A DNA stretch of 64,000 bases, taken from Macrocystis pyrifera (lineage: Eukaryota; Sar; Phaeophyceae; Laminariales; Laminariaceae). Below are positions 1 to 64,000 of this stretch, piece by piece (position 1 is the stretch's first letter; each line of letters starts with the position of its first letter). The notes under the pieces were generated by a model. That model did no database searches and was not told where the DNA came from. It worked only from the letters and a program-made list of their open reading frames with translations. The DNA is taken from NCBI GenBank assembly GCA_031763025.1, contig JASSKH010000014.1, positions 6,952,633 through 7,016,632 of the forward strand, read 5' to 3'. The translations under genes and the position numbers were made by a program.

Positions 1-660
1 ATCGTTCTAGCCTGAAAGTACTTTACCCTATCGTCCGGTAAAAAAAACCTCGAGTGTTTCGCTATTACAGATAATTGGGTGTAGCAGCGCTTGCCCACTC
101 AGCACGATTTGTTGGTGTCCATTTTTCTCAAGTCTCGGCCACAAAAAGAGCCTTACTTTCCTACACTAAATCGTGAAGACGACCGAGAGCACTACGTAAA
201 GCTAGGCTCGAAAGGTATCAGTGTTGCCTTCCTCCCTGACGCGGGAGGCCGTTCTAGCCTGAAAACGATCCGCGTTTTTAAATCTATGGAATGAGGCATA
301 GTACTCCAAAAGCCAAAGGTCGTCTTCTATTAACAGCCTTGAAAAGATACGTGCTATTGTAAATGACACCATGCTTTCAATAAAGCAAGACGGTTTCTAG
401 CCTGATAACATCACCAGCGACACCACAGCTCAGCATGCTGCGCGTATATGCCCACGGGCCAAAAAAGCCTCCATACAATGTATCGGTCTGCGCGGTCGAA
501 CCACATCCGGTCTGCTACGCTTGAGGATGGGGACCACTTCCGCCCTGCACACCAAGAGGAACAAAAAGTCTCAGCAAAGAAAAAAAAAAACCGGCTAAAA
601 GTCGCCCCAGACTCGGTATTCAACCGCCTCCGCACGTACATCTCGAGTCGCCCTCACTGA
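1..660. other. non-coding flank with a thrice-repeated 11-mer
   Basis: The 11-mer TTCTAGCCTGA recurs near 5, 251 and 393, and two GTCGCCCTC-containing segments occur near 645-715, suggesting an old degenerate tandem repeat. A 67-codon open frame at 91-294 opens on TTG rather than ATG and resembles nothing I recognise. Confidence 0.4.
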
Positions 661-904
661 ACAAAAACTGCAAAACAAAATCCTTCAAAATGTTTCTCGT
701 GTCGCCCTCGACTAAAAGAAATCAAAGCGCGTCCACATACATTGAAACCCACGAATACATACATATCATATACCAAAATATATAAATATATAAATGTACA
801 CCACCAACACCAACACAACCCCCCTCGCTCGCCCTCCGAGCATGCGAATTGCCGCAAACACGCACACTTCGACATCTGCAGCAAGGGCATCTCCAAAGGT
901 TATG

Positions 905-1225
905 GTTAGTAGGCTCTGTACTCCCCGGTATTACCCACAGATACACTCGGCATGTACCCGGGTCTCGCCACCATAGTCAGGTCTCGGTACTTGGGTACCC
1001 CAGAATAGATACCCCACGAAGCATCCCCTAATGCACAGCTGGTACGTTCAGTAGGGGTATATATACCCGTCATGTACCCGGGTACTTACCCGGGCATCGC
1101 CAACATATACTACCCGGGTACTTGCCCAGGCATCGCCAACATATACTCGGCACGTACCCGGGTATATACCCGGGTATTGCCGGCGTAATCAGATTTGGGT
1201 ACCCGGGTAGCCCAGAGTATGTGTG
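905..1225. repeat. degenerate tandem repeat rich in TACCCGGGTA
   Basis: Units of roughly 45 bp repeat the palindrome TACCCGGGTA followed by CATCGCCAACATATACT. The clearest units are at about 1070-1180. Copies toward the left end (930-1010) are more diverged. Confidence 0.7.
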
Positions 1226-1229
1226 TAGC

Positions 1230-2687
1230 CTGCCAAGCACCCCTTTTGCACAGCTGCCATGAAAACACTACCGTACCATTATGGTATACTAATATATATA
1301 ATATTATATATATATATATATATCTGCCGTACTTACGCAATCATGTCGGGCCTGCAGCGTACAAAGGAGTCGAGGTATTTGTTCCCCAACGTCTCGTGAT
1401 GAAACGTCAAAGAACCCCCCCGCCCCCAAAAAAAAGAAATGACCCCCCTTAAGAACCGACCGTGAAAATAAGAAAATGGGAAAAACAAAAAAGGGATAGT
1501 GAGGAATTCGTCGATGCCAGCCGTTGCGGAAAACCAGCACCAACCTCGAAAGAGGGAGGGTAGGGGGGAGACAAAAAACAAAAAACGCAACTACCCGGCA
1601 ACTACAAAAAAAAACGTGTTTTTATTGAAAACGAGGGGGGAACCAGAACCAGCCAGAGCCAACAACCAGAACAAAAAACAAAACCCAGACACGCACACGC
1701 AGTCAAGGCCGTACTATTATCCACGTGAGACAACTTAAAACAGCAAGACGGGAACGGGATAAAAAACAAGCACCACGAGGGGGGAGAAAATCATGACTAA
1801 AACCGGCCAACAAAAAAAAAAACAAAAAACAAACGACTTTATCACCAAACGCAGCAACGGGCGGCACCTTAAAAGACTGGAACGACGCGCCGATCACAAA
1901 AAGTCCGGGAGAGAAAAATGAAAACAGGGCACCGTCCAAAAAGCAAAATCTCAACAACGACAAAAAAAAATGCCCCCAAGACTTCACGCGCCGAAAGAAA
2001 AGAAAAGAAAAAAGCCGAGCTGAATAAAGCGCAGACACCGCACCCGGCGAATGCGCTCCAACACACGGGAGGGGGAGGGGTAGCGGCCGTTTAACCGTCG
2101 CGGCGTTCTACACTCTCTACCCCACACTTCCCTGCCCAACAGCAGGTTTACACAATCAGCAACAGGCGGACTTGCAGTGCGCTACTCTCCGCCCAACAGT
2201 AGACGCCCACGGGTCACGAGAATGGGCTCGGCAATACCACCCTCCGTCCAACGGTACACGACCATGTTCCACAGGAGCGGGGTTGGTGAGGTCCCAGCCG
2301 GGCGACGCACCTCCCTCGACTCTCTACCTCTGCCGCCGTTCGACCGAAGCGCCGTTTGCTTGAAAACCACCACCACCATCACCACCACCACCACCACCAC
2401 CACCACCACCAAATCATCACACGCCATACACAAATAAATAACTAGTAAAGCAGAGAGGGGGCATCAACAAGAAGAAGGGGGGGGGGGGGGGGGCATTGGC
2501 ATCAACATCAACCGGTAACTAGAAAATAAAAAACTGCGCAAATAAAACCGTGAACATAAAAACCGTAGAAGTGAAAACAGAGCCGAGAAAATAAAAACAG
2601 TGCGTAGTGCAAATGAAAACCGGTACGATGCATGAACGACGAAGATAGCCTCCATCCCGCCATGCACACCCATCTTGATCCCCCCCC

Positions 2688-2721
<34 letters not shown>

Positions 2722-3620
2722 CCCTAGCATCGCCTGTCTTGTGTACTACAACACCGACCCCAGCTTTTTCCCCCCCACCTTCAAAACAGCCCCCACTCGA
2801 GAGGACTATTTTTTGCCTCTGTCAACAACTCGTCTTCGAACCGAACGAAGCCAATGTTGCACGGGGACAGGATATTCCCATCCCCCCGCGCCTAATACGT
2901 CTACGCCTACCCGAATTGTCAACTCCTTCCATCCCCCGCGCCATCCCACCCACCCCCAAAACATGCCGACCCAGCATGCACGTGGAAACCCTTCTTTCTC
3001 TTACCCTCTCTCACCCCCCCCCCTCCCCCTCCCCTCCATCCATGCCCGAGCCACCCAATCCACCCACATAGACAAGCCGGCCGCATGAACGTGGAGACCC
3101 TTCTCTGTCTTCTCCCCCTCTTCTGCCAATGGTTTCCCTCCCTCTCTTCCAACTTGAACTTCTCTCTTTTTCCTCGCTTTCCTTCCTTTTCATCTCCCTC
3201 TCTCTCTCTCTCTCCCCCCCTCCCCCCCCCTCCCTCTGTGGCGCTGGGGTGCAGGCGCGCCGTGTCCCCACGCCGTCCCCAGAGGCGACGGCTCCTCACT
3301 ACCTTCGGCCGTCGTCGAGGCCTCCGCGATCACCGCGGGCCCCGCAAACTAGATCAGGCGCAGGGCTCGCCGCACGAGGCGCGCACGACAGATCACCCGC
3401 TCACACCACCAATCGCCCAAACACCCAACCACCCATGCACCGAAGCAACCAACCAACCCAGCAAATAGCCAACCAATCGACCGACGGACCGACCAACGGA
3501 TCAACCAACGTACTAACCAGCCAGCCAGTCAGTCGATCGACCCGCCAGTCACGCAACGAATGTCTACATCGACACCGAAACGACAAAAAAAACGGCTCTC
3601 GCTTCCTTCACTTTTTTTAT
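1230..3620. other. gene-free low-complexity stretch
   Basis: No supported gene. It contains an AT microsatellite (1290-1322), purine-rich A/G stretches (1420-2010), a CAC/ACC triplet run (2367-2411), a C run at 2689-2720 (32 nt), CT-rich DNA (3110-3240) and a CCAACCAA-type tetramer region (3400-3560). The open frames here follow the low-complexity composition and are not credible genes. Confidence 0.6.
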
Positions 3621-3629
3621 TCAAGCACG

Positions 3630-4425
3630 AAATTGAGCGACACAACTATCGCCAGCGCCAGCTTCAAGGCCAGTGTCGACGTCAAGGTCAAGGTCATCGT
3701 CACGGTCATCGTCGAGGTCAATGTCACGGTCAATGTCAAGGGCACCGCCGCTTAACACCGACATTAACGCATGTCAACGTCAAGGGCGAGGTCAAAGTTC
3801 ACGGCAACGCCAACGTCAACACAAAACGCTGGTCGACGTCAGGGTCAACGTCAAAGGAAGCGTCAACACCATTGTTGACGCACGTCGACGCCAAGCTGAA
3901 GGCCAACGCCAAGTGAAGCGCCAACGCTAACGTCAACAAAGACGCAGGTCAACGTCAAGAGTAACATTAACATTAACGCCAACATTCACGCCGGTCAACG
4001 TCACAGGTCAAGGGCAACGTCAACAATAACGCAGGTCAACGTACTAGTTCAATGCCAAGGGAAACGGCGACGTTACAGCCAGCAATGGCGCAGGTCGACC
4101 TCGAGTCAAGGGCGGCGTCAACACCAAGATTAACGTCAAGGTCATCGAAAGCTATCGTCAAGGTTAAGGTCAAGGGAAACGTCAACTTCAACGTCAAGGT
4201 TAACGTCAAGATCAACGAAGGTCCAGGTCAACGTCAACGTCACCGTCAAGGTCGACACCAAGGTCAAAGCCAAGAGCAACGTCAAGGTCATCGCCAAGGT
4301 CAACGCTACCGCTGCCGCCGTCACATCCGTCACCACCACCGTCAAGGCCGTCATCACTACCGTCACGGCCGTCACCACCAGCGCCACGGCCGTCACCCCC
4401 ACCCCCACCAGACGCCCCCCCCCCA
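3630..4425. repeat. degenerate 6-bp tandem array (GTCAAC/GTCAAG type)
   Basis: About 800 bp of hexamers such as GTCAAC, GTCAAG, GTCACC and GTCATC in head-to-tail register. Any frame reads as a dipeptide repeat, which explains the long open frames on both strands. The array lies just 3' of the LRR gene. It has the same design as the Asn-alternating dipeptide repeat inside that gene's first known exon (about 9945-10155), though with a different hexamer. Confidence 0.85.
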
Positions 4426-4426
4426 C

Positions 4427-4650
4427 ATCCCAAGCCTCGTCCTCGAAGCCAAACACGTCCATGCCGCCCCCGAACCCTTCCTCCGACCCGCCCATCTCCA
4501 GCAGCTCGTCCTCGTCGTCCCAGCTGGACCCTGCGCCGCCCACTTCCACCACCGCAGGCGCGCGCGGAAGATCTGGATCATCGTCAAAGTCGTCCTCTTC
4601 GTCAGAGCCGTCCTCGTCGTCCTCGTCAAGGACGTACTCCTCTTCATCGC
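4427..4650 (-). other. acidic open frame downstream of the LRR gene
   Basis: On the minus strand this stretch reads as a strongly acidic, Asp/Glu-rich segment of about 74 residues, in a different frame from the LRR exon that stops at 4666. An acidic tail could be joined by splicing, since an AG lies at 4651-4650, but I found no donor of matching phase. It is equally possible that the acidic reading is a by-product of GAC/GAG-rich hexamer DNA continuing from the adjacent array. Confidence 0.2.
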
Positions 4651-4665
4651 TACGCCCGGGGAACA

Positions 4666-5143
4666 TCACACAGACGCGGGAGAACCGTGTCGCGTGAGGC
4701 AGCACATGGACCACGCAACACGCAGGGAGAGCGAAGACTCCCTCGGCGCCCCGACCCCCCCCCCGCCACCTCCACCACCCCCATCCCCGCCCGACGACGC
4801 CACCAAGAGGCGGGTGGAAGGCACGGTGAGGTGCCTCAGCCCAGCGGGCCAGACGCAACCCACCAAGCTCTTATCGAAGCCGCATCCAAGCACCACCGTC
4901 TCAAGCCGCGCCGGCCAGCGCACGCGGTCAAGAGGCTGCCGGAAACGGTTCCCGAAGCGGACCGCCTTCAGCTCGGGGGGCCACTCCACCGCGCTGACGC
5001 ACTGGTCGAAGTCTCCGAGGAGCGAGAGGTACCTGAGGCTCCGCGGCCAGGCTACGTGCTCCACCCTCTGCTGGAGTTCCCCCAGAAATTCTAGCGTCTC
5101 CAGCCGGGGTGGCCACCGAATGTTGGAAATCTCCCGGTTGAAT
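4666..5143 (-). CDS. FNIP-like LRR protein, last recognised exon
   Basis: The acceptor AG is at 5145-5144, after CGCTT. The first exon base completes a Gly codon with the two bases left by the exon ending at 7001, so the repeat period continues without a break (LGRG then FNREIS). The exon encodes about 158 residues and ends in TGA at 4668-4666. It carries five to six repeats of about 22-23 residues on the pattern F-[ND]-x-x-[VL]-x-x-V-x-W-P-x-x-L-x-x-L. A short Gly-rich run and a non-repeat C-terminus follow. In Dictyostelium FNIP proteins such repeats form solenoids for protein contacts; no enzymatic motif is seen here. The C-terminal 60 residues pass through a G-run and are less certain. 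Confidence 0.78.
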
Positions 5144-5492
5144 CTAAGCGAGCGCGAATCGTACGGCGAGCGGGTGCGTTTGTCAGGGTTATGGTCTCAG
5201 GGGTGAAGGGGAGGAGGGGTCGGGACGAATAGGGTCACGGGTGGGTAATCAAGTCGTTTGGTTGTGTTTTTGTTTTCGTTTTTTTTTTTCTTCATTCCCC
5301 GGCGGATTGGAAAAAAAAAGAAGCTCCAGCTCACCACACTTCCACGTTCAAATGAGGCTTTATAGGAGGGAGGGGAGGGGAGGGGGGCGCAGAACGATAG
5401 GGTGACGGGTGGAAAATCGAGTCGTTTGGTTGATGCTTTCTCCTTCTTCTCGTTCTTTTTTACCCTCCCGCGGATCGTTAAAGATAAGCTCT

Positions 5493-5608
5493 TCACGTCT
5501 CGAGCCGTATCGGCCACCGAACGTCGAGGATCTCCCGGTTAAATCTGAGCGCACGCGAATCGTACGGCCCACGGGTGCGATTATCAGGGTAATGGTCGTA
5601 GGGGGGTA
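5493..5608 (-). pseudogene. duplicated acceptor and truncated LRR exon copy
   Basis: This near-copy of the start of the exon at 5143 keeps an acceptor-like AG at 5546-5545 and the same phase. It then reads FNREI-L-D-V-R-W-P-I-R-L-E-T and stops at TGA 5495-5493. If spliced to the 7001 donor it would truncate the LRR protein after half a repeat. It is a decoy exon, alternative exon or inert duplicate; only transcripts would tell. Confidence 0.65.
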
Positions 5609-5725
5609 CTCATTATCATGCATGGCCGTAGTTGTATGACCATAGTAGACCCTCGCATCCCTACAATGCCGGGACGGAGCACGTTGGGTTTTCACCGACC
5701 AGGCAGAAATTGCTTCGTAGGGGGG
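5596..5725 (-). mobile_element. SINE-C fragment (C-tract-ended)
   Basis: Starts at a G run and reads TACTCATTATCATGCATGG, then the conserved CCCTCGCATCCCTACAATG and the GGTTTTCACCGACCAGGCAG block. It lies in the LRR gene's second recognised intron. Confidence 0.75.
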
Positions 5726-5766
5726 GGGGGGGGGGGGGGGTCGATGAGGCTGTGAATAGGAGAGGA

Positions 5767-5842
5767 GGGGGGGGGGGGGTGTACTCCATAGGAGAGGTGT
5801 ACTCGATCTTATGCATGGCCGCAGACGTAAGACCATAGACCG
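5767..5842 (-). mobile_element. SINE-C 3'-end fragment
   Basis: G run followed by TGTACTCCATAGGAGAGG and the ATGCATGGCCG core. Only the last ~75 bp of the family are present. Confidence 0.6.
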
Positions 5843-6264
5843 GGGGGCAGAGCGATAGGGTGACGGGCTGGCAATCGAGTCGTTTGATTGATGCTGTAAA
5901 CGCCCTTCAGCGCCAATTCCACGAAAAAAAAAACGGGTGCCCGACGAAAAAAATAAACCACTCGCACACCTTCCCAGTGTCGAAACGAAAAACAAAGCAG
6001 TGAGTTGGAATTTATCGACGAAATTACGAAAATCGAGTTTTTTTAATCAAATATTTGCAATATGTTTGGTTTTAGTATACCCCCGTGTCTGGGTCTCGAA
6101 AATGGGTAGTGGGGTGTAGGGGACTTTTTCTCTTGGTGGACCCTGGACGCTCGCCAAAGGATGAACGATGCGTCCTCTCACTGAAAAGGCACGTAACCGT
6201 CACAAATAGCGGGGAAAATCAACGCAACAAAAACGACAGGAGAGCAACAGCAGCATCGACTACT

Positions 6265-6372
6265 GCGGGGGGGGCATAGTAAACAGGACCTACGGTGCAC
6301 ACAAAAAACCTATACGTTTCCCTATTTTTACTGCCAATATTTGGTCCTATTTACTACGGCCCCCCGTAATAA
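6265..6372 (-). mobile_element. M1 palindromic MITE-like element
   Basis: Reverse-oriented copy (GGACCTACGGTGCACAC ... TTTGGTCCTATTTAC) between G-rich and CCCCCCGTAAT ends. It lies in an LRR intron. Confidence 0.85.
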
Positions 6373-6538
6373 TCAAAACACACCAATAACATCGCCACCA
6401 CAAGCAACACGAACACCGTTGGCCACAACAAAGGCATCCAACTTCCCCTTCTTCGCAACCTGGCAAAGTGATGATCGCCGAGAACCGAACCCACGCATAC
6501 CATAGACATGTTGAACAGAAGGGGCGACCAACACTCTA

Positions 6539-6650
6539 TTACGGGGGGCCACAGTAAATAGGACCAAATAATGTTAGTAAAAAGGGGGAAGTATATATAT
6601 TTTTGTGTGTACCGTCGGTCCTATTTACTATGGTCCTCCGGCACAAGCAC
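6539..6650 (+). mobile_element. M1 palindromic MITE-like element
   Basis: Forward copy with ends TTACGGGGGGCCACAG and CTATGGTCCTCCGG; the right end is diverged. It lies in an LRR intron. Confidence 0.85.
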
Positions 6651-6689
6651 CACCCCAACCACCACCACCATCACACTCCCGCCCCCCAC

Positions 6690-6950
6690 TTAATTGACTC
6701 TGTCATCCGTACGCAAGAAAGTCCGCCTCACAAGCGATTCTTCGTAGGATGTAGCTTCACCCTTCATGCGACTCGCCGAACACCCCACGTTTCGCTTCAT
6801 TGCGCTCGCAGCAAGCAATGCCTGCCCGGTCGGTGAAAACCCTGCATGCTCCGTCGCGGCGCTGTAGGGGCGCGAGGGTCTTAAGGTCATACGACTGCGG
6901 CCATGCATGATACCGAGTACCCACCCCACCCCCCCCCCCCCTCCTCCCCC
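6690..6950 (+). mobile_element. SINE-C 3' half with C-rich tail
   Basis: Begins in the GACTCTGTCATCCGTACGC region and ends CATGATACCGAGTACCC followed by a C-rich tract. It lies in an LRR intron. Confidence 0.8.
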
Positions 6951-7000
6951 GCCCTACCACCATCAGTGGCTACCCCTACACAACAGGCGCGTACACTCAC

Positions 7001-7188
7001 CCTCGGCCAAGCCGTAGCTCCCTGAGGTTCTTCGGCCAGACGACAGCAGAAACGGCGAAGTTGAACCTCCCGCCAAAGTCTAGGTAGCGCAGAGAGGCCG
7101 GGAGGTCGATACCCGACACAGGCTGGTTGAAGTCGTTCCCGAAAGTCAGCAAACGCAGGGACGGAGGCCAGCGGACCCTGCTGACGGG
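7001..7188 (-). CDS. FNIP-like LRR protein, middle exon
   Basis: A 188-nt exon between a consensus acceptor (CCCCCCAG at 7196-7189) and a consensus donor (GTGAGT at 7000-6995). It encodes 62 codons plus two bases, with three repeats: PVSRVRWPPSLRLLTFG, FNQPVSGIDLPASLRYLDFG and FNFAVSAVVWPKNLRELRLG. It joins in phase 0 to the exon ending FNQ at 9484 and in phase 2 to the exon at 5143. Both junctions restore the repeat register exactly, which is the strongest evidence for the gene model. The flanking introns are about 2.3 kb and 1.86 kb. Confidence 0.85.
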
Positions 7189-7249
7189 CTGGGGGGAGGT
7201 GGGGGTTGGGGGGTGAGAGGAGTGTCATGCATGGCCGTAGGGGAGAGAG

Positions 7250-7370
7250 GGGGGGGGGGGGGGGGGTAGAGACCGGTAGGGGGAGAAAAATAGGAAGAAG
7301 GGAGGGAGGGAAAGGTGGTCGGAGGGAGGGAGGGAGGGAGGGAGGGAGGGATGGGGGGGGGGGGGGGGGA
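7250..7370. repeat. G-rich and GGGA microsatellite
   Basis: G runs and a GGGA/GGAG tetramer stretch immediately upstream of the acceptor at 7190. On the gene's strand this reads as a long C/T-rich tract and may serve as an extended polypyrimidine tract. Confidence 0.7.
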
Positions 7371-7610
7371 AGGGCACTAACCGCTTGGAACGGCAAGAGG
7401 ACAATTCGACTAATGCAGTAGTGAAAAGGGGTAAAAGGTGAGACAAACCAATTGTGTCCAGCGTACACACGACGACGCGCGTTTTACGCCCAGCACTTTT
7501 TTTCCCTTCTGTCTGGCTTGACGGGGCACCTTTCGTCAAACCGCAGAATTAACTCAATACCGCCGGAATTGTATTCGTACCTCAACGCCACTTTTCGATA
7601 CATACGAACT

Positions 7611-7717
7611 ATTCCGGGGGACCACATAGCAAATAGGACCTACCGTACACACAAAAAACTATACATTCACCTATTTTTACCAAACATTATTTGGTCCTAT
7701 TTACTATGGTCCACCGG
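7611..7717 (-). mobile_element. M1 palindromic MITE-like element
   Basis: Reverse copy, CCGGGGGACCACATAGC to CTATGGTCCACCGG. Both ends carry CCGG-type changes that keep the palindrome paired. It lies in an LRR intron. Confidence 0.8.
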
Positions 7718-7799
7718 CAAAATAGGACATGGCATTGTTGCACTTGGCAATTTTTTTCTCCAACGCCTACCCTACGGGAGTTGGGTGGGGTGCAGAAGC

Positions 7800-7898
7800 C
7801 CTTAACCATTTTAGTACCGCAGTCCTGTTTTGGGGACAAATCACTTGGAATTAGAATGGTTTGTCCCCAAATCGGGACTGCGGTACTAAAGCCCTTAA
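7800..7898. mobile_element. M2 fold-back element
   Basis: Near-perfect palindrome with arms TTTAGTACCGCAGTCC and CGGGACTGCGGTACTAAA around a TTGGAATT-type centre. It lies in an LRR intron. Confidence 0.85.
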
Positions 7899-8159
7899 GT
7901 GAGAATTCCAAGGGTGCACGAAAAAAAAAAAAAAAAAAGAAAAGGGAGAAACACCCGCCATGATGTGGGAATTGAAAACGAACCATTGTTATTAATAGCG
8001 GGTAGTGTACCCCCCCCCCCCCCCCCCCCTGTCTGGACTCAAAGCAAAAGCGGGGTGTCATTTTTTGTTCATTCCGTCCACCAATTATAATAAAATAAAA
8101 TTAAAAAAACATTTTTTTTCAACCTGATCTTATTTAGCACACACCCCCCCCGTGTGTCC

Positions 8160-8845
8160 TAATATATATATATTATATATATGGGTTGGGTTGGTGTCGG
8201 TTGGCAACGACACTGTAAAACATGCCGCTCACTACGTGAGCTAGACATCCAGGGTACCGTTTTTTTTTTTTTTTTTTTCGGCGGTCGCCCACAGCTGGTC
8301 GTCTAGTTAGATCATTTGTGCGAAGTAAAGAACCTTTACTCTGCACAAGGGAATTGATCGTATCACGTAGTGTTCAAGGTACGGCACCCAAGAGGCAGTT
8401 ACATAGTACTCCCATTGCTGTCTCTGGAAGTGGCCACACCGGAAATTAAACTAACTCATTGAAGCTGTCATCCATATGCAAGTCCGCCTCACAAGCGGTT
8501 CTTAGTAGGATGCAGCTCACCCTTCATGCGACTCGCCGGACACCTCACGGCGCTTCGCGCTTGGTGCAAGCAATGTCTGCCTGGTCGGTGAAAACCCGAC
8601 ATGCTCCGTCCCGGCATTGTAGGGATGCGAGGGTCTATGGTCATACGACTACGGCCATGCTGGTGGAGTGTCACATTAAGTCTGTGTTCTACAGATGGAC
8701 AAGAACCGGTACACAAATGAGAAAGTGTGTTGGGCGTAAGCTTTTTTTACCCAGGTCTCCAAGGAGGATCAAAAAAAAAGAAAAAAAACTACGGCCATGC
8801 ATGAGATCGAGTACATCTCTCCTATCGAGTACACCCCCCCCCCGT
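8160..8845 (+). mobile_element. SINE-C, longest copy
   Basis: Begins after an AT-rich stretch with GGGTTGGGTTGGTGTCGG and contains a T run at 8261-8279. It continues through AGTCCGCCTCACAAGCGG and GGTCGGTGAAAACCCGAC, and ends GAGTACATCTCTCCTATCG and a C run. There is no open frame of note. It sits in the first recognised LRR intron; roughly 50-60 bp near 8715-8795 look like an insertion. Confidence 0.8.
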
Positions 8846-9252
8846 GTGTCCGGGACTAAAATGACAAAAGTGGGGTGTCACTTTTCTTCTTTCGTGTACC
8901 AAAGAACTAAAACATATATTTTTTCAGTTTATTTTATTTTATTTGGTTTTACTTACTGTAGTATACCCCCGCCCGCCCCCGCTGTCTGGGACAAAAAAAA
9001 ACATATTTCCTCTTGCTCATCTCTATCGTATTGATAGCATGCATCACATGCGCGATCCATGTATGTACTACATTGTGCCGGCACGAGGCACGAAGCAGCT
9101 CGCGGAGTCGGGTACGTGGTGATCCACGCGTAAACTCGAACGCGCGGCTGGCGTGATGACAACGTGAAATGACATGAAAATAAATGCCGCCTTTTTGCAA
9201 TACGACAAAAGCCCCAACACCTACACACACCACGCAGGGCGGCTCCGAAAAA

Positions 9253-9385
9253 CGAAAAAAAAAAAAAAAAAAAAAAAAACGGCAAAACAACCATGGCAAA
9301 AAAAACAAGAACGCCATAACAACAAGACAAAAAAAAATAACAACCAAACACTTAAAAAAACAAGAAAACAAAAAAAAAAACTACT
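9253..9385. other. A-rich low-complexity tract
   Basis: An A run of about 25 nt (near 9255-9279) and further A-rich DNA just inside the LRR intron, 100-230 bp from the donor at 9483. On the gene's strand it is T-rich. Confidence 0.7.
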
Positions 9386-9483
9386 GGGATTTTTTTTTTA
9401 TAAAAACACGGAAACAACAACACAACGAGCAAACAAAACAACGACGGTGTTGCCACTCCGGCTGCAGCATAGTTACGCCGCAC

Positions 9484-10444
9484 CTGATTAAACGTGACCC
9501 CGAACGACAGCGTCAACAAGCCGCCCGGCAGGATCATCCCCTCCACCGCCCTGTTGAATCCCGGCCCAAACGCCAGATGCTTCATGGAAGACGGCCACGA
9601 CGCGGAGGTCACATCGTCGTTGGCGTCCACCCTGACCTTCGTGATCGAGCGGGGCCGCTCCAGCCTCGACTTTACCACAGGCCTCAGCATCGCCATGCTT
9701 GAGCCCGGGCGGAGATGGTCCATGAGCACCTTCGGTGTGCTCTCGGAGACATGCAGGGACCAGGGGATCCCCGTCCTGCAGGCGTTGCAGAGGTTCAAGC
9801 TGACCTCGGTGAGCTGCGCGGCTCGCGCGAATCCGGACACCGCCGCGAGCGTGAGCGCTTTCAAGCGCATGTCGCGCACCACGGCTGCCGCCACTGCGGC
9901 CGCTGTCGCCGTGTCGGCCTTCGCGTTGCCAGCTCTAGCGTTGGCGTCGACGCTGCCGTTGCTGTTGCTGTTACCGTTAGCGTTGCCGTTACCGTTGGAG
10001 TTACCGTCAGCGTTGCCGTTACCGTTGGGGTTACCGTTGGCGCCACAGTTAGGGCTGGCCTTAGCGTTGGCGTCGACATTACCGTTGGTGTTACCGTTAC
10101 TGTTGGCATTGACGTTGGTGTTACCGTTGGCGCCACCGAGGGGGCTGGCGTATACGTTAGAGTACGCCTTGCGGTCAGCGCTCGCATCAGCGCAAGCCCT
10201 TCCGCTGGCACCAACCTTGGCAACAACGTTAGCACCAGCGCCAGCCCCACCGTTGGCGCCGGCGGCGGAAATCTCCGCCCCCCTCAAAACCGACGCCTCC
10301 TTCCAGCGAGGGCTCGGGATCGAGGCATGCGATACTAGCCCGCCCTCTTCTGACAGGGTGGACGAGATGGTGGAGGCGGTGGTGTAAGAGGGGACGCTGG
10401 ATTCTTGGCGCGGTTGGGAAGAGAGGACAGAGTCGTCGTCGTTT
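9484..10444 (-). CDS. FNIP-like LRR protein, first recognised exon
   Basis: This exon encodes 320 codons and ends in phase 0 at CAG|GTGCGG (donor 9483-9482). Its 5' edge is an acceptor-like TTTTTCTGTTGCGCGCGCAG ending at 10445. The frame has no ATG between there and an in-frame TAA at 10482-10480, so the start codon must lie in an upstream exon I could not place. The N-terminal part is Ser/Thr-rich. An Asn-alternating dipeptide tract (about 9945-10155) is encoded by a hexamer repeat (GGTAAC type). A region with LKALTLAAVSGFARAAQLTEVSL, split here by no known motif, then leads into two repeats ending VTFNQ, continued in the exon at 7188. Combined with the other exons the protein has at least 541 residues. 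No signal peptide or membrane span can be judged. Confidence 0.78.
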
Positions 10445-10634
10445 CTGCGCGCGCAACAGAAAAACCATGGCACCGAGGGTTAGTAAGGTGGGAGGGGGGG
10501 GGCGTACGAGTGCATGGCGTTAAACGTCTGATAAGTGACATGGACTGTTGTGTAAGAGTCTACCAGGGCTGGTCACGGGCCAGGTCAAACATCACGGGTC
10601 GCGTCGGGTCAAGGTCGTCTGATTATTATGGTAG

Positions 10635-10635
<1 letters not shown>

Positions 10636-10666
<31 letters not shown>

Positions 10667-10998
10667 ACTCAATATCATGCATGGCCGTAGTCGCATGAAC
10701 ATAGACCCTCGCATCCCTACAATGCCGGGACGGAGCGCGTCGGGTTTTCACCGACCAGGCAGATATTTCTTGCACCAAGCGCGAAGCGAAACGTGAGGTG
10801 TTGGGCGAGTCGCATGAAGGGTGAGCTGCATTCTACTAAGAACCGCTCAAGAGGCGGATTTTCTTGTATATGGATGGCAGCATCAATGAATCGATTTAAT
10901 TTCTGGTGTGGCCACATCCCGAGACAGCAATGGGTTTACTATATAACTGCCTCGTGGGTGCCTTACCATATACACACTACGCGATACGATCATAGCGC
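10636..10998 (-). mobile_element. SINE-C with 30-nt terminal homopolymer
   Basis: A run of 30 G (a C tail in element sense) is followed by TACTCAATATCATGCATGG and then the conserved body to CATATACACACTACGCGATA. It is truncated at its 5' end, next to the C tail of the LINE copy. Confidence 0.85.
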
Positions 10999-12046
10999 GG
11001 GGGGGGGGGGGGGGGCGTACTCATTTGTTGCTTGCCCTAGTCATTCGACCATTGACCATGCATCCCTTCGAGACGGAGCACCGTTCCTACACCTAATAGA
11101 GACACCTCCAACAATTGGGCGCTCATTGCGTTGTTTCCGTACATTACATAGAAACTTTTTGCTAGTCCTATCCCCTTCCTGTTTGGCCGCCTGTGGCCAC
11201 CATCTATATGTCCTAGGATAGCGATCGTTTTCTCGCTGCTATCGTGTGTATCAAAACTCCTCCATGTCACTTTCGTCTATTTCCCGCATCTCCTCTTCTA
11301 ACACATCCCGTTCCTCCCTGTGCATTTCACATTCTCCTACTATGCGAGTTCTACTCTATTGCTTTGCCACACGGGCACATCTGTGCATCTACTTCCTCCT
11401 CCTCCCGGCTACTGGTTCTTTGTTTTTTCTGGAAGGTCCAGGTCACCTACACGAAATCGCAGTTTCAGCGTTTTCGCGAAGTCCATTGGGCCGTGCAGAT
11501 ACGTTTTCAATCCTATTCCTTCCCTCAATCCCCCGTATATCTCTTTCAAGAGTTTTTCCGATTCCACCTTGTTTCTTAGCGCTAGCCTTTCCCTTCTTTC
11601 TACCCTTTCTTCTATTTCTGCCTTGTACCTCCCAAACTTCCCGGCGGACATCACCTCTTCTCGGTTTCCCCCTATATCCTTCCATACTTTCTCAACTACG
11701 CTATCCCACCTTATTCCAGCTCGCCCTTTTGTTACTTTCTCCCATACAGCTCTATCAACTATGGCTGGCAACCTCATTTTTGGTATGTTCCTTACTTCTT
11801 ATTGCCGTTTCAACTTTCTCATGGTTCTATTGGTCTTGAGTGGGTGCATTCCCAGTTCTGCTCTTACTACTGTATTGCTAGTCGTACTTGAGCATCTTGG
11901 GGATTTTTTTAGCTGCTGTCATGTGTTCTGTTTCCAACTGTGTTACGAGTTTCGCGTTCCCTTCTCATACTTCTCCTGCATATTCTAGTTTTGGAACTAT
12001 CACATTCACCAGGAAACATCTCTTAATCCTAGTGTCAAGGTGTACA
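10999..12046 (-). mobile_element. decayed LINE 3' end with C tail
   Basis: Minus-strand remnants of a non-LTR retrotransposon ORF2 C-terminus, read in three frames. The pieces are KLEYAGEV, then the best-kept segment 11777-11409 (MRLPAIVDRAVWEKVTKGRAG to RFRVGDLDLPE), then VDAQMCPCGKAIE (C-P-C zinc-knuckle-like), IVGECEMHREERDVLEEEM and SSEKTIAILG. Stops and frameshifts separate them, so it is dead. The reverse transcriptase catalytic core is absent (5' truncation at 12046). The 3' end reads GAATGACTAGGGCAAGC then GAGTACG and a 17-nt C run in element sense. I remember close relatives in brown algal genomes; not searched here. Confidence 0.82.
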
Positions 12047-12400
12047 TAGCGCGGGGGGGGTGTACTCGATCTCATGCATATGGTCGTAGTCGTATGACCA
12101 TAGACCCTCCCATCCCTAACATGCCGGGACGGAACACGTCGGGTTTTCACCGACCAGGCAGACATTGCTTGCATCAAGCGCGAAGCGCCATTAGGTTTCG
12201 GCGAGTCGCATGAAGGGTGAGCTGCATCCTACGAAGAACCGCTTGTGAGGCGGATTTTCTTGCATGTGGATGACAGCGTCGATGAATTGATTTAATTTCT
12301 AGTGCGGTCACTTCCAGAGACAGCAATCGGTTTACCATGTACCTGCCTTGTGGGTGCCTTACCATATACACACTACGTGATACGATCATCCCCCTTGTGC
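12047..12400 (-). mobile_element. SINE-C, 5'-truncated
   Basis: G run then TGTACTCGATCTCATGCAT and the standard body, ending in the CACTACGTGATACGATCATC block. It abuts the truncated LINE end. Confidence 0.85.
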
Positions 12401-12404
12401 AGAG

Positions 12405-12660
12405 GGAAGGTGGGGGGGCGGGGGGGGGTACTCGACATCATGCATGGCTGTAGTCGTATGAACATAGACCCTCGCATCCCTACGACGCCGGGACGGAGCA
12501 CGTCGGGTTTTCACCGACCAGGCAACACATCGCTACGACCAAGCGCGAACCGAGACGCGAGGTGTTCGAGAGTCGCAGGAAGGGTGAGCGGCGTCCTACT
12601 AAGAGCCGATTGCAAGGCGAACTTTCTCGAATGTGGATGACAGCGCCAAATTAATGGTAG
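12405..12660 (-). mobile_element. SINE-C, diverged copy
   Basis: G-rich tract then TACTCGACATCATGCATGG; the 5' half is noticeably diverged (CGTCCTACTAAGAGCCG). Directly adjoins a SINE-A copy. Confidence 0.75.
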
Positions 12661-12663
12661 GGA

Positions 12664-12992
12664 TGGGCGGTCCCCGGTGGCTTGGTGGGTAGTCCGCGTA
12701 CATACGAGTCTCACCAAGTGCATACTCGTAAATACTTTTTTTTTGGCATAAAAAAATGATTAAGCGGAAAGCGCGTGAGAGTGAGTCAACAACATCCGAC
12801 GAAAATCGACGAGCAGCGGGAGTGCCGAACCCTAAGTGCGATAAAAATAAAGGCACGTGCCGGGGGGGAGAAGGGACGACACCTGTGACCACGGCTTGTC
12901 CAGATGATCGCTTGGGGTAAAACCTTCTATCAATACGAGTTAAGCTGGAAAGCAATAGCGATGTTGAAAAAAAAAAAAAAAAAAAAAAAAAA
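12664..12992 (+). mobile_element. SINE-A (tRNA-headed, poly(A) tail), diverged
   Basis: The head GTCCCCGGTGGCTTGGTGGG resembles a tRNA A box and GAGTCTCACCAAGTGCA retains part of the B-box arm. The body includes AAAATCGACGAGCAG and AAAGGCACGTGCCGGGG, and ends in an A run of about 26 nt (near 12967-12992). Confidence 0.8.
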
Positions 12993-15390
12993 CGGGCAGA
13001 ATTCCCGAGTCGAGTCTTCTCAAAACCCAGGGATGGGAGGCACGAACAACGCAAAAGGCGGGCAGGGGGGAAGATGACGGCGAGGTCTCGTTCCATATTT
13101 TAGACGCATGCATCGCTCAGCGTTTGCACCTTCTCCTTCGTTCAGAAAACCTGCTACGAAAATCGCCCGAGAGGGCGTCATGTTATCGCGCGTGGTCACA
13201 CCGTATCATAACAGGGCCGATATTGTGTGTATGTATGTAGCTACACCGCCCGCTACGCTCGCTCAGGAAGGAAAATTACATCGAAGCGGACAGAGGTCTA
13301 TGATTAAAATAGTGTTTTTTTCATGACTGTAGTCGCAAACTGGCGACTTGATAATGCCAAGAGTCCCGCCGCCATGCTTCATTCATTCAGGAGAAAACAG
13401 CTGGGACGCCACATACGCTTCGCGTCGCGGGCGGTTTTCCGCTATATACGCTCGCTCACATGTCGTACGTTCGTACATACCCTAGGTAGGGTACTTATTT
13501 TCGTCTTTCGATATGCTCTTGTGTCTGTACTCCTATGTACGAAAGATAAAGCACAGCACGGCACAGCAACACACCGCACAGCAAACGAAAATTCGGTCCC
13601 GAGGAAAGCCCTGGAAATTTCCCCTGAAAAAAAAACTGCACCAAGGTACGTACTCCTTTCTCGTGAGGATCGGATGGGTTGATGGAAAATTCAAACCCAC
13701 GCTTGAAACGATCAGCTTCGGCGGCAGCTATATATACGAGTACGTACTCGTAATGATCAGTGTTATTTCTTTGGTTCTTCATATTTTCGCCTTTTGTTTG
13801 AGAAAAGCGTGTGAAATCCACGTCCAGCAAACAAATGCGTAGGCGTGTGTAGTGTGTAGAGCTTTCCACCCATTCGTTATGACCACGGTTTGGCCCGCTC
13901 TTGGCCCTTGGTGTGTGGGACTGGCCACTTTTCCTGTCAAACGGATATGTGGGCAAAAAGGTGGATCTTGAAAGTCCTTTGCGTTGAGAATACACCCGGT
14001 CATCAACCATGCCAAAAAAAAAAAAAAAAAAATGACTGCGGTTGTATTTGACGCAAAAATTTCACCTAAATTTACAGCAGTAGTCCAGGCGCGGTCGGTG
14101 GGCTGTTCTCTGGAAGTTTTGGTACAAAACGAAATTCTTCCAAGTTATTCATTATTTACCGAAAATGATGGAGATGACGGATTTTGGCAGTCTTTGATTT
14201 TCCTTTTTTTTATGGAAATATGTAGTCCCTTAACCGACTCATTTTAGCGTCAACTGCCGTACGACGTACCAGGTACGGTTTTTTTTTTTTTTTTTCCTTC
14301 TCGCGCTCAGCATCGATTCCTGTTCTTGCCTTTGCGGCCACGAATACGATTGTATCGTTTGAAATACAAATGCGCCGCATTCCACGAGTTAGGCTACATA
14401 ACCGTTCGAGGAAAAAAAGTCCTGAACGGACCGCAAAACACGCAAGACAACAAGATAACACGGCCCCTGGGAGGCAGGCGCCTTAGCCGGTCTTACCCAC
14501 ATAAAAAATACCAGATAAAGTTCCAAATATGAATACGATTTTTTGTGTTTTTTTTTCATGTGCTTTTGCACGTTCTTTTTTTCTTGCAACAAACCACTAG
14601 AAAGCGTGCCGACTCAACCCAACTCTACCCAACCCTAGTCCAGGCAAAATGCTCGACCTGAGCCAGGTTTCGCCCCGCGTTTTGGACAACCTGAAAAAAA
14701 AAGTTGCGAACCACCACAAAAACCGTAGTACTTCTGGTGTTTTTTGTGGAACATTTCGTGTGTCAAGAACGCTGCCAGTAGTATTCACATTTCATCAGGT
14801 AGGACATTTTCGGGAATATTCCGGGAAAATTCCGGTTAAAAATATTGTCAGGGGGGCAAATCGTGGTCCGCAAGTTCGGAAAAAAAAAAAAAAAAACTTC
14901 ACGGGCCGTTTTTTGGGTCCGGTGGGGTCAGTCACGGTTAGGGTTATTAGGGGTTGGGTTGGGTCCCCACCCCCCGTACCTTGACCCAACCAGGAAGTGC
15001 TTGCTAGCCCGCAAAACGAACAGCCCGACCTCTGGGAAATCTTACCAGACGATCGGTTTATAGTTAATGCTTCTCAACGCTGCCCCCGAGGGTGTATTTT
15101 CGAGTCGTTTTTTCCTCCAAGAAACAAAGGGAGCACACAGACACCGACAATGAACGGTGGCTTACAGTAGGAAACAACTCGAACCAGGCAGAGCATTGCA
15201 AACATGATTTTCGACGGATAATATTCCTCCATCTCACAGTAGTAGCTGAATATAGCTCGCTTTCATTTATATACCTCGTACGTCAAGGAAACACACTCCT
15301 CCGTTATGTCGAGTAGTCCAGGCTGATTCTGTCGTCAACGGGGAGATAACCACGCAGGCAGAGCGATGCCTCAATAGGGAAAAAAGTGTG
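12993..15390. other. gene-free stretch
   Basis: No supported gene. It holds homopolymer A/T runs (14014-14032, 14280-14295, 14880-14896) and two GC-hairpin/telomere-like repeat pieces (14580-14720, 14930-15000). The frame at 13495-14010 has no recognisable motif. Confidence 0.6.
14580..14720 (+). repeat. family T (CCCAACCC block plus GC hairpin)
   Basis: Contains ACCCAACTCTACCCAACCC, then CTCGACCTGAGCCAGG, TTTCGCCCCGCGTTTTGGAC and AACCTGAA. It matches the copy at 25320-25440 in order and spacing. Confidence 0.65.
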
Positions 15391-15394
15391 TGTT

Positions 15395-15497
15395 CTTCAC
15401 ATTGCATTGAACTGTTCTCTCTACCCGTCGACATCCAGCACAACCAGTGTCCGCGCCGATTCTTCAATCCTATGAATAGACAGATACGAGTTGAATA
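15395..15497 (+). repeat. left flank of a duplicated segment
   Basis: Shares CGTCGACATCCAGCACAACC and CCGATTCTTCAA with 34470-34540. Its continuation there corresponds to 16603-16760 here. Confidence 0.7.
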
Positions 15498-16602
15498 GTG
15501 TCTGCGCATGCTATTTTCGTCCGTCAAGGATTTCCGTCGGAAAGATAATCATAATCGAAAATAGTTCCGGCATGCGCATAATCGGAGACGAAAAAAAAGC
15601 AAAATATTGGATTATTATGCTTGAAAAAAAAAAAAAAAACACTTGAAGCAGCGGCAGAACTTTCAGGACCGAACGAGTAGAACAGAAGTCGTGCAAGCAG
15701 CAGTACCTACCTGCAGCAGCAGAAGCAGCAGCAGCAAGCTGCAGAAGCAGTAGGCAGCAGCAAGCACCAACAGACACAAGAGCGGTGTATCTTGCGCTCC
15801 TTGACACTAGTTGTGCAAGCAACCCCGCCACAACGAGAACATCGTCCTCCTTCTTCGTTGTCCTCTCCGCTCGAAAAGAGGTCGAAGTGGCGAAGATCAG
15901 GAGCGTGGAGGCAAGAGTGCACGCGCTTGCAGCAGCAGCAGCAGCAGCAGCAGCAGCGCCTGCAACAGCGCTTGCAGCAGCGCTTGCTTGAGGCAGCCCT
16001 CTTGCTTGCAGCAGCGCTTGCTTGCAGCAGAGCTTGCTTGAGCAGAAGCGTTTGTTTGCTGCAGAGCTTGCTTGAGCAGCAGCGCTTGCTTGCAGCAGCA
16101 CCGCTTGCTTACCGCAATGCTAGCTTGCCGCAGCGCTTGCTTACCGCAGCGCTTGCATACCACAATGCTTGTTTGCCGCAGCGCTTGAGGCAACAGCATT
16201 GAAGCAGCAGCAGCACACATGCAGTAGCAGTAGTCCATGACGCGCAGCAGCAGCTGCAGCAGCAGCACCAATTTATCTGCTGCAGCAGCAGGAAGCAGAG
16301 GCATGCAGCAGCAACGGCAGCAATTCTTCTCGCGAAACCCGGCCAGTAGCACACATGGTCCGAGGCCACTCTCGGGGCAAGCTTGGCCAATCCACAGCGT
16401 CCGGAGCGTTTTCGGCGAACAGAATCCAGCGGTCGAATCTCGTATCACACAAATATGCCTCTATTAATAGTATAATATGCTACTAAAAAATGCGTAACTT
16501 CGTCGTTGTGCAAAATTGAGTAGGCTTTTTGATTAATCCTCGGTAACGGGGGAATAGATAACGAAAACTCGTAACATTTTTTATTTTGCGCACTCTATAC
16601 TG
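15498..16602. repeat. CAG/GCTTG-rich segment, apparently inserted
   Basis: A purine/pyrimidine-periodic region dominated by CAG triplets (15700-15760, 15930-15975, 16200-16320) and a GCAGCGCTTGCTT-type unit repeated about ten times (15965-16190). It encodes poly-Ala/Gln/Leu by frame with no conserved protein. Flanks 15395-15497 and 16603-16760 are contiguous in the related segment at 34450-34700, so this ~1.1 kb looks like extra DNA. Confidence 0.7.
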
Positions 16603-16765
16603 TGGTCACAGACAAAACTACGCCACAGCAGAGATGCTGTTAAGACATTGATATGCAGCAAGCAAGAGTAGATAATGCAATGCCCATGTCATCATACTGG
16701 ATACAACAGGCACGATATACACTCTATGAAAGAGAGAAATCCAAAAGAAACAAAAAAAAATAGAC
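16603..16765 (+). repeat. right flank of a duplicated segment
   Basis: Shares CTGTGGTCACA, CTACGCCACAG, TGTCATCATACTG and ACAGGCACGA with 34540-34680. Confidence 0.7.
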
Positions 16766-17009
16766 CTTTGACGAGTAAACCATTTTTCGGGCCAATATTT
16801 AGAGCTACTCATATCAGGGCCCACGAAAAAAAAAAAAAAGAGGAAAAGAAACAACGGAGCATCACTCGCCACCGTGTCGGAATCGAAAACAAACTACCTG
16901 GTACGTACGTATATAGACGGTTGGAATTTTGCCAGAAATAAAATGAAGCCTTTCTTTTGCTGTTCGAATTTACTTGATTTTAGCAACCCCCCCCCTCCCT
17001 GTTCTTCCC

Positions 17010-17570
17010 CTATATATTATATATGGGTTGGGTTGGCGTCGGTTGGCAACGGCACTGCTTGTAAAACATGCCGCTCACTACGTGAGCAAGACAACCAGGG
17101 CACCGTTTTTTTGTTTGTTTGTTTGTTTCATTTTTTTGGGGGGGGGGGGGTCAGTCACAGCTGGCGATCGAGTTACAGATCATCTGTGCGAGGTGGAGAA
17201 CCTTTACTCCGCACATGGGGAATGATCGCATCACGTATTCATAGTGCTTAATGGTAAGGCAGTTACATAGTACTCCCATTGCTGCCTCTGGAAGTGGCTT
17301 GGCCACACTGGATATGTTTTCAACTTGTTGAAGCTGCCATCCATGCGCAAGTCCGCCTCGCAAGCGGTTCTTAGCAGGACGCAGCTCACCCTTCATGCGA
17401 CTCGCCGAACACCTCACGCCGCTTCGCGCTTGGTGCACGCAATGTCCGCCTGGTCGGTGAAAGCCCGACTTGCTCCGTCCCGGCATTGTAGAGGTGTGAC
17501 GGTCAATGGTCATACGACTACGGCCATGCATGATATCGAGTACACCCCCCACCCCCCCCCTCCCTGTCGG
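17010..17570 (+). mobile_element. SINE-C, near full length
   Basis: Preceded by TATATATTATATATGGG, starts GGGTTGGGTTGGCGTCGG, has a T/G-rich internal tract (17107-17150) and ends CATGCATGATATCGAGTACA and a C-rich tail. It is colinear with 8160-8845. Confidence 0.85.
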
Positions 17571-18790
17571 TCCGGACGCAAAAAGAAATTTGGGTGTCGT
17601 TTTTTTTTTTTCCGTTTACCCTTGCCTCAGAAAATTAGGTGCAGCATTGTTTCAGGATGTCAAACTTGTCGATAGTTAAGTTAAGGCAGCGTAACGTAAA
17701 AACACTCTGAACGGAACTGCTGCAAGGAGCGTTTACTAGCACTAAAATAGTCATCACACGAGTTACAGAAGTAGTACGCGACATCTGTTGCGTAATAATA
17801 CGGGAGTCGAGAATTCTAGGCTCGAGATTCTTGTTGAAATAAAAAAAAAATCACAGCGAAGCAATTGTGCTCGGAGAGGAACGCCACTCAAAAAATCCTA
17901 TACAATGGCCTCTAAGAACCTGTGCTCAACGTTGACATCACAATAAGCCGCGAGCCTGCAGTAGACCAAAATAGGAGATTTTTTACTGCTGTCGCGTACT
18001 GTATGCCTATTATAAACGCTCCTCATAATGATGTCCACAGCGGATATCTATATCAGGTGCAGCAGTTTATACTTGATTTTTTTTACACATACATTTTCTA
18101 AGCCAAAAACTCGTATTTTCCAAAAAACAAATTACACTGGGTGCACGTGTATAGAAACAAATTCGACAGACATCCTTCTGCCCATTTTCGAGACCCAGAC
18201 AATAGTTATACTAAAACCAAGTAAAAAAACACTGGGAAGAAAAAGGTTTTGATACCTTTGTCCAGAAATCCAACCTTACGTACGTACTGGACAGTGTTTA
18301 ATTTTGACGTTTAAGGGGTACTGTATGGTGTCGCTTTTCGTCTTTTTCTTAAGGTACCCCCCGGCCAAGGCGCTTTACTTACTAACAATACTGGTTTTAC
18401 AATAGGTAAAAAGATAGGTTTTCAAGGGGTCAAACTGCGGTCTCCTATTACTCGTACTAGTAACAGCATTTCCACCTAAAAGCAGCGAGGGGGTGGAAAT
18501 GAGAAACGATCACGTGACTTGCTTGACCAACGATTGTCGAGATAACGGAAAGGTTGAAAAATGTCCAGATAGAACGTTGATGCAATGGTTGAGTGATTCT
18601 ATCTACGTGCGTCAGCGGCCGATGCTACGATAGTTACCGTCGTTGCCATTGGTTCTAGTTGTTATACAGCAGAGTGTAGTTGGTTGTAATTGCTATTCTA
18701 TTTTTCGTGGTGGTTGCCATATTTCGGTTGCAGTATTACAAATAGTAGTTACATTTGGTCGTTGTCGCCATAGTCAGTGGTTGTTGTTGA
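17571..18790. other. gene-free stretch
   Basis: No feature that I can support beyond short homopolymers and AT-rich DNA. Confidence 0.5.
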
Positions 18791-18825
18791 TCTTCTTGTT
18801 GTAGTACTATTCATAGTAGCTGGTT

Positions 18826-18855
18826 GCTGTTGCTGCTGCTGCTGCTGCTGTTGTA
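18826..18855. repeat. CTG microsatellite
   Basis: Run of GCTGCTGCTG triplets within a TTG/CTG-rich stretch. Confidence 0.85.
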
Positions 18856-19496
18856 TCGCCGTTGTTCTCGCTGTCTCCGCACATTCAACGCGAACCCGCA
18901 AACCGTTCATCCTACCCAAAGATATTTCTCCATCTCTCTATCAATAATGTACACGAGACGACGAAAGATCACCACGGTCACCAAGCGTGCTAGATGCCGA
19001 TGGGAAATAACACAAGTGGGTAAATCAAAGCAAGTGGATAGTTCGACGCGATTCCACGGGGGGAGGAAGAAAGTGCAGATTTTTCCTCGCGATGAAAAAA
19101 AACCCAAGGCATGTACCGTATCGGGGAGGGGAGGGGAGACGAAAAAAAAATCCCGCTTTTTGGCCCAGGATCTGAGTCACAAGTAGGGAGGGAGAAGAAG
19201 AGGGGCGAAGGCATCACATGGTATGAGCAAGAAAATGAAATAAAACAGCAAAAAGTTTACGAGACATTCACAGGGGGGAAACGTGTCGAAAAAAAAGTTG
19301 CGAATAAGGACGGCAAAAACCCGCCACAGCAAGCAGGCCCAGAACGGAGAGCCTTCCGGAATGCCTGACCTGGTACATGAATCAAGCAGGCGGTGCGCGG
19401 CTGACGGCAGCTCGTGCCGAGAGAATGTTCCGTGAACCCCGCTCAAATTCCTTCCGTGGGGAAAGCACTTGGATTTAGAGTCGGATTTAGGTAAAA

Positions 19497-19545
19497 ACAC
19501 CACCACCACCACCACCACCACCGACAACAACAACAACAACAAGTG
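19497..19545. repeat. ACC and AAC triplet microsatellites
   Basis: About eight CAC/ACC triplets followed by CAACAACAAC, directly beside an M1 copy. Confidence 0.85.
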
Positions 19546-19555
19546 CAGTATTATT

Positions 19556-19662
19556 ATTACGGGGGACCATAGTAAACAGGACCAAATATTGTTAGTAAAA
19601 ATACCTACATATATAGGTTTTTATGTACGCCATAGGTCCTGTTAACTGTGGACCCCCGTAAT
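19556..19662 (+). mobile_element. M1 palindromic MITE-like element
   Basis: Complete forward copy, TTACGGGGGACCATAG to GTGGACCCCCGTAATAG. Confidence 0.9.
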
Positions 19663-19689
19663 AGTACAGGTGCCAAACTCTTGTAGGAC

Positions 19690-19765
19690 TGCAGTCACGT
19701 TCGGGGGACAAACCACCTGCATTTTAAGTAGTATGTTCCCCAAGAAGACTGGTGTTGAGAGACTT
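19690..19765. mobile_element. M2 remnant
   Basis: Left arm GGACTGCAGTCACGTTCGGG and a diverged right arm (TGTTCCCCAAGAAGACTGG). Confidence 0.6.
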
Positions 19766-19943
19766 GCACTCCTAAAAGGGTGGGAGTCCCACGACGAGCG
19801 CAACCCACTCTTTTTCTATTTCGGTTTCCAAAATGTGCCTTAGGAAAGACGGCGGGTTGCTGGGCTAGGAGATGCGCCGACGAAGCAAGCGCGGCGCAGG
19901 GAGCTTTACGAGACGGGTGCAAGCAACAGGACAGCATGGCGCT

Positions 19944-19981
19944 CCGTGTGCTGCTGCTGCTGCTGCTGCTGCTGCGCTGCT
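19944..19981. repeat. CTG microsatellite
   Basis: About ten CTG triplets. Confidence 0.85.
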
Positions 19982-20689
19982 GGTCTTCCCAGACGACGAG
20001 CGATCGGACCACAACACCCCCCGCTATTTTCAGGTCAAAAGCGACCCATCACGCGAACAACTCTTTCATATATTCTCTCCCCACCATCTCTTGCTTGGGG
20101 TCCGTCGAATCCGCAGTATGTCTCTCAAGTGGTGGGATGTGCGAATCTTCCAACGAGCGAAATAGACAAACCTAAAAAGTCATCGTGACTACCGCTGCCT
20201 CATCGTTGGGTCCGGTTCTCCCGGCTCTAGGATGTGACACACGGTGTTCGGTGCTGCTCCTTTCACCGTACAGGTTCACCGTGCAGGGGACAACACGTTC
20301 TCTTGAGTGAATCATGAAAAGATGATAAGGCTCCCACCCGCAACGTGGGCTGCTACTGTAGATCGGAACAGACCAGGGATCGATCTGCTCCGACAGAAGC
20401 AGACCATCACGTCGGAAAGAAACGACTCTCCGTCGGAGGTGTGAAGTGTCCTGAATTACATGATCACATCACAGCATCGCGTATCGGCCACACGAAATAA
20501 AAGCGCGGTCTATGATACGTCTCAACGAGGCGTGACACGTGTATGCGCGCCATCGAAGTATCCCACCTCGCAGAGCTTGCAAAAAAAAAAAAAAGAGGGA
20601 TTTCGAGTTTGTTTTTTCCCCCCCTCTCCACCCCCCCCCCTTTTTTTTTCTTCATATACTTATTATTTTTCCGACGTTTTTCTCCGCGC

Positions 20690-21095
20690 ACGGGACTCGT
20701 GCGGGGGCGGGGCTGGGCTGCGCGGACGGACCCGTGCCGCCGACGGGTGCACACAAGGCTGGGGCTCTCTCTCGCCCAGGCTCAAGGAACCGCGCGGAAA
20801 GCCGTCCGGCGGCGGGAGCTATCCGCGAATCACCTTCGCCAAAACATATATCACGGGGTATATTTATATGTACAAGATGCGCTTTGTTTTTGGAATGCTG
20901 CTCTCTGGCGGCCGAGGGTTCTTTCTCGCACTTTTGGCTGCGGGGCAAGCAAGGGGGCCGTGGGTACATTACGACGCATGTCTGGATCCCGGTCGAGCAC
21001 CGTGGCGGTGCTGGGGGCATTGAACGTCGCTGAGCTGACTCCAAAAATCAAGGGATTGCTTTCCGGCTCGCCGAACTTTGTAGGTGACATGTAAA
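20690..21095. other. GC-rich island of unknown nature
   Basis: A GC-rich patch amid AT-rich DNA with overlapping open frames on both strands. The plus frame ends SPNFVGDM at a TAG|GTGACA donor-like site near 21083, and the minus frame starts at 21102. Codon-scale evidence does not decide between them and I recognise no family. A spliced exon is possible. Confidence 0.25.
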
Positions 21096-21179
21096 ACCCC
21101 ATTTTTTTTCAGAAAATGGCCCGCCACCCTCGAACACATTTTCAAGTCCCCTCAGCTGTACGTATGTTTTCAACCTCTG

Positions 21180-22190
21180 AGCTCAGCGGAAGTAGCAGTA
21201 GCAGCAGCAGACATACAGCAGCAACAGCAGTACACATCTGTCGGCCGTCGTACCTGTTGCACCAAGCTATTTGACGGGTGTACACCTGGCAGCGAGCACG
21301 TTTGTGACCACAAAACTGCCTCCCTCCGTCCGCCTATACCTGGGAGTCATTGGCAGCAAGTATCTAGGTGTTGTTGTCATACCTAGCTAGTTGTCCAGTC
21401 GCACACTTTCAGCAGCAGGTAATCGCAACGGGCAAGAGCCACAGAGTCACGCTCATTCTGCCGCCCGTCTCCCTCTACCCCCCCTGTCTCGGTGTGCATC
21501 TGGCACAGTAGTAATATTTGTAGTAGTATAGTAGTGGTGGTAGTACAGTAGTATATTAGTAGCAGTAGTAGTATTAATAGTAGTATTAACATAGTAGTAC
21601 GTAGTATTTAATAGTAGCAGTAGTTACAGTAGTATTATAATAGCAGCAATAGTAGTAGCAGGAATAGTATATTATTAGTAAAAGTAGGTGTATTAGTGTT
21701 GTTGCCGCGAGTCTGGTGCTGTAACCATGATCAGCATATTATACCGCTATTGACAGTCATTAATTTAAACGTATTATAGAGAAACATATCATGGCAAGTC
21801 CACTTGATTTTTTCATGATGCCCTCAATCGTATGTAAACCGGTTGCTGCTTATTGATGTAAAAAGTGATGTTAGAGTTCTACTGCTGTTGCCACTAGCCA
21901 GCTGCTGTTGCCGTGAGTACTTATTGGACAGTCATTAGATTTTTTTATGACAATAGATGCAGACAGCTTTTTCATCGTGCACCAACCGTACGTATACCTG
22001 TGCATGAATACAGAAAAGCTGCTTCCAACAAACATTAATAATTAATAGTGATGTTTTCGGTTATTGGCCTTTCTGTAATATTGCGCCGCTGTTTTCGACA
22101 CGCAGGAAAACAATTCTGAAGTACTGTAGTTATTAAATAGCATATTATATAATAGCTGAAGTTGTAGCTTAATATTAATAGTAGCCCATG
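21180..22190. other. GTA/CAG triplet-rich non-coding DNA
   Basis: Contains GTAGCAGCAGCAG (21185-21235) and a long imperfect TAG/GTA triplet tract (21505-21690). No gene seen. Confidence 0.6.
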
Positions 22191-23960
22191 TGGTATCGAG
22201 TGCATGCTGCCTCTATTAATGCCTGTCCAATAGCAGTAGTAGTACCTGTACCATAAATATACCTATGATGATCCTCAGCCTTATCCGATCCGTTCTTTGT
22301 CGGCGGATCTCTCGCTTCAGACCGTCTTTCCGCGCGGTTTCTTCGCCAGGGCGTTCCCCCTCCACGCCTGAACCACCCGGCGTCGGAGGACCCACCCGCT
22401 CAGCGCCGTGCCGCCCGGGCGAAGCCTTGACGTTGAGATCTACGAAGGAATCTCTGAAAATCCCGGCCCTGTCAGTGCTTTGGGCATGGTCTCTCGACAG
22501 AGGGTATGCATTCGAGTGGTTCTTTACGGCACGTCCTCTCCAAGCTCCGACCCATGGGGAGGGTCAACAACCCGGCCGGCGTCGCCATTGTGGGGGCCTG
22601 CTCGGGTGGCTGTATCTGGGACATCGATGGAACGCCCCGATAGCACGTGCCATACAGGCTTGGATGAGAACTGCTATCCATAAAAACATATGCCAGGATT
22701 AGGGACTCCCACAGGATGCCGGGGATATATTAGAGAGATCGCAGTCACCAACAGCCAGCAGCACTTATGACGGCCTGCAGCACTTATAGTGTGTACGCTA
22801 TCGTACAGCGGCAGCTGCAGTGGACCTGTACTGCGTACGTAGCTGCGGAGATGTACAGCTGCAGCAGGAATGCTACCGCAGCTGCTGTGAAGGCACCTTT
22901 CTACGAAGCTGCGATGTCGACCATTGCGCCATCGCGCACTCCCTGAGTTAGAAGTTACACCGCCTTCTAGGATTCCGCCTGTTTTCAGTCAATCAGCAAG
23001 AAATCGTCAGCATTCTGTCGCATTTCGAACGTTCATGGAGTGTGGAGCGCACGCTCGTAATCTCTTGGAATCGAGTCTCAGTCTCTTCCTCCTCTACATT
23101 TTACGCCCATCATGCAAGTCTGCGACCGGCGGCCGTCCAGGCCGCCGGCGTAGCCCCTTGTAAGTAGTAACAATCGTCGTAGTCGTTGTGGTGTCCGCTA
23201 TTGCTGTTGTTGCCGTCTGCATGCTGCTTCTACCTGGCCAATAGCAGTAGAAAGATAAAGATTCCCTCAACCGTATCTAGTACGTAGCCTGTACATTTAC
23301 AGAATCATTAGTAGTAGTCGTAGTAGTATACCTGGTAGTATCTTGTAGCATGCATGCTGCTTCTACCTTTAATGCATCTACCTGCGTAGTAGTGGTAGTG
23401 CGCACTAAGAGTAACAGTATAGTAGTCATGCCCCCAACCCATGGTACCGCTTGGATGCTACGTTGCCGTTGTATGAAAGTTATGACTATAGTAGCAGTAG
23501 TATTACAGGGGTCCATAGTTAACGGGACCAAATTTTGTTAGTAAAAATAGGAAAATATATAGGTTTTTATGTACATGATAGGTCCTGTTAACTATGGACC
23601 CCCGTAATAGTACTCGTAGTAGGTAGTAGTGTAGTATTTATTCGCGCTAAATCTACTTGTACTGCATCTACGTATTACTGGCAGTGGTGCATAGATAGTG
23701 TAACAGTACAGCAGTCATGCCCCAACCAATAGTACCACGTGGATACTTGACCTCTCTGTTTACCATGAGATTGTCTGTAGTGTATGAACGATTGGCCATG
23801 CCCTAGCAGTAGTACTTAGTAGTATAGTGTACCGGGTAGTATTTTGTAGAGTGCATGCTCCTTCTACCTGTACTACATCTGCGTAGTGGTGGTAGTGGTG
23901 TATTGTAACAGCAAGGTAGTCAACCCATGGCACCGCGTGCATGGTGTAGTTAGTGTAATA
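22190..23960. repeat. degenerate long-period tandem region
   Basis: Segments containing GCATGCTGCTTCTACCT, then a GTAGTAGTGGTAGTG-like tract, then CCCAACCCATGGTACCGC recur at about 23200, 23350-23460, 23640-23750 and 23850-23940, with a weaker one near 22200. Units are about 220-270 bp. The region also includes a GC-richer patch (22280-22690) whose 145-codon frame I do not recognise. Confidence 0.6.
23501..23609 (+). mobile_element. M1 element, TTAAC subtype
   Basis: Ends TTACAGGGGTCCATAGTTAA and TTAACTATGGACCCCCGTAA. It belongs to the subtype with GTTAAC instead of GTAAAT in the arms and interrupts the degenerate tandem region. Confidence 0.9.
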
Positions 23961-24227
23961 TTCACCACAGAAAGAGCAGTGCTCAGTTCCTGCTGACTAT
24001 TACACTGTTATTGCTCTTTCCTTCGAGCAATACGCTAACCCATGGGTCACGTTTTCGCCAAGAACAGCGAATATACGTGCGTTAACTGTGACTCTCTTTT
24101 CGCCTTGCGACGCCCCCGGGATTTCACGCTACCTACATCCCGAAGGGGAACCTTGTATCTATATATGTGTTCTCCGGGACTGCAGCGGCAGGAGGTATCC
24201 GACACGCGCGCGGGGCGTATGATATCA

Positions 24228-24450
24228 CTCCGGGGGGGGGGGGGGGTGTACTCGATAGGAGAGATGTACTCGATCTCATGCATGGTCGTAGTCGTATGAC
24301 CATAGACCCTCGCATCCCTACAATGCCGGGACGGAGCATATAGGGTTTTCACCGACCACGCAGACATTGCTTGCTTGCACCAAGCGCGAAGCGCCGTGAG
24401 GTGTCCGGCGAGTCGCATGAAGGGTGAGCTGCATCCTGTAAGCACCGTTC
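24228..24450 (-). mobile_element. SINE-C 3' half
   Basis: G run of about 15, then TGTACTCGATAGGAGAGATG and the conserved core. It stops after GTGAGCTGCATCCTGTAAGC. Confidence 0.85.
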
Positions 24451-25117
24451 GGCCCTTCATGTTAAACGTACAAACATTCCTTGCATTTGCGTGCGTCCCA
24501 GAGTGATATATGTGCATGCGCGTCTTACCGCTTGCTCCGCTCCCTCAATTAACATCACGGGGGGACATACTTGTACAGCAAGCAAACACACCAGTGGGTA
24601 CTTCGACTTTCAAGAAGAAGGGGTGTGGTGCATACAGGCCGAACACACCCCCTCTGAAACCCTATCGGGAGAGAGACTCCACAGAGCAAAAAATCATCGA
24701 CGGTATAATGCAAAAAGTGGCGGTAGAGGGCGTCATCTCGGGGGGGGGGCAAACGGGCTATAGTAAGACAGGTGTGGTACAGGCCGAAGACACCTCTATC
24801 GCCCCTTTCAGAAGGCGGGAGTCCCGTTTTCGGGACAAACCCCTCGAATATACAGCTAGTTTCCCCCCCCCCCCCAAAACTGGACTGTAATTCTTTTACT
24901 AGGGTTGACGATTACTAGCCTTCGCTTTCAATCCCAGCCAAGGGAAATACATGGCTGCATTGTAGGCGGGTTCAGCCGATCTGGCCTCCCCGTGACTGTA
25001 TGATTGTCTTGGCCTGCCCGCTCTCAAGTCGGGGCATCCACTCTATGAGAACCAATTATGGTATGTGAACGTGGGGGGGATGGATGTTTTTACGTCAATC
25101 GTGGGTTATGATTGCCA

Positions 25118-25119
<2 letters not shown>

Positions 25120-25151
<32 letters not shown>

Positions 25152-25215
25152 TGCCATAGACTATGGTCATACGACTACGGCCATGCACGATATCGAGTAC
25201 ATCCCCCTCCCCCCC
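25120..25215 (+). mobile_element. C run plus SINE-C 3' tip
   Basis: A run of 32 C (25120-25151), then CATAGACTATGGTCATACG through CACGATATCGAGTACATC and a second C-rich tract. The last ~60 bp of SINE-C are therefore bounded by C tracts on both sides. Confidence 0.75.
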
Positions 25216-25317
25216 GAAATAGACGCTTGATACAACCGCACCCGTCGCTCCGTCATTACACGCAAGTAAAATATCTGTTTTTTCGTTTTTTTTTTTCCCT
25301 ACAAGTCATGAGAGCGC

Positions 25318-25440
25318 GTCGACCCAACCCAACCCAACCCTAACCTTAACCCTATACCCAAACCCAACCCAGACTTCAAGACTCGACCTGAGCGCGGCTT
25401 CGCCGCGCGTTTAGGATAATCTGAAGAAGGAGAAGCAAAA
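25318..25440 (+). repeat. family T (telomere-like block plus GC hairpin)
   Basis: GACCCAACCCAACCCAACCC, CTAACCTTAACCC, then TCGACCTGAGCGCGG and the hairpin GCGCGGCTTCGCCGCGCG. Confidence 0.7.
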
Positions 25441-25561
25441 AAATGTGCGGACCCCCTCAATTATCGTAAAAAAAAAACTGGTGTTTTTGTCCTCTTGGTG
25501 CTACAGCAGTCCTCTGTCCCGAAGCAATCCGCCGGAGGATTAAAAAAATATATATGTATAT

Positions 25562-25645
25562 AGAACCGAAGTCCCCTTTTGGGGACAACTCACTCATTCT
25601 CAGGAATTTATACCCAAAACGGGACTCTGCGGTCCTAAGAAAGGG
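25562..25645. mobile_element. M2 fold-back element
   Basis: Arms CCGAAGTCCCCTTTTGGGGA and CCAAAACGGGACTCTGCGG, moderately diverged. Confidence 0.7.
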
Positions 25646-25752
25646 ATGAGAACTGTTCGGAAAAAAAAACAAAAAAACACACGTACGAACGTTCCTCGTA
25701 TTTTGATGCATTAGAGTGGCAAATTTCTGTTGTGTCAGGAACGCGGTCATAA

Positions 25753-25850
25753 CCCCTTCAGTACCGCAGTCCAGTTTCGGGGGACGAACCGCTCACGTTC
25801 CATGTAAGTCTGTCCCTAAAGGCGGGACTGCGGTAACCGAAAAGGGTCAC
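25753..25850. mobile_element. M2 fold-back element
   Basis: ACCCCTTCAGTACCGCAGTC to GGCGGGACTGCGGTAACCG; the second copy within 200 bp. Confidence 0.8.
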
Positions 25851-26945
25851 TCAAAGTCTTCTCGACACGGCGGCCGTCTGTCCCACAAGGTGCACCGCAG
25901 AAAGGCTGTGCTCTCCCCGCAACCTGCCGTGTAGCGAACGGCTCCCGATTTCTGTACGAATACATTAATTTCCTCGGAAAACCTAACGCTGAGCGCTTCT
26001 TGCTGTGGGGGCGCTCTCTTTCAAGACATGCCTTGTATGAGAGGGCCGGTAGCGAAGACGTACCTGGTTTAGTAGTACATGTGGACAAGCTCGAGAGAGC
26101 CCGATGCTTTCAGTGCGCGTACGTGTGTGCTCTTCGCCGGCACACCCGCCTTCGAGACCCCGAGAGAGAACTACAAAAACAACGACACCTTTGGTTCTAC
26201 CAGTCGTCTACGAGCAGCGCCAGCGCCCAGCAGCAGTAAGGGGCAGCTATCATGTTGCGCCCGCGCCGTACGACTCCTTGCACCAACCATCGTAACTCGG
26301 GACCCCAATCATTCTTGCAGCATCGTCCCCCCTACATCACGCAGTCGCCGATGCTGTAATCATCGCCGCTTTTTGGTCGTCAACTTTTCGCCTCTGAAGT
26401 CCCAAGCTTCATCGTCGCAAGTGATACCAGCCCTGAGGTACTCTCGTACAAGTATAACGAAAAAAAAAAAAAAAAGCAGTGCGTACACAGGTAGGTACTG
26501 GGTACGAGCAGCAGGACATGCCCGCACACTACAGCAGGACATGCCCGCACACTACTATTAATAGGCACACTATTAAGAAATAAATCAGGCAGAACTGCAG
26601 GACACAGACCAGGACACGCCGGTGCACGAAACAAACGGGGCAAAACTACAGGACGCAAAAACAGAAACATCAACAAAAAAGAAAAAAGAGAGAGAGAAGC
26701 GTACAGACCGAACAGCAGTAGTAGTATTAGGCCCTCTGATCAGAAAGAGCCTTTTTAACAGTAGTAAGAACGTGAGGCTCAGATTTGTTGACGGACGCCA
26801 GGAAAATCGGATTAACAAGTCACGCTCAGCGGCGAGCGCCACACCAAACCCTACATCATAGCCTACGCTCAAGGTTGTTCAAGGACGGTGGGTGCCACGA
26901 TAAGGCTCCGACTACTGCAGGTCTCATGTTGTGGGGATTGTTATT

Positions 26946-27054
26946 ATTTACGGGGGACCATAGTACATAGGACCAAATAATATTAGTCAAAATAGGTAAT
27001 AATAAAGGTTTTTATGTATACCATAGGTCCTATTAACCATGGACCCCCGTAATA
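26946..27054 (+). mobile_element. M1 palindromic MITE-like element
   Basis: Complete forward copy with ends TTACGGGGGACCATAG and CATGGACCCCCGTAATA. Confidence 0.9.
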
Positions 27055-27059
27055 ATAGC

Positions 27060-28180
27060 CCGGCCATAAATATAAACACTGCCTGCGTACGTACGAAGTC
27101 AAGCGGAGGAAATAAGGGATATCGATCACACTACGTAGCCGAATCTACTGTACCACACTGCTGTGCGTACGGCACTTACGAGTATCTCCACGCACGTAGG
27201 AATGTCAATCCTTTCAATGGCTTATCACAGCACTGGCACTACACGCGGACCACATCATACTGTACTCGGCGTACCCAGACACTGCTGTCCTATTATTAAT
27301 AATACATGTTTCTTACATGCCTACCATAAGCGGGTTATCTATTCCAGGGGAGAAGCTTAGGAAAGTAGGGCCGCGGCAAGAGTATTGGACGGAAAGAAAA
27401 AATAACACAAGAACAAATGTTGCGTACATACTAGTCCACATCTGTACGTAGGTTTACAATCAGTTGTATTAATAGTCCAAAGCAGTATATGCTTCTTTGA
27501 GGATAAAAGCAAAACCAAAATAGCCGGTACGAGGTACTATTAATAGGTACCTGGTAACTGGTAAGGCAGCAGCAGAGCAGCCGCAGCACTTGTACAGCGC
27601 ACTACTGTTCGTGCTGCTGCTACAGAACTGCCGACTGCAGCTCGCCCTAACTGCAGGACGGCCTGGAAAAAAAAAACTTGCTGCAGGTCCGTTGGTGATA
27701 ACTTCACTTTAGCACGTCGGCCCAGACTAACCGGACCCCAGACCTACCGCGGGGGTCCCGTGGCCCCGCAGCGTGCTATGGTGGCGATTTTCTAGGGGGG
27801 GGTCGTGCGGCTCCGCAGCGTGTGTTGAAGGCGTTGAAAACAAAAGAACGGGTGGCCGAGAGGCCAGCCTAGACCAGTCAGACCAGCGACTTGCAGAGGG
27901 GAAAAAAAAAAACTCGGGGCCGTCTTGCGTCAAGGGCGGGTCGACGATTACTACTTGTATACTGCTGCTGTTGGATGCAGGTAGACACTACCAAACAAAA
28001 AAGTCGCGACCGTGATATCGCGAACTGGTATGTACGGTACGTAGGCATACCAAGTACCACACGAGCACACAGCAGTGACGAAAAAAAAACATCGATAAAG
28101 GAAAAGATGAATATTAATAGCATCATTGTGCTGGCTGTATGATACGCACCGAGGTATTATTAATACTTTACATGTATAGT
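27060..28180. other. gene-free stretch
   Basis: No supported gene. Two GGCTCCGCAGCGTG-like segments (27750-27780, 27800-27830) form a short imperfect duplication. Confidence 0.5.
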
Positions 28181-28182
28181 TA

Positions 28183-28382
28183 CATGCTGGGGGGAAAAGG
28201 GACGACACCTCTGTGATCTCACACGGCTTGTTCATAAGGCTGCCTGCCGAGTGTAAACCCCCTCCTCGTAAAAAAAATATTTGGACGTACGTTTGTACCA
28301 GGTATACTATTAATACGAGTTGAGCTGAAAAACTAAAGTTACGCACGAGGTACGTACTCATGATTTAGAAAAAAAAAAACCT
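28183..28382 (+). mobile_element. SINE-A 3' portion
   Basis: Starts within the GGGGGAAAAGGGACGACAC block, keeps CACGGCTTGT and TACGAGTTGAGCTGAAA, and ends in an A run. The tRNA-like head is missing. Confidence 0.65.
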
Positions 28383-28462
28383 GGTGAACAAACATACACC
28401 CTCTGGTAAACTATCATACGTTATTACGCCGCCTTACTTTCGTAGCAGCAGGTTTTAAACTC

Positions 28463-28548
28463 GTTTTGTTAGGACTGCAGTCCCGATTTGGGGGCAAACC
28501 GCTCAAATTCCAAGTGCTCTGTCCACGAAACGGGACTGCACTATTACT
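28463..28548. mobile_element. M2 fold-back element
   Basis: Arms AGGACTGCAGTCCCGATTTG and CACGAAACGGGACTGCA. Confidence 0.75.
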
Positions 28549-28758
28549 ATTAATAACTACTAAAGACCCTCCTCTTTTTTTTGAAGTCCAGCTTGAGAGA
28601 CTGCCGTCCTACTATTAATATTAATAGTGGTAGGGGTTTGATGTGAAGAATACACTATTAATAAGGTTCGGTCATCGCATGCCACTTTCTCGGGATCTCT
28701 GTCGACTCAAGATCTCACTCGAATTTCACATAATAATCAGTCATCAATCATCACTCAC

Positions 28759-28916
28759 CTGATGGTTCCCGCTGCCGCGGCCGCCCCAGCAGCCCAGCAG
28801 CGCCCCGCGCTCTCCCCCCAGGGGGGCCAAGAGTCCTCGTCGGGCGTGGCCCGAGCGAGGCAATGTCGTCCGCTGCAAGCATCGCCGTCTCCTCTTATCT
28901 TATCCATGGCACCGCA

Positions 28917-28949
<33 letters not shown>

Positions 28950-30158
28950 AATGCTGCCGCCGCCGTCGTCCCTACTGCTGTTGCCATTGATGCGATCAAC
29001 AACAACAGCACCAGCAGCAGCAAAAACTGAAGGCGAAAGGAACGAGGGGGTCATCACCACACCGCTGGACTCTTCACAGACCCCGCCGTTAGTACTAGCA
29101 GGAGTCGCAAAAGAAGTGGACGTGGCAGCAACAGCACCACCACCAGCAAGAGTGGTGTCATAAGAACCAGCAGTGGCAGCGTGCAGGCCCACTCCAGAGG
29201 ACGAGGAAAAGCCAGGGGGGGGCGAGAATGATCCCTCATTCGGATCCCCTGCAGCAGCACCAACACCACCAACATCACCACCAGATTCGGGGGGGGGCGG
29301 CGCGGCCGGAAGCGGCGCTAGCCCGGCCACAGCGGGGGGCATCAGAGGGAACCAGGCGTTCTCGGCATCGGAATCAGGGAAGAGGGGGGGCGGTGCCTGT
29401 TCGTGGAGAAATGGGTGCTGGGCCGTTGGGCTGCTGCAGTGGTGGTGGTTGCGGAGGTGAGGGTGGTGGTCGTGGTGGTGGAGGTTTGTTACTTCGTTGT
29501 AGTAAGGGGCCTGCACGAGTCGCCGGTGATGCGACTGTTGCAAGTGGTACGCCTGGACCTCGAAAGGAAGCTTGTGGAAGGGGAGCCGCGATCGCCCCCC
29601 CCACGTCCTCGCGCGCCTCCCCCCGCCACCGCCCCCGCGACCGCTGCCGTTTCCACCGCCGCCTCCCGCACATAAGCACTTGCTGGGGGCGCCAGCACTG
29701 GTGCCGCTGCTGCTGCCGCTGGTGGTGGTGGTGATGGTTGGTCTCGCGGGGATGCTTTTGCTTTCGCTTTGATGTGTCACAACAGCAGTAGGCTGTAGGA
29801 TTGTTGGCGGATCATTTGCTGGCGCAGAGAGAGCAAAAGGAGATGCAGAAGAACAAGCAGCGCCAGCGACTCCACCACCAACGACACCGCGCCCGAGGGC
29901 TTCGGCAGGGGGGCTGGGGGGGTCCTTGGCGAGGTTCAGGGAACGAGGCTCTCCTCGGCCCTTAGCTCGTTGCCTTTGCCGTCCTCCTCCTCCGAAGCAC
30001 AGAGAAGACTGCCAAAAGCTTGAGTTGCCACTATTACTACTACTACTACTACCGAGCGCACTTCCTACGAACCCCCCGTCCTCCTGGCGGATGCCGTGCT
30101 TCTCCTCGGGTCGCGAAAGCCGTGCATGGCGCTCTCTTCCGGTTGCCTGCGGGGCCAT
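28759..30158 (-). CDS. first exon of an unknown low-complexity protein
   Basis: The ATG at 30158 is the first after an in-frame TAA near 30243. The frame stays open for 466 codons plus two bases and ends at a consensus donor, AG|GTGAGT (GT at 28758-28757), whose TGA supplies the apparent stop. The product is biased toward Ser, Gly, Ala and Pro. It has a Gly-rich CAGGGGGNGSGRGGGGGG patch, and a His-rich segment (HHHDHHPHLRNHHHC) after LPFHKLPFEVQAYHLQQ, the least repetitive stretch. A poly-Ser run is encoded by CTG-type triplets at 28915-28960. No known domain is visible. Such composition is common in regulatory proteins, but function cannot be assigned. Later exons should lie below 28.75 kb; I could not find them. 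The opposite-strand frames are shadows. Confidence 0.65.
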
Positions 30159-30349
30159 CCACGGAAGACCTTGGGTCTCGATTGTTGGGTGGCCTTTGCC
30201 AGGAGCTCGCTGCTCGAGTGAAACTTGAGAGCTCTCTCCATGTTAATATGCCCCGTAGCAAAAAAGCAAACTCAAATGTTGGAAACCTTTTACATGACAA
30301 AAAGTGAATTTCACACCAATGAGAATGGGCACTCTAGGCCATACATTGT

Positions 30350-30595
30350 TTCACACTCTGTGACACGATCATCGATCTAGATCTGTCAGGGTGGATACCT
30401 TCCTGGTGTGTGCAATCTAGCTCAAATTGCTCTGTGGGACCGGTATGAGCTGCACGTTATAGGACATGCATCCTGGATCAGGTCCATACTATGCGGATCC
30501 TGCACAACCTCTCACAACCAACGGGAGATGAAGAACTAGATTATCTATACTGCTGTAGATCATGAGCTGCCTGGCCGATGTGCGTAATGATCCGA
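30350..30595 (+). mobile_element. D element, diverged copy
   Basis: Contains GCGGATCCTGCACAACCTCT, AGAACTAGAT and GTAGATCATGAGCTGCC, colinear with the copies at 53.5 and 61.5 kb. The terminal repeats are eroded. Confidence 0.65.
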
Positions 30596-31054
30596 CAAAA
30601 AAAAGAAACATGGATATGAGGTGCAAACAGATTCTGATGCTAGAGGCACCCTATCGCACTGCAAGCAGTAGGAAGCACCGCAGCAGTAGTATTAATAGTA
30701 CATATAGCAGTGATCCCCCCATAAGTAATGCCGGTCGTAGCGCCGGTTTTCCCCGCTTTAAAGTGTCTGTGGAATCGCTTGGTCGTGTTGGTACAGATGG
30801 GACTCACCAAGTAAATAATGTAAGTGTACAACAAACTGCTGTATGTGTGTATTATTAATATTAATAGTACTACCAGTATATTATAGTGAGAGTAGTGAGT
30901 GCTGTTGCGGTAATAATATAGTGGACGGCGGAGTATGGCCGCTATTATTATGGTATACCGGCACTATTTATTTACTAAAATGAAACCACTGAAGTGAACT
31001 GTCTATACGGCACTGCTGTGGAGGGACATACAGTATTTAATACTATACACATAA

Positions 31055-31402
31055 TGCCGGCGTCCCCGGTGGCTTGGTAGGCGGTCCGCGTGCCTGTTGC
31101 CTGTCAAGATCAATTTCGTGGGTTCAAGTCTCACCGAGTGCATGTGCTCATAGGGACTTTTTCTTGCATAAAACATTGATAAGCGGAAAGCGTGCAAGCG
31201 TGAGTTGGCTACATTCGATGAAAATCGACGAGCAGTGGGAATGCTGAACCCTATGCGCGACAAAAAATAAAGGCACGTACCGGGGGGGAGAAAAGGGACG
31301 ACACCCGTGACCACGGCTTGTCCAGAAGATCGTCGAGGGTACAACCGCTCCTAGTGGAACGGCTGGAAAAAGTAAAAGTGACGAAGAACAAAAAAAAAAA
31401 AA
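31055..31402 (+). mobile_element. SINE-A, full length
   Basis: Starts GCCGGCGTCCCCGGTGGC. The A box TGGCTTGGTAGG is at about 31070 and the B box GGGTTCAAGTCTC at about 31120. The body AAAATCGACGAGCAGTGGG and AAAGGCACGTACCGGGGG follows, with a terminal A run. The tail abuts the broken left edge of an M1 copy. Confidence 0.88.
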
Positions 31403-31532
31403 ACCATAGTAAATAAGGACCAAAATAATGTTGTTAATACTCGTACTAATAGTAAAAATAGGGAAACATGCAGGTTTTTGTGTTTACCGTAGGTCCTGTT
31501 TACTATTATTATTATTATGGTCCCCCGTAATA
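31403..31532 (+). mobile_element. M1 element missing its left tip
   Basis: Begins CCATAGTAAATAAGGACC directly after the SINE-A A tail and ends TGGTCCCCCGTAATATT. It carries an extra ATT triplet expansion in the right arm. Confidence 0.8.
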
Positions 31533-31543
31533 TTACACACTGG

Positions 31544-31999
31544 TATTACGGGGGGGCATAGTAAATAGGTCCAAATGTTGTCAATAAAAATTGGTAAATA
31601 TGTAGGTTTTTGTGCATACCATAGATCCTATTTACTATTTTTTTTTTTTTTTTTTTTTTTCATCATCACTTTTACTTTCCAGCCCACTCGTAGGAGGTTT
31701 TACCCTCGACGATCTTCTGGACAAGCCGTGGTCACAGGTGTCGTCCCTTCTCCCCCCCGGTACGTGCCTTTAGTTTTCATCGCGCATAGGGTTCAGCATT
31801 CCCACTGCTCGTCGATTTTCATCGAATGTACAGCTAACTCACGCTCTCGCGCTTTCCGCTAATCAATTTTATGCAAGAAAAAGTCCCTATGAGCATGCAC
31901 TCGGTGAGACTCGAACTCACGAAATTGATCTTGATAGGCTCGCGGACCACCTACCAAGCCACCGGGGACGCCGGTTACCACGGTCCCCCCCCGTAATAG
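31544..31999 (+). mobile_element. M1 element split by a SINE-A insertion
   Basis: The left part runs to TCCTATTTACTA (about 31638) and the right part resumes at ACCACGGTCCCCCCCC near 31976. The gap is filled exactly by a reverse SINE-A. Confidence 0.85.
31638..31974 (-). mobile_element. SINE-A inserted in M1
   Basis: Reverse copy: T run (poly(A) tail), then the body, with the B box at GAGACTCGAACTC (31908-31920) and head end CCACCGGGGACGCCGG. Full length and little diverged. Confidence 0.88.
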
Positions 32000-32117
32000 T
32001 TTTTACAATTAGTATGAATATACTACTGCTGCTGCATACTCATACGTCCGATGCACTATACCGCCGTCCGTGATGAATTTGGTACTACAGTTATAGTGCA
32101 GAGATTGCTCATCAATT

Positions 32118-32152
32118 GACGGATGGCAAGCATAAAATACTAATAATATACT
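32118..32152 (+). mobile_element. family E 3' tip
   Basis: TTGACGGATGGCAAGCATAA followed by AATACTAATAATA, matching the family E end before its (TAA)n tail. Confidence 0.55.
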
Positions 32153-32549
32153 AATTATAATAGATACTGCAATATACCTGGCATTGATATTATTAATAAG
32201 CCACCGTGCTATTTTAGGAGGGGGGGGGGTGAGCATCCCAACTTCAATCACACTATTTTTCCTGTTAACAGGCAGTTAATGATGGATATGAATAACAGCA
32301 ACTAAGCTATACCTGGTACTGCACAGCAGTCATATACCGCCAGGTCCAGCACGCGTAATAATCGTGAGGTGGATCTTCCCCTTCCCCGTCGACATTTATT
32401 TACCCTTCAAACTAAAACCACCACACACACTCTGCTGTGGCCAGGAATATTATAACCGTTCGATTATTCACATCAGAGTACAAACGTTCAATATACTTTA
32501 GACCATACATAGTGGTATACGTTAGAAACACACTGACTTTGATTATCGG

Positions 32550-32935
32550 TAGTACCCTGGTCTGGGTGATTGATCGACATTTTACCGCTATTAATATAGC
32601 TCAGTAGGTAGCACCTTCACATTTGACGTCGTCGAGGACATGCACGGGTGGGTGCGAATCTCACTTCGAACGTTTCTTTTTGTAGAAAAACGCTTGCTGC
32701 GCGTGCGTCCCTGAAAACAATATCTCCCTGGTTCCCCAGGTGTTGAAACGAAACGGGTAAGTCAGAGTACGGCCCCGTATGGTATGCGGTACCGACTCCC
32801 CAAGGATCCCGGCGCCGTTCAGAGGGCGGGGTGAGGAGAGTTATTGTTATGAGGATTACCCTGGGCTGGGCAATCGATCGATATTTTACCCATATTATAA
32901 CTCAGTAGGTAAGACCTTAACACTATCAATATATA
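32550..32935 (+). mobile_element. SINE-B, dimeric tRNA-like repeat
   Basis: Two units begin at TACCCTGGTCTGGGTGATTG (32553) and TACCCTGGGCTGGGCAATCG (about 32857). Each is followed by a tRNA A-box-like TAGCTCAGTAGG or TAACTCAGTAGG. The first unit carries a B-box-like GGGTGCGAATCTCAC. The unit period is about 300 bp. Confidence 0.7.
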
Positions 32936-32982
32936 TATCGCCTCTTACTTATTATTATGCTTGCTTGCTTGCTTGCCGCTCC

Positions 32983-33091
32983 TATTACGGGGGTCCATAG
33001 TTAATAGGACCTATGATATACATAAAAACCTATATATTTACATATTTTTACTAACAAAATTTGGTCCCGTTAACTATGGACCCCCGTAATA
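32983..33091 (-). mobile_element. M1 element, TTAAC subtype
   Basis: Reverse copy from TATTACGGGGGTCCATAG to CTATGGACCCCCGTAATA. Confidence 0.9.
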
Positions 33092-33120
33092 TATAAATCG
33101 AATATGCTTTCGTAAATCAG

Positions 33121-33230
33121 TATTACGGGGGACCATAGAAAATAGGACCAAATATTGTTAGCAAAAAAAAGGAATATATAGGTTTTTGTCTGTACCGTAG
33201 GTCTTATATTTACTATGCCCCCCCGTAATA
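33121..33230 (+). mobile_element. M1 palindromic MITE-like element
   Basis: Forward copy only about 30 bp from the preceding one and in opposite orientation, making a close inverted pair. Confidence 0.9.
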
Positions 33231-33234
33231 GTAT

Positions 33235-34440
33235 CCCTCATACGCTTCTCTGCCAGCCGCCTCTTCCTCGATTTGCGTGCTGGGGTCTCTGCCGTCCACA
33301 AAAAGGCATACCCGGTACATGACATTTTTTACTCGTACAGCAGCAGCAGTATATATGACCATAACATATCCCTGGTATATCATACGTACAATCCAGTACG
33401 GTATATGTAAGGACTAACCATAATGTTAAGACGTTATCTTCGACAAGCCATTTTTCCATTTTTTTATTCTGAAACTTTCGTTGCGTCCAAGGAATCGGCC
33501 TATCAACGCAAGGGGGCAAGGCTTGGCAACAACCCTATTGGTCGAAATAATGCGCAATATCATTTTGTTTTTTTCGTGTATACGACGAGTTGAATGTGTG
33601 TGAGTGTACAAGTTCGTGCGCACATCTTCCATGAATGAGTACATCCACACACACCAGTCATGTCAACTATTCTACATGCCAGGTATATACAATATACGAA
33701 CTGCTGTGGAGGCCTTGGAGAGAAGATAGAGGAACATTTTAATCAGAGTTTCGAACCGATGATGAAACGATATTCGTGAATTAAGCGTATGAATATCAAA
33801 CCTAGTCGTCGCCATCGAACTGTCAAGTATAGGGCCAGGTACGATTGCGTACGTCCGTATATACTTCGAAGTATGGTATATAGATGTAGGTGCAGGCCCT
33901 GGCCTTTGAGGCTCGCTTGAAAAAAGCCTGTATGCCCTTTCCGAGGAGGGGCGTATCAAGAGCTGTGACATACGAGCCCCAAACCCGGCCTTACTCGCGA
34001 TTTTTACGTCATACAACAACACCGCTAGACTGGATTTCCCTTGATCAGAGGACAGGGTAGAGGCCCCAGTCCCTTTCCCGTAGAAAAATCTCTCCCTGCG
34101 CGCCACAAGCAAGCGCGTTTCGACTAAATATATCGTAGCTGTTGTGAGGCTTAGATTGGGTAGTAGGCCATTGGTTAACATTTTACCAGTAGGTAGCCGC
34201 ACGGGCAGAGACCCTAACAAATGGCGTCGTCGACAGGAAATGGGTCGTTGGTCGTGAGTTCGAGTATATACCGCGTCCACATGAAAAACACTCATAAAAA
34301 AGTGAGTTTCCTCATGTCAAAAAAACTGAGTAAACAACCATTTTCTTTCTGGACCCGTCCACACGAAGAACACTTTTTTTTATTGAAAAAGTGAAACTAC
34401 TCGAGTAAAAAATCTGAATAAACAGTATGTTGTTGTTGTT
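33235..34440. other. gene-free stretch with a tRNA-like remnant
   Basis: No gene supported; the 207-codon minus frame at 34295-33672 has no motif. A SINE-B-like head (TTTTACCAGTAGGTAGCC ... GGTCGTGAGTTCGAG) lies at about 34180-34265. Confidence 0.5.
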
Positions 34441-34449
34441 GTTGTTTTC

Positions 34450-34700
34450 TTCACATTAAACCGTTCTTTCTACGCGTCGACATCCAGCACAACCAGTGTC
34501 CATGCCGATTCTTCAAACCTAGAGAGATACAAGTTCTGTGGTCACAAAGCTACGCCACAGAGATACTACGTTGCCACGTACGTAATGCAATGCCATGTCA
34601 TCATACTGCGTACGACAGGCACGACATACACATTCCATGACCTAGAGAAACAAAAACGAAACAAAGAGAAAAAACAAAAACAAAAACAAAGACAATTCGA
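34450..34700 (+). repeat. duplicated segment lacking the CAG insertion
   Basis: Contiguous counterpart of 15395-15497 plus 16603-16765, ending in the same A-rich AAACAAAAACGAAAC-like stretch. Confidence 0.7.
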
Positions 34701-35168
34701 AAGAGAAAATAAACAGAAATTTTAGTCAGTCCTGGATCCCCAGAGATTGTTAAGAAGTTCGGCCCCATGCAAAGACAGACAAAAGACCCCGCTGTTCTGA
34801 GGGGAGGGGGAGTGTTCTAAGGCTTATATTGGGCAGAGATATTTGGCTAACCTTTTACCAATAGCCCAACGGACTAAGACCTTAACATTCCCCTGTCCTC
34901 TACTTTTTTTTGTGAGTTCCGTCTACGTGTAAGGGCCTTTACTATATCGGAGGTTTCCTTTTTCCTTATTTATAGTGGTGAAATGATTTCCATATGTTTG
35001 TGACATTCAAAGTTTCACACATTTGGAACTTTAAAATATATATATATATATGGCACAATGGTTTCACGAGTAGTGAGTACGGAAATACGGTCCCAACAGG
35101 CGTCCCGCTCGGACACGATAGTTATATATAGTACTCGTCTTCAAGGCAAGCATCATACAGGCACCTCC

Positions 35169-35275
35169 TATTACGGGAGTCCATACTTGATGACACCAAA
35201 TTTGTTGGTAAAAAATAGGTAAATATATAGGTTTTGATGTATACCATAGGTCTTGTTAACTATGGACCCCCGTAG
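35169..35275 (+). mobile_element. M1 element, TTAAC subtype
   Basis: TTACGGGAGTCCATACTTGA to CTATGGACCCCCGTAG; the left arm is mutated. Confidence 0.85.
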
Positions 35276-35348
35276 ATAGTAGCACTGCCAAAAATCATTC
35301 CGAGTAGTTCCCCCCCGAACCAAAAAATGTGCGTGCATGACGAGCTTT

Positions 35349-35456
35349 TACTACGGGGGACCGTAGTAAATAGGACCTACGGTAACACAAAAACCTATAT
35401 ATTTTCCTATATTTAGTAACAGTATTTGGTCCTATTTACTATGGCCCCCCGAAATA
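35349..35456 (-). mobile_element. M1 palindromic MITE-like element
   Basis: Reverse copy, CTACGGGGGACCGTAG to CTATGGCCCCCCGAAATAG. Confidence 0.88.
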
Positions 35457-35483
35457 GTGCTACGCATTGGACTGCCGCTTGCT

Positions 35484-35805
35484 GTTTTTTTTTTTTTTTT
35501 TTTCCATCACTTTTACTTTCCAGCCCACTCGTAGGAGGTTTTACCCTCGACGATCTTCTGGACAAGCCGTGGTCACAGGTGTCGTCCCTTCACCCCGGTA
35601 CGTGCCTTTATTTTAGGTCGCGCATAAGGTTCAGCATTCCCACTGCTCGTCGATTTTCATCGAATGTAGCTAACTCACGCTCTCGCGCTTTCCGCTTATC
35701 AATGCAAGAAAAAGTCCCTACGAGCATGCACTCTGTGAGATTTGAACCCACGAAATTGATTTTGATAGGCACGCGGACCACTTACCAAGTTACCGGAGAC
35801 GCCGA
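35484..35805 (-). mobile_element. SINE-A, full length
   Basis: T run of about 20 (poly(A) tail), body, diverged B box TGAGATTTGAACCCACG and head ACCGGAGACGCCG. Confidence 0.88.
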
Positions 35806-35821
35806 CTGCTGTACAGAAACC

Positions 35822-36087
35822 TAAATCCGACTCTAATTCCAAGTAGTTTGTCCCCACACGGTGGGAGTGCACGTTTTAGGACCGCAGTCCGGTTTCGGGG
35901 ACAAACTATTACGGGGGTACATAGTTAATAGGACCTATGGTATACATAAAAACCTATATATTTACCTATTTTTACTAACAATATTTGGCCCTATTTACTA
36001 TGGTCCCCCGTAACAATTGGAATTTGAGTGCGTTGTCCCCAAAACGGGACTGCGGTCCTACACGGGATTGCGGTCCTAGAAGGGTTA
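35822..36087. mobile_element. M2 copies interrupted by M1
   Basis: A diverged right arm (35822-35870) precedes a second M2 whose left arm GACCGCAGTCCGGTTTCGGG (35879) is separated from its right half (TTGGAATTTGAGTGCG ... GGGACTGCGGTCCTA) by an M1 insertion at 35907-36013. Confidence 0.8.
35907..36013 (-). mobile_element. M1 inserted in M2
   Basis: Complete reverse copy, TTACGGGGGTACATAG to CTATGGTCCCCCGTAAC, sitting at the centre of the M2 palindrome. Confidence 0.9.
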
Positions 36088-36832
36088 ACCCAAAACCAAA
36101 AAACGCCTCTGGGGCGAGCGTTAAAGGCCAGGGCCTATCCAGGTACGAGTGTACCAGGTACCTGGTACGTATGTACGTACCAGTGTTCGACATCGTATCG
36201 GAAGCTTCGATACATCGGAAATCGTGTGGGTTTTATCAAATCGGATGAAGGAGTTTTTTTTTTTTCCCGACATCCGATAAAAAAACGCCCCTTTCTCCTC
36301 TGGCGGGGAGGATGTGTACTGCAGCTCTCTGATGTCCCCTCCCTCTCGGGGGAGTGACGCTTCGCGTGTGTATCAACTCATAGCTGATGTATTGTAATAA
36401 GTGTCTACGTCGAATAACCCCCCCCCCCCTCCCGCGTCCCGTTGAAAGAGTGCTCAAGGTGGATAAATTCGACGTGAGGTGTCAGAAAAAGAACAAGAAA
36501 AATCGCCCTCCTCGGCAGTATCATGATACGTCAGGGTTCCTTATTTCCTCCTCGACATGTATATGTATCGGTAATCGGCATTGGCTTCAGGGTTTTCAGC
36601 GATCCGACGTCCGCCAAAACCGCGCATCATGATGCGTGCGTGCATGCACGCTTCTCGGCAGTACCGACTCTCTAGCGTTTTCTTTAGTCTCCTATTTATT
36701 TAACTCTCGAACGTCGTATGTATACGCAGGGAAGGAGAATTAACAGGATGATATTGGTGATATTCGACGAATCGCGCCAGCTTTTTCATTTCTGGCTGAA
36801 TAATGCTCTGCAAGTTGTTGGAAGGAAAATAA

Positions 36833-37157
36833 GGCCGGCGTCCCCGGTGGCTTGGTACATGGGTGGTCTGCGTGCCTACTAAGATCAATTTCGTGGGTTC
36901 GAGTCTCACCGAGTGCATACTCGTAAGAACGTGTTCTTGCATAACAACTGATTAACGATGAGCGCGAGAGCGTGAGTTAGCAACATTCGATGAAAATCGA
37001 CGAGCAGTGGGAATACAGAACCCTATGCGCGACAAAAAATAAAGGCACGTACCGGGGGGGAGAATCGACGATACCTGTGACCACGGCTTGTCCAGAAAGA
37101 TCGCTGAGTGAGGGCAACATCTCCTACGAGTTAGATTAAGTTGGAAACTGAAAAAAT
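36833..37157 (+). mobile_element. SINE-A, full length
   Basis: GCCGGCGTCCCCGGTGGC head, B box GGGTTCGAGTCTCACC, and the standard body. The A tail is short and degenerate. Confidence 0.88.
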
Positions 37158-37494
37158 AACATGACAATGTATTGTATACAGTAATGTATACCGGTATGTC
37201 CCAGTCCGGCTCGCATCGAATTGTCCTCTAATGCTGCAGTAGTACGGCACAGTGTAGGCTGCCAAAACGGCTCATCATCACGCATGCTATGCATGCATGT
37301 ATCTCGACGGTACCGTTTTTTTTTTTTGTAGTGCTTATTTTTCTCTCCGACGATGTATCGTACACGGTAGCATACATGTTCCAGTCCGACTTGAATCGAG
37401 TTATCCTCTACTGCTGCAGAAATGCAAAACACTATAGTCTCTCTTCTATCTCTCAGAACCAACAAATATCGCACTTTCCCCTCTTGAAGGCTCC

Positions 37495-37497
<3 letters not shown>

Positions 37498-37526
<29 letters not shown>
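37498..37526. repeat. CT microsatellite
   Basis: About fourteen CT dinucleotides, directly before an M2 copy. Confidence 0.9.
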
Positions 37527-37529
<3 letters not shown>

Positions 37530-37530
<1 letters not shown>

Positions 37531-37626
37531 TACCTTTTTAGTACCGCAGTCACGTTTTTGGGACAAACTACTTGAAATTTGAGTGCTTTGTCCCCAAAAC
37601 GCTACTGCAGTTCCAAAAGGGTTAAC
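37530..37626. mobile_element. M2 fold-back element
   Basis: Arms TTTTAGTACCGCAGTCACG and CGCTACTGCAGTTCCAAAAG. Confidence 0.85.
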
Positions 37627-38164
37627 CTTCGCCACGTCGTCCTCCTATCTATGAATAGCGCGGAGAAAAAACTATGTCAGCACGAGCAATTCCGAACACA
37701 AGGACAAAAAATACCCGCGCCCACCCGCCCACATCATTCGCTTCCCGTCCGTTCCCGCCGAAACCTCTCACGTATACCATACCATACCTGAAAAGGATAG
37801 CCGAACCCCGGGCCCAACGACAAACAAAACGCATCGCGTTGGGCGTTTTACTGACTCTGCCCTCACTCGCAGGCTCGCAGGAAACCACACACGAAACTTC
37901 TCATGTCGGGAAGGTGGGAAAGTTGAAGCATTGGTATTACAATAACAGACTGTTAATATGGGGGTCGAGTTGAGGTGACAGCCTGCGATTTAGTGGAAGC
38001 ACATATGTATGTGAGGATTGAGCAAGCTTAAGAGTGTACGTGGGAGGTTATAGTATACCAGGGTGAACATTAATAGTGAGGTTGGGTGTAGTGGAGAAAA
38101 GGGCTAACATTCAGGCAATGATGCCGGATTCACCAACAAAACGTACCTGGTACATAACAGACAT

Positions 38165-38245
38165 TTTTCTTCCGGGAATGTTTTTACGCATGAGCGCGAT
38201 CGGCGCTGAAGCTCATCCTTGCACATTGTCGGAGACGGCGGACAC
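38165..38245 (+). mobile_element. family E segment
   Basis: CCGGGAATGTTTTTACGC, GATCGGCGCTGAAGCTCATC and GCACATTGTCGGAGACGG; no TAA tail here. Confidence 0.6.
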
Positions 38246-38363
38246 ATCGGTGACGTGGGGACGGAGCCTGGACGCGGCTTCGAGTGTCAAGGGTAGCAGG
38301 TCGAGGAGAGTGTCATGAGAAGGAGGGGAGACGAACAGCAAAAGTTACGCAAGCAGAGGTTAT

Positions 38364-38430
38364 CCTCCTAAGGACTGCGGTCTCGTTGTGAGGACAATTA
38401 AGGATACCTTACTTGGAATGAGAGTTAGAT
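38364..38430. mobile_element. M2 remnant
   Basis: AGGACTGCGGTCTCG and CTTGGAATGAGAGTT-type centre; the right arm is lost. Confidence 0.5.
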
Positions 38431-38614
38431 GCATGTTTCTGGACAATGCAGTATTGAAAGGGTCAAGTCGGCAGTAGTACTAGCCACTAAAAAAGAACTA
38501 AGAAAAGGGAGTTTGGCTTGCGCGTATCATAGATATAGGTTTCCTTTTGTTGTATTAATATTTTCCCTTGGTTTTCTTCTTGGATATTCGGTTTATGTAA
38601 GAACGGCATCTACG

Positions 38615-38782
<168 letters not shown>

Positions 38783-38792
38783 TTACCAGTAT

Positions 38793-38832
38793 GCGTGATC
38801 AACGTTGAAACTCATCATGTTGCACATCGTGG
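38793..38832 (+). mobile_element. family E segment
   Basis: GTGATCAACGTTGAAACTCA and GCACATCGTGGGATGG, immediately downstream of the TAA tract of the previous copy, so copies may be tandem. Confidence 0.55.
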
Positions 38833-39169
38833 GATGGTCAACGAAGTAGTACGGCCCAAGTAGTACAGCATGCCAGGTACATATCAAACCAGGTACATGC
38901 TGTATTACACTTGCTGTCTCTACCTGCCTCAGGCCTGGGAAATCGATCTACTCTCTCTTTCTGGTATCACAATGCCCATTTGACATTCACATCGGAGTCC
39001 AAACGGAGTTACCTTTACGGCCACAGCAGTGGCACTATACGTGCAATATTTCGGCCAAACTCGATTGCCTAGAATCTGCAGGTGAACTCCTCGCCTCCGG
39101 TGTAAAGCACTAAACTGTAAAACAATGGGTCGCGGGGGGGCATCTTTTCAGTGATCAGAACTCACGATG

Positions 39170-39545
39170 GCGTCAAAAAAACATGCGTCCATAATGTGAA
39201 GGTGTTACCTACTGAGCTATAATAGGGGTAAAAGATCGATCGATTACCCAGTCCAGGGTAATAATCCTCAAAACAACTCTCCTCACCCCCTCTGAACGGC
39301 GGGATCTTTGGGACCTCGGTACCGTGTACAGCCGTACGCCTACCCGTCTCGTTTCGAATACCTGGGGAAAGCAGGGAGATATTTTTTCTTTTGGTTCCGC
39401 ACGCGCAAGAAAGCATTTCTACAAAAGAAACGTTCGAAGTGAGATGCCAATCCGTGTCATCGACGACGTCAAGAATTAATGTGAACGTGTTGCCTACTGA
39501 GCTATACGGGTAAAAAGATCGATCGATTACCCAGCCCAGGGTGAG
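39170..39545 (-). mobile_element. SINE-B, reverse dimer
   Basis: Reverse complement of the 32.6 kb copy. TGAGCTATAATAGGG near 39212 and GCCTACTGAGCTATACGGG near 39492 are the two tRNA-like heads, each next to GATCGATCGATTACCCAG. Confidence 0.7.
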
Positions 39546-39975
39546 ATCCTTACAACATCTCCCTAGGTGCGCTCGCCTTGTTTGTTTCTTATTACTGTGA
39601 TATGCTTCCCCGTGATAAGTACTCCGTGAGCAAACGTATGCCGAACCGGAACAATCCATCAATGGGGGCACGGCCTCACGTTTGAGAGGTGTGTTCAGTC
39701 GTCGAGTCTCCTTGCTACATACCTGGTACAGCAGTTCTGTTGCCTCGTGCCCCGTGTTCAGAAAAATGCGTGCGAAAAAGTGTTTTTTTTTTTCTGACGT
39801 TTTTTTTTTTTGCAGTCGCAGAGATCGGCCCACGAAAAAAACATAAAAGGGCGCCCTCAACAGTAGAGACCGACCCACAGATCACAGACAAGAAACGATA
39901 GTATTTTCCGCCACTTTTGAGCTCGGCATTGATTTAGGCGACCAATCGAACTTAAGGTATGCCGCTTCAGAGCGC

Positions 39976-40073
39976 GTTAACCTCTTTAGTACCGCAGTCC
40001 CGATTTGGGGACAAACCAGTCTAATTCCAAGTGATTTGTCCCCAAAACGAGACTGCGGCACTAAAAGGGTTAA
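39976..40073. mobile_element. M2 fold-back element, near intact
   Basis: GTTAACCTCTTTAGTACCGC to GGCACTAAAAGGGTTAA; the best-preserved full palindrome. Confidence 0.9.
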
Positions 40074-40639
40074 GCTGAAGCGCGAGAATGATGGTGCCCC
40101 GGAGCGGAAGCGCTGAAGAAGGCGAGACAGCGCGACAGCCACCGATTTTATTCACGTGTGTTGAAAGCTTAAGAGATACCAGAAGAACAGCTTTATTCCT
40201 TTCGAGCACGATGAGAGACTGAGAGCGAGGCTCGTGCCTCGCTCGCTGGGAAAACCCCTGGTTTTCCATCTAAGACACGCCTCCCAAGTACTACAGATAC
40301 GATCCCAATACCCGAACCCCTGAGGGAACTACCAGCCTTTCGGCCTCGTTCAAAGCAGAACCATGCCAGCTATCTACGACTTTTCAGGAAGACAATATTT
40401 AGTTCGTAACTAAAACAAACTCATGTGTGAAACCGAGGATTCGTCGACACCCATCTGTGCAAGCTCCGTGCGATACTTCGATCGCTGGTGCCACGGGTTT
40501 TGTATGACCCCACGAAGGATGCATTGGGTATATCCTAGAGGTTAAGAAGAATTAGAGGTACGTATGAGGGTTAGGCGACGTCATGCATGGGTTTCATTTT
40601 CGTTTTTTTGGTTTCCCTTCTCGTTTTCTACTTTTTCCG

Positions 40640-41105
40640 ATAAATGGTTTTTGGTGATCATCGTTGAAGGCACCGTAGTCCCACTCGCAGGCTATTGCAG
40701 TCCAATAGTATCTACTTCTGCTGTAGGCCAGCATGTTCTTTTTCGATTTAGTTTCCTCAGTTTTCTCCTCCTTTCGGAGAATGCTTGTTCTAAAGGCGAT
40801 CGACGTTGAGGCTACCGTGGTCCGAAAGTCTACTGCAGTCCAATAGTCTACTGTAGACCAACATGTTTCTTTATTGTTTTGTCCGCCTTGGTTTTCTTCT
40901 TCTTTCGAAGCCTGTTTGTTTTAAAGGTGATCGTCGTTGAGGCTACTATAGTCCAATAGGCTGCTGCAATCCAATAGTCTACTGTAGTCCAACAGGTTTC
41001 CTTTGGTTTCGGTTTCCCTTTGTTTTTTTTTTTTCGGGGAATGTTTCTAAGTGATCGACGCTGAAGCTCGTGCTGCACATTGTCGGATGGCATACGCGGT
41101 AATAA
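40640..41105 (+). repeat. family E tandem repeat, about three units
   Basis: Units of roughly 130-150 bp begin GTGATCGTCGTTGAGGCTAC or similar, contain several ACTGTAGTCCAATAGTCT-type segments and end TTCTTTCGGAGAATG. The last unit ends GCACATTGTCGGATGGC. Confidence 0.75.
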
Positions 41106-41189
41106 GACCGATACTACTACTAAGGAAGTAGACATAGAAGGCAGACAGATAGACCTTGTGCATAGGTTTCCCTTGTGTCCGGGTATTTC

Positions 41190-41278
41190 TTCTTTCAGGA
41201 ATGTTTCGATTGATCAACGGTGAAGCTCATGCTGCACATTGTCGGATGACAAGCCTAATAATAATACTGCTGACTAGT
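41190..41278 (+). mobile_element. family E 3' end with short TAA tail
   Basis: CAGGAATGTTTCGATTGATC, TGAAGCTCATGCTGCACATT, GTCGGATGACAAGCC then TAATAATAATAC. Confidence 0.7.
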
Positions 41279-41754
41279 GATAATTATTCTCAGACTTAAT
41301 AGTACTACTTTAATGGTAATAATATACTTCGTATACCCCTTATTGAAGGGAACATAACCCGTCAGCTGTAGAACCATGTAGTATATATATGTTGCCGTCC
41401 GAACGTGCCATCAGCTTGAATCGTCATTCCCTCGGAGCCACTGCAGAAGGAAGAAAGTTCAACAGGAAATCAACAATTGTATCCCGGAATCAACCCTGTT
41501 GCACCCACCCCGTAGATTTTCAACGGACAGCCCACCTTCTCCGGGACGTCAACGGCGGTATGTCCCCCGGGATGCCCTAATACGTATAACACTACCGCCT
41601 TGGCAAAAAAAACCGGTGCAGCGCCACTGATTGCGTGATTGGCTGAGGCTGGCGATTTTCGGCCGTACCGTTTTTTTCCAGAAACCAAAAAACAATGCCT
41701 CGTAAACGTGCTGCGGAGCCGCGCGAGCGCCTCTGCCGATGTCGAGACCCCCAA

Positions 41755-41980
41755 AGGGTTGAGGCTAGTGTTGGGGCTAGGGTCAGTGTTGGGGTCAAGA
41801 TTCGCGTTAGGGTTAGGGTAAGAGTTGGGGTTATGGTTGGCGTTGGGGTCAAGGTTAGGGTTGGGGTTAGCGTTGGGGTTAGGGACAATTTTTGGGTCAG
41901 GGTCAGCGTTGGAACTAGGGTTGGGGTTAGGGTGAGGGCTAGGGTCAGGGTGAGGCTTAGGGTGAGGGTTAGGGTATAGT
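41755..41980 (+). repeat. degenerate telomere-like hexamer array
   Basis: About 37 hexamers of the GGTTAGGGTTGGGG type, with frequent GGGGTTAGCGTT and GGGTCAGGGTCA variants. Strongly degenerate and embedded in ordinary sequence, so interstitial rather than a chromosome end. Confidence 0.75.
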
Positions 41981-42130
41981 TGGGTCTACGCCGACCTACA
42001 ATGTAGAAGTAGACCCAAAAAGTTGCGGCACGGGTTTCTGTGTAATATTGTCCAGGTGGTTCATGACAGCGCAGACACCTGTTGAAAAACGAGAGAGGCA
42101 GAGAGAGACAGAGAGAGAGCGGGGAGAGCC

Positions 42131-42150
42131 GGGGGGGGGGGGGGGGGGGG
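42131..42150. repeat. G homopolymer
   Basis: About 20 G after a GAGA-rich stretch; no SINE-C core follows, so not every G/C run has an element attached. Confidence 0.8.
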
Positions 42151-42261
42151 GAGTAGTATTCTGCATTCGGGGTGTCCCCTATATCCCAGGCCTTTTAGTA
42201 TTTGTCTGTCAACAGACTCCCAGTGGTTCCAAGCATCCACAGTGGCGGCGGCGGTGTTGCT

Positions 42262-42372
42262 TATTACGGGGGACCATAGTAAATAGGACCTACGGTAAAC
42301 ACAAAATCCTACATATTTTGCTTTTTTTTTACCCACAATATATGGTCTTATTTACTACGCCCCCCCGTAATA
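42262..42372 (-). mobile_element. M1 palindromic MITE-like element
   Basis: Reverse copy, TATTACGGGGGACCATAG to CTACGCCCCCCCGTAATAG. Confidence 0.88.
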
Positions 42373-42770
42373 GTATCATCGTCACTGCCCGAAAAATGGC
42401 ATCAAGAAGCCGACACGACGATTGTCGACGAGTGTAGGGGGGAGGCAGAAGAGAAATAGGCTTGGGGGATGCTGAGTGCTCGGAGAATCGCGGTATCGCC
42501 TTCCTTCGCTTCTACAAGGATGCCCCGAGCATGCAGGAAGAGAGGGTTAGAGATTCGTGATCAAATATGCTCGTGATACGAGCAGTGAACCGCGGTTTGA
42601 CTCCTTCCTTGACTGACCCCGCCCCGTACTACACTATACGTGATACGACCAGGGAACCGCGGTTTGACCCCTACTTCCTTGACTGCCCCCCCCCCCCGTA
42701 CGAAGAACCACACTGAACCTACTACCAGGTTTAGTATTTCATAGCGTTTTTCAGGTAATGGGTGTATGCG

Positions 42771-43058
42771 GGGCGACATCAAAAAGTTCCATCTCTTGGA
42801 ACTACAGTGGTACGTGCCCTGATATGAATGAGTGACTTCTCATTTTTTGCGTTTTCCACCCGACAATGATTAGCATGAGCTTCGACTCTGATCACTCACA
42901 AACATTCTCCGACCGGGCGACATCAAAAAGTTCCATCTCTTGGAACTACAGTGGTACGTGCCCTGATATGAATGAGTGACTTCTCATTTTTTGCGTTTTC
43001 CACCCGACAATGATCAGCATGAGCTTCGACTCTGATCACTCACAAACATTCTCCGACC
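42771..43058. repeat. 144-bp tandem duplication containing family E
   Basis: Unit 42771-42914 is repeated almost perfectly at 42915-43058 (ATTAGC versus ATCAGC is the difference I see). Its right half is family E in reverse (CACCCGACAATGAT, GAGCTTCGACTCTGATCACT). Confidence 0.9.
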
Positions 43059-43059
43059 G

Positions 43060-43545
43060 AAGAGCCTGTGTGTGCGTGTGTGTGTGTTTTTTCCTTAAGA
43101 CGGTGTGGATGCCAAGCGATGGCCAAAATAGGCCTTTTGGCGTGCGCTCTTAAAAACACTCGTTCCTTCGCATCGTCAGCCGTGATTGGAATAGAGGCGA
43201 GCCTGCGGGGTGGTCACAAGACAAGAGGAACGACGATCGAAGAGGCCGACACAAATGCCTTTGAAACCTCAGAGGGGAGGGAGAAAAGTCGAAGTTGCAC
43301 GGGGACTACAACCAGGAAGGACCACAACGAAAGCAGTGCGGGTTGCCGGGGAGTCGGGGGTGTGCACGAAGTGGAACGTAAGAAGCTGTACGGCGCACAC
43401 AGGCACAGCATGGAAAAAAAAAAACTCGCACTGTTGCTGCACGTTCTTGTTACATCAACGGGTTGAGAAGGTCGCACTTACTTCTCCTCGTGTTTGAGTT
43501 CGCTGGACGTGTGTCCCCTGAAACTTCACGCCTCGAATAGATCAT
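43060..43545. other. no supported gene
   Basis: Short GT tract (43068-43088), then mixed sequence with competing frames on both strands and no recognisable protein. Confidence 0.4.
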
Positions 43546-43970
43546 GATCTAGATCACGATCATGACCTACTGTAGACAATCTAGTTCTTCATTTGCCGTT
43601 GTGAATGGTTGTGCAGGATCTGTGTAGGACAGAGCCAGCCCCAGGACACATGGGCTCTAGACCATGCAGACCACACGGCCCCCAGCCGGAAAAAAACATA
43701 AGCCAGATCATACAGATCATACAGATCAGGAATACATCTTGCCCTGAAAGATCTATTACGGGGGACCATAGCAAATAGGACCAAATATTGTTAGTAAAAA
43801 GTGTGAAATATATAGGTTTTTATGTGTACGTAGGTCCTATTTACTATGGTCCCCCTTAATAGATCGTCAAGCGGTCCGTAGATGATCTGTAGGTGATCTA
43901 TCTTGAACGGTATATTTTTACCTACAAACCGCCCCCAAGAACACAGCGCAGGGACAATGCAGTAACGTGA
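43545..43970 (-). mobile_element. D element interrupted by M1
   Basis: Left end CGCCTCGAATAGATCATG, core GGTTGTGCAGGATCTGTG and a CAGATCATACAGATC repeat. M1 is inserted at AGATC (43749-43753) and the element resumes AGATCGTCAAGCGGTC. AGATC on both sides may be the target duplication. Confidence 0.75.
43754..43861 (+). mobile_element. M1 inserted in D
   Basis: Complete forward copy with a mutated right tip (CCCCCTTAATA). Confidence 0.9.
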
Positions 43971-44051
43971 AAAAAAATAGTTTCCTTCTTCGTTGGTACT
44001 GCTTATAAAATACGGTACCAGTCTAGGCGGAAATGGCAGGACCGTTTCGAC

Positions 44052-44152
44052 GTTAACCCTTTTGTAGAACCGCAGTCCCGTTTTGGGGACGAACCTGTCA
44101 AATTCTAAGTAGTTTGTCCCCAAAACAGGACTGCGGTTCTACAAAGGGGTTA
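44052..44152. mobile_element. M2 fold-back element, near intact
   Basis: Long arms CGTTAACCCTTTTGTAGAAC and GGTTCTACAAAGGGGTTATA; a compensated variant (TAGAACC/GGTTCTA instead of TAGTACC). Confidence 0.9.
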
Positions 44153-44885
44153 TAATTTGAAGACCAATCGAACCCTTCTGTTTTACGACCAGAGCGGTAT
44201 TGTTTAGTTTGAGCACCGAAAACGTGTTCTGTCGCAGGTGATCCGGACCGACTCGAACCGAATACTCTCTGCTGCCGCTGTAGTCTCCTCTTCTACCCCT
44301 CTCGAACAACAAATATCCCGCTTTTCCTTTCTTTGGAGGCTCTTCCCGACAAACCAGATACCCTTATCGTTTTGGAGGTTGAGGCGTTCTACGATATAGA
44401 GGTTCACCCTAATTTTTTGTGAGGCTCCTGTCCCCCCCCAAGGTAGAATGCGGAATTCAACGGGGACGAAAATTGAATACGACCGATGCTACACGCATCT
44501 CGTACGTGTACGTGCGGGTTCTTTCTGCCCGACAATGTAGAGCACAAGTTACATACTCATCCTTCCACTGGCGCCCGGCAATGACGCCGTGGTGACTCAG
44601 GAAGTTCCCCCCCCCTCCCCCCCCCCTGATGTGATGCCTCTATCGTAGAACGCCTCCGTTGTTCTTCTACTCATTATCGGCTGTGAAGTTTCAAGATTGT
44701 TTTGCAGCTGGAACATCTGTCCGGGAGGCGCAAAAGTAGGATAGTAAGTTCCGATGGAATAAATGTTGGGCCTTCTTAGCTTGCAGCTGTCGCATCAACA
44801 ACAACCACAGCAGCAGCAGCAACAACGAGACTAAAAGTGTTTCCGATGAGGTAGGCATATACGTGTTCGAGCTCTCTACCCACTG

Positions 44886-44934
44886 TTACGGGGGGCCATA
44901 GTAAATAGGACCGACGGCGCACACAAAAACCTAC
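44886..44934 (-). mobile_element. M1 left half only
   Basis: TTACGGGGGGCCATAGTAAA to ACACAAAAACCTAC; the right arm is lost. Confidence 0.75.
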
Positions 44935-45197
44935 TGAAAACATGATTCCATACAAATTCTACGGAGTTTTTTTTTTTGTCTCTCGTGACAAGCCGTTTTT
45001 TGCCTCCGGTCCAATGTTATCTCTGCTCTAAGGCCTTCAACCGGATGGTCTTGAGCAAACGGGCACGCCTCTACTGTAAAACGTTTTCGCATTCTGTAGT
45101 CACAGGGTTAAAAAAACAAAAAGCGGGGTGGTTCTCTGCTACACGGCAGTAGCGCCGCTGCTGCTCCGGGCACCTTCTTCGTCGCTTCGCGTACCAG

Positions 45198-45312
45198 GTA
45201 TTACGAGGGGACATGCTGTAGTAGTCAGAAATACATATTTGCTCATAAACTCATGGGCGCATGTGAGTTTTTGGTCCATCGTAGGTTTTGAGTACAACGC
45301 CCTCACGTAATA
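45198..45312. mobile_element. possible unrelated fold-back element
   Basis: Imperfect inverted ends TATTACGAGGGGACATG and CAACGCCCTCACGTAATA enclose about 80 bp. It shares only the TTACG tip with M1, so it may be a cousin family. Confidence 0.45.
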
Positions 45313-45383
45313 AATTCACAAAGCCGACCCTCGAAGAGCGCTTCATGTGCCCCTCCGCAAGTGAATTCCGTTGCCTGTTCGCG

Positions 45384-45463
<80 letters not shown>
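45384..45463. repeat. 80-nt C homopolymer
   Basis: Uninterrupted C from 45384 to 45463, the longest in the window, 45 bp upstream of the SINE-C 5' region at 45510. Confidence 0.95.
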
Positions 45464-45504
45464 ACGCGTGCGCCCTGGCCAGCTACATATACACTGTTAA
45501 TAGT

Positions 45505-46330
45505 TGTTATATGTGTTGGGTTGGCGTCGGTTGGCCACGACGCCTTAAAACACGCCAATCACTGCGTGAGATAGACAACAAATCAGTGGCACCTTTTTAT
45601 TGTTTTTCGGCGGTCACCATGGCTGCGGTCGAGGTAGATAACTTGTGCGGGGTCGAGAGTCAACCATAGTACTACTAGGTTCTAGGACTATCAGCAGCAG
45701 CAATGTCGTGTGCCATTCGCTCGTACACCTCGGCCATGCTCTCGCGGCTGTGCACGAGAGGCAGGGACCAAGCGAATGAACACCGTGCTCCTCCTGCTCT
45801 GCCGTAACTCAGAACTTGCGGCGCTAGAGAGCCATGGTTGCTTTCGCAACAGCCAATGAAAACGCGAAAGTCATATTCTTATTCCGCGAACTGATTGTCC
45901 ATCTCCTTTCGGTTTTCGGCGGTGACCATGGCTGGAGGTCGAGTTAGATGATTTGTGCAGGGCGGATAGCCTTAACTCCGCACGAAGAAAATGATCGTTT
46001 CACGTAGTGCTTATGGCAAGGCACCTACGAGGCAGTCATATAGTTCATCCGTTGCTGTCTCTGGAAGTGGTCACCCCAGAAAACGAACCAGTTAATTCGA
46101 CGCTGTTATTCACATGCAAAAACGTCCGCCTCACAAGCGATTCTCAGTAGGATGCGGCTCACCCTTCATGCGGCTCGCCGGACACCTTACGGCGCTTCAC
46201 AAAGCTTGGTGCAAGGAATGTCTGCATGGTTGGTGAAAACCCGACGTGCTCCGCCCCGGCGGTGTAGGGATGCGAGGGTCTATGGTCATACGACTACGAC
46301 CTTGCCAAACATGAGTACCACCTCCCCCCC
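45505..46330 (+). mobile_element. SINE-C, two partial copies in line
   Basis: A 5' piece (GTTGGGTTGGCGTCGG to AGATAACTTGTGCGGGG, 45515-45655) is followed by about 245 bp of other DNA. A second piece starting TTTTCGGCGGTGACCATGG (45913) then runs through to the GGTCATACGACTACGACC end. The CGGCGGT(C/G)ACCATGGCTG block appears in both, so this is two copies or an internally duplicated one. Confidence 0.7.
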
Positions 46331-46516
46331 GCACCCGGCCTTCCGGCACTGTAGAAGCATGACTCTCTCCCTTATCGTGGTATGACTTTCTCCCCTACCG
46401 CATTGTATAGGCATGACGTAAGTTACACCCCCTCGAAGGCACCTGCTCTCTTCCCCCACCTCGTGTCCAAGCTAAAACTAGGTTCTCAGCCCGGCACCGC
46501 CTACAGTGCCGGCGAC

Positions 46517-46628
46517 TATTACGGGGGACCATATTAAACAGGACCATATATTGTTAGTAAAAATAGGTAAATATATAGGTTTTTGTGTGTACCGTAGGTC
46601 CTATTAACTATGCCCCCCCCGCGTAATA
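46517..46628 (+). mobile_element. M1 palindromic MITE-like element
   Basis: TATTACGGGGGACCATATTA to CTATGCCCCCCCCGCGTAAT. Confidence 0.88.
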
Positions 46629-47057
46629 ATTATTAAAGCTGCACACCCCGCACGCAGCACGCGGGATCGATGTATCGAGAGGCAGCTCGCAAAGATGAGT
46701 TCCGATTAAAAAATTGTTTGGTCTAGCAGCTGAATGAGGTTGCCTAAAGCAACAAAAAATCGAAGTACTAATACGTAGGAGAAGATCAAAAGAAGATATA
46801 TAGGAAAGCTTCCGAGAATATTCCCCGGTTTGTTCGCAAGAGGCGATGGGGCGTGTTGGCTCTTGTTCTGTGTGCTTGTTTGCGAACTGATCTTCATGGT
46901 AGCCAATTGGTGGGTTCTAAACATCGCGTACTATTGTAGGTGAAACTGCGAGTAGATGCAGCACGGGACGGTGCTGGCAGACTTGGCAAAACGAAATCTT
47001 GATGCTACTTAAAAAAACGAAAAAGGCAATGCCGTTGTTGCTGTCACAAAAAGCATC

Positions 47058-47166
47058 TATTACAGGGGTCCATAGTTAACGGGACCAAATTTTGTTAGTA
47101 AAAATAGGAAAATATATAGGTTTTCATGTACACTATAGGTCCTGTTAACTATGGACCCCCGTAATA
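47058..47166 (+). mobile_element. M1 element, TTAAC subtype
   Basis: Very similar to the copy at 23501, sharing the ACAGGGGTCCATAGTTAACG left end; probably a recent pair. Confidence 0.9.
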
Positions 47167-47169
47167 GGG

Positions 47170-47750
47170 AGCAAGAAACAGCAACGAAACAATCGAGAAA
47201 CGAGTAGACAGGTAGGTGTTATCCTCAAGTGACAAAATACGGGGAGGGGGGAGGAGGGGGAGAGGTAGTATTTCGAACTCACGATGGAGAAAAAAAAAGA
47301 CTACAGCTATTCCCGGCATGTTTACACGCCAAATTTGGTTCTGAGTACTACTGCACGTTTCTCACGTAGTCGGAAGAGCTTGCGGCAGCAACATGCAAGT
47401 ATGGCGTGGCCATGCTCATTCGGCGCTGCTTGTCGTGTGATACGGCTTCCTTCACGATTGCAGTTCGGACACACACACACCCCAAACAGTATCCTACCAC
47501 CGCAGCCTGCGAATGGGCTGCTTTCTCGCGTGAACGATGATGGTACGTGTTCGACGCGTGCTTGCCTTACAGGGGTGGCGCCCACTTGGTAGAGTTTACC
47601 ACCAGTAACCAACCAATGTGTTTGTCGGCGACACATGCTACCTTAACGTAACGGTGTACCGTGTTACAGAGTTTTCCGATATTTCTCATTTCTAGCTTGG
47701 GGAACTCTGTGCTATACGTAAGTCATTTTGAAAAAATTAAAAGTGCAAGC
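47170..47750. other. no supported gene
   Basis: Mixed-sequence stretch with short competing frames on both strands and no recognised protein. Confidence 0.4.
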
Positions 47751-47755
47751 CGATT

Positions 47756-47795
47756 ACCAACTACTATTATGCTTGCCATCCGACAATGTGTAGTG
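47756..47795 (-). mobile_element. family E 3' tip
   Basis: CCAACTACTATTATGCTTGC and CATCCGACAATGTG, the reverse of the ATTGTCGGATGGCAAGCATA end. Confidence 0.6.
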
Positions 47796-48147
47796 CCGGT
47801 CCATAACAAACCGAGGAACAGAAAATGAAGAACTCTCCAGAGCAATAGCGCAGCAGTATCATACGACAACTCAAAACCGATGTGACGCACATGAAGACTA
47901 CCACAACCAACATCCCTCCATCTCATCCACCAAAACCGACCACTCCCCTCTTTGAGAGCTCAAGCAAATCCTAGACATACCATGAAAAATGTTGCAAGAT
48001 TCTTTCGATAATCCAGCGATATTGGGTTACGGAGCTCGGCCAGCCAGGAAAAAAAAAAACGGCCATAAAAGTGCTGTCCTTATCGTAGTATGCCTCAATC
48101 GTAATTCCCTTTCGACGTCCCCGCCCCCCCCCCTCTGAAGCCTTCAC

Positions 48148-48502
48148 GCCTCCTCGGGCAGATCACAATCTATCTGTCTACAGTAGATCATCTAAGATCC
48201 TAACCTGCCGTGTATGAGAGGTTGTGCAGGATCTGTATGTTAGGTACGGATCCAACCTAGGGAACACGTCCTTAGATCATGCAGATTGTACGGCTCCCGC
48301 CCTGAAGCAACGTGAGCTATAGTAGATCGTGCAGATCATACAGATCATACAGATCATACCGATCATACAGATCATACAGATCGTACAGATCGTGCAGGTC
48401 GTACAGATCATGCAGATCGTACGTATCAGGAATCTTCTCTGATCTTCCCTGAAAGGTGTAGATCGTCAAGTGGGAATGATCTATCTGATCTGTCCGAGGT
48501 GT
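48148..48502 (-). mobile_element. D element with 10-bp internal array
   Basis: Inverted ends CTCGGGCAGATCACAATC and AATGATCTATCTGATCTGTC-CGAGG. The core has GGTTGTGCAGGATCTGTATG, and about twelve tandem decamers of the form CAGATCATA/CAGATCGTA lie at 48325-48425. Confidence 0.75.
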
Positions 48503-48504
48503 GG

Positions 48505-48612
48505 ACGCCTTTGACCCTTTTAGAACCGCAGTCCCGTTTTCAGGGACAAACCACACTAATTCCAGGTATTTTCTCCCCAAAACCGGACTGCGGTCCTAAA
48601 AGGGTCAAAGGC
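48505..48612. mobile_element. M2 fold-back element, extended palindrome
   Basis: Arms extend to GACGCCTTTGACCC and GGGTCAAAGGCGTC around the usual M2 core; it directly abuts the end of a D element. Confidence 0.88.
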
Positions 48613-49632
48613 GTCTTCCTCATCTTCAGAACGTACTATAAATACTGTACTGCTAGTAGTTCCGTGGGCACAAGGAGACAGGCTCCAACACTCCCGGAGC
48701 GGAAGAAAAAACGAAAACGAACGCGAAAAAACAGGAAGAAACGAAAAAAAGTGAAACAAACTCGAGGCAACTTTTTTTTTCACTCTGGCCGTGATTATAA
48801 TAAACTTTTGCACTCTGACGTGTTACCAAACGTTTGTTATATAATCGGCTGTTACCGGGCCGGTAAAACAGCTGCAGCGCCAGTTTGGACTCCCAAAATG
48901 AGCATCCGCCAGGCATGCTAGAGGAAGGAGAGAAGAAACCGGAGCACTGCTGCCAAATGGGGGTGGGACTGGAGCGTCGACGAGGAGCAGAGTAGACGAG
49001 GGTTTGCCGAAGGAGGAAGGTGCAACCAGGAGCCTTGAAGGAGGAAAAGTGGGATAATGCATTGGCTTCAGAGTGTTGGAAGAGAGAACACTAACTGAAA
49101 CTGCGGCATTTGATAAAATGTTCGATCCAAAAGTCGGAATGAAACGAGTATAACATCTTGTCGGAGGGCAACATTAAGATTAGCAGTCCGTACGTGTATA
49201 TTCGTCTTTACACGAGGCCGTAAAGCTGCGAGTACTTTCGCCCCGTCCCTCTTCTCTTCGTCACTCAACGCACGTCCGTTTGTCGGGGAGGCGCGCGCTG
49301 GGCGGTCACAATAGTATACGGCGTTTTAACCCTGATGTGAGTATCGAACAGACAATATATATATATATATATATCCGGCCAGACTGGAGTCGTAGTGAAA
49401 AAGGAGGGATGCTGGATGCTGGCTCGGCGTGTGTTTCTTGCTCGGGAAAAAAGGGCGGCGTCTCGCACTAGCTTCGCTTTACAGTACGAACATCCATGTA
49501 TCCGCGTCGGGAATCTAATATTTACCCGCACAAAGCTCAGCCTGGCTTTTTCTAAAAAAACAACTTCTCGTTTTCCTTTTATGAATAGTAATTTATTGTA
49601 GGTGTCCGGTGCCACTATTTCTTCCGGTGCTA

Positions 49633-49741
49633 CTATTGCGGGGGACCATAGTAAACAGACCAAGTACTGTTAGTAAAAATAGGTAAATACATAGGTTTTT
49701 ATGCATACCATAGGTCCTATCAACTGCGGACCCCCGTAATA
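49633..49741 (+). mobile_element. M1 palindromic MITE-like element
   Basis: CTATTGCGGGGGACCATAG to CTGCGGACCCCCGTAAT; mixed arm subtypes. Confidence 0.88.
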
Positions 49742-49962
49742 TCTCGTGCTCTGTTCTCAGGAGCCTTTTAGAAGGGAGAGTTCGACACTTGTTTTGGTTC
49801 AGAGCGACAGAAGAGAGACTTGTTTTACCTACTGCGGTAGTAGAGGATGTTCGGTTCAGGTCGGACCGGAACGTTAACTTGACACCATACATTATCGGAG
49901 CACAAATGAATAATAACATCACGGTAACCCCATCGCAACAACTACTGCTACTACCACCGCTA

Positions 49963-50086
49963 CTATTACGGGGGGCCATCGTAAATGGGACCAAATGTTG
50001 TTTGTAAAAATAGTGAAATATATAGGTTTTTGTGTGTACCGCATCATAGGTGCTATTTTAATACCTGGTATGGCCCTCCGTAATAT
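49963..50086 (+). mobile_element. M1 palindromic MITE-like element
   Basis: CTATTACGGGGGGCCATCG to TATGGCCCTCCGTAATA, with a small insertion in the right arm. Confidence 0.82.
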
Positions 50087-50464
50087 ATACTTTCACTTCG
50101 GTCGAGCCGACTTTCCACCGGCGTCTGACGACACGCTTCGTTCACAGGAGACACTGTTTTAGAGAGCTCATGTTCTAAAGAGAGAGAAGCGCGGGGTTCA
50201 ATATAGGTCAAAGTCGCTACGTCAGGCACGCCGCACCCACCACTCCAGGGACACTCGGAAGTACCTATTTCCCTGCCGTCGTTGTCCCGCACGCGATATT
50301 AACGCGGGGAAAACACCACACAAAAATGTACGCCAAGGCAGCCTGTATTTCTGCGGTGGGGTGATACACGTATTATCAGGGGGATGGCCAGAACCCGCGA
50401 TGGACCTAAAAACCGTGTGCCCCCTCAATGTTTCACACACTATGCTTGGTTCTGATTACTACCA

Positions 50465-50571
50465 CAAGGGGGGACCATAGTAAATAGGACCAAATATGGT
50501 GAGTAAAAACAGGTAAACATAAAGTTTTTTGTGTGTACCGTAGGTCCTATTTACTAGGGTTTCCCGTAATA
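50465..50571 (+). mobile_element. M1 palindromic MITE-like element
   Basis: AAGGGGGGACCATAGTAAAT to CTAGGGTTTCCCGTAATAC; both tips mutated. Confidence 0.82.
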
Positions 50572-50896
50572 CGTTCCCCGCAATGGTATTTTCGCCGGGG
50601 GGGGGGGGGGGGGGATAATCAGATGTCACGATTGACCTTATGAATCCAACCACGGCGTCCTTGCTGGGCGCCAGTCTGAAGGGTGACCACGTACATAGCT
50701 TGTGCTCCACTTTTGTTGGGCGTGACGCCTGCGTGCGCGTACGAGATGGCGTGTAGCCTCGGTCGTGTTCGCACGTTTTTTTGTCTCCGTTGACCGCCGC
50801 GATAGAACCTTGGGGGGGAACATATTAATAGTACCCTCAGGAAAAAATTAAGGGTGAACTTTTATCGTAGGAGGCCCCAAGAGTCTTCCGAACATC

Positions 50897-51006
50897 TATT
50901 ACGGGGGTCCATAGTTAACGGGACCAAATTTTGTTAGTAAAAATAGGTAAATACATAGTTTTTTTATGTATACCATCGGTCCTATTAACTATGTACCCCC
51001 GCAATA
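50897..51006 (+). mobile_element. M1 element, TTAAC subtype
   Basis: CTATTACGGGGGTCCATAG to CTATGTACCCCCGCAATAG. Confidence 0.9.
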
Positions 51007-51095
51007 GCGTTAGACTCTACAGTGGCATCAGAAAAAAAACAATCACATTTCTCTGTACGAACTCAACGCTCTTCTTAAAGGTAACTCCACGTTGC

Positions 51096-51096
<1 letters not shown>

Positions 51097-51143
<47 letters not shown>
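51097..51143. repeat. 47-nt C homopolymer
   Basis: Uninterrupted C run followed within 15 bp by a GTA triplet microsatellite (51156-51179). Confidence 0.95.
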
Positions 51144-51144
<1 letters not shown>

Positions 51145-51237
51145 CTCTGAAACCGTAGTAGTAGTAGTAGTAGTAGTAGCTAGCGCCCATTGTGTACTTA
51201 TTCTGCCTCAAACGTTATTTCCGCCGCCGCCGCTGGC

Positions 51238-51255
51238 TGCTGCTGCTGCTGCTGC
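51238..51255. repeat. CTG microsatellite
   Basis: Short GCTGCTGCTGCTGCTG run. Confidence 0.8.
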
Positions 51256-51726
51256 AGCCGGTCACGCGCCCGTTGTTGCATCGCCGAAAGCGGTTCTCGA
51301 TACAGTGGACACTTCAACCTTAAGGGAAGCAGCACTATGTATTATAACAGCACCGTTTAAAAGAGGCCAAGTCGGTTGGGCCTGCCTACACTAAAGCTAT
51401 ATATGTATTTCTCACTGTTGCATGAGAGAGAAGGCTAGTTCAGAGAGGTATTTTTGGCCTGTACCACACCTCTCTTAGGTCGGGGTATCCACTGTGCCTC
51501 CATTTGTGGGGGTTTTCGGTTTTCAATCGACCCCCCCCCACCCCCCCCCCCCCCCCCCCCAGCGCGCAGCGACTCACGGGCCTGAAGATGGCCCCATCCA
51601 AAAAAACACGGGACGAGTTTGTATGGGCAGTCCGTCGAACCATCATCGAGGCAGAGAACAAAACCACGGCGTTTTCGGTTTAGGCCGTTGTCTTCGCACC
51701 ATGGTTTTTGCTTGTCAGGGTGCCCG

Positions 51727-51735
51727 CTGCTGCTG

Positions 51736-51770
<35 letters not shown>
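51727..51770. repeat. CTG microsatellite
   Basis: About fourteen CTG triplets inside the satellite. Confidence 0.85.
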
Positions 51771-52240
51771 ATACATCGTTGTCGTAGATCAAATCCATTA
51801 CGAGCTGTAGGCGGGACACAATCGCTGGCGAAAAATGCCACGTTTCTTCGTCGCATCTCGAGGCGAAACAAAACCACAGCGTGTACTCACTATATACTGT
51901 AAGTAAGCCGTCCGGTCGTCGCGCTCAAGGCGAACAAAAAAACACACAGCGTTTTGCTTAGTTAGGGCGTTCCGTCGCGCACCTCCAGGCGAACGAGAGC
52001 CACGGCTTTTTTACTCCTCTGTTTTTGTTTCGTCCCGCAGCAGCTGGCCTGGTGAAATAGTGAAGCTTAAGCTCAACAAGCTTCCACATGTACCTATCTG
52101 TGTCGCGTGTCAATTTTGACTAAAAAGGCGCTCCGTCGCGTCTTTAGGCGAACGAACCGTTGGATGTTGGCTTGAGACGTTTCGTCGATCGACACCTCAA
52201 GAAGGCGAAGAGCGCCTGCTAAATCCCCCTGCGACCGACA

Positions 52241-52348
52241 ATTACGGGGGTACATAGTTAATAGGACCTATGTTATACATAAAAACCTATGTATTTTCCT
52301 TTTTTACAAACAAAATTTGGTCCCGTTAACTACGGACCCCCGTAATAG
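52241..52348 (-). mobile_element. M1 element, TTAAC subtype
   Basis: Reverse copy inserted in the satellite, ATTACGGGGGTACATAG to CTACGGACCCCCGTAATAG. Confidence 0.9.
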
Positions 52349-53168
52349 ATACCTGGTACTTCGTATAGCGGCAAACAAACCAAACGACACGTGTTTTGTG
52401 TCTAGTTGCCGTCGTCCTCTTAAAATAGAAAAGTTCGGGAGTGTTTGGTGTGAGTGCACATCGTTGTAAGAAGCTACTACGGTTCAGCGCGCGTGCCGTG
52501 CAGCTCTTGAAGCTCGGGTGCAACATCTACCTATGATTCTCTCTGCATGTATACCCCGGCAGTTGCCCGGGCTGCTTGCCCCGTGCGGCCGACGATGTAC
52601 CCATCACATTTTCCCGACACGTTTGGCTCCGAACGTTCTCGGAGGGATTGAGGCGTTTCCGCCATCGCAGCACCTTAAGGCGAACAAACAAACCAACAGC
52701 ATTTTGTCAGCTCTTCTTTCGCTTTCGGCCTACCGGCGGAGTAGGCTAAATTTAAGCTTAAAAGGTCACCGCAGCATATCCGCAAATAAATATGTTGCGT
52801 GCGCCGTTTATTACTCTTTGTAGGGCATTTCCGTCGCAACACCGCTCGCAAGGCGAACAAACCGACAGCGTTTTGTTTTTCTTCTTCTTTCGTCCTCCGG
52901 AGGGTGGGCACAGAATAATTAGCAAAAATATTAAACGGAAGTCACCACAGTTTTCCATCTATCTCGTGCGTAAATTTTAACTCTTGAAGGCGATACGGTG
53001 CACCTCGAACGGAGGAGGACACTACTATGGACGCTGTTCATTGCGTGTTTTCAATTGATGTTGGGGCGATAGAGCAGTTTCCTGTTCCTCGGACAGGCAT
53101 AACTTCCTGGCACAACCAGGACACACGGTTGATTCCCACTTCGTGTTTCAGATCGTTCAGGGAAGACA

Positions 53169-53279
53169 TTATTTCGGGGGTCCATAGTAAATAGGACCTA
53201 CGGTACACACAAAACCCTATATATTTACCTATTTTTACCAACAGTATTTCGTCCTACATGCTATGGTCCCCCGTGATAG
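53169..53279 (-). mobile_element. M1 palindromic MITE-like element
   Basis: Reverse copy inserted in the satellite, TATTTCGGGGGTCCATAG to CTATGGTCCCCCGTGATAG. Confidence 0.88.
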
Positions 53280-53389
53280 TCGCTACCTCACGCGTAGACG
53301 CTGTTCATCGCGTGTGTCCAACGCATGTCCAGGCGATAGAGCAGTTTCTTGCCCCTCTCGGACAGACATACAGTAGCTTCCATGCACAA

Positions 53390-53650
53390 CCATGGATAGA
53401 CAGATCATCTACATATCATTCCCACTGGATGATCTGGATCGTCCAGCGAAGACATAGTCGTGATCGGTATGATCTGTATGATCTAGCTCATGTTCCCGGG
53501 TGGGAGCCATATTATTGTGCATGGTCTAGCACGTGTTTCCTGGGCAGTATCTGCCCTATAAGGCAGATAGATCCTGCGCAACCTCTCACAACGGCAGGTG
53601 AGGGACTAGATGATCTAGATCATGACCTGCCCGATCTATCCGAGTTGCGC
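53390..53650 (+). mobile_element. D element
   Basis: Starts ATAGACAGATCATCTAC; contains CTGCCCTATAAGGCAGATAG and GATCCTGCGCAACCTCTC; ends TGCCCGATCTATCCGAG. Confidence 0.8.
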
Positions 53651-54199
53651 TTTCCTCTGCCCTTTTTTTTCTTTATACTCCCCCGTGGACGGGTAAAATA
53701 GCAGCCTTAAGGTCACGACATTCTGTGTCGTGTCAATTTTAATTGTGAAGGCGTTCTTTCGCAGCACCTCCAGGAGAACAAACCACAGCGTTTGTTTCGC
53801 TTTCTGTTTTTTTTTTATGTCCTCCGGAGGACGGGCACAGCTCAAAACTTGAGCTCACAGCGTAACTTACTTCGGCATTCGAACTACCCCATACGGTCAA
53901 TTTTATCAGCTAAGGAGGCGTTCCGTCGCAGCACCTCACAGGGAAGTGTGTGCCCACCAAGGCATTGAGCCGAAAGATATGGAGCAAGTTCTTGCTCTTC
54001 TTCTTGTTCGTCCTCCGGTGGATGGGGCTAAAACTATGGCTTAAGGTCACCACAATCGGTTTCGTGTTGTGAATTATTATTGAGCAGACAGATAAGTTTC
54101 TTGCCGACGAAAAGACACCCTTCGTACAATGGAAACCCTCTGGAAACTCACTCTGAGGCAACACCAGCTTTCCATGTACGCGATAGACTTTGGGGCCGG

Positions 54200-54375
54200 G
54201 TGTGTGTGTACTCGATATCATGCACGGCCGTAGTCGTATGACAACAGGCCGACTTTGGAGAGGGGTCATTTGACCATCGACCACGCATCCCTTTCGAGAC
54301 GGAGCACCGTTCCTACTCCTGATAGAGACACCTCCAACAAATGGGCGCTCATTGCGTTGTTTCCATATACTACAT
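54200..54375 (-). mobile_element. LINE 3' fragment and C-type tail
   Basis: Second copy of the LINE end. In element sense it runs from GGAAACAACGCAATGAGCGC through GGTGCTCCGTCTCGAAAGGG and GGTCAAATGACC. About 20 unrelated bases follow, then GTCATACGACTACGGCCGTG and TGATATCGAGTACACACACA. It matches 11160-11016 and, over the last part, SINE-C. Confidence 0.75.
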
Positions 54376-55009
54376 AGAACCTTGGGAGGGGGGGGGGTTG
54401 TTCATACACTTCGACCAAGTCTGTGTCCGCGACTGGACAAGTTGGTGTTAGTGTTTAGTTTCTACGTCGGAAGATCATCATGAGCGCGACAGAGTCGGCG
54501 GGGGAGATTAGCTTATCTAAATTGACCGAGCTATGGCGAACGGCCTGGTATGGCATTCGAGGTCGGTGGCTCGCAACATTTGCGCAGATACATGTACCAT
54601 TAAGACGAGCTGAATCTATGTACAGCACTGAACAAGTTGGTGTTGATGTTCGTTTCTACGGAAGAAAATTCAAGACGCGCTGGACGGGACAGACTTTCGG
54701 GGGATAGTCGTAGCTCACACAAAACCGACTAAGCGACGGGTATGGCTATTTAGCACCTAGTGCCTGATGTAATATTTCGGTCTACGGCTGGAACTATTCT
54801 CGCAGACACCGGCACACCGTTCATGCGGGACTAATCTGAATACAGCATACGGCGAGTTGGTCCAGTTGTTCGGTCAAACATGCGCGCGACGCGACATATT
54901 TTCGGGGGATGGCTCATACAAACCGACGGAGATCCTCTTGCAATCTGTGAGCACGAATCTTTAGGTTGGTAGTCTGTTCAGGTAGTTTGCTTCCTGTTGG
55001 GATCAAGGT

Positions 55010-55200
55010 ACGGGCGAAGACCCAACCCAACACCTGACCGTAAGCCTAACCCTGACCCCAAACCGCAGCCAAAACGGGCCAAAACCCGGCCATAAACGCG
55101 GTTGCGCCGCGTTTGCATCGAACGAGAAATTTTCTCAATTGCGGACGATGATTCCGAAGTGCAGACCGCGCCGGGTTTTTTTTAAGTCAAAAACACCCCT
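55010..55200 (+). repeat. family T copy in the satellite
   Basis: GACCCAACCCAACACC, CTAACCCTGACCCC, then the hairpin AACGCGGTTGCGCCGCGTTT and an A/T-rich end; third copy of this layout. Confidence 0.65.
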
Positions 55201-56035
55201 AAAGATTCCTACTCACAGATTGTAGACCCTACTCAACCGACGAGCTACGAGTGCAGCTAGTACCTGGTACTGTGTTGTGTATTCGTATGGTATTTCGATC
55301 CGCGGCTGAACGTATTCGTGCAGGAATACACACATGTACCATTCAGACGGGCTGGATCTAAGTACAGCACTGAGAAAATTGGTGTTAATGCTAGTTTTCT
55401 CCGGTGGAAAGTTGACCTGCGCGCGCCAGACTCTCGGGGGGGGGGGGGATAGCTCCTATATATTTGACCACGCTACGAGTACAGCTATAAGTACCTGGTA
55501 CCTGGTGTGGTTTTTCGGTTCGCTAATGGAATTGTTCGTGCGCTCCCCAGTATACTATTCAGGCGTTGCTGGATCTAGAACACAGCGTAGAACAAAGTTG
55601 CTGTTGTTGACGTTAGTGGTTTGTGACGTGGCAGACTTCCCGGGGATAGCTCGAAACAAACCTGTGCTCGTACCTACGTACGTACGGTATTTCGGTCCGC
55701 GGCTGGCTGGAATTATTCGTGCACTCCGGTCCCCGGTAAAATTGTTCAGACGTTGCCGGATCTAAAGTACAGCGTAGAACAAGTTGTTGTTGTTGACGGT
55801 AGTTCCTACACCGGAAAAAATGACGTGTGCGTGACGCGACAGACTTCCCGGGGATAGCTCGAAGAAAACCGACCGATCTACGAGTAGGCCAGTAGTTGGT
55901 ACCTGCTGCCTGGTACTCGCGTGGTGTTTTTTCGGCCCGCGGCTGGAATTTTTAGTGCAGACACCAGTACATAGAACAATATTCGGTACCAATGTTGGTT
56001 TCTAAGCTGAAAAATTATTGAGCGCGCGACAGACT

Positions 56036-56036
<1 letters not shown>

Positions 56037-56067
<31 letters not shown>

Positions 56068-56275
56068 ACTCGGGGGGTTCGATATAAGAGAGATGTACTC
56101 GATCTCATGCATGGCCGTAGTCGTATGACCATAGACCCTCGCATCCCTACAATGCCGGGACGGAGCGTGTCGGGTTTTCACCGACCAGGCAGACATTGCT
56201 CGCACCAAGCGCGAAGCGCCGTGAGGTGTCCGGCGCGAGTCGCATGAAGGGTGAGCTGCATCCTACTACTCGTAT
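56037..56275 (-). mobile_element. SINE-C with 30-nt homopolymer
   Basis: Thirty G then TACTCGGGGGGTTCGATA and the normal core from GAGATGTACTCGATCTC to GTGAGCTGCATCCTACTA. Confidence 0.85.
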
Positions 56276-56359
56276 TGTCCACGAAAATAAACGACCAAGA
56301 TATATGCGAGTATGACCGCTACGCAGCACCTTGGTGTATACCTGGTAAGTACGGTACTT

Positions 56360-56985
56360 CGGGCCATGACTTGGACTCGTTCGTGCAGAATATGAGATGC
56401 AGAATATGAGCTGGACCTAGGAACGGAAAGCGTTCGAAAAGCTTTTCTGTGCGAACGCGCTGAGGAATGAGGGTAGAAAAACGTGGTGGAGGTCAAAATG
56501 CTTCCGGTCGCTCTCTGTCTGGGCCCCAAAAGGTCCGATGACGCGGGAAAAGGAAGTTGAAAAAAAAATACTTGCTACGTACTGCGATAGAGGTATTTAG
56601 CGCTTTTGGACCGGAAATATATTTTCCGACCGGAGAGAGGGCTTCTCGGCTAAGGAATCACCCGATATTTTTGACACATTATCTGTTGGATAGTTAAGTA
56701 CGCATGCTTTCCTTCTATTAAAAGCAGCCTTTCTGATCTCCTTGCGTCATTCGTACTATGTTTCATTTCAGCATATATATTATTCTTGTTTCGTGGCCTC
56801 GTTAGTTCTTATTTTCTGGTCTTCGCTTGTATCGTGGTGTTTTCGTAACGGTACGCTGGCATTTCACTTACTGACTTGACCCACGAATCTTGCGATTTAG
56901 CTTTTGTTTTTTGTCTTCCTCTCTGCCCCACAGTCTGTGACCACATAAGTAGTGCAGGACTTACTTACACTACTGTAAGTTTAAT
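56360..56985. other. gene-free stretch
   Basis: AT-rich mixed sequence; nothing supportable. GGTACGCTGGCATTTCACTTA and CACAGTCTGTGACCACATAA segments (56850-56950) recur near 62416 and 62495, hinting at another dispersed family. Confidence 0.5.
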
Positions 56986-57010
56986 TTTAACCCTTAATGG
57001 ACTGCTGTCT

Positions 57011-57300
57011 CGTTTTCAGGACAAACTACTAGGAATTTGAGTGGTTTTTCCCCAAGGCGCAAACTACTTGGAATTTGAGTGGTTTGTCCCCAAGGCGCAA
57101 ACTACTTGGAATTTGCATGGTTTGTCCCCAAGACGCGAACTACTTGGAATTTGAGTGGTTTGTCCCCAAGACGCAAACTACTTGGAATTTGAGTGCTTTG
57201 TCCCCAAGGCGCAAACTACTTGGAATTTGAGTGCTTTGTCCCCAAGGCGCAAACTACCTGGAATTTGAGTGGTTTTTCTCCAACGCGAGACCGCAGTCCC
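57011..57300 (+). repeat. 41-bp tandem array derived from the M2 centre
   Basis: Six to seven head-to-tail units of CAAACTACTTGGAATTTGAG plus TGGTTTGTCCCCAAGGCG. They are flanked by an M2 left arm (TTTTAACCCTTAATGGACTG, 56985) and a right end CGCGAGACCGCAGTCCCA (57283). It is thus one M2 whose interior has been amplified. Confidence 0.9.
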
Positions 57301-57506
57301 ACCAATCCTAAAAAAAGGATGGCAGAGAGAAAAGTTCCTCGCGGGAGAGAAGCGGGCATCATGATCAGCGAAAAAACAAGAAAACTGGGTGCTGCCCCGT
57401 TATACCGTCGGTCGCAACACCTCTTCACCGCTGGTTTCGACAAGTACTGCGGTTGTACGGCCGACGCACACTGACTGCTCTGTGCACCGGAGATGAAGGC
57501 GACTAA

Positions 57507-57578
57507 CCCCCCCCCCCCCCCCCCCCCCCCCAAGATCGAGTACATCTCTCTTATCGAGTACACCCCCCCCCCCAATAC
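57507..57578 (+). mobile_element. C runs bracketing a SINE-C tip
   Basis: 25 C, then AAGATCGAGTACATCTCTCT and TATCGAGTACAC and a further C run. Only about 30 bp of element lies between two C tracts. Confidence 0.6.
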
Positions 57579-57599
57579 ATTGGTTGATTGGGCTGGGGT

Positions 57600-58230
57600 T
57601 GGGGGGTGAGGACTAGGGTTTGCTCTATTCGTTCCGTACCCAGCAGTCACCCCTCTATACTCAGGAAGGGGAAAACGGGATATCTGTTGAGTGAGAAGAC
57701 TGATGGAAGAGGGACTACAGTACTACTACTGCGGCGTTAGGATATACCTGGAACTCGATTCGAACGGAGTGGAACATGTACGACAAATTGTCGGAGGGCG
57801 AGCACAGTAGTAAAGCATAGTAGTGTCGAACACGTTAGTAAAGGTACTCTCATAGAAATACGTTTTTTTTTCAGGGTGAGTCGGTCCCTGTGCTTTTGGG
57901 GCGACAACACAAGAGACGGTTGCGGCTTATCTGTAACAACAGCATATTTCTTTTCCAACGCCGCATGACCTTGCGGAACTTTCCTGAGTTTCTCTTGCTT
58001 ACTCCCTGTTGTTGACCGACAGGAATGTTGTTGGAGGTGCTGTCGTCCATCTCGCATCGCTCTCTCTTTCAATCTACGTGCACCGACACGTTCTTTTATC
58101 TCTTTTTCCATCCCAAACGATTGACCGCTAGGATAAACTACTGACTGCGGGCACAAAAAAAAAAGTACTTCTCTCGTTGCGCACAAGAACAAACGACCAA
58201 TCACTAGGATAACTGGGGCCACCAAATAGA
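57600..58230. other. no supported gene
   Basis: Mixed sequence with a 179-codon minus frame reaching into an M1 copy; no recognisable protein. Confidence 0.4.
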
Positions 58231-58233
58231 CGT

Positions 58234-58346
58234 CTATTACGGGGGGACCGTAGTAAATAGGACCCACGGTACACACAAAATCCTACAAATTTACCTATTT
58301 TTCACTAACAATATTTGGTCCTGTTAACTATGGTCCCCCGTGATAG
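58234..58346 (-). mobile_element. M1 palindromic MITE-like element
   Basis: CTATTACGGGGGGACCGTAG to CTATGGTCCCCCGTGATAG, reverse. Confidence 0.9.
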
Positions 58347-58372
58347 TGGTTCTCTGCTCGAAAATAAACCAG

Positions 58373-58440
58373 GTATTACGGGAGTCCATAGTAAATAGGA
58401 CCAAATATTGTCAGTAAAAATAGGAAAATAAACCAGGTAC
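58373..58440 (+). mobile_element. M1 left two-thirds
   Basis: TATTACGGGAGTCCATAG to AAAATAGGAAAATAAACCAG. It breaks off where the next M1 begins; AATAAACCAGGTA occurs on both sides, suggesting a local duplication. Confidence 0.8.
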
Positions 58441-58441
58441 C

Positions 58442-58547
58442 TATTACGGGGGGTCCATAGTAAATATGACCAAATATTGTCAGTAAAAATAGGTAAATAT
58501 ATAGGTTTTTATGTATAGCATAGGTCCTGTTAACTATGGACCCCCGT
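58442..58547 (+). mobile_element. M1 palindromic MITE-like element
   Basis: TATTACGGGGGGTCCATAG to CTATGGACCCCCGTCG; third M1 in a 315-bp cluster. Confidence 0.88.
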
Positions 58548-58877
58548 CGACACAAAAAAAAAAAAAAAAGACGACAGGGGTCCCATCCAATCCAATAACG
58601 TATACCACTCTGTCCCCAGGCATAATGATCGTTTTTGTTGACTATTAATATACAAAAGGCACTTATGGTTCGGGACAGAATGGTACCTTGGTAGCACGCA
58701 CGATGAGACAACACCCCTCCTTGGTCGAAGTTCGAGGCTGATTTTTTCTCCGGACAACGGAGAGCCAGGTAGGTACAGGGGCAAACCCCCCGAGCGATGA
58801 GGCTACGGAAACAGATTGTCGAGGCGTTTCCAAGGCCGCCATTTTCGCCGTGTAGCGCCCCCTTCCCTTCCCCCCCC

Positions 58878-59172
58878 CCATGTCTGGAAGTGGCCACACC
58901 GAAAAGTAAACTAAACTCATTGAAGCTGTCATCCACATGCAAGTCCGCCTCTCAAGCGGTTCTTAGTAGGATGCAGCTCACCCTTCATGCGACTCGCCGG
59001 ACACCTCACGGCGCTTCGCGCTTGGTGCAAGCAATGTCTGCCTTGTCGGTGAAAACCCGACATGCTCCGTCCCGGCGTTGTAGGGATGCGAGGGTCTATG
59101 GTCATACGACTACGGCCATGCATGAGATCGAGTACATCTCTCTTATCGAGTACACCCGCCCCCCCCCCCCTC
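58878..59172 (+). mobile_element. SINE-C 3' half
   Basis: From CTGGAAGTGGCCACACCG through the core to CTCTTATCGAGTACACC and a C-rich tract; very close to the 8.4 kb copy. Confidence 0.88.
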
Positions 59173-59174
59173 CT

Positions 59175-59930
59175 GGTATGTTGAGGAGAAAATCGGTTCC
59201 GAAAATCGCCCCAGGGAGTGTTTTTATCTCTATCACACGTGTGATAAGTCTCAAAGAATGCTACCATGCCGTCCCGCGCAGAATAAACAAATAAAAAAAT
59301 ATAATAATATGCAAATGATGCTTATAATTAGGCACAGGTTGTACTTGTGGAGGCAAAATCGGGGTTCGCAGGTCGAAAGAGCAAAACGAAAAAGCAAACG
59401 CAATCTTCGGAAGCGGTGCGGCCATGTTCGTAGCCGTTTCCGGCCCCTCTCGTTTTGGCTCCCCGTTGTGGTCGGGGGGAGGAGTGTAGGGTCAAAAGCT
59501 ATGGGCGCGGATTAGGGGTAGGGTTGGGCCTACGCCCGTGCCTTCATCCGCCAGGAATCCCGCAGGACCCAACGAGCCATGCCGACCCTAAACAGACGCG
59601 ATGAGGCGTTGTAGATTGTAGGACTCACGACGCATGCTAACGTAGTGTGTAGACATATATTTGCCCCGTCCCTTTTAACATCTTCGCCCTTCTTTTCTTT
59701 CTCCTTCCTGGTCGTAACTCAGATCGAGGGTTACCAAGCAGGCTCTATTCCGTCCTCCTTCTCCACTGCGGGTCCTGCCTTTGCGTTTTTATCGCGAGAA
59801 AGACTTCAGCTCTTCCTTCCCTCGTCGACCATTAATGCATCCAATTGCGGCTGCTGCCCACGCTACCATTAATAGGCGCTCTCAGCAGTTGGTTCCGTTG
59901 TTATTTTTTGCGTAAAAACTAAAACTTCGA
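59175..59930. other. no supported gene
   Basis: Includes a GGGGTAGGGTTGGGCCTACG segment (59513) that echoes 41975-42005 and may be a family T relative. No gene seen. Confidence 0.4.
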
Positions 59931-59934
59931 CCCA

Positions 59935-60025
59935 CGTGGGATTCGGACACCAGCACCAACTCTTAGCAGCATTCCAGCGCACCACTGCACTAGCCCATCT
60001 GGGCGACCGGCAATATCCGTGGGGG
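59935..60025 (-). other. tRNA-like sequence, probably SINE or pseudo-tRNA
   Basis: On the minus strand, TGGGCTAGTGCAGTGGTGCG resembles a D arm (A box) and GTGTCCGAATCCCACGTGG resembles a T arm (B box) at tRNA-like spacing. The acceptor strands pair poorly and I cannot place a clear anticodon loop, so I do not call it a functional tRNA gene. Confidence 0.3.
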
Positions 60026-60449
60026 TTCCACCTATTGTCTTACCTCACCCAAAAAAAACTGATTTTTATTTTTTCAAACTGGAAGACGCTTGACCTTAAC
60101 CCGACGAACAAAACCACGAATAAATGGGATTCCGGCGATGGTCGTTGGTGGTAGCGCCTCGTTTGAAGAGCCTCGCCGTCACTCGTAAAAAAATTAGAAT
60201 ACCTTTCTGTCCCTACATATTTGGAATGTTTTATATTTCACTATTTAGTGAAAACCGTACCTATGTTCAGGAACAGAGTGGTTCGTTTCGGTTGGAAAAA
60301 AAAAACTCTGCGATCCCTATCCAGGTGCAAGCGTCTTGCTCAGGTTCTGGACGAGGACAGACAGTGGAAACCTTTCGCCGACAAGAGAGCAGAGTCATGC
60401 CTCTACAGTGCGGTAGGGGAGCAGAGTCTTGCCTCTATAGTGCGCTACA

Positions 60450-60845
60450 GGGGGGTACTCGTTATCATGCATGGCCGTAGTCGTATGATCATAGACCCTC
60501 GCATCCCTACAATGCCGGGACGGTTTTCACCGAACAGGCAGACATTGCTTGCACCAAGCGCGAAGCGGAACGTGAGGTGTTGGGCGAGTCGCATGAAGGG
60601 CGAGCTGCATCCTACTGAAAACCGCTTGAGAGGTGGATTTTCTTGCGTATGGATGGCAGCATCAATGGATTGATTTAATTTCTGGTGTGGTCACTTCCAG
60701 AGGCAGCAATGGGAGTACCATGTAACTGCCTCGTGGGTGCCTCACCATATATACACACTGCGTGATACGATTATCCCCCTCGTGCGGAGTAAAGGTTCTC
60801 CCCGCACAAACATTGTCTAACTTGACCGCCAGCCGTGGCAACCGC
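60450..60845 (-). mobile_element. SINE-C, longer reverse copy
   Basis: GGGGGGTACTCGTTATCATG to GCGGAGTAAAGGTTCTCC and TCTAACTTGACCGCCAGCCG, giving about two-thirds of the element. A short internal deletion lies around GGGACGGTTTTCACCG. Confidence 0.85.
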
Positions 60846-60887
60846 CACAACCCAACCTATATGCATATGTACCAGGTATATAATATA

Positions 60888-61005
60888 AGGGGGGGGTGTA
60901 CTCATGTCGGGCATGGCCGCAGTCGCATTTGCATGACCATAGACCATCGTATCCCTACGATGCCGGGACGGAGCGCGTCGGGTTTTTGCCGACTAAGCAG
61001 GTGAG
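60888..61005 (-). mobile_element. SINE-C 3'-end fragment
   Basis: GGGGGGGTGTACTCATGTCG to CGGGTTTTTGCCGACTAAGC. Confidence 0.75.
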
Positions 61006-61178
61006 GGGGGTGTACTCATTGTCATGCATGGCCGTAGTCGTATGACTCCAGACCCTCTCATCCCCAAAATGCCGGAACGGATCACGTCGGGTTTTCACCG
61101 ACCAGGAAGACATTGCTTGCACCAAGTGCGGAGCGCCGCGAGATATTGGGCGAGCGAGTCGCATGAAAGGTGGTGGGG
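61006..61178 (-). mobile_element. SINE-C 3'-end fragment
   Basis: GGGGGGTGTACTCATTGTCA to GAGTCGCATGAAAGG, tandem with the previous fragment. Confidence 0.8.
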
Positions 61179-61389
61179 GGTGTGTATACCCCCCTCCCCC
61201 CCGAAAAAAATCGTGGTAGTATTGTAAGCGGCAGTAGTAAACTAGCATTGCAAGTAGCAGTCATTGCGCTGCGAGTAGCAGTGGTAGTATCGCAAGTAGC
61301 AACGCACATAATGCTACGCCCTTTTTGAGAAGCGTTCATAAGTGTTCTCGGGCTGTCGGGGTACAAACTATTCGGAATGTACAGTACGT

Positions 61390-61676
61390 GGGATAGGTAT
61401 ACCTCGAACAGATCAGATGGATCACTCCCACCAGACGATCTAAATATTTCGAGGCAGATAGATCACCAATTCCCGATCTTGTATGATCTAGCTCGCGTTG
61501 CCGGGTGGGACCTGAATACTCTGCATTATCTATCTAGCACATGTTTCCTGGGTTGGATCTGCCCTATAAGGCAGATTTTGCACGACCTCTCACAGCGGCA
61601 GGTGAGGAACTAGATCATCTACCTGTACATAGATCAGCTAGATAGATTATTATCTATCTGTCCGAGGTATGGATAG
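61390..61676 (+). mobile_element. D element with intact inverted ends
   Basis: Ends ATACCTCGAACAGATCAG and CTATCTGTCCGAGGTATGG are inverted repeats; the core is colinear with 53390-53650. Confidence 0.82.
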
Positions 61677-62074
61677 TTGTTTTTACGAAACCAGACATAC
61701 TGTTTTGGGGGATCAGTTACTTTGGAATGGAGTAGGGAGCTTTTTGCTGTATACATCTCGTAATAAAAGGGATACTCCGGTCGAAAAGTCGGTAAGTTGG
61801 TCGAAAAAAAGCCGAGAAATCGATGAACACCGGAAGCTCATACTGCGCATGCAAGTAACGATAATAAATGACAGCTCATTAATCCCAAACCGAGAGCGGC
61901 ATTCTTCCATTGGCAAGCCTCGGACACGTGCAAATCGTGATACAGCAGCGGGTACTCCGATTTAAGAGCACCCCGTTTTTTTTCTGAAAGAGACTACTAG
62001 GTTTACAGGTCGGGGTAGCAGGCGATTGGTCAGCCTTTGGGCCAGCAGCAGCCCAACGGACTATTTGTAGTGCC

Positions 62075-62172
62075 TCAACCCTTCGAGTGTAGGACTGCAG
62101 TTCCGTTTGGGTCACAAATCACTCAAAGGATAAGTAGCTTGTCCCCAAAACGGAACTGTGCAGTCCTTAAGC
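62075..62172. mobile_element. M2 fold-back element
   Basis: GTAGGACTGCAGTTCCG and AACGGAACTGTGCAGTCC arms; the middle is diverged. Confidence 0.8.
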
Positions 62173-62179
62173 ATGCCTT

Positions 62180-64000
62180 TTCACGTAGTCGTTGGGTACC
62201 TACCTATATACCATCGTCTTTTGCACTTTCCATTTTTATTTCTCGGAGTTCGTGTTGAAGGTGAGGTGTCCAGAGCTCCTCAAGCCATGAAGGAACCCTT
62301 GGAAGAAGTAGGTGGTGCATTCGCTTCTATATCGTAGCATATGTCCGTACCGGTAGATTTATTGGCCGGTATTTCCAGTTGCACGGTTCTAAGTTTGTTG
62401 TGTTCTCGTACCCGGTACGTTGGCATTTCACTTATACTTGCTTCGCCCATTAATTCACGATTATTGTTGCTTTATTTCTTTTTTCTTTGTTTCACAGTCT
62501 GTGGCCACATAATCACCAGCATCTCTCTAGGATGAGGAATCAGGGCGGGCACTTACCTGGGTTTGCTGTTGTAGCTTGGCAGAAACAACGGTGCAGTCAG
62601 CGTGAAGACAACACACACGGTGTGCGAGAAGCACACGCGCTCTCCTTGGCCATCCAGTAGCCGCATCAGTCCTTTTCGTGGTTGGGGGTTCTAAGTGCGG
62701 AGGGACCTCACGGCCCCGCACAGTTCTCTGACGAGTGAGCTCGGCCTCTTTGTCGACATCTTTAATTTCGAGTCAGCGATCAACGTCCTTTTTCGAACGC
62801 CAACACGCTAAAGTACGTTTGCACCTTGGTTGGGTCTGCAACCGCCCGTGCCATCCTCTACCAGGGACAAACCCCCGCAAAACAGTCGGCGGGCCCGAGA
62901 GACCCCCCGGGAAATCTACCCCGAAAAGGCGTAGTAAATGTGACTGCCCGGCGGTAGAGCTCACCACATTCTCGAACACTGATGATGTGGTTGACGCACA
63001 CTGCCCACTAATAGTAGGGTCTGACGCCTCCTGCCTTGCATACAGTTCCAGAGAGTGGGTACCTGGAGTCGAGGAGGCGCTACTAGATAGTTGGTTCACT
63101 CCCCGCCACCCGACTGATAAGGGCCGTTGTTAAACGGAGACCCTTGTTTCCCCATTAGTTGGTGAAATATTTTCCAAAATTGTAAAACTTAATTTTCCTG
63201 GTGTTTCGCCCTCTGCTAAATTTCAGTTTTTTTTTTTTTTTTTTTCACAAATATGGAAGTTGTTTCGCAGAAATGGAAAATCTGTTAAATTTCACATGGT
63301 CGGATATCAACGGCCCCAACTAGCCGTGAAACCATTACCAGGCGAACTCGCAGCCCTAGGAAGGGCAAGAAGCGGCCCCATTTTGAGTCGAATGCTTTCC
63401 TTTTTTTATTTTGATGACTGGTAACCCCAGCGTGAGCTCACTGGCCAGCGATGTTCCATAGTAAGAGCTGTGTCCACCTGGTCATGGTGAGGCGTTCTTT
63501 ATGCCGGATCGCCTCCTATATGCGTGGTTCATATATTCCCACCCACCCACCCCTCCCCCCCCCGCTTCCTCCCCCTTGCCCCAACCGAACACGATCCAAT
63601 AGGGTCTGATCCCGCTCCCTACGAAAAACAAATTCTCTTTTTTTTTTTACAACGTGCGTTGACGATTAAGTGAAACACGCTACTATCACCCGACACATCC
63701 CTTCAACACCCCCTTGAACACCGCCTCTTTTTGATATCCCTCACTGGTTAGCCCCCCTATTGATAGCTAGCTAGACGCCGCATAAGGAAGGATACCCCAG
63801 CAAGTACGTGTGTAGCCCTCCCTTTCTTCACCTACAGGTCGCATCGATTTTTTTTTGCATCGTGCTAATAACAATCGCAACTACTACTATCGTAAAAAGA
63901 ACACCACCCGACAAAAGAAAACGTGAAGAAAAAAACCTAGAAAAATAACTATGATGTGAATATTGGTTGAACGCACCGTGCCAAGAGGTTCCTTCGCGGT
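62180..64000. other. right end, no confident gene
   Basis: The interval 62735-63133 is open on the plus strand (132 codons) and nearly as open on the minus (108 codons). I recognise neither product. Homopolymer T runs lie at 63226-63245 and 63639-63649. Otherwise nothing seen. Confidence 0.4.

Follow-up and report, generated by a model that had tools for sequence, protein, structure and literature searches.

Many copies of a LINE and of a short, SINE-like element sit in C tracts of the Macrocystis pyrifera genome at a fixed orientation, and both elements end in a shared tail followed by a run of C. It is likely that the LINE and this tail-sharing, non-autonomous element integrate into genomic C tracts by target-primed reverse transcription. 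The analysis covered a window of 64,000 nucleotides on contig JASSKH010000014.1, to which all coordinates below refer, together with a 339-kb sample and the 537-Mb genome.

A common tail that ends in C

Consensus sequences built from 37 SINE and 21 LINE tails aligned end to end with a score of 62.5 (1,000 shuffles: mean 15.2, sd 4.4, maximum 31). The tails are thus homologous, as an earlier note on this DNA had claimed for a stretch of ~70 bp, and the C run that follows these ~70 b is indeed their common terminus: a SINE-like element (8160..8833, + strand) ends in GAGTACA and C10 (8834-8843), and a 5′-truncated LINE copy (11016..12044, - strand; 88.9% identity to the L009 LINE over 1,037 aligned columns) ends in GAGTACG and C17 (10999-11015). 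The note had also seen the pattern repeated in a LINE fragment at 54.3 kb (54207..54383, - strand), which does not hold, as the fragment itself (54265-54383) stops short of GAGTACG, whereas the terminal motif seen there is that of a distinct 44-b SINE tail (54207-54250), possibly flanked on both sides by the 8-b repeat CCAAAGTC. At 54.3 kb a SINE copy beside a LINE fragment hence mimics a LINE tail, which is not the case at 11.0 kb, and the fragment, cut before its terminus, was dropped as a second LINE example.

Across the 537-Mb genome, the LINE end CAAATGAGTACG had 4,933 matches (33 for the reversed-pattern control), and C6 followed directly in 3,176 of them (CAAATGAGTACGCCCCCC; control 0). 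One SINE end, GGCCATGCATGATATCGAGTACACCCCCC, matched 353 times, again with a control of 0. In the 339-kb sample, 58 of 74 copies carried a run of at least six Cs within 30 b on the 3′ side. These 74 remained from 86 mapped copies after exclusion of 12 that had no tail or less than 60 b upstream; L001 was left out of the counts since it overlaps L011, whereas L032 and L037, which have a SINE fragment and its flank in common and so resemble a duplicated locus, were both retained.

C tracts as probable landing sites

The 5′ side of the copies is also rich in C, with a strong strand bias. For 2,017 exact SINE heads on the reverse strand, C6 was matched 10-40 b upstream 1,628 times (one per head among the matches listed) and G6 four times; the forward-strand count of 12,227 was not used because every start within a run had been counted. 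In the sample, at least six Cs lay within 30 b upstream of 43/74 copies (27/51 SINE, 16/23 LINE; 20/36 in a systematic subset), whereas at least six Gs were found in 2/74. The corresponding rate for C was 1.7% at random element-free positions, and an unrelated repeat family used as control had an upstream C run in 1/15. Examples from the + strand of the window are a SINE tail fragment directly after C32 (25120..25201), a SINE-like copy in two aligned pieces (head ~45507) after C80 (45384..46305), and a SINE-like copy between C10 and C12 (58870..59170). A 31-b SINE tail between C25 and C11 (57507..57573) represents an extreme 5′ truncation within a C tract. Of 62 copies whose 3′ side carries a C run, 24 had no run of at least six Cs in the 40 b upstream; some of these are breaks in the alignment, while for others insertion outside a tract or subsequent deletion may be the reason. 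The lengths of the 5′ and 3′ runs were not significantly correlated (rho 0.22, p 0.19).

Putative target duplications composed of tract Cs plus flanking bases were read at six copies, one of which (the SINE at 8.2 kb) was read by eye. There, C8 and GTGTGTCC (8144..8159, + strand) precede the element and recur at 8836-8851, within the 3′ C10 and the GTGTGTCC that follows it (8834..8851); the element also harbors a poly(A)-tailed insertion of 128 b (8661-8788). The LINE copy at 11.0 kb lies between two copies of C8 and GCGCTATG on the - strand, of which the 5′ one (12045..12060) contributes its C8 as the C run of the next upstream SINE and the 3′ one (10991..11006) overlaps the first bases of the adjoining SINE. 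A full-length SINE-like copy (17003..17550, + strand) is enclosed by A, C9 and TCCCTGT (16986..17002 and 17551..17567), and a 5′-truncated SINE-like copy (5605..5740, - strand) follows C21 TACG, with CCCCCTACGA on its 3′ side repeating the 5′ side. The earlier note had proposed looking for duplications directly outside the C run; those read here include Cs of the tract. Statistics for the sample were modest: duplications of at least 10 b in 4/73 copies (shuffled mean 0.81, maximum 2.1) and common prefixes of at least 5 b in 5/48 (1.16, maximum 6.0).

Since C runs precede the copies and some duplications contain the tract, much of the C probably pre-existed in the target, although this assembly showed no empty site. 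The elements thus appear to insert mostly into pre-existing C runs, including each other's tails, so that a run serves as landing site as well as tail. Not all of the C appears to be accounted for in this way. In five of the six readable copies the 3′ junction holds more Cs than the duplication, so some C probably derives from the RNA or from slippage of the reverse transcriptase. Homopolymer lengths throughout could be inaccurate, the assembly being PacBio-based. At 16986-17567, GAGTACA is followed by C6 and only then by the duplicated A, C9 and TCCCTGT, which suggests that part of the C arrived with the element. The copy at 5.7 kb has no extra C on its 3′ side.

Chains of copies

Neighboring copies lay on the same strand in 18 of 19 pairs, after removal of two alignment splits. 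One chain in the window runs along the - strand from a SINE-like copy with a C9 run and no C run directly upstream (12420..12644), through a second SINE-like copy (12061..12411) and the LINE copy described above, to a 5′-truncated SINE-like copy (10665..10993) with a 3′ C30 run (10636..10665). Chain members are of different kinds (LINE or SINE-like), belong to different subfamilies and are truncated at different points, and by a loose test 27 of 43 upstream C runs are not preceded by an element tail motif.

Proposed mechanism and alternatives

The favored reading, integration into C tracts by target-primed reverse transcription, would involve a LINE carrying both APE-type endonuclease and reverse transcriptase domains, together with a short element that bears a version of the last ~70 b of the LINE and would be mobilized by it. 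A nick in the G strand at a C tract would expose a G stretch for the C-ended RNA to pair with, and synthesis would begin there. A cut of the second strand ~16 b further on would fall within a long tract and past a short one. Each new copy would then be flanked by Cs on both sides and offer fresh landing tracts; as later copies reuse these in the same orientation, head-to-tail chains grow. Homing to C tracts would in this way explain why truncated elements in this genome line up on one strand, in chains linked by C runs. In a more far-reaching and considerably more tentative version, an APE-type, RTE-like LINE would sustain a self-feeding homing to homopolymers, in which C-ended RNA pairs with G tracts, insertions create new tracts for LINE and partner, and the C tail may come from slippage of the reverse transcriptase or from a hitherto unknown activity that adds poly(C). 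If true, pairing between tail and target decides where an element lands.

How much of the run belongs to the RNA and how much to the target separates two alternatives. The earlier note had suggested C-ended RNA or untemplated addition of C; the pairing of LINE and short element, the C terminus and the extra Cs of five copies agree with it, but the run as an RNA end alone is not supported. If the RNA gained or encoded a C tail and inserted without target preference, 3′ runs would be the rule, as they are, the surplus over the duplications would be expected, and the 24 copies that lack a 5′ run would be no surprise. The excess of C6 over G6 upstream of the heads, however, strongly disfavors such an RNA-only origin, as do duplications containing the tract and a control family devoid of C-run preference, and we regard it as very improbable. 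The opposite possibility, that all C is target and that an RNA ending in GAGTAC(A/G) abuts the tract or pairs with one or two of its bases, fits the strong target bias, the 5.7-kb junction and a LINE stop codon that precedes the run by four to five bases. It is nevertheless unlikely given the C6 ahead of the duplicated A (17545-17551), the C17 at 10999-11015 compared with a duplicated C8, and the copies with a 3′ run but none upstream.

Chains and flanking C runs could also stem from duplication or recombination between C tracts at the DNA level rather than from insertion. Chains do exist, and on contig C125 heads spaced ~11 kb apart, among the matches listed, make DNA-level duplication of some copies likely. 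As a general account this is the least probable of the alternatives, against which stand the differences between chain members, the 27 upstream runs lacking a tail motif and the target duplications at several sites. Addition of C at the 5′ junction by a terminal-transferase-like activity is likewise not favored, because in some duplications the upstream run would already have been part of the target.

The LINE and its short partner

RTE-like LINEs typically have no RNase H domain, a single main open reading frame and a very short 3′ UTR. One near-full copy of the kelp LINE, L040, has a frame of 1,137 aa and an overlapping one of 257 aa that extends to the end. It matched Exo_endo_phos (PF03372, the APE-type endonuclease; E 9.6e-11, 42.3 bits against a cut-off of 24.5) and the reverse transcriptase RVT_1 (PF00078; E 1.6e-29, and 3.6e-18 in L009); no RNase H family was among the Pfam matches up to E 1 for either frame of this copy. 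The stop codon TGA lies in AAATGAGTAC, about four to five bases before the C run, with the element ending in GTAC, so the 3′ UTR is very short, as in RTE-like LINEs. Matches in the PDB were to L1 ORF2 and R2-type proteins. On these features, the LINE is APE-type and probably RTE-like.

The short element (~500 b; 3,979 exact heads genome-wide) resembles a SINE in its LINE-partner tail and its thousands of short copies, but not in a Pol III promoter or a small-RNA head. Its best B box match had three mismatches, equaled or bettered by 435 of 500 shuffles, and its best A box, given without a shuffle comparison, had two. The window contained no tRNA, and Rfam gave no match at the gathering score; one copy had three matches below threshold. 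The head was therefore not attributed to a tRNA, another Rfam family or a Pol III gene, and the label SINE is provisional because there is no recognizable Pol III promoter. That the tails have an RNA fold in common is no more than a lead. In 50 tails (34 SINE, 16 LINE), the closing stem GTGCTC/GAGTAC had standard pairs in 142/171 SINE and 88/95 LINE cells (slid control 25-49% over all rows), whereas one outer stem is not upheld by the SINE rows (91/158). Fold energies were no better than those of shuffles (z 0.29 and -0.64), the minimum fold of the LINE shifts once Cs are added, and RNAalifold gave a weak structure (-8.0) for the LINE rows but none for the SINE rows or for all rows together.

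Relation to known systems

In human L1 and Alu, a homopolymer RNA tail faces the complementary target strand. The kelp elements would work in a similar way, but with C/G instead of A/T and long tracts instead of a short motif, and they form chains of nested copies. The L1 target is TT|AAAA (PMC13295347). Tail sharing is already published for brown algae, namely for Ectocarpus RTEX-N1_Ec32 with RTEX-1/RTEX-2_Ec32 (PMC12477816), so in this group tail sharing as such is not new. RTEX-N1_Ec32 is likewise an abundant non-autonomous element (~600 b) of unknown 5′ origin whose 3′ end is conserved with an autonomous LINE; the kelp elements may differ from it, as the portion of that text available to us mentions neither a terminal C run nor insertion into C tracts nor chains (PMC12477816). 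Another APE-type LINE and SINE have a common 3′ end, simple-repeat ends and target-primed reverse transcription, but according to the accessible part of that report their 3′ repeats rarely match the target and differ between LINE and SINE, whereas in the kelp the tail equals the target homopolymer (PMC13295347). Microsatellite-specific LINEs such as Togen for (TG)n and some HERO families also insert into simple repeats; as excerpted, they belong to restriction-like endonuclease lineages, in contrast to the APE-type kelp LINE with its C homopolymer target (PMC4640811). Limited literature searches, with subscription journals mostly outside their reach, did not bring up, among the papers listed, any account of elements that target poly(C) tracts. 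The role of simple repeats at LINE and SINE 3′ ends is described as unsettled in the part of the source available (PMC13295347); with a tail equal to its target homopolymer, a strong bias and thousands of copies, the kelp elements make pairing between tail and primer directly testable.

Tail sharing between the LINE and the short element

The short element is about 500 b long, and a BLAST search with one copy recovered more than 12 further copies in the window. Its 3′ end reads GAGTAC(A), or the longer variant GAGTACATCTCTCCTATCGAGTACA, with a C run coming next, while the LINE copy at 11016-12044 (minus strand) ends in GAGTACG followed by C17. The earlier note had proposed that the two families share a tail and that the C run stands at the LINE terminus, and both proposals were borne out. 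Consensus tails from 37 short-element and 21 LINE sequences could be aligned end to end with a score of 62.5 (1,000 shuffles: mean 15.2, sd 4.4, max 31). The LINE end CAAATGAGTACG occurs 4,933 times genome-wide, the reversed pattern 33 times; because six Cs directly follow 3,176 of these 4,933 occurrences, the C run is taken as the LINE terminus. The earlier note's further claim, that a LINE fragment at 54.3 kb repeats the pattern, had to be dropped: this fragment stops before the terminal end and adjoins a separate 44-b short-element tail. All genome-wide counts cover 223 contigs and 537,376,219 bases; the published assembly of the giant kelp (Macrocystis pyrifera) is described as having 50.37% GC, 223 contigs and 537 Mb (PMC10498591), and the GC content of the window is 49.4%.

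For the LINE, a protein search gave at least 141 matches, with 140 of the 5,796 first-look candidates scored. A reverse transcriptase (RVT_1, E 3.6e-18) is encoded by the LINE copy at 7066-9306 of locus L009. In the one near-full copy read, in locus L040, an APE-type endonuclease and a reverse transcriptase are both encoded in a frame of 1,137 aa, which is followed by a second, overlapping frame of 257 aa; neither frame matched an RNase H family. The stop codon in this copy is the TGA within AAATGAGTAC, and GTAC alone separates it from the C run; therefore, the shared tail is coding sequence in the LINE. By its domains and 3′ end the LINE looks RTE-like, and RTE and RTE-X LINEs have been reported from Saccharina (PMC4421812) and Ectocarpus (PMC12477816).

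When the consensus tails were folded with the C run left off, the terminal GAGTAC paired with GTGCTC about 60 b upstream; 142 of 171 short-element cells and 88 of 95 LINE cells retain this stem. Fold energies of the tails were ordinary and the LINE fold was altered once the Cs were added. A common tail fold is only a lead.

C runs upstream of the copies and same-strand chains

When C and G runs of at least 8 were listed, many window copies proved to have a C run just upstream. Both families were mapped in 338,822 bases (the window and loci L002-L039), yielding 86 copies, of which the 74 that had a tail as well as 60 b or more of upstream sequence (51 short, 23 LINE) were used for upstream counts. 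C≥6 lay within 30 b upstream of 43 copies (27 short, 16 LINE) and G≥6 of two; in the systematic subset (window and L012-L031) the share with C≥6 was 20/36. Random element-free positions (20,000 draws) gave 1.7% for C≥6 and 1.6% for G≥6. A control repeat family unrelated to the LINE and the short element (about 320 b, T run at the head; window 31638-31984 and 14 further sample copies) had no C-run association, with C≥6 upstream of 1/15 copies. Genome-wide, the reverse strand carries 2,017 exact matches to the short-element head GGTTGGGTTGGCGTCGGTTGGC, and C6 at 10-40 b upstream gave 1,628 matches vs four for G6, two of which also have a C run in between. The 1,628 matches are read as about 81% of heads because the twelve listed reverse-strand matches represent one per head; this count takes in exact heads only, some of which may sit in duplicated regions. 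For several listed heads no base separates the head from the run, giving C(n)GATTATATATG or C(n)TATTATATACC. On contig C125, six short-element heads at about 1566069-1622764 (+) are spaced by about 11-12 kb, which suggests a large tandem duplication.

Where two mapped copies were separated by less than 80 b, they shared a strand in 20 of 21 pairs, or 18 of 19 after removal of two alignment splits (p 8e-5, although pairs having a common member are not independent). The chain at 10636-12644 consists of three short-element copies and one LINE, head to tail, with joints of C9, C8 and C17 and C30 at the end. By a loose test, no tail motif preceded the upstream run in 27 of 43 cases, and thus not all upstream runs are old tails. 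Very long C runs occupy 45384-45463 (80 b), 51097-51143 (47 b) and 2689-2720 (32 b). Of these, only the 80-b run has a mapped copy just downstream, and therefore long C tracts exist also without an element beside them.

Target duplications and a possible mechanism

The earlier note had suggested a check for target duplications directly outside the C run. Duplications were read in six copies and take in tract Cs plus flank: C8 GTGTGTCC at 8144 and 8836 (read by eye), A C9 TCCCTGT at 16986 and 17551, C8 GCGCTATG at 12045 and 10991 around the window LINE, CCCCCTACGA at the 5.7-kb short-element copy, and CCGTCTTTCCTGT and CCCTGGTTGTG at LINE copies in loci L034 and L011, respectively. The first three span 16-17 b. 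Since the LINE duplication takes in the first bases of the short element next to it, that element is older than the window LINE. At the 3′ junction, five of the six copies have Cs or C-rich bases in excess of the duplication, with no excess at 5.7 kb. A possible 8-b repeat, CCAAAGTC, lies around the 54.2-kb tail. The statistics are modest: duplication lengths of at least 10 were found in 4/73 copies (shuffled mean 0.81, max 2.1) and common prefixes of at least 5 in 5/48 (shuffled mean 1.16, max 6.0), and a duplication is unrecognisable where both cuts lie inside a long C tract.

The observations are most simply explained by target-primed reverse transcription into C tracts. The G strand of a tract would be nicked, and a C-ended RNA would pair with it, with reverse transcription starting there; the short element would putatively be moved by the LINE. 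Such nicking and pairing would account for the strand bias, the chains, the duplications that include the tract and the presence of Cs on both sides. Evidence against this account is that 24 of the 62 copies with a 3′ C run lack C≥6 over the 40 b that precede them; some of these cases are alignment breaks, and the others may reflect deletions or off-tract insertions. The proposed system would be a C/G counterpart of L1, which combines poly(A) with a T-rich target. Tail sharing in a brown alga (Ectocarpus, PMC12477816) and simple-repeat targeting by other LINEs (PMC4640811) have already been published. For Bov-B, a match between end repeats and target is said to be rare, and among APE-type clades only Tx1 and R1 are said to be site-specific (PMC13295347). 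In the literature searched, where the form "poly(C)" itself was not searchable, we recognised no description of elements that target poly(C) tracts.

Other repeats and frames in the window

The 8.2-kb short-element copy is interrupted by 128 b that finish in an A-rich tail and lie between 12-b direct repeats, CTACGGCCATGC (8649-8800 with the repeats); this is a conventional poly(A)-type retroposition next to the poly(C) type. Open frames at 4142-5196 (-) and 9352-10479 (-) resemble FNIP/leucine-rich-repeat proteins by eye, one of them with long Asn-rich repeats. A short inverted-end repeat of the type ATTACGGGGGTCCATAGTTA ... TAACTATGGACCCCCGTAATA, which looks like a MITE, was found at about 46613 and 6267 in the window and in loci L002, L004 and L007, and part of the window's short C runs come from its ends.
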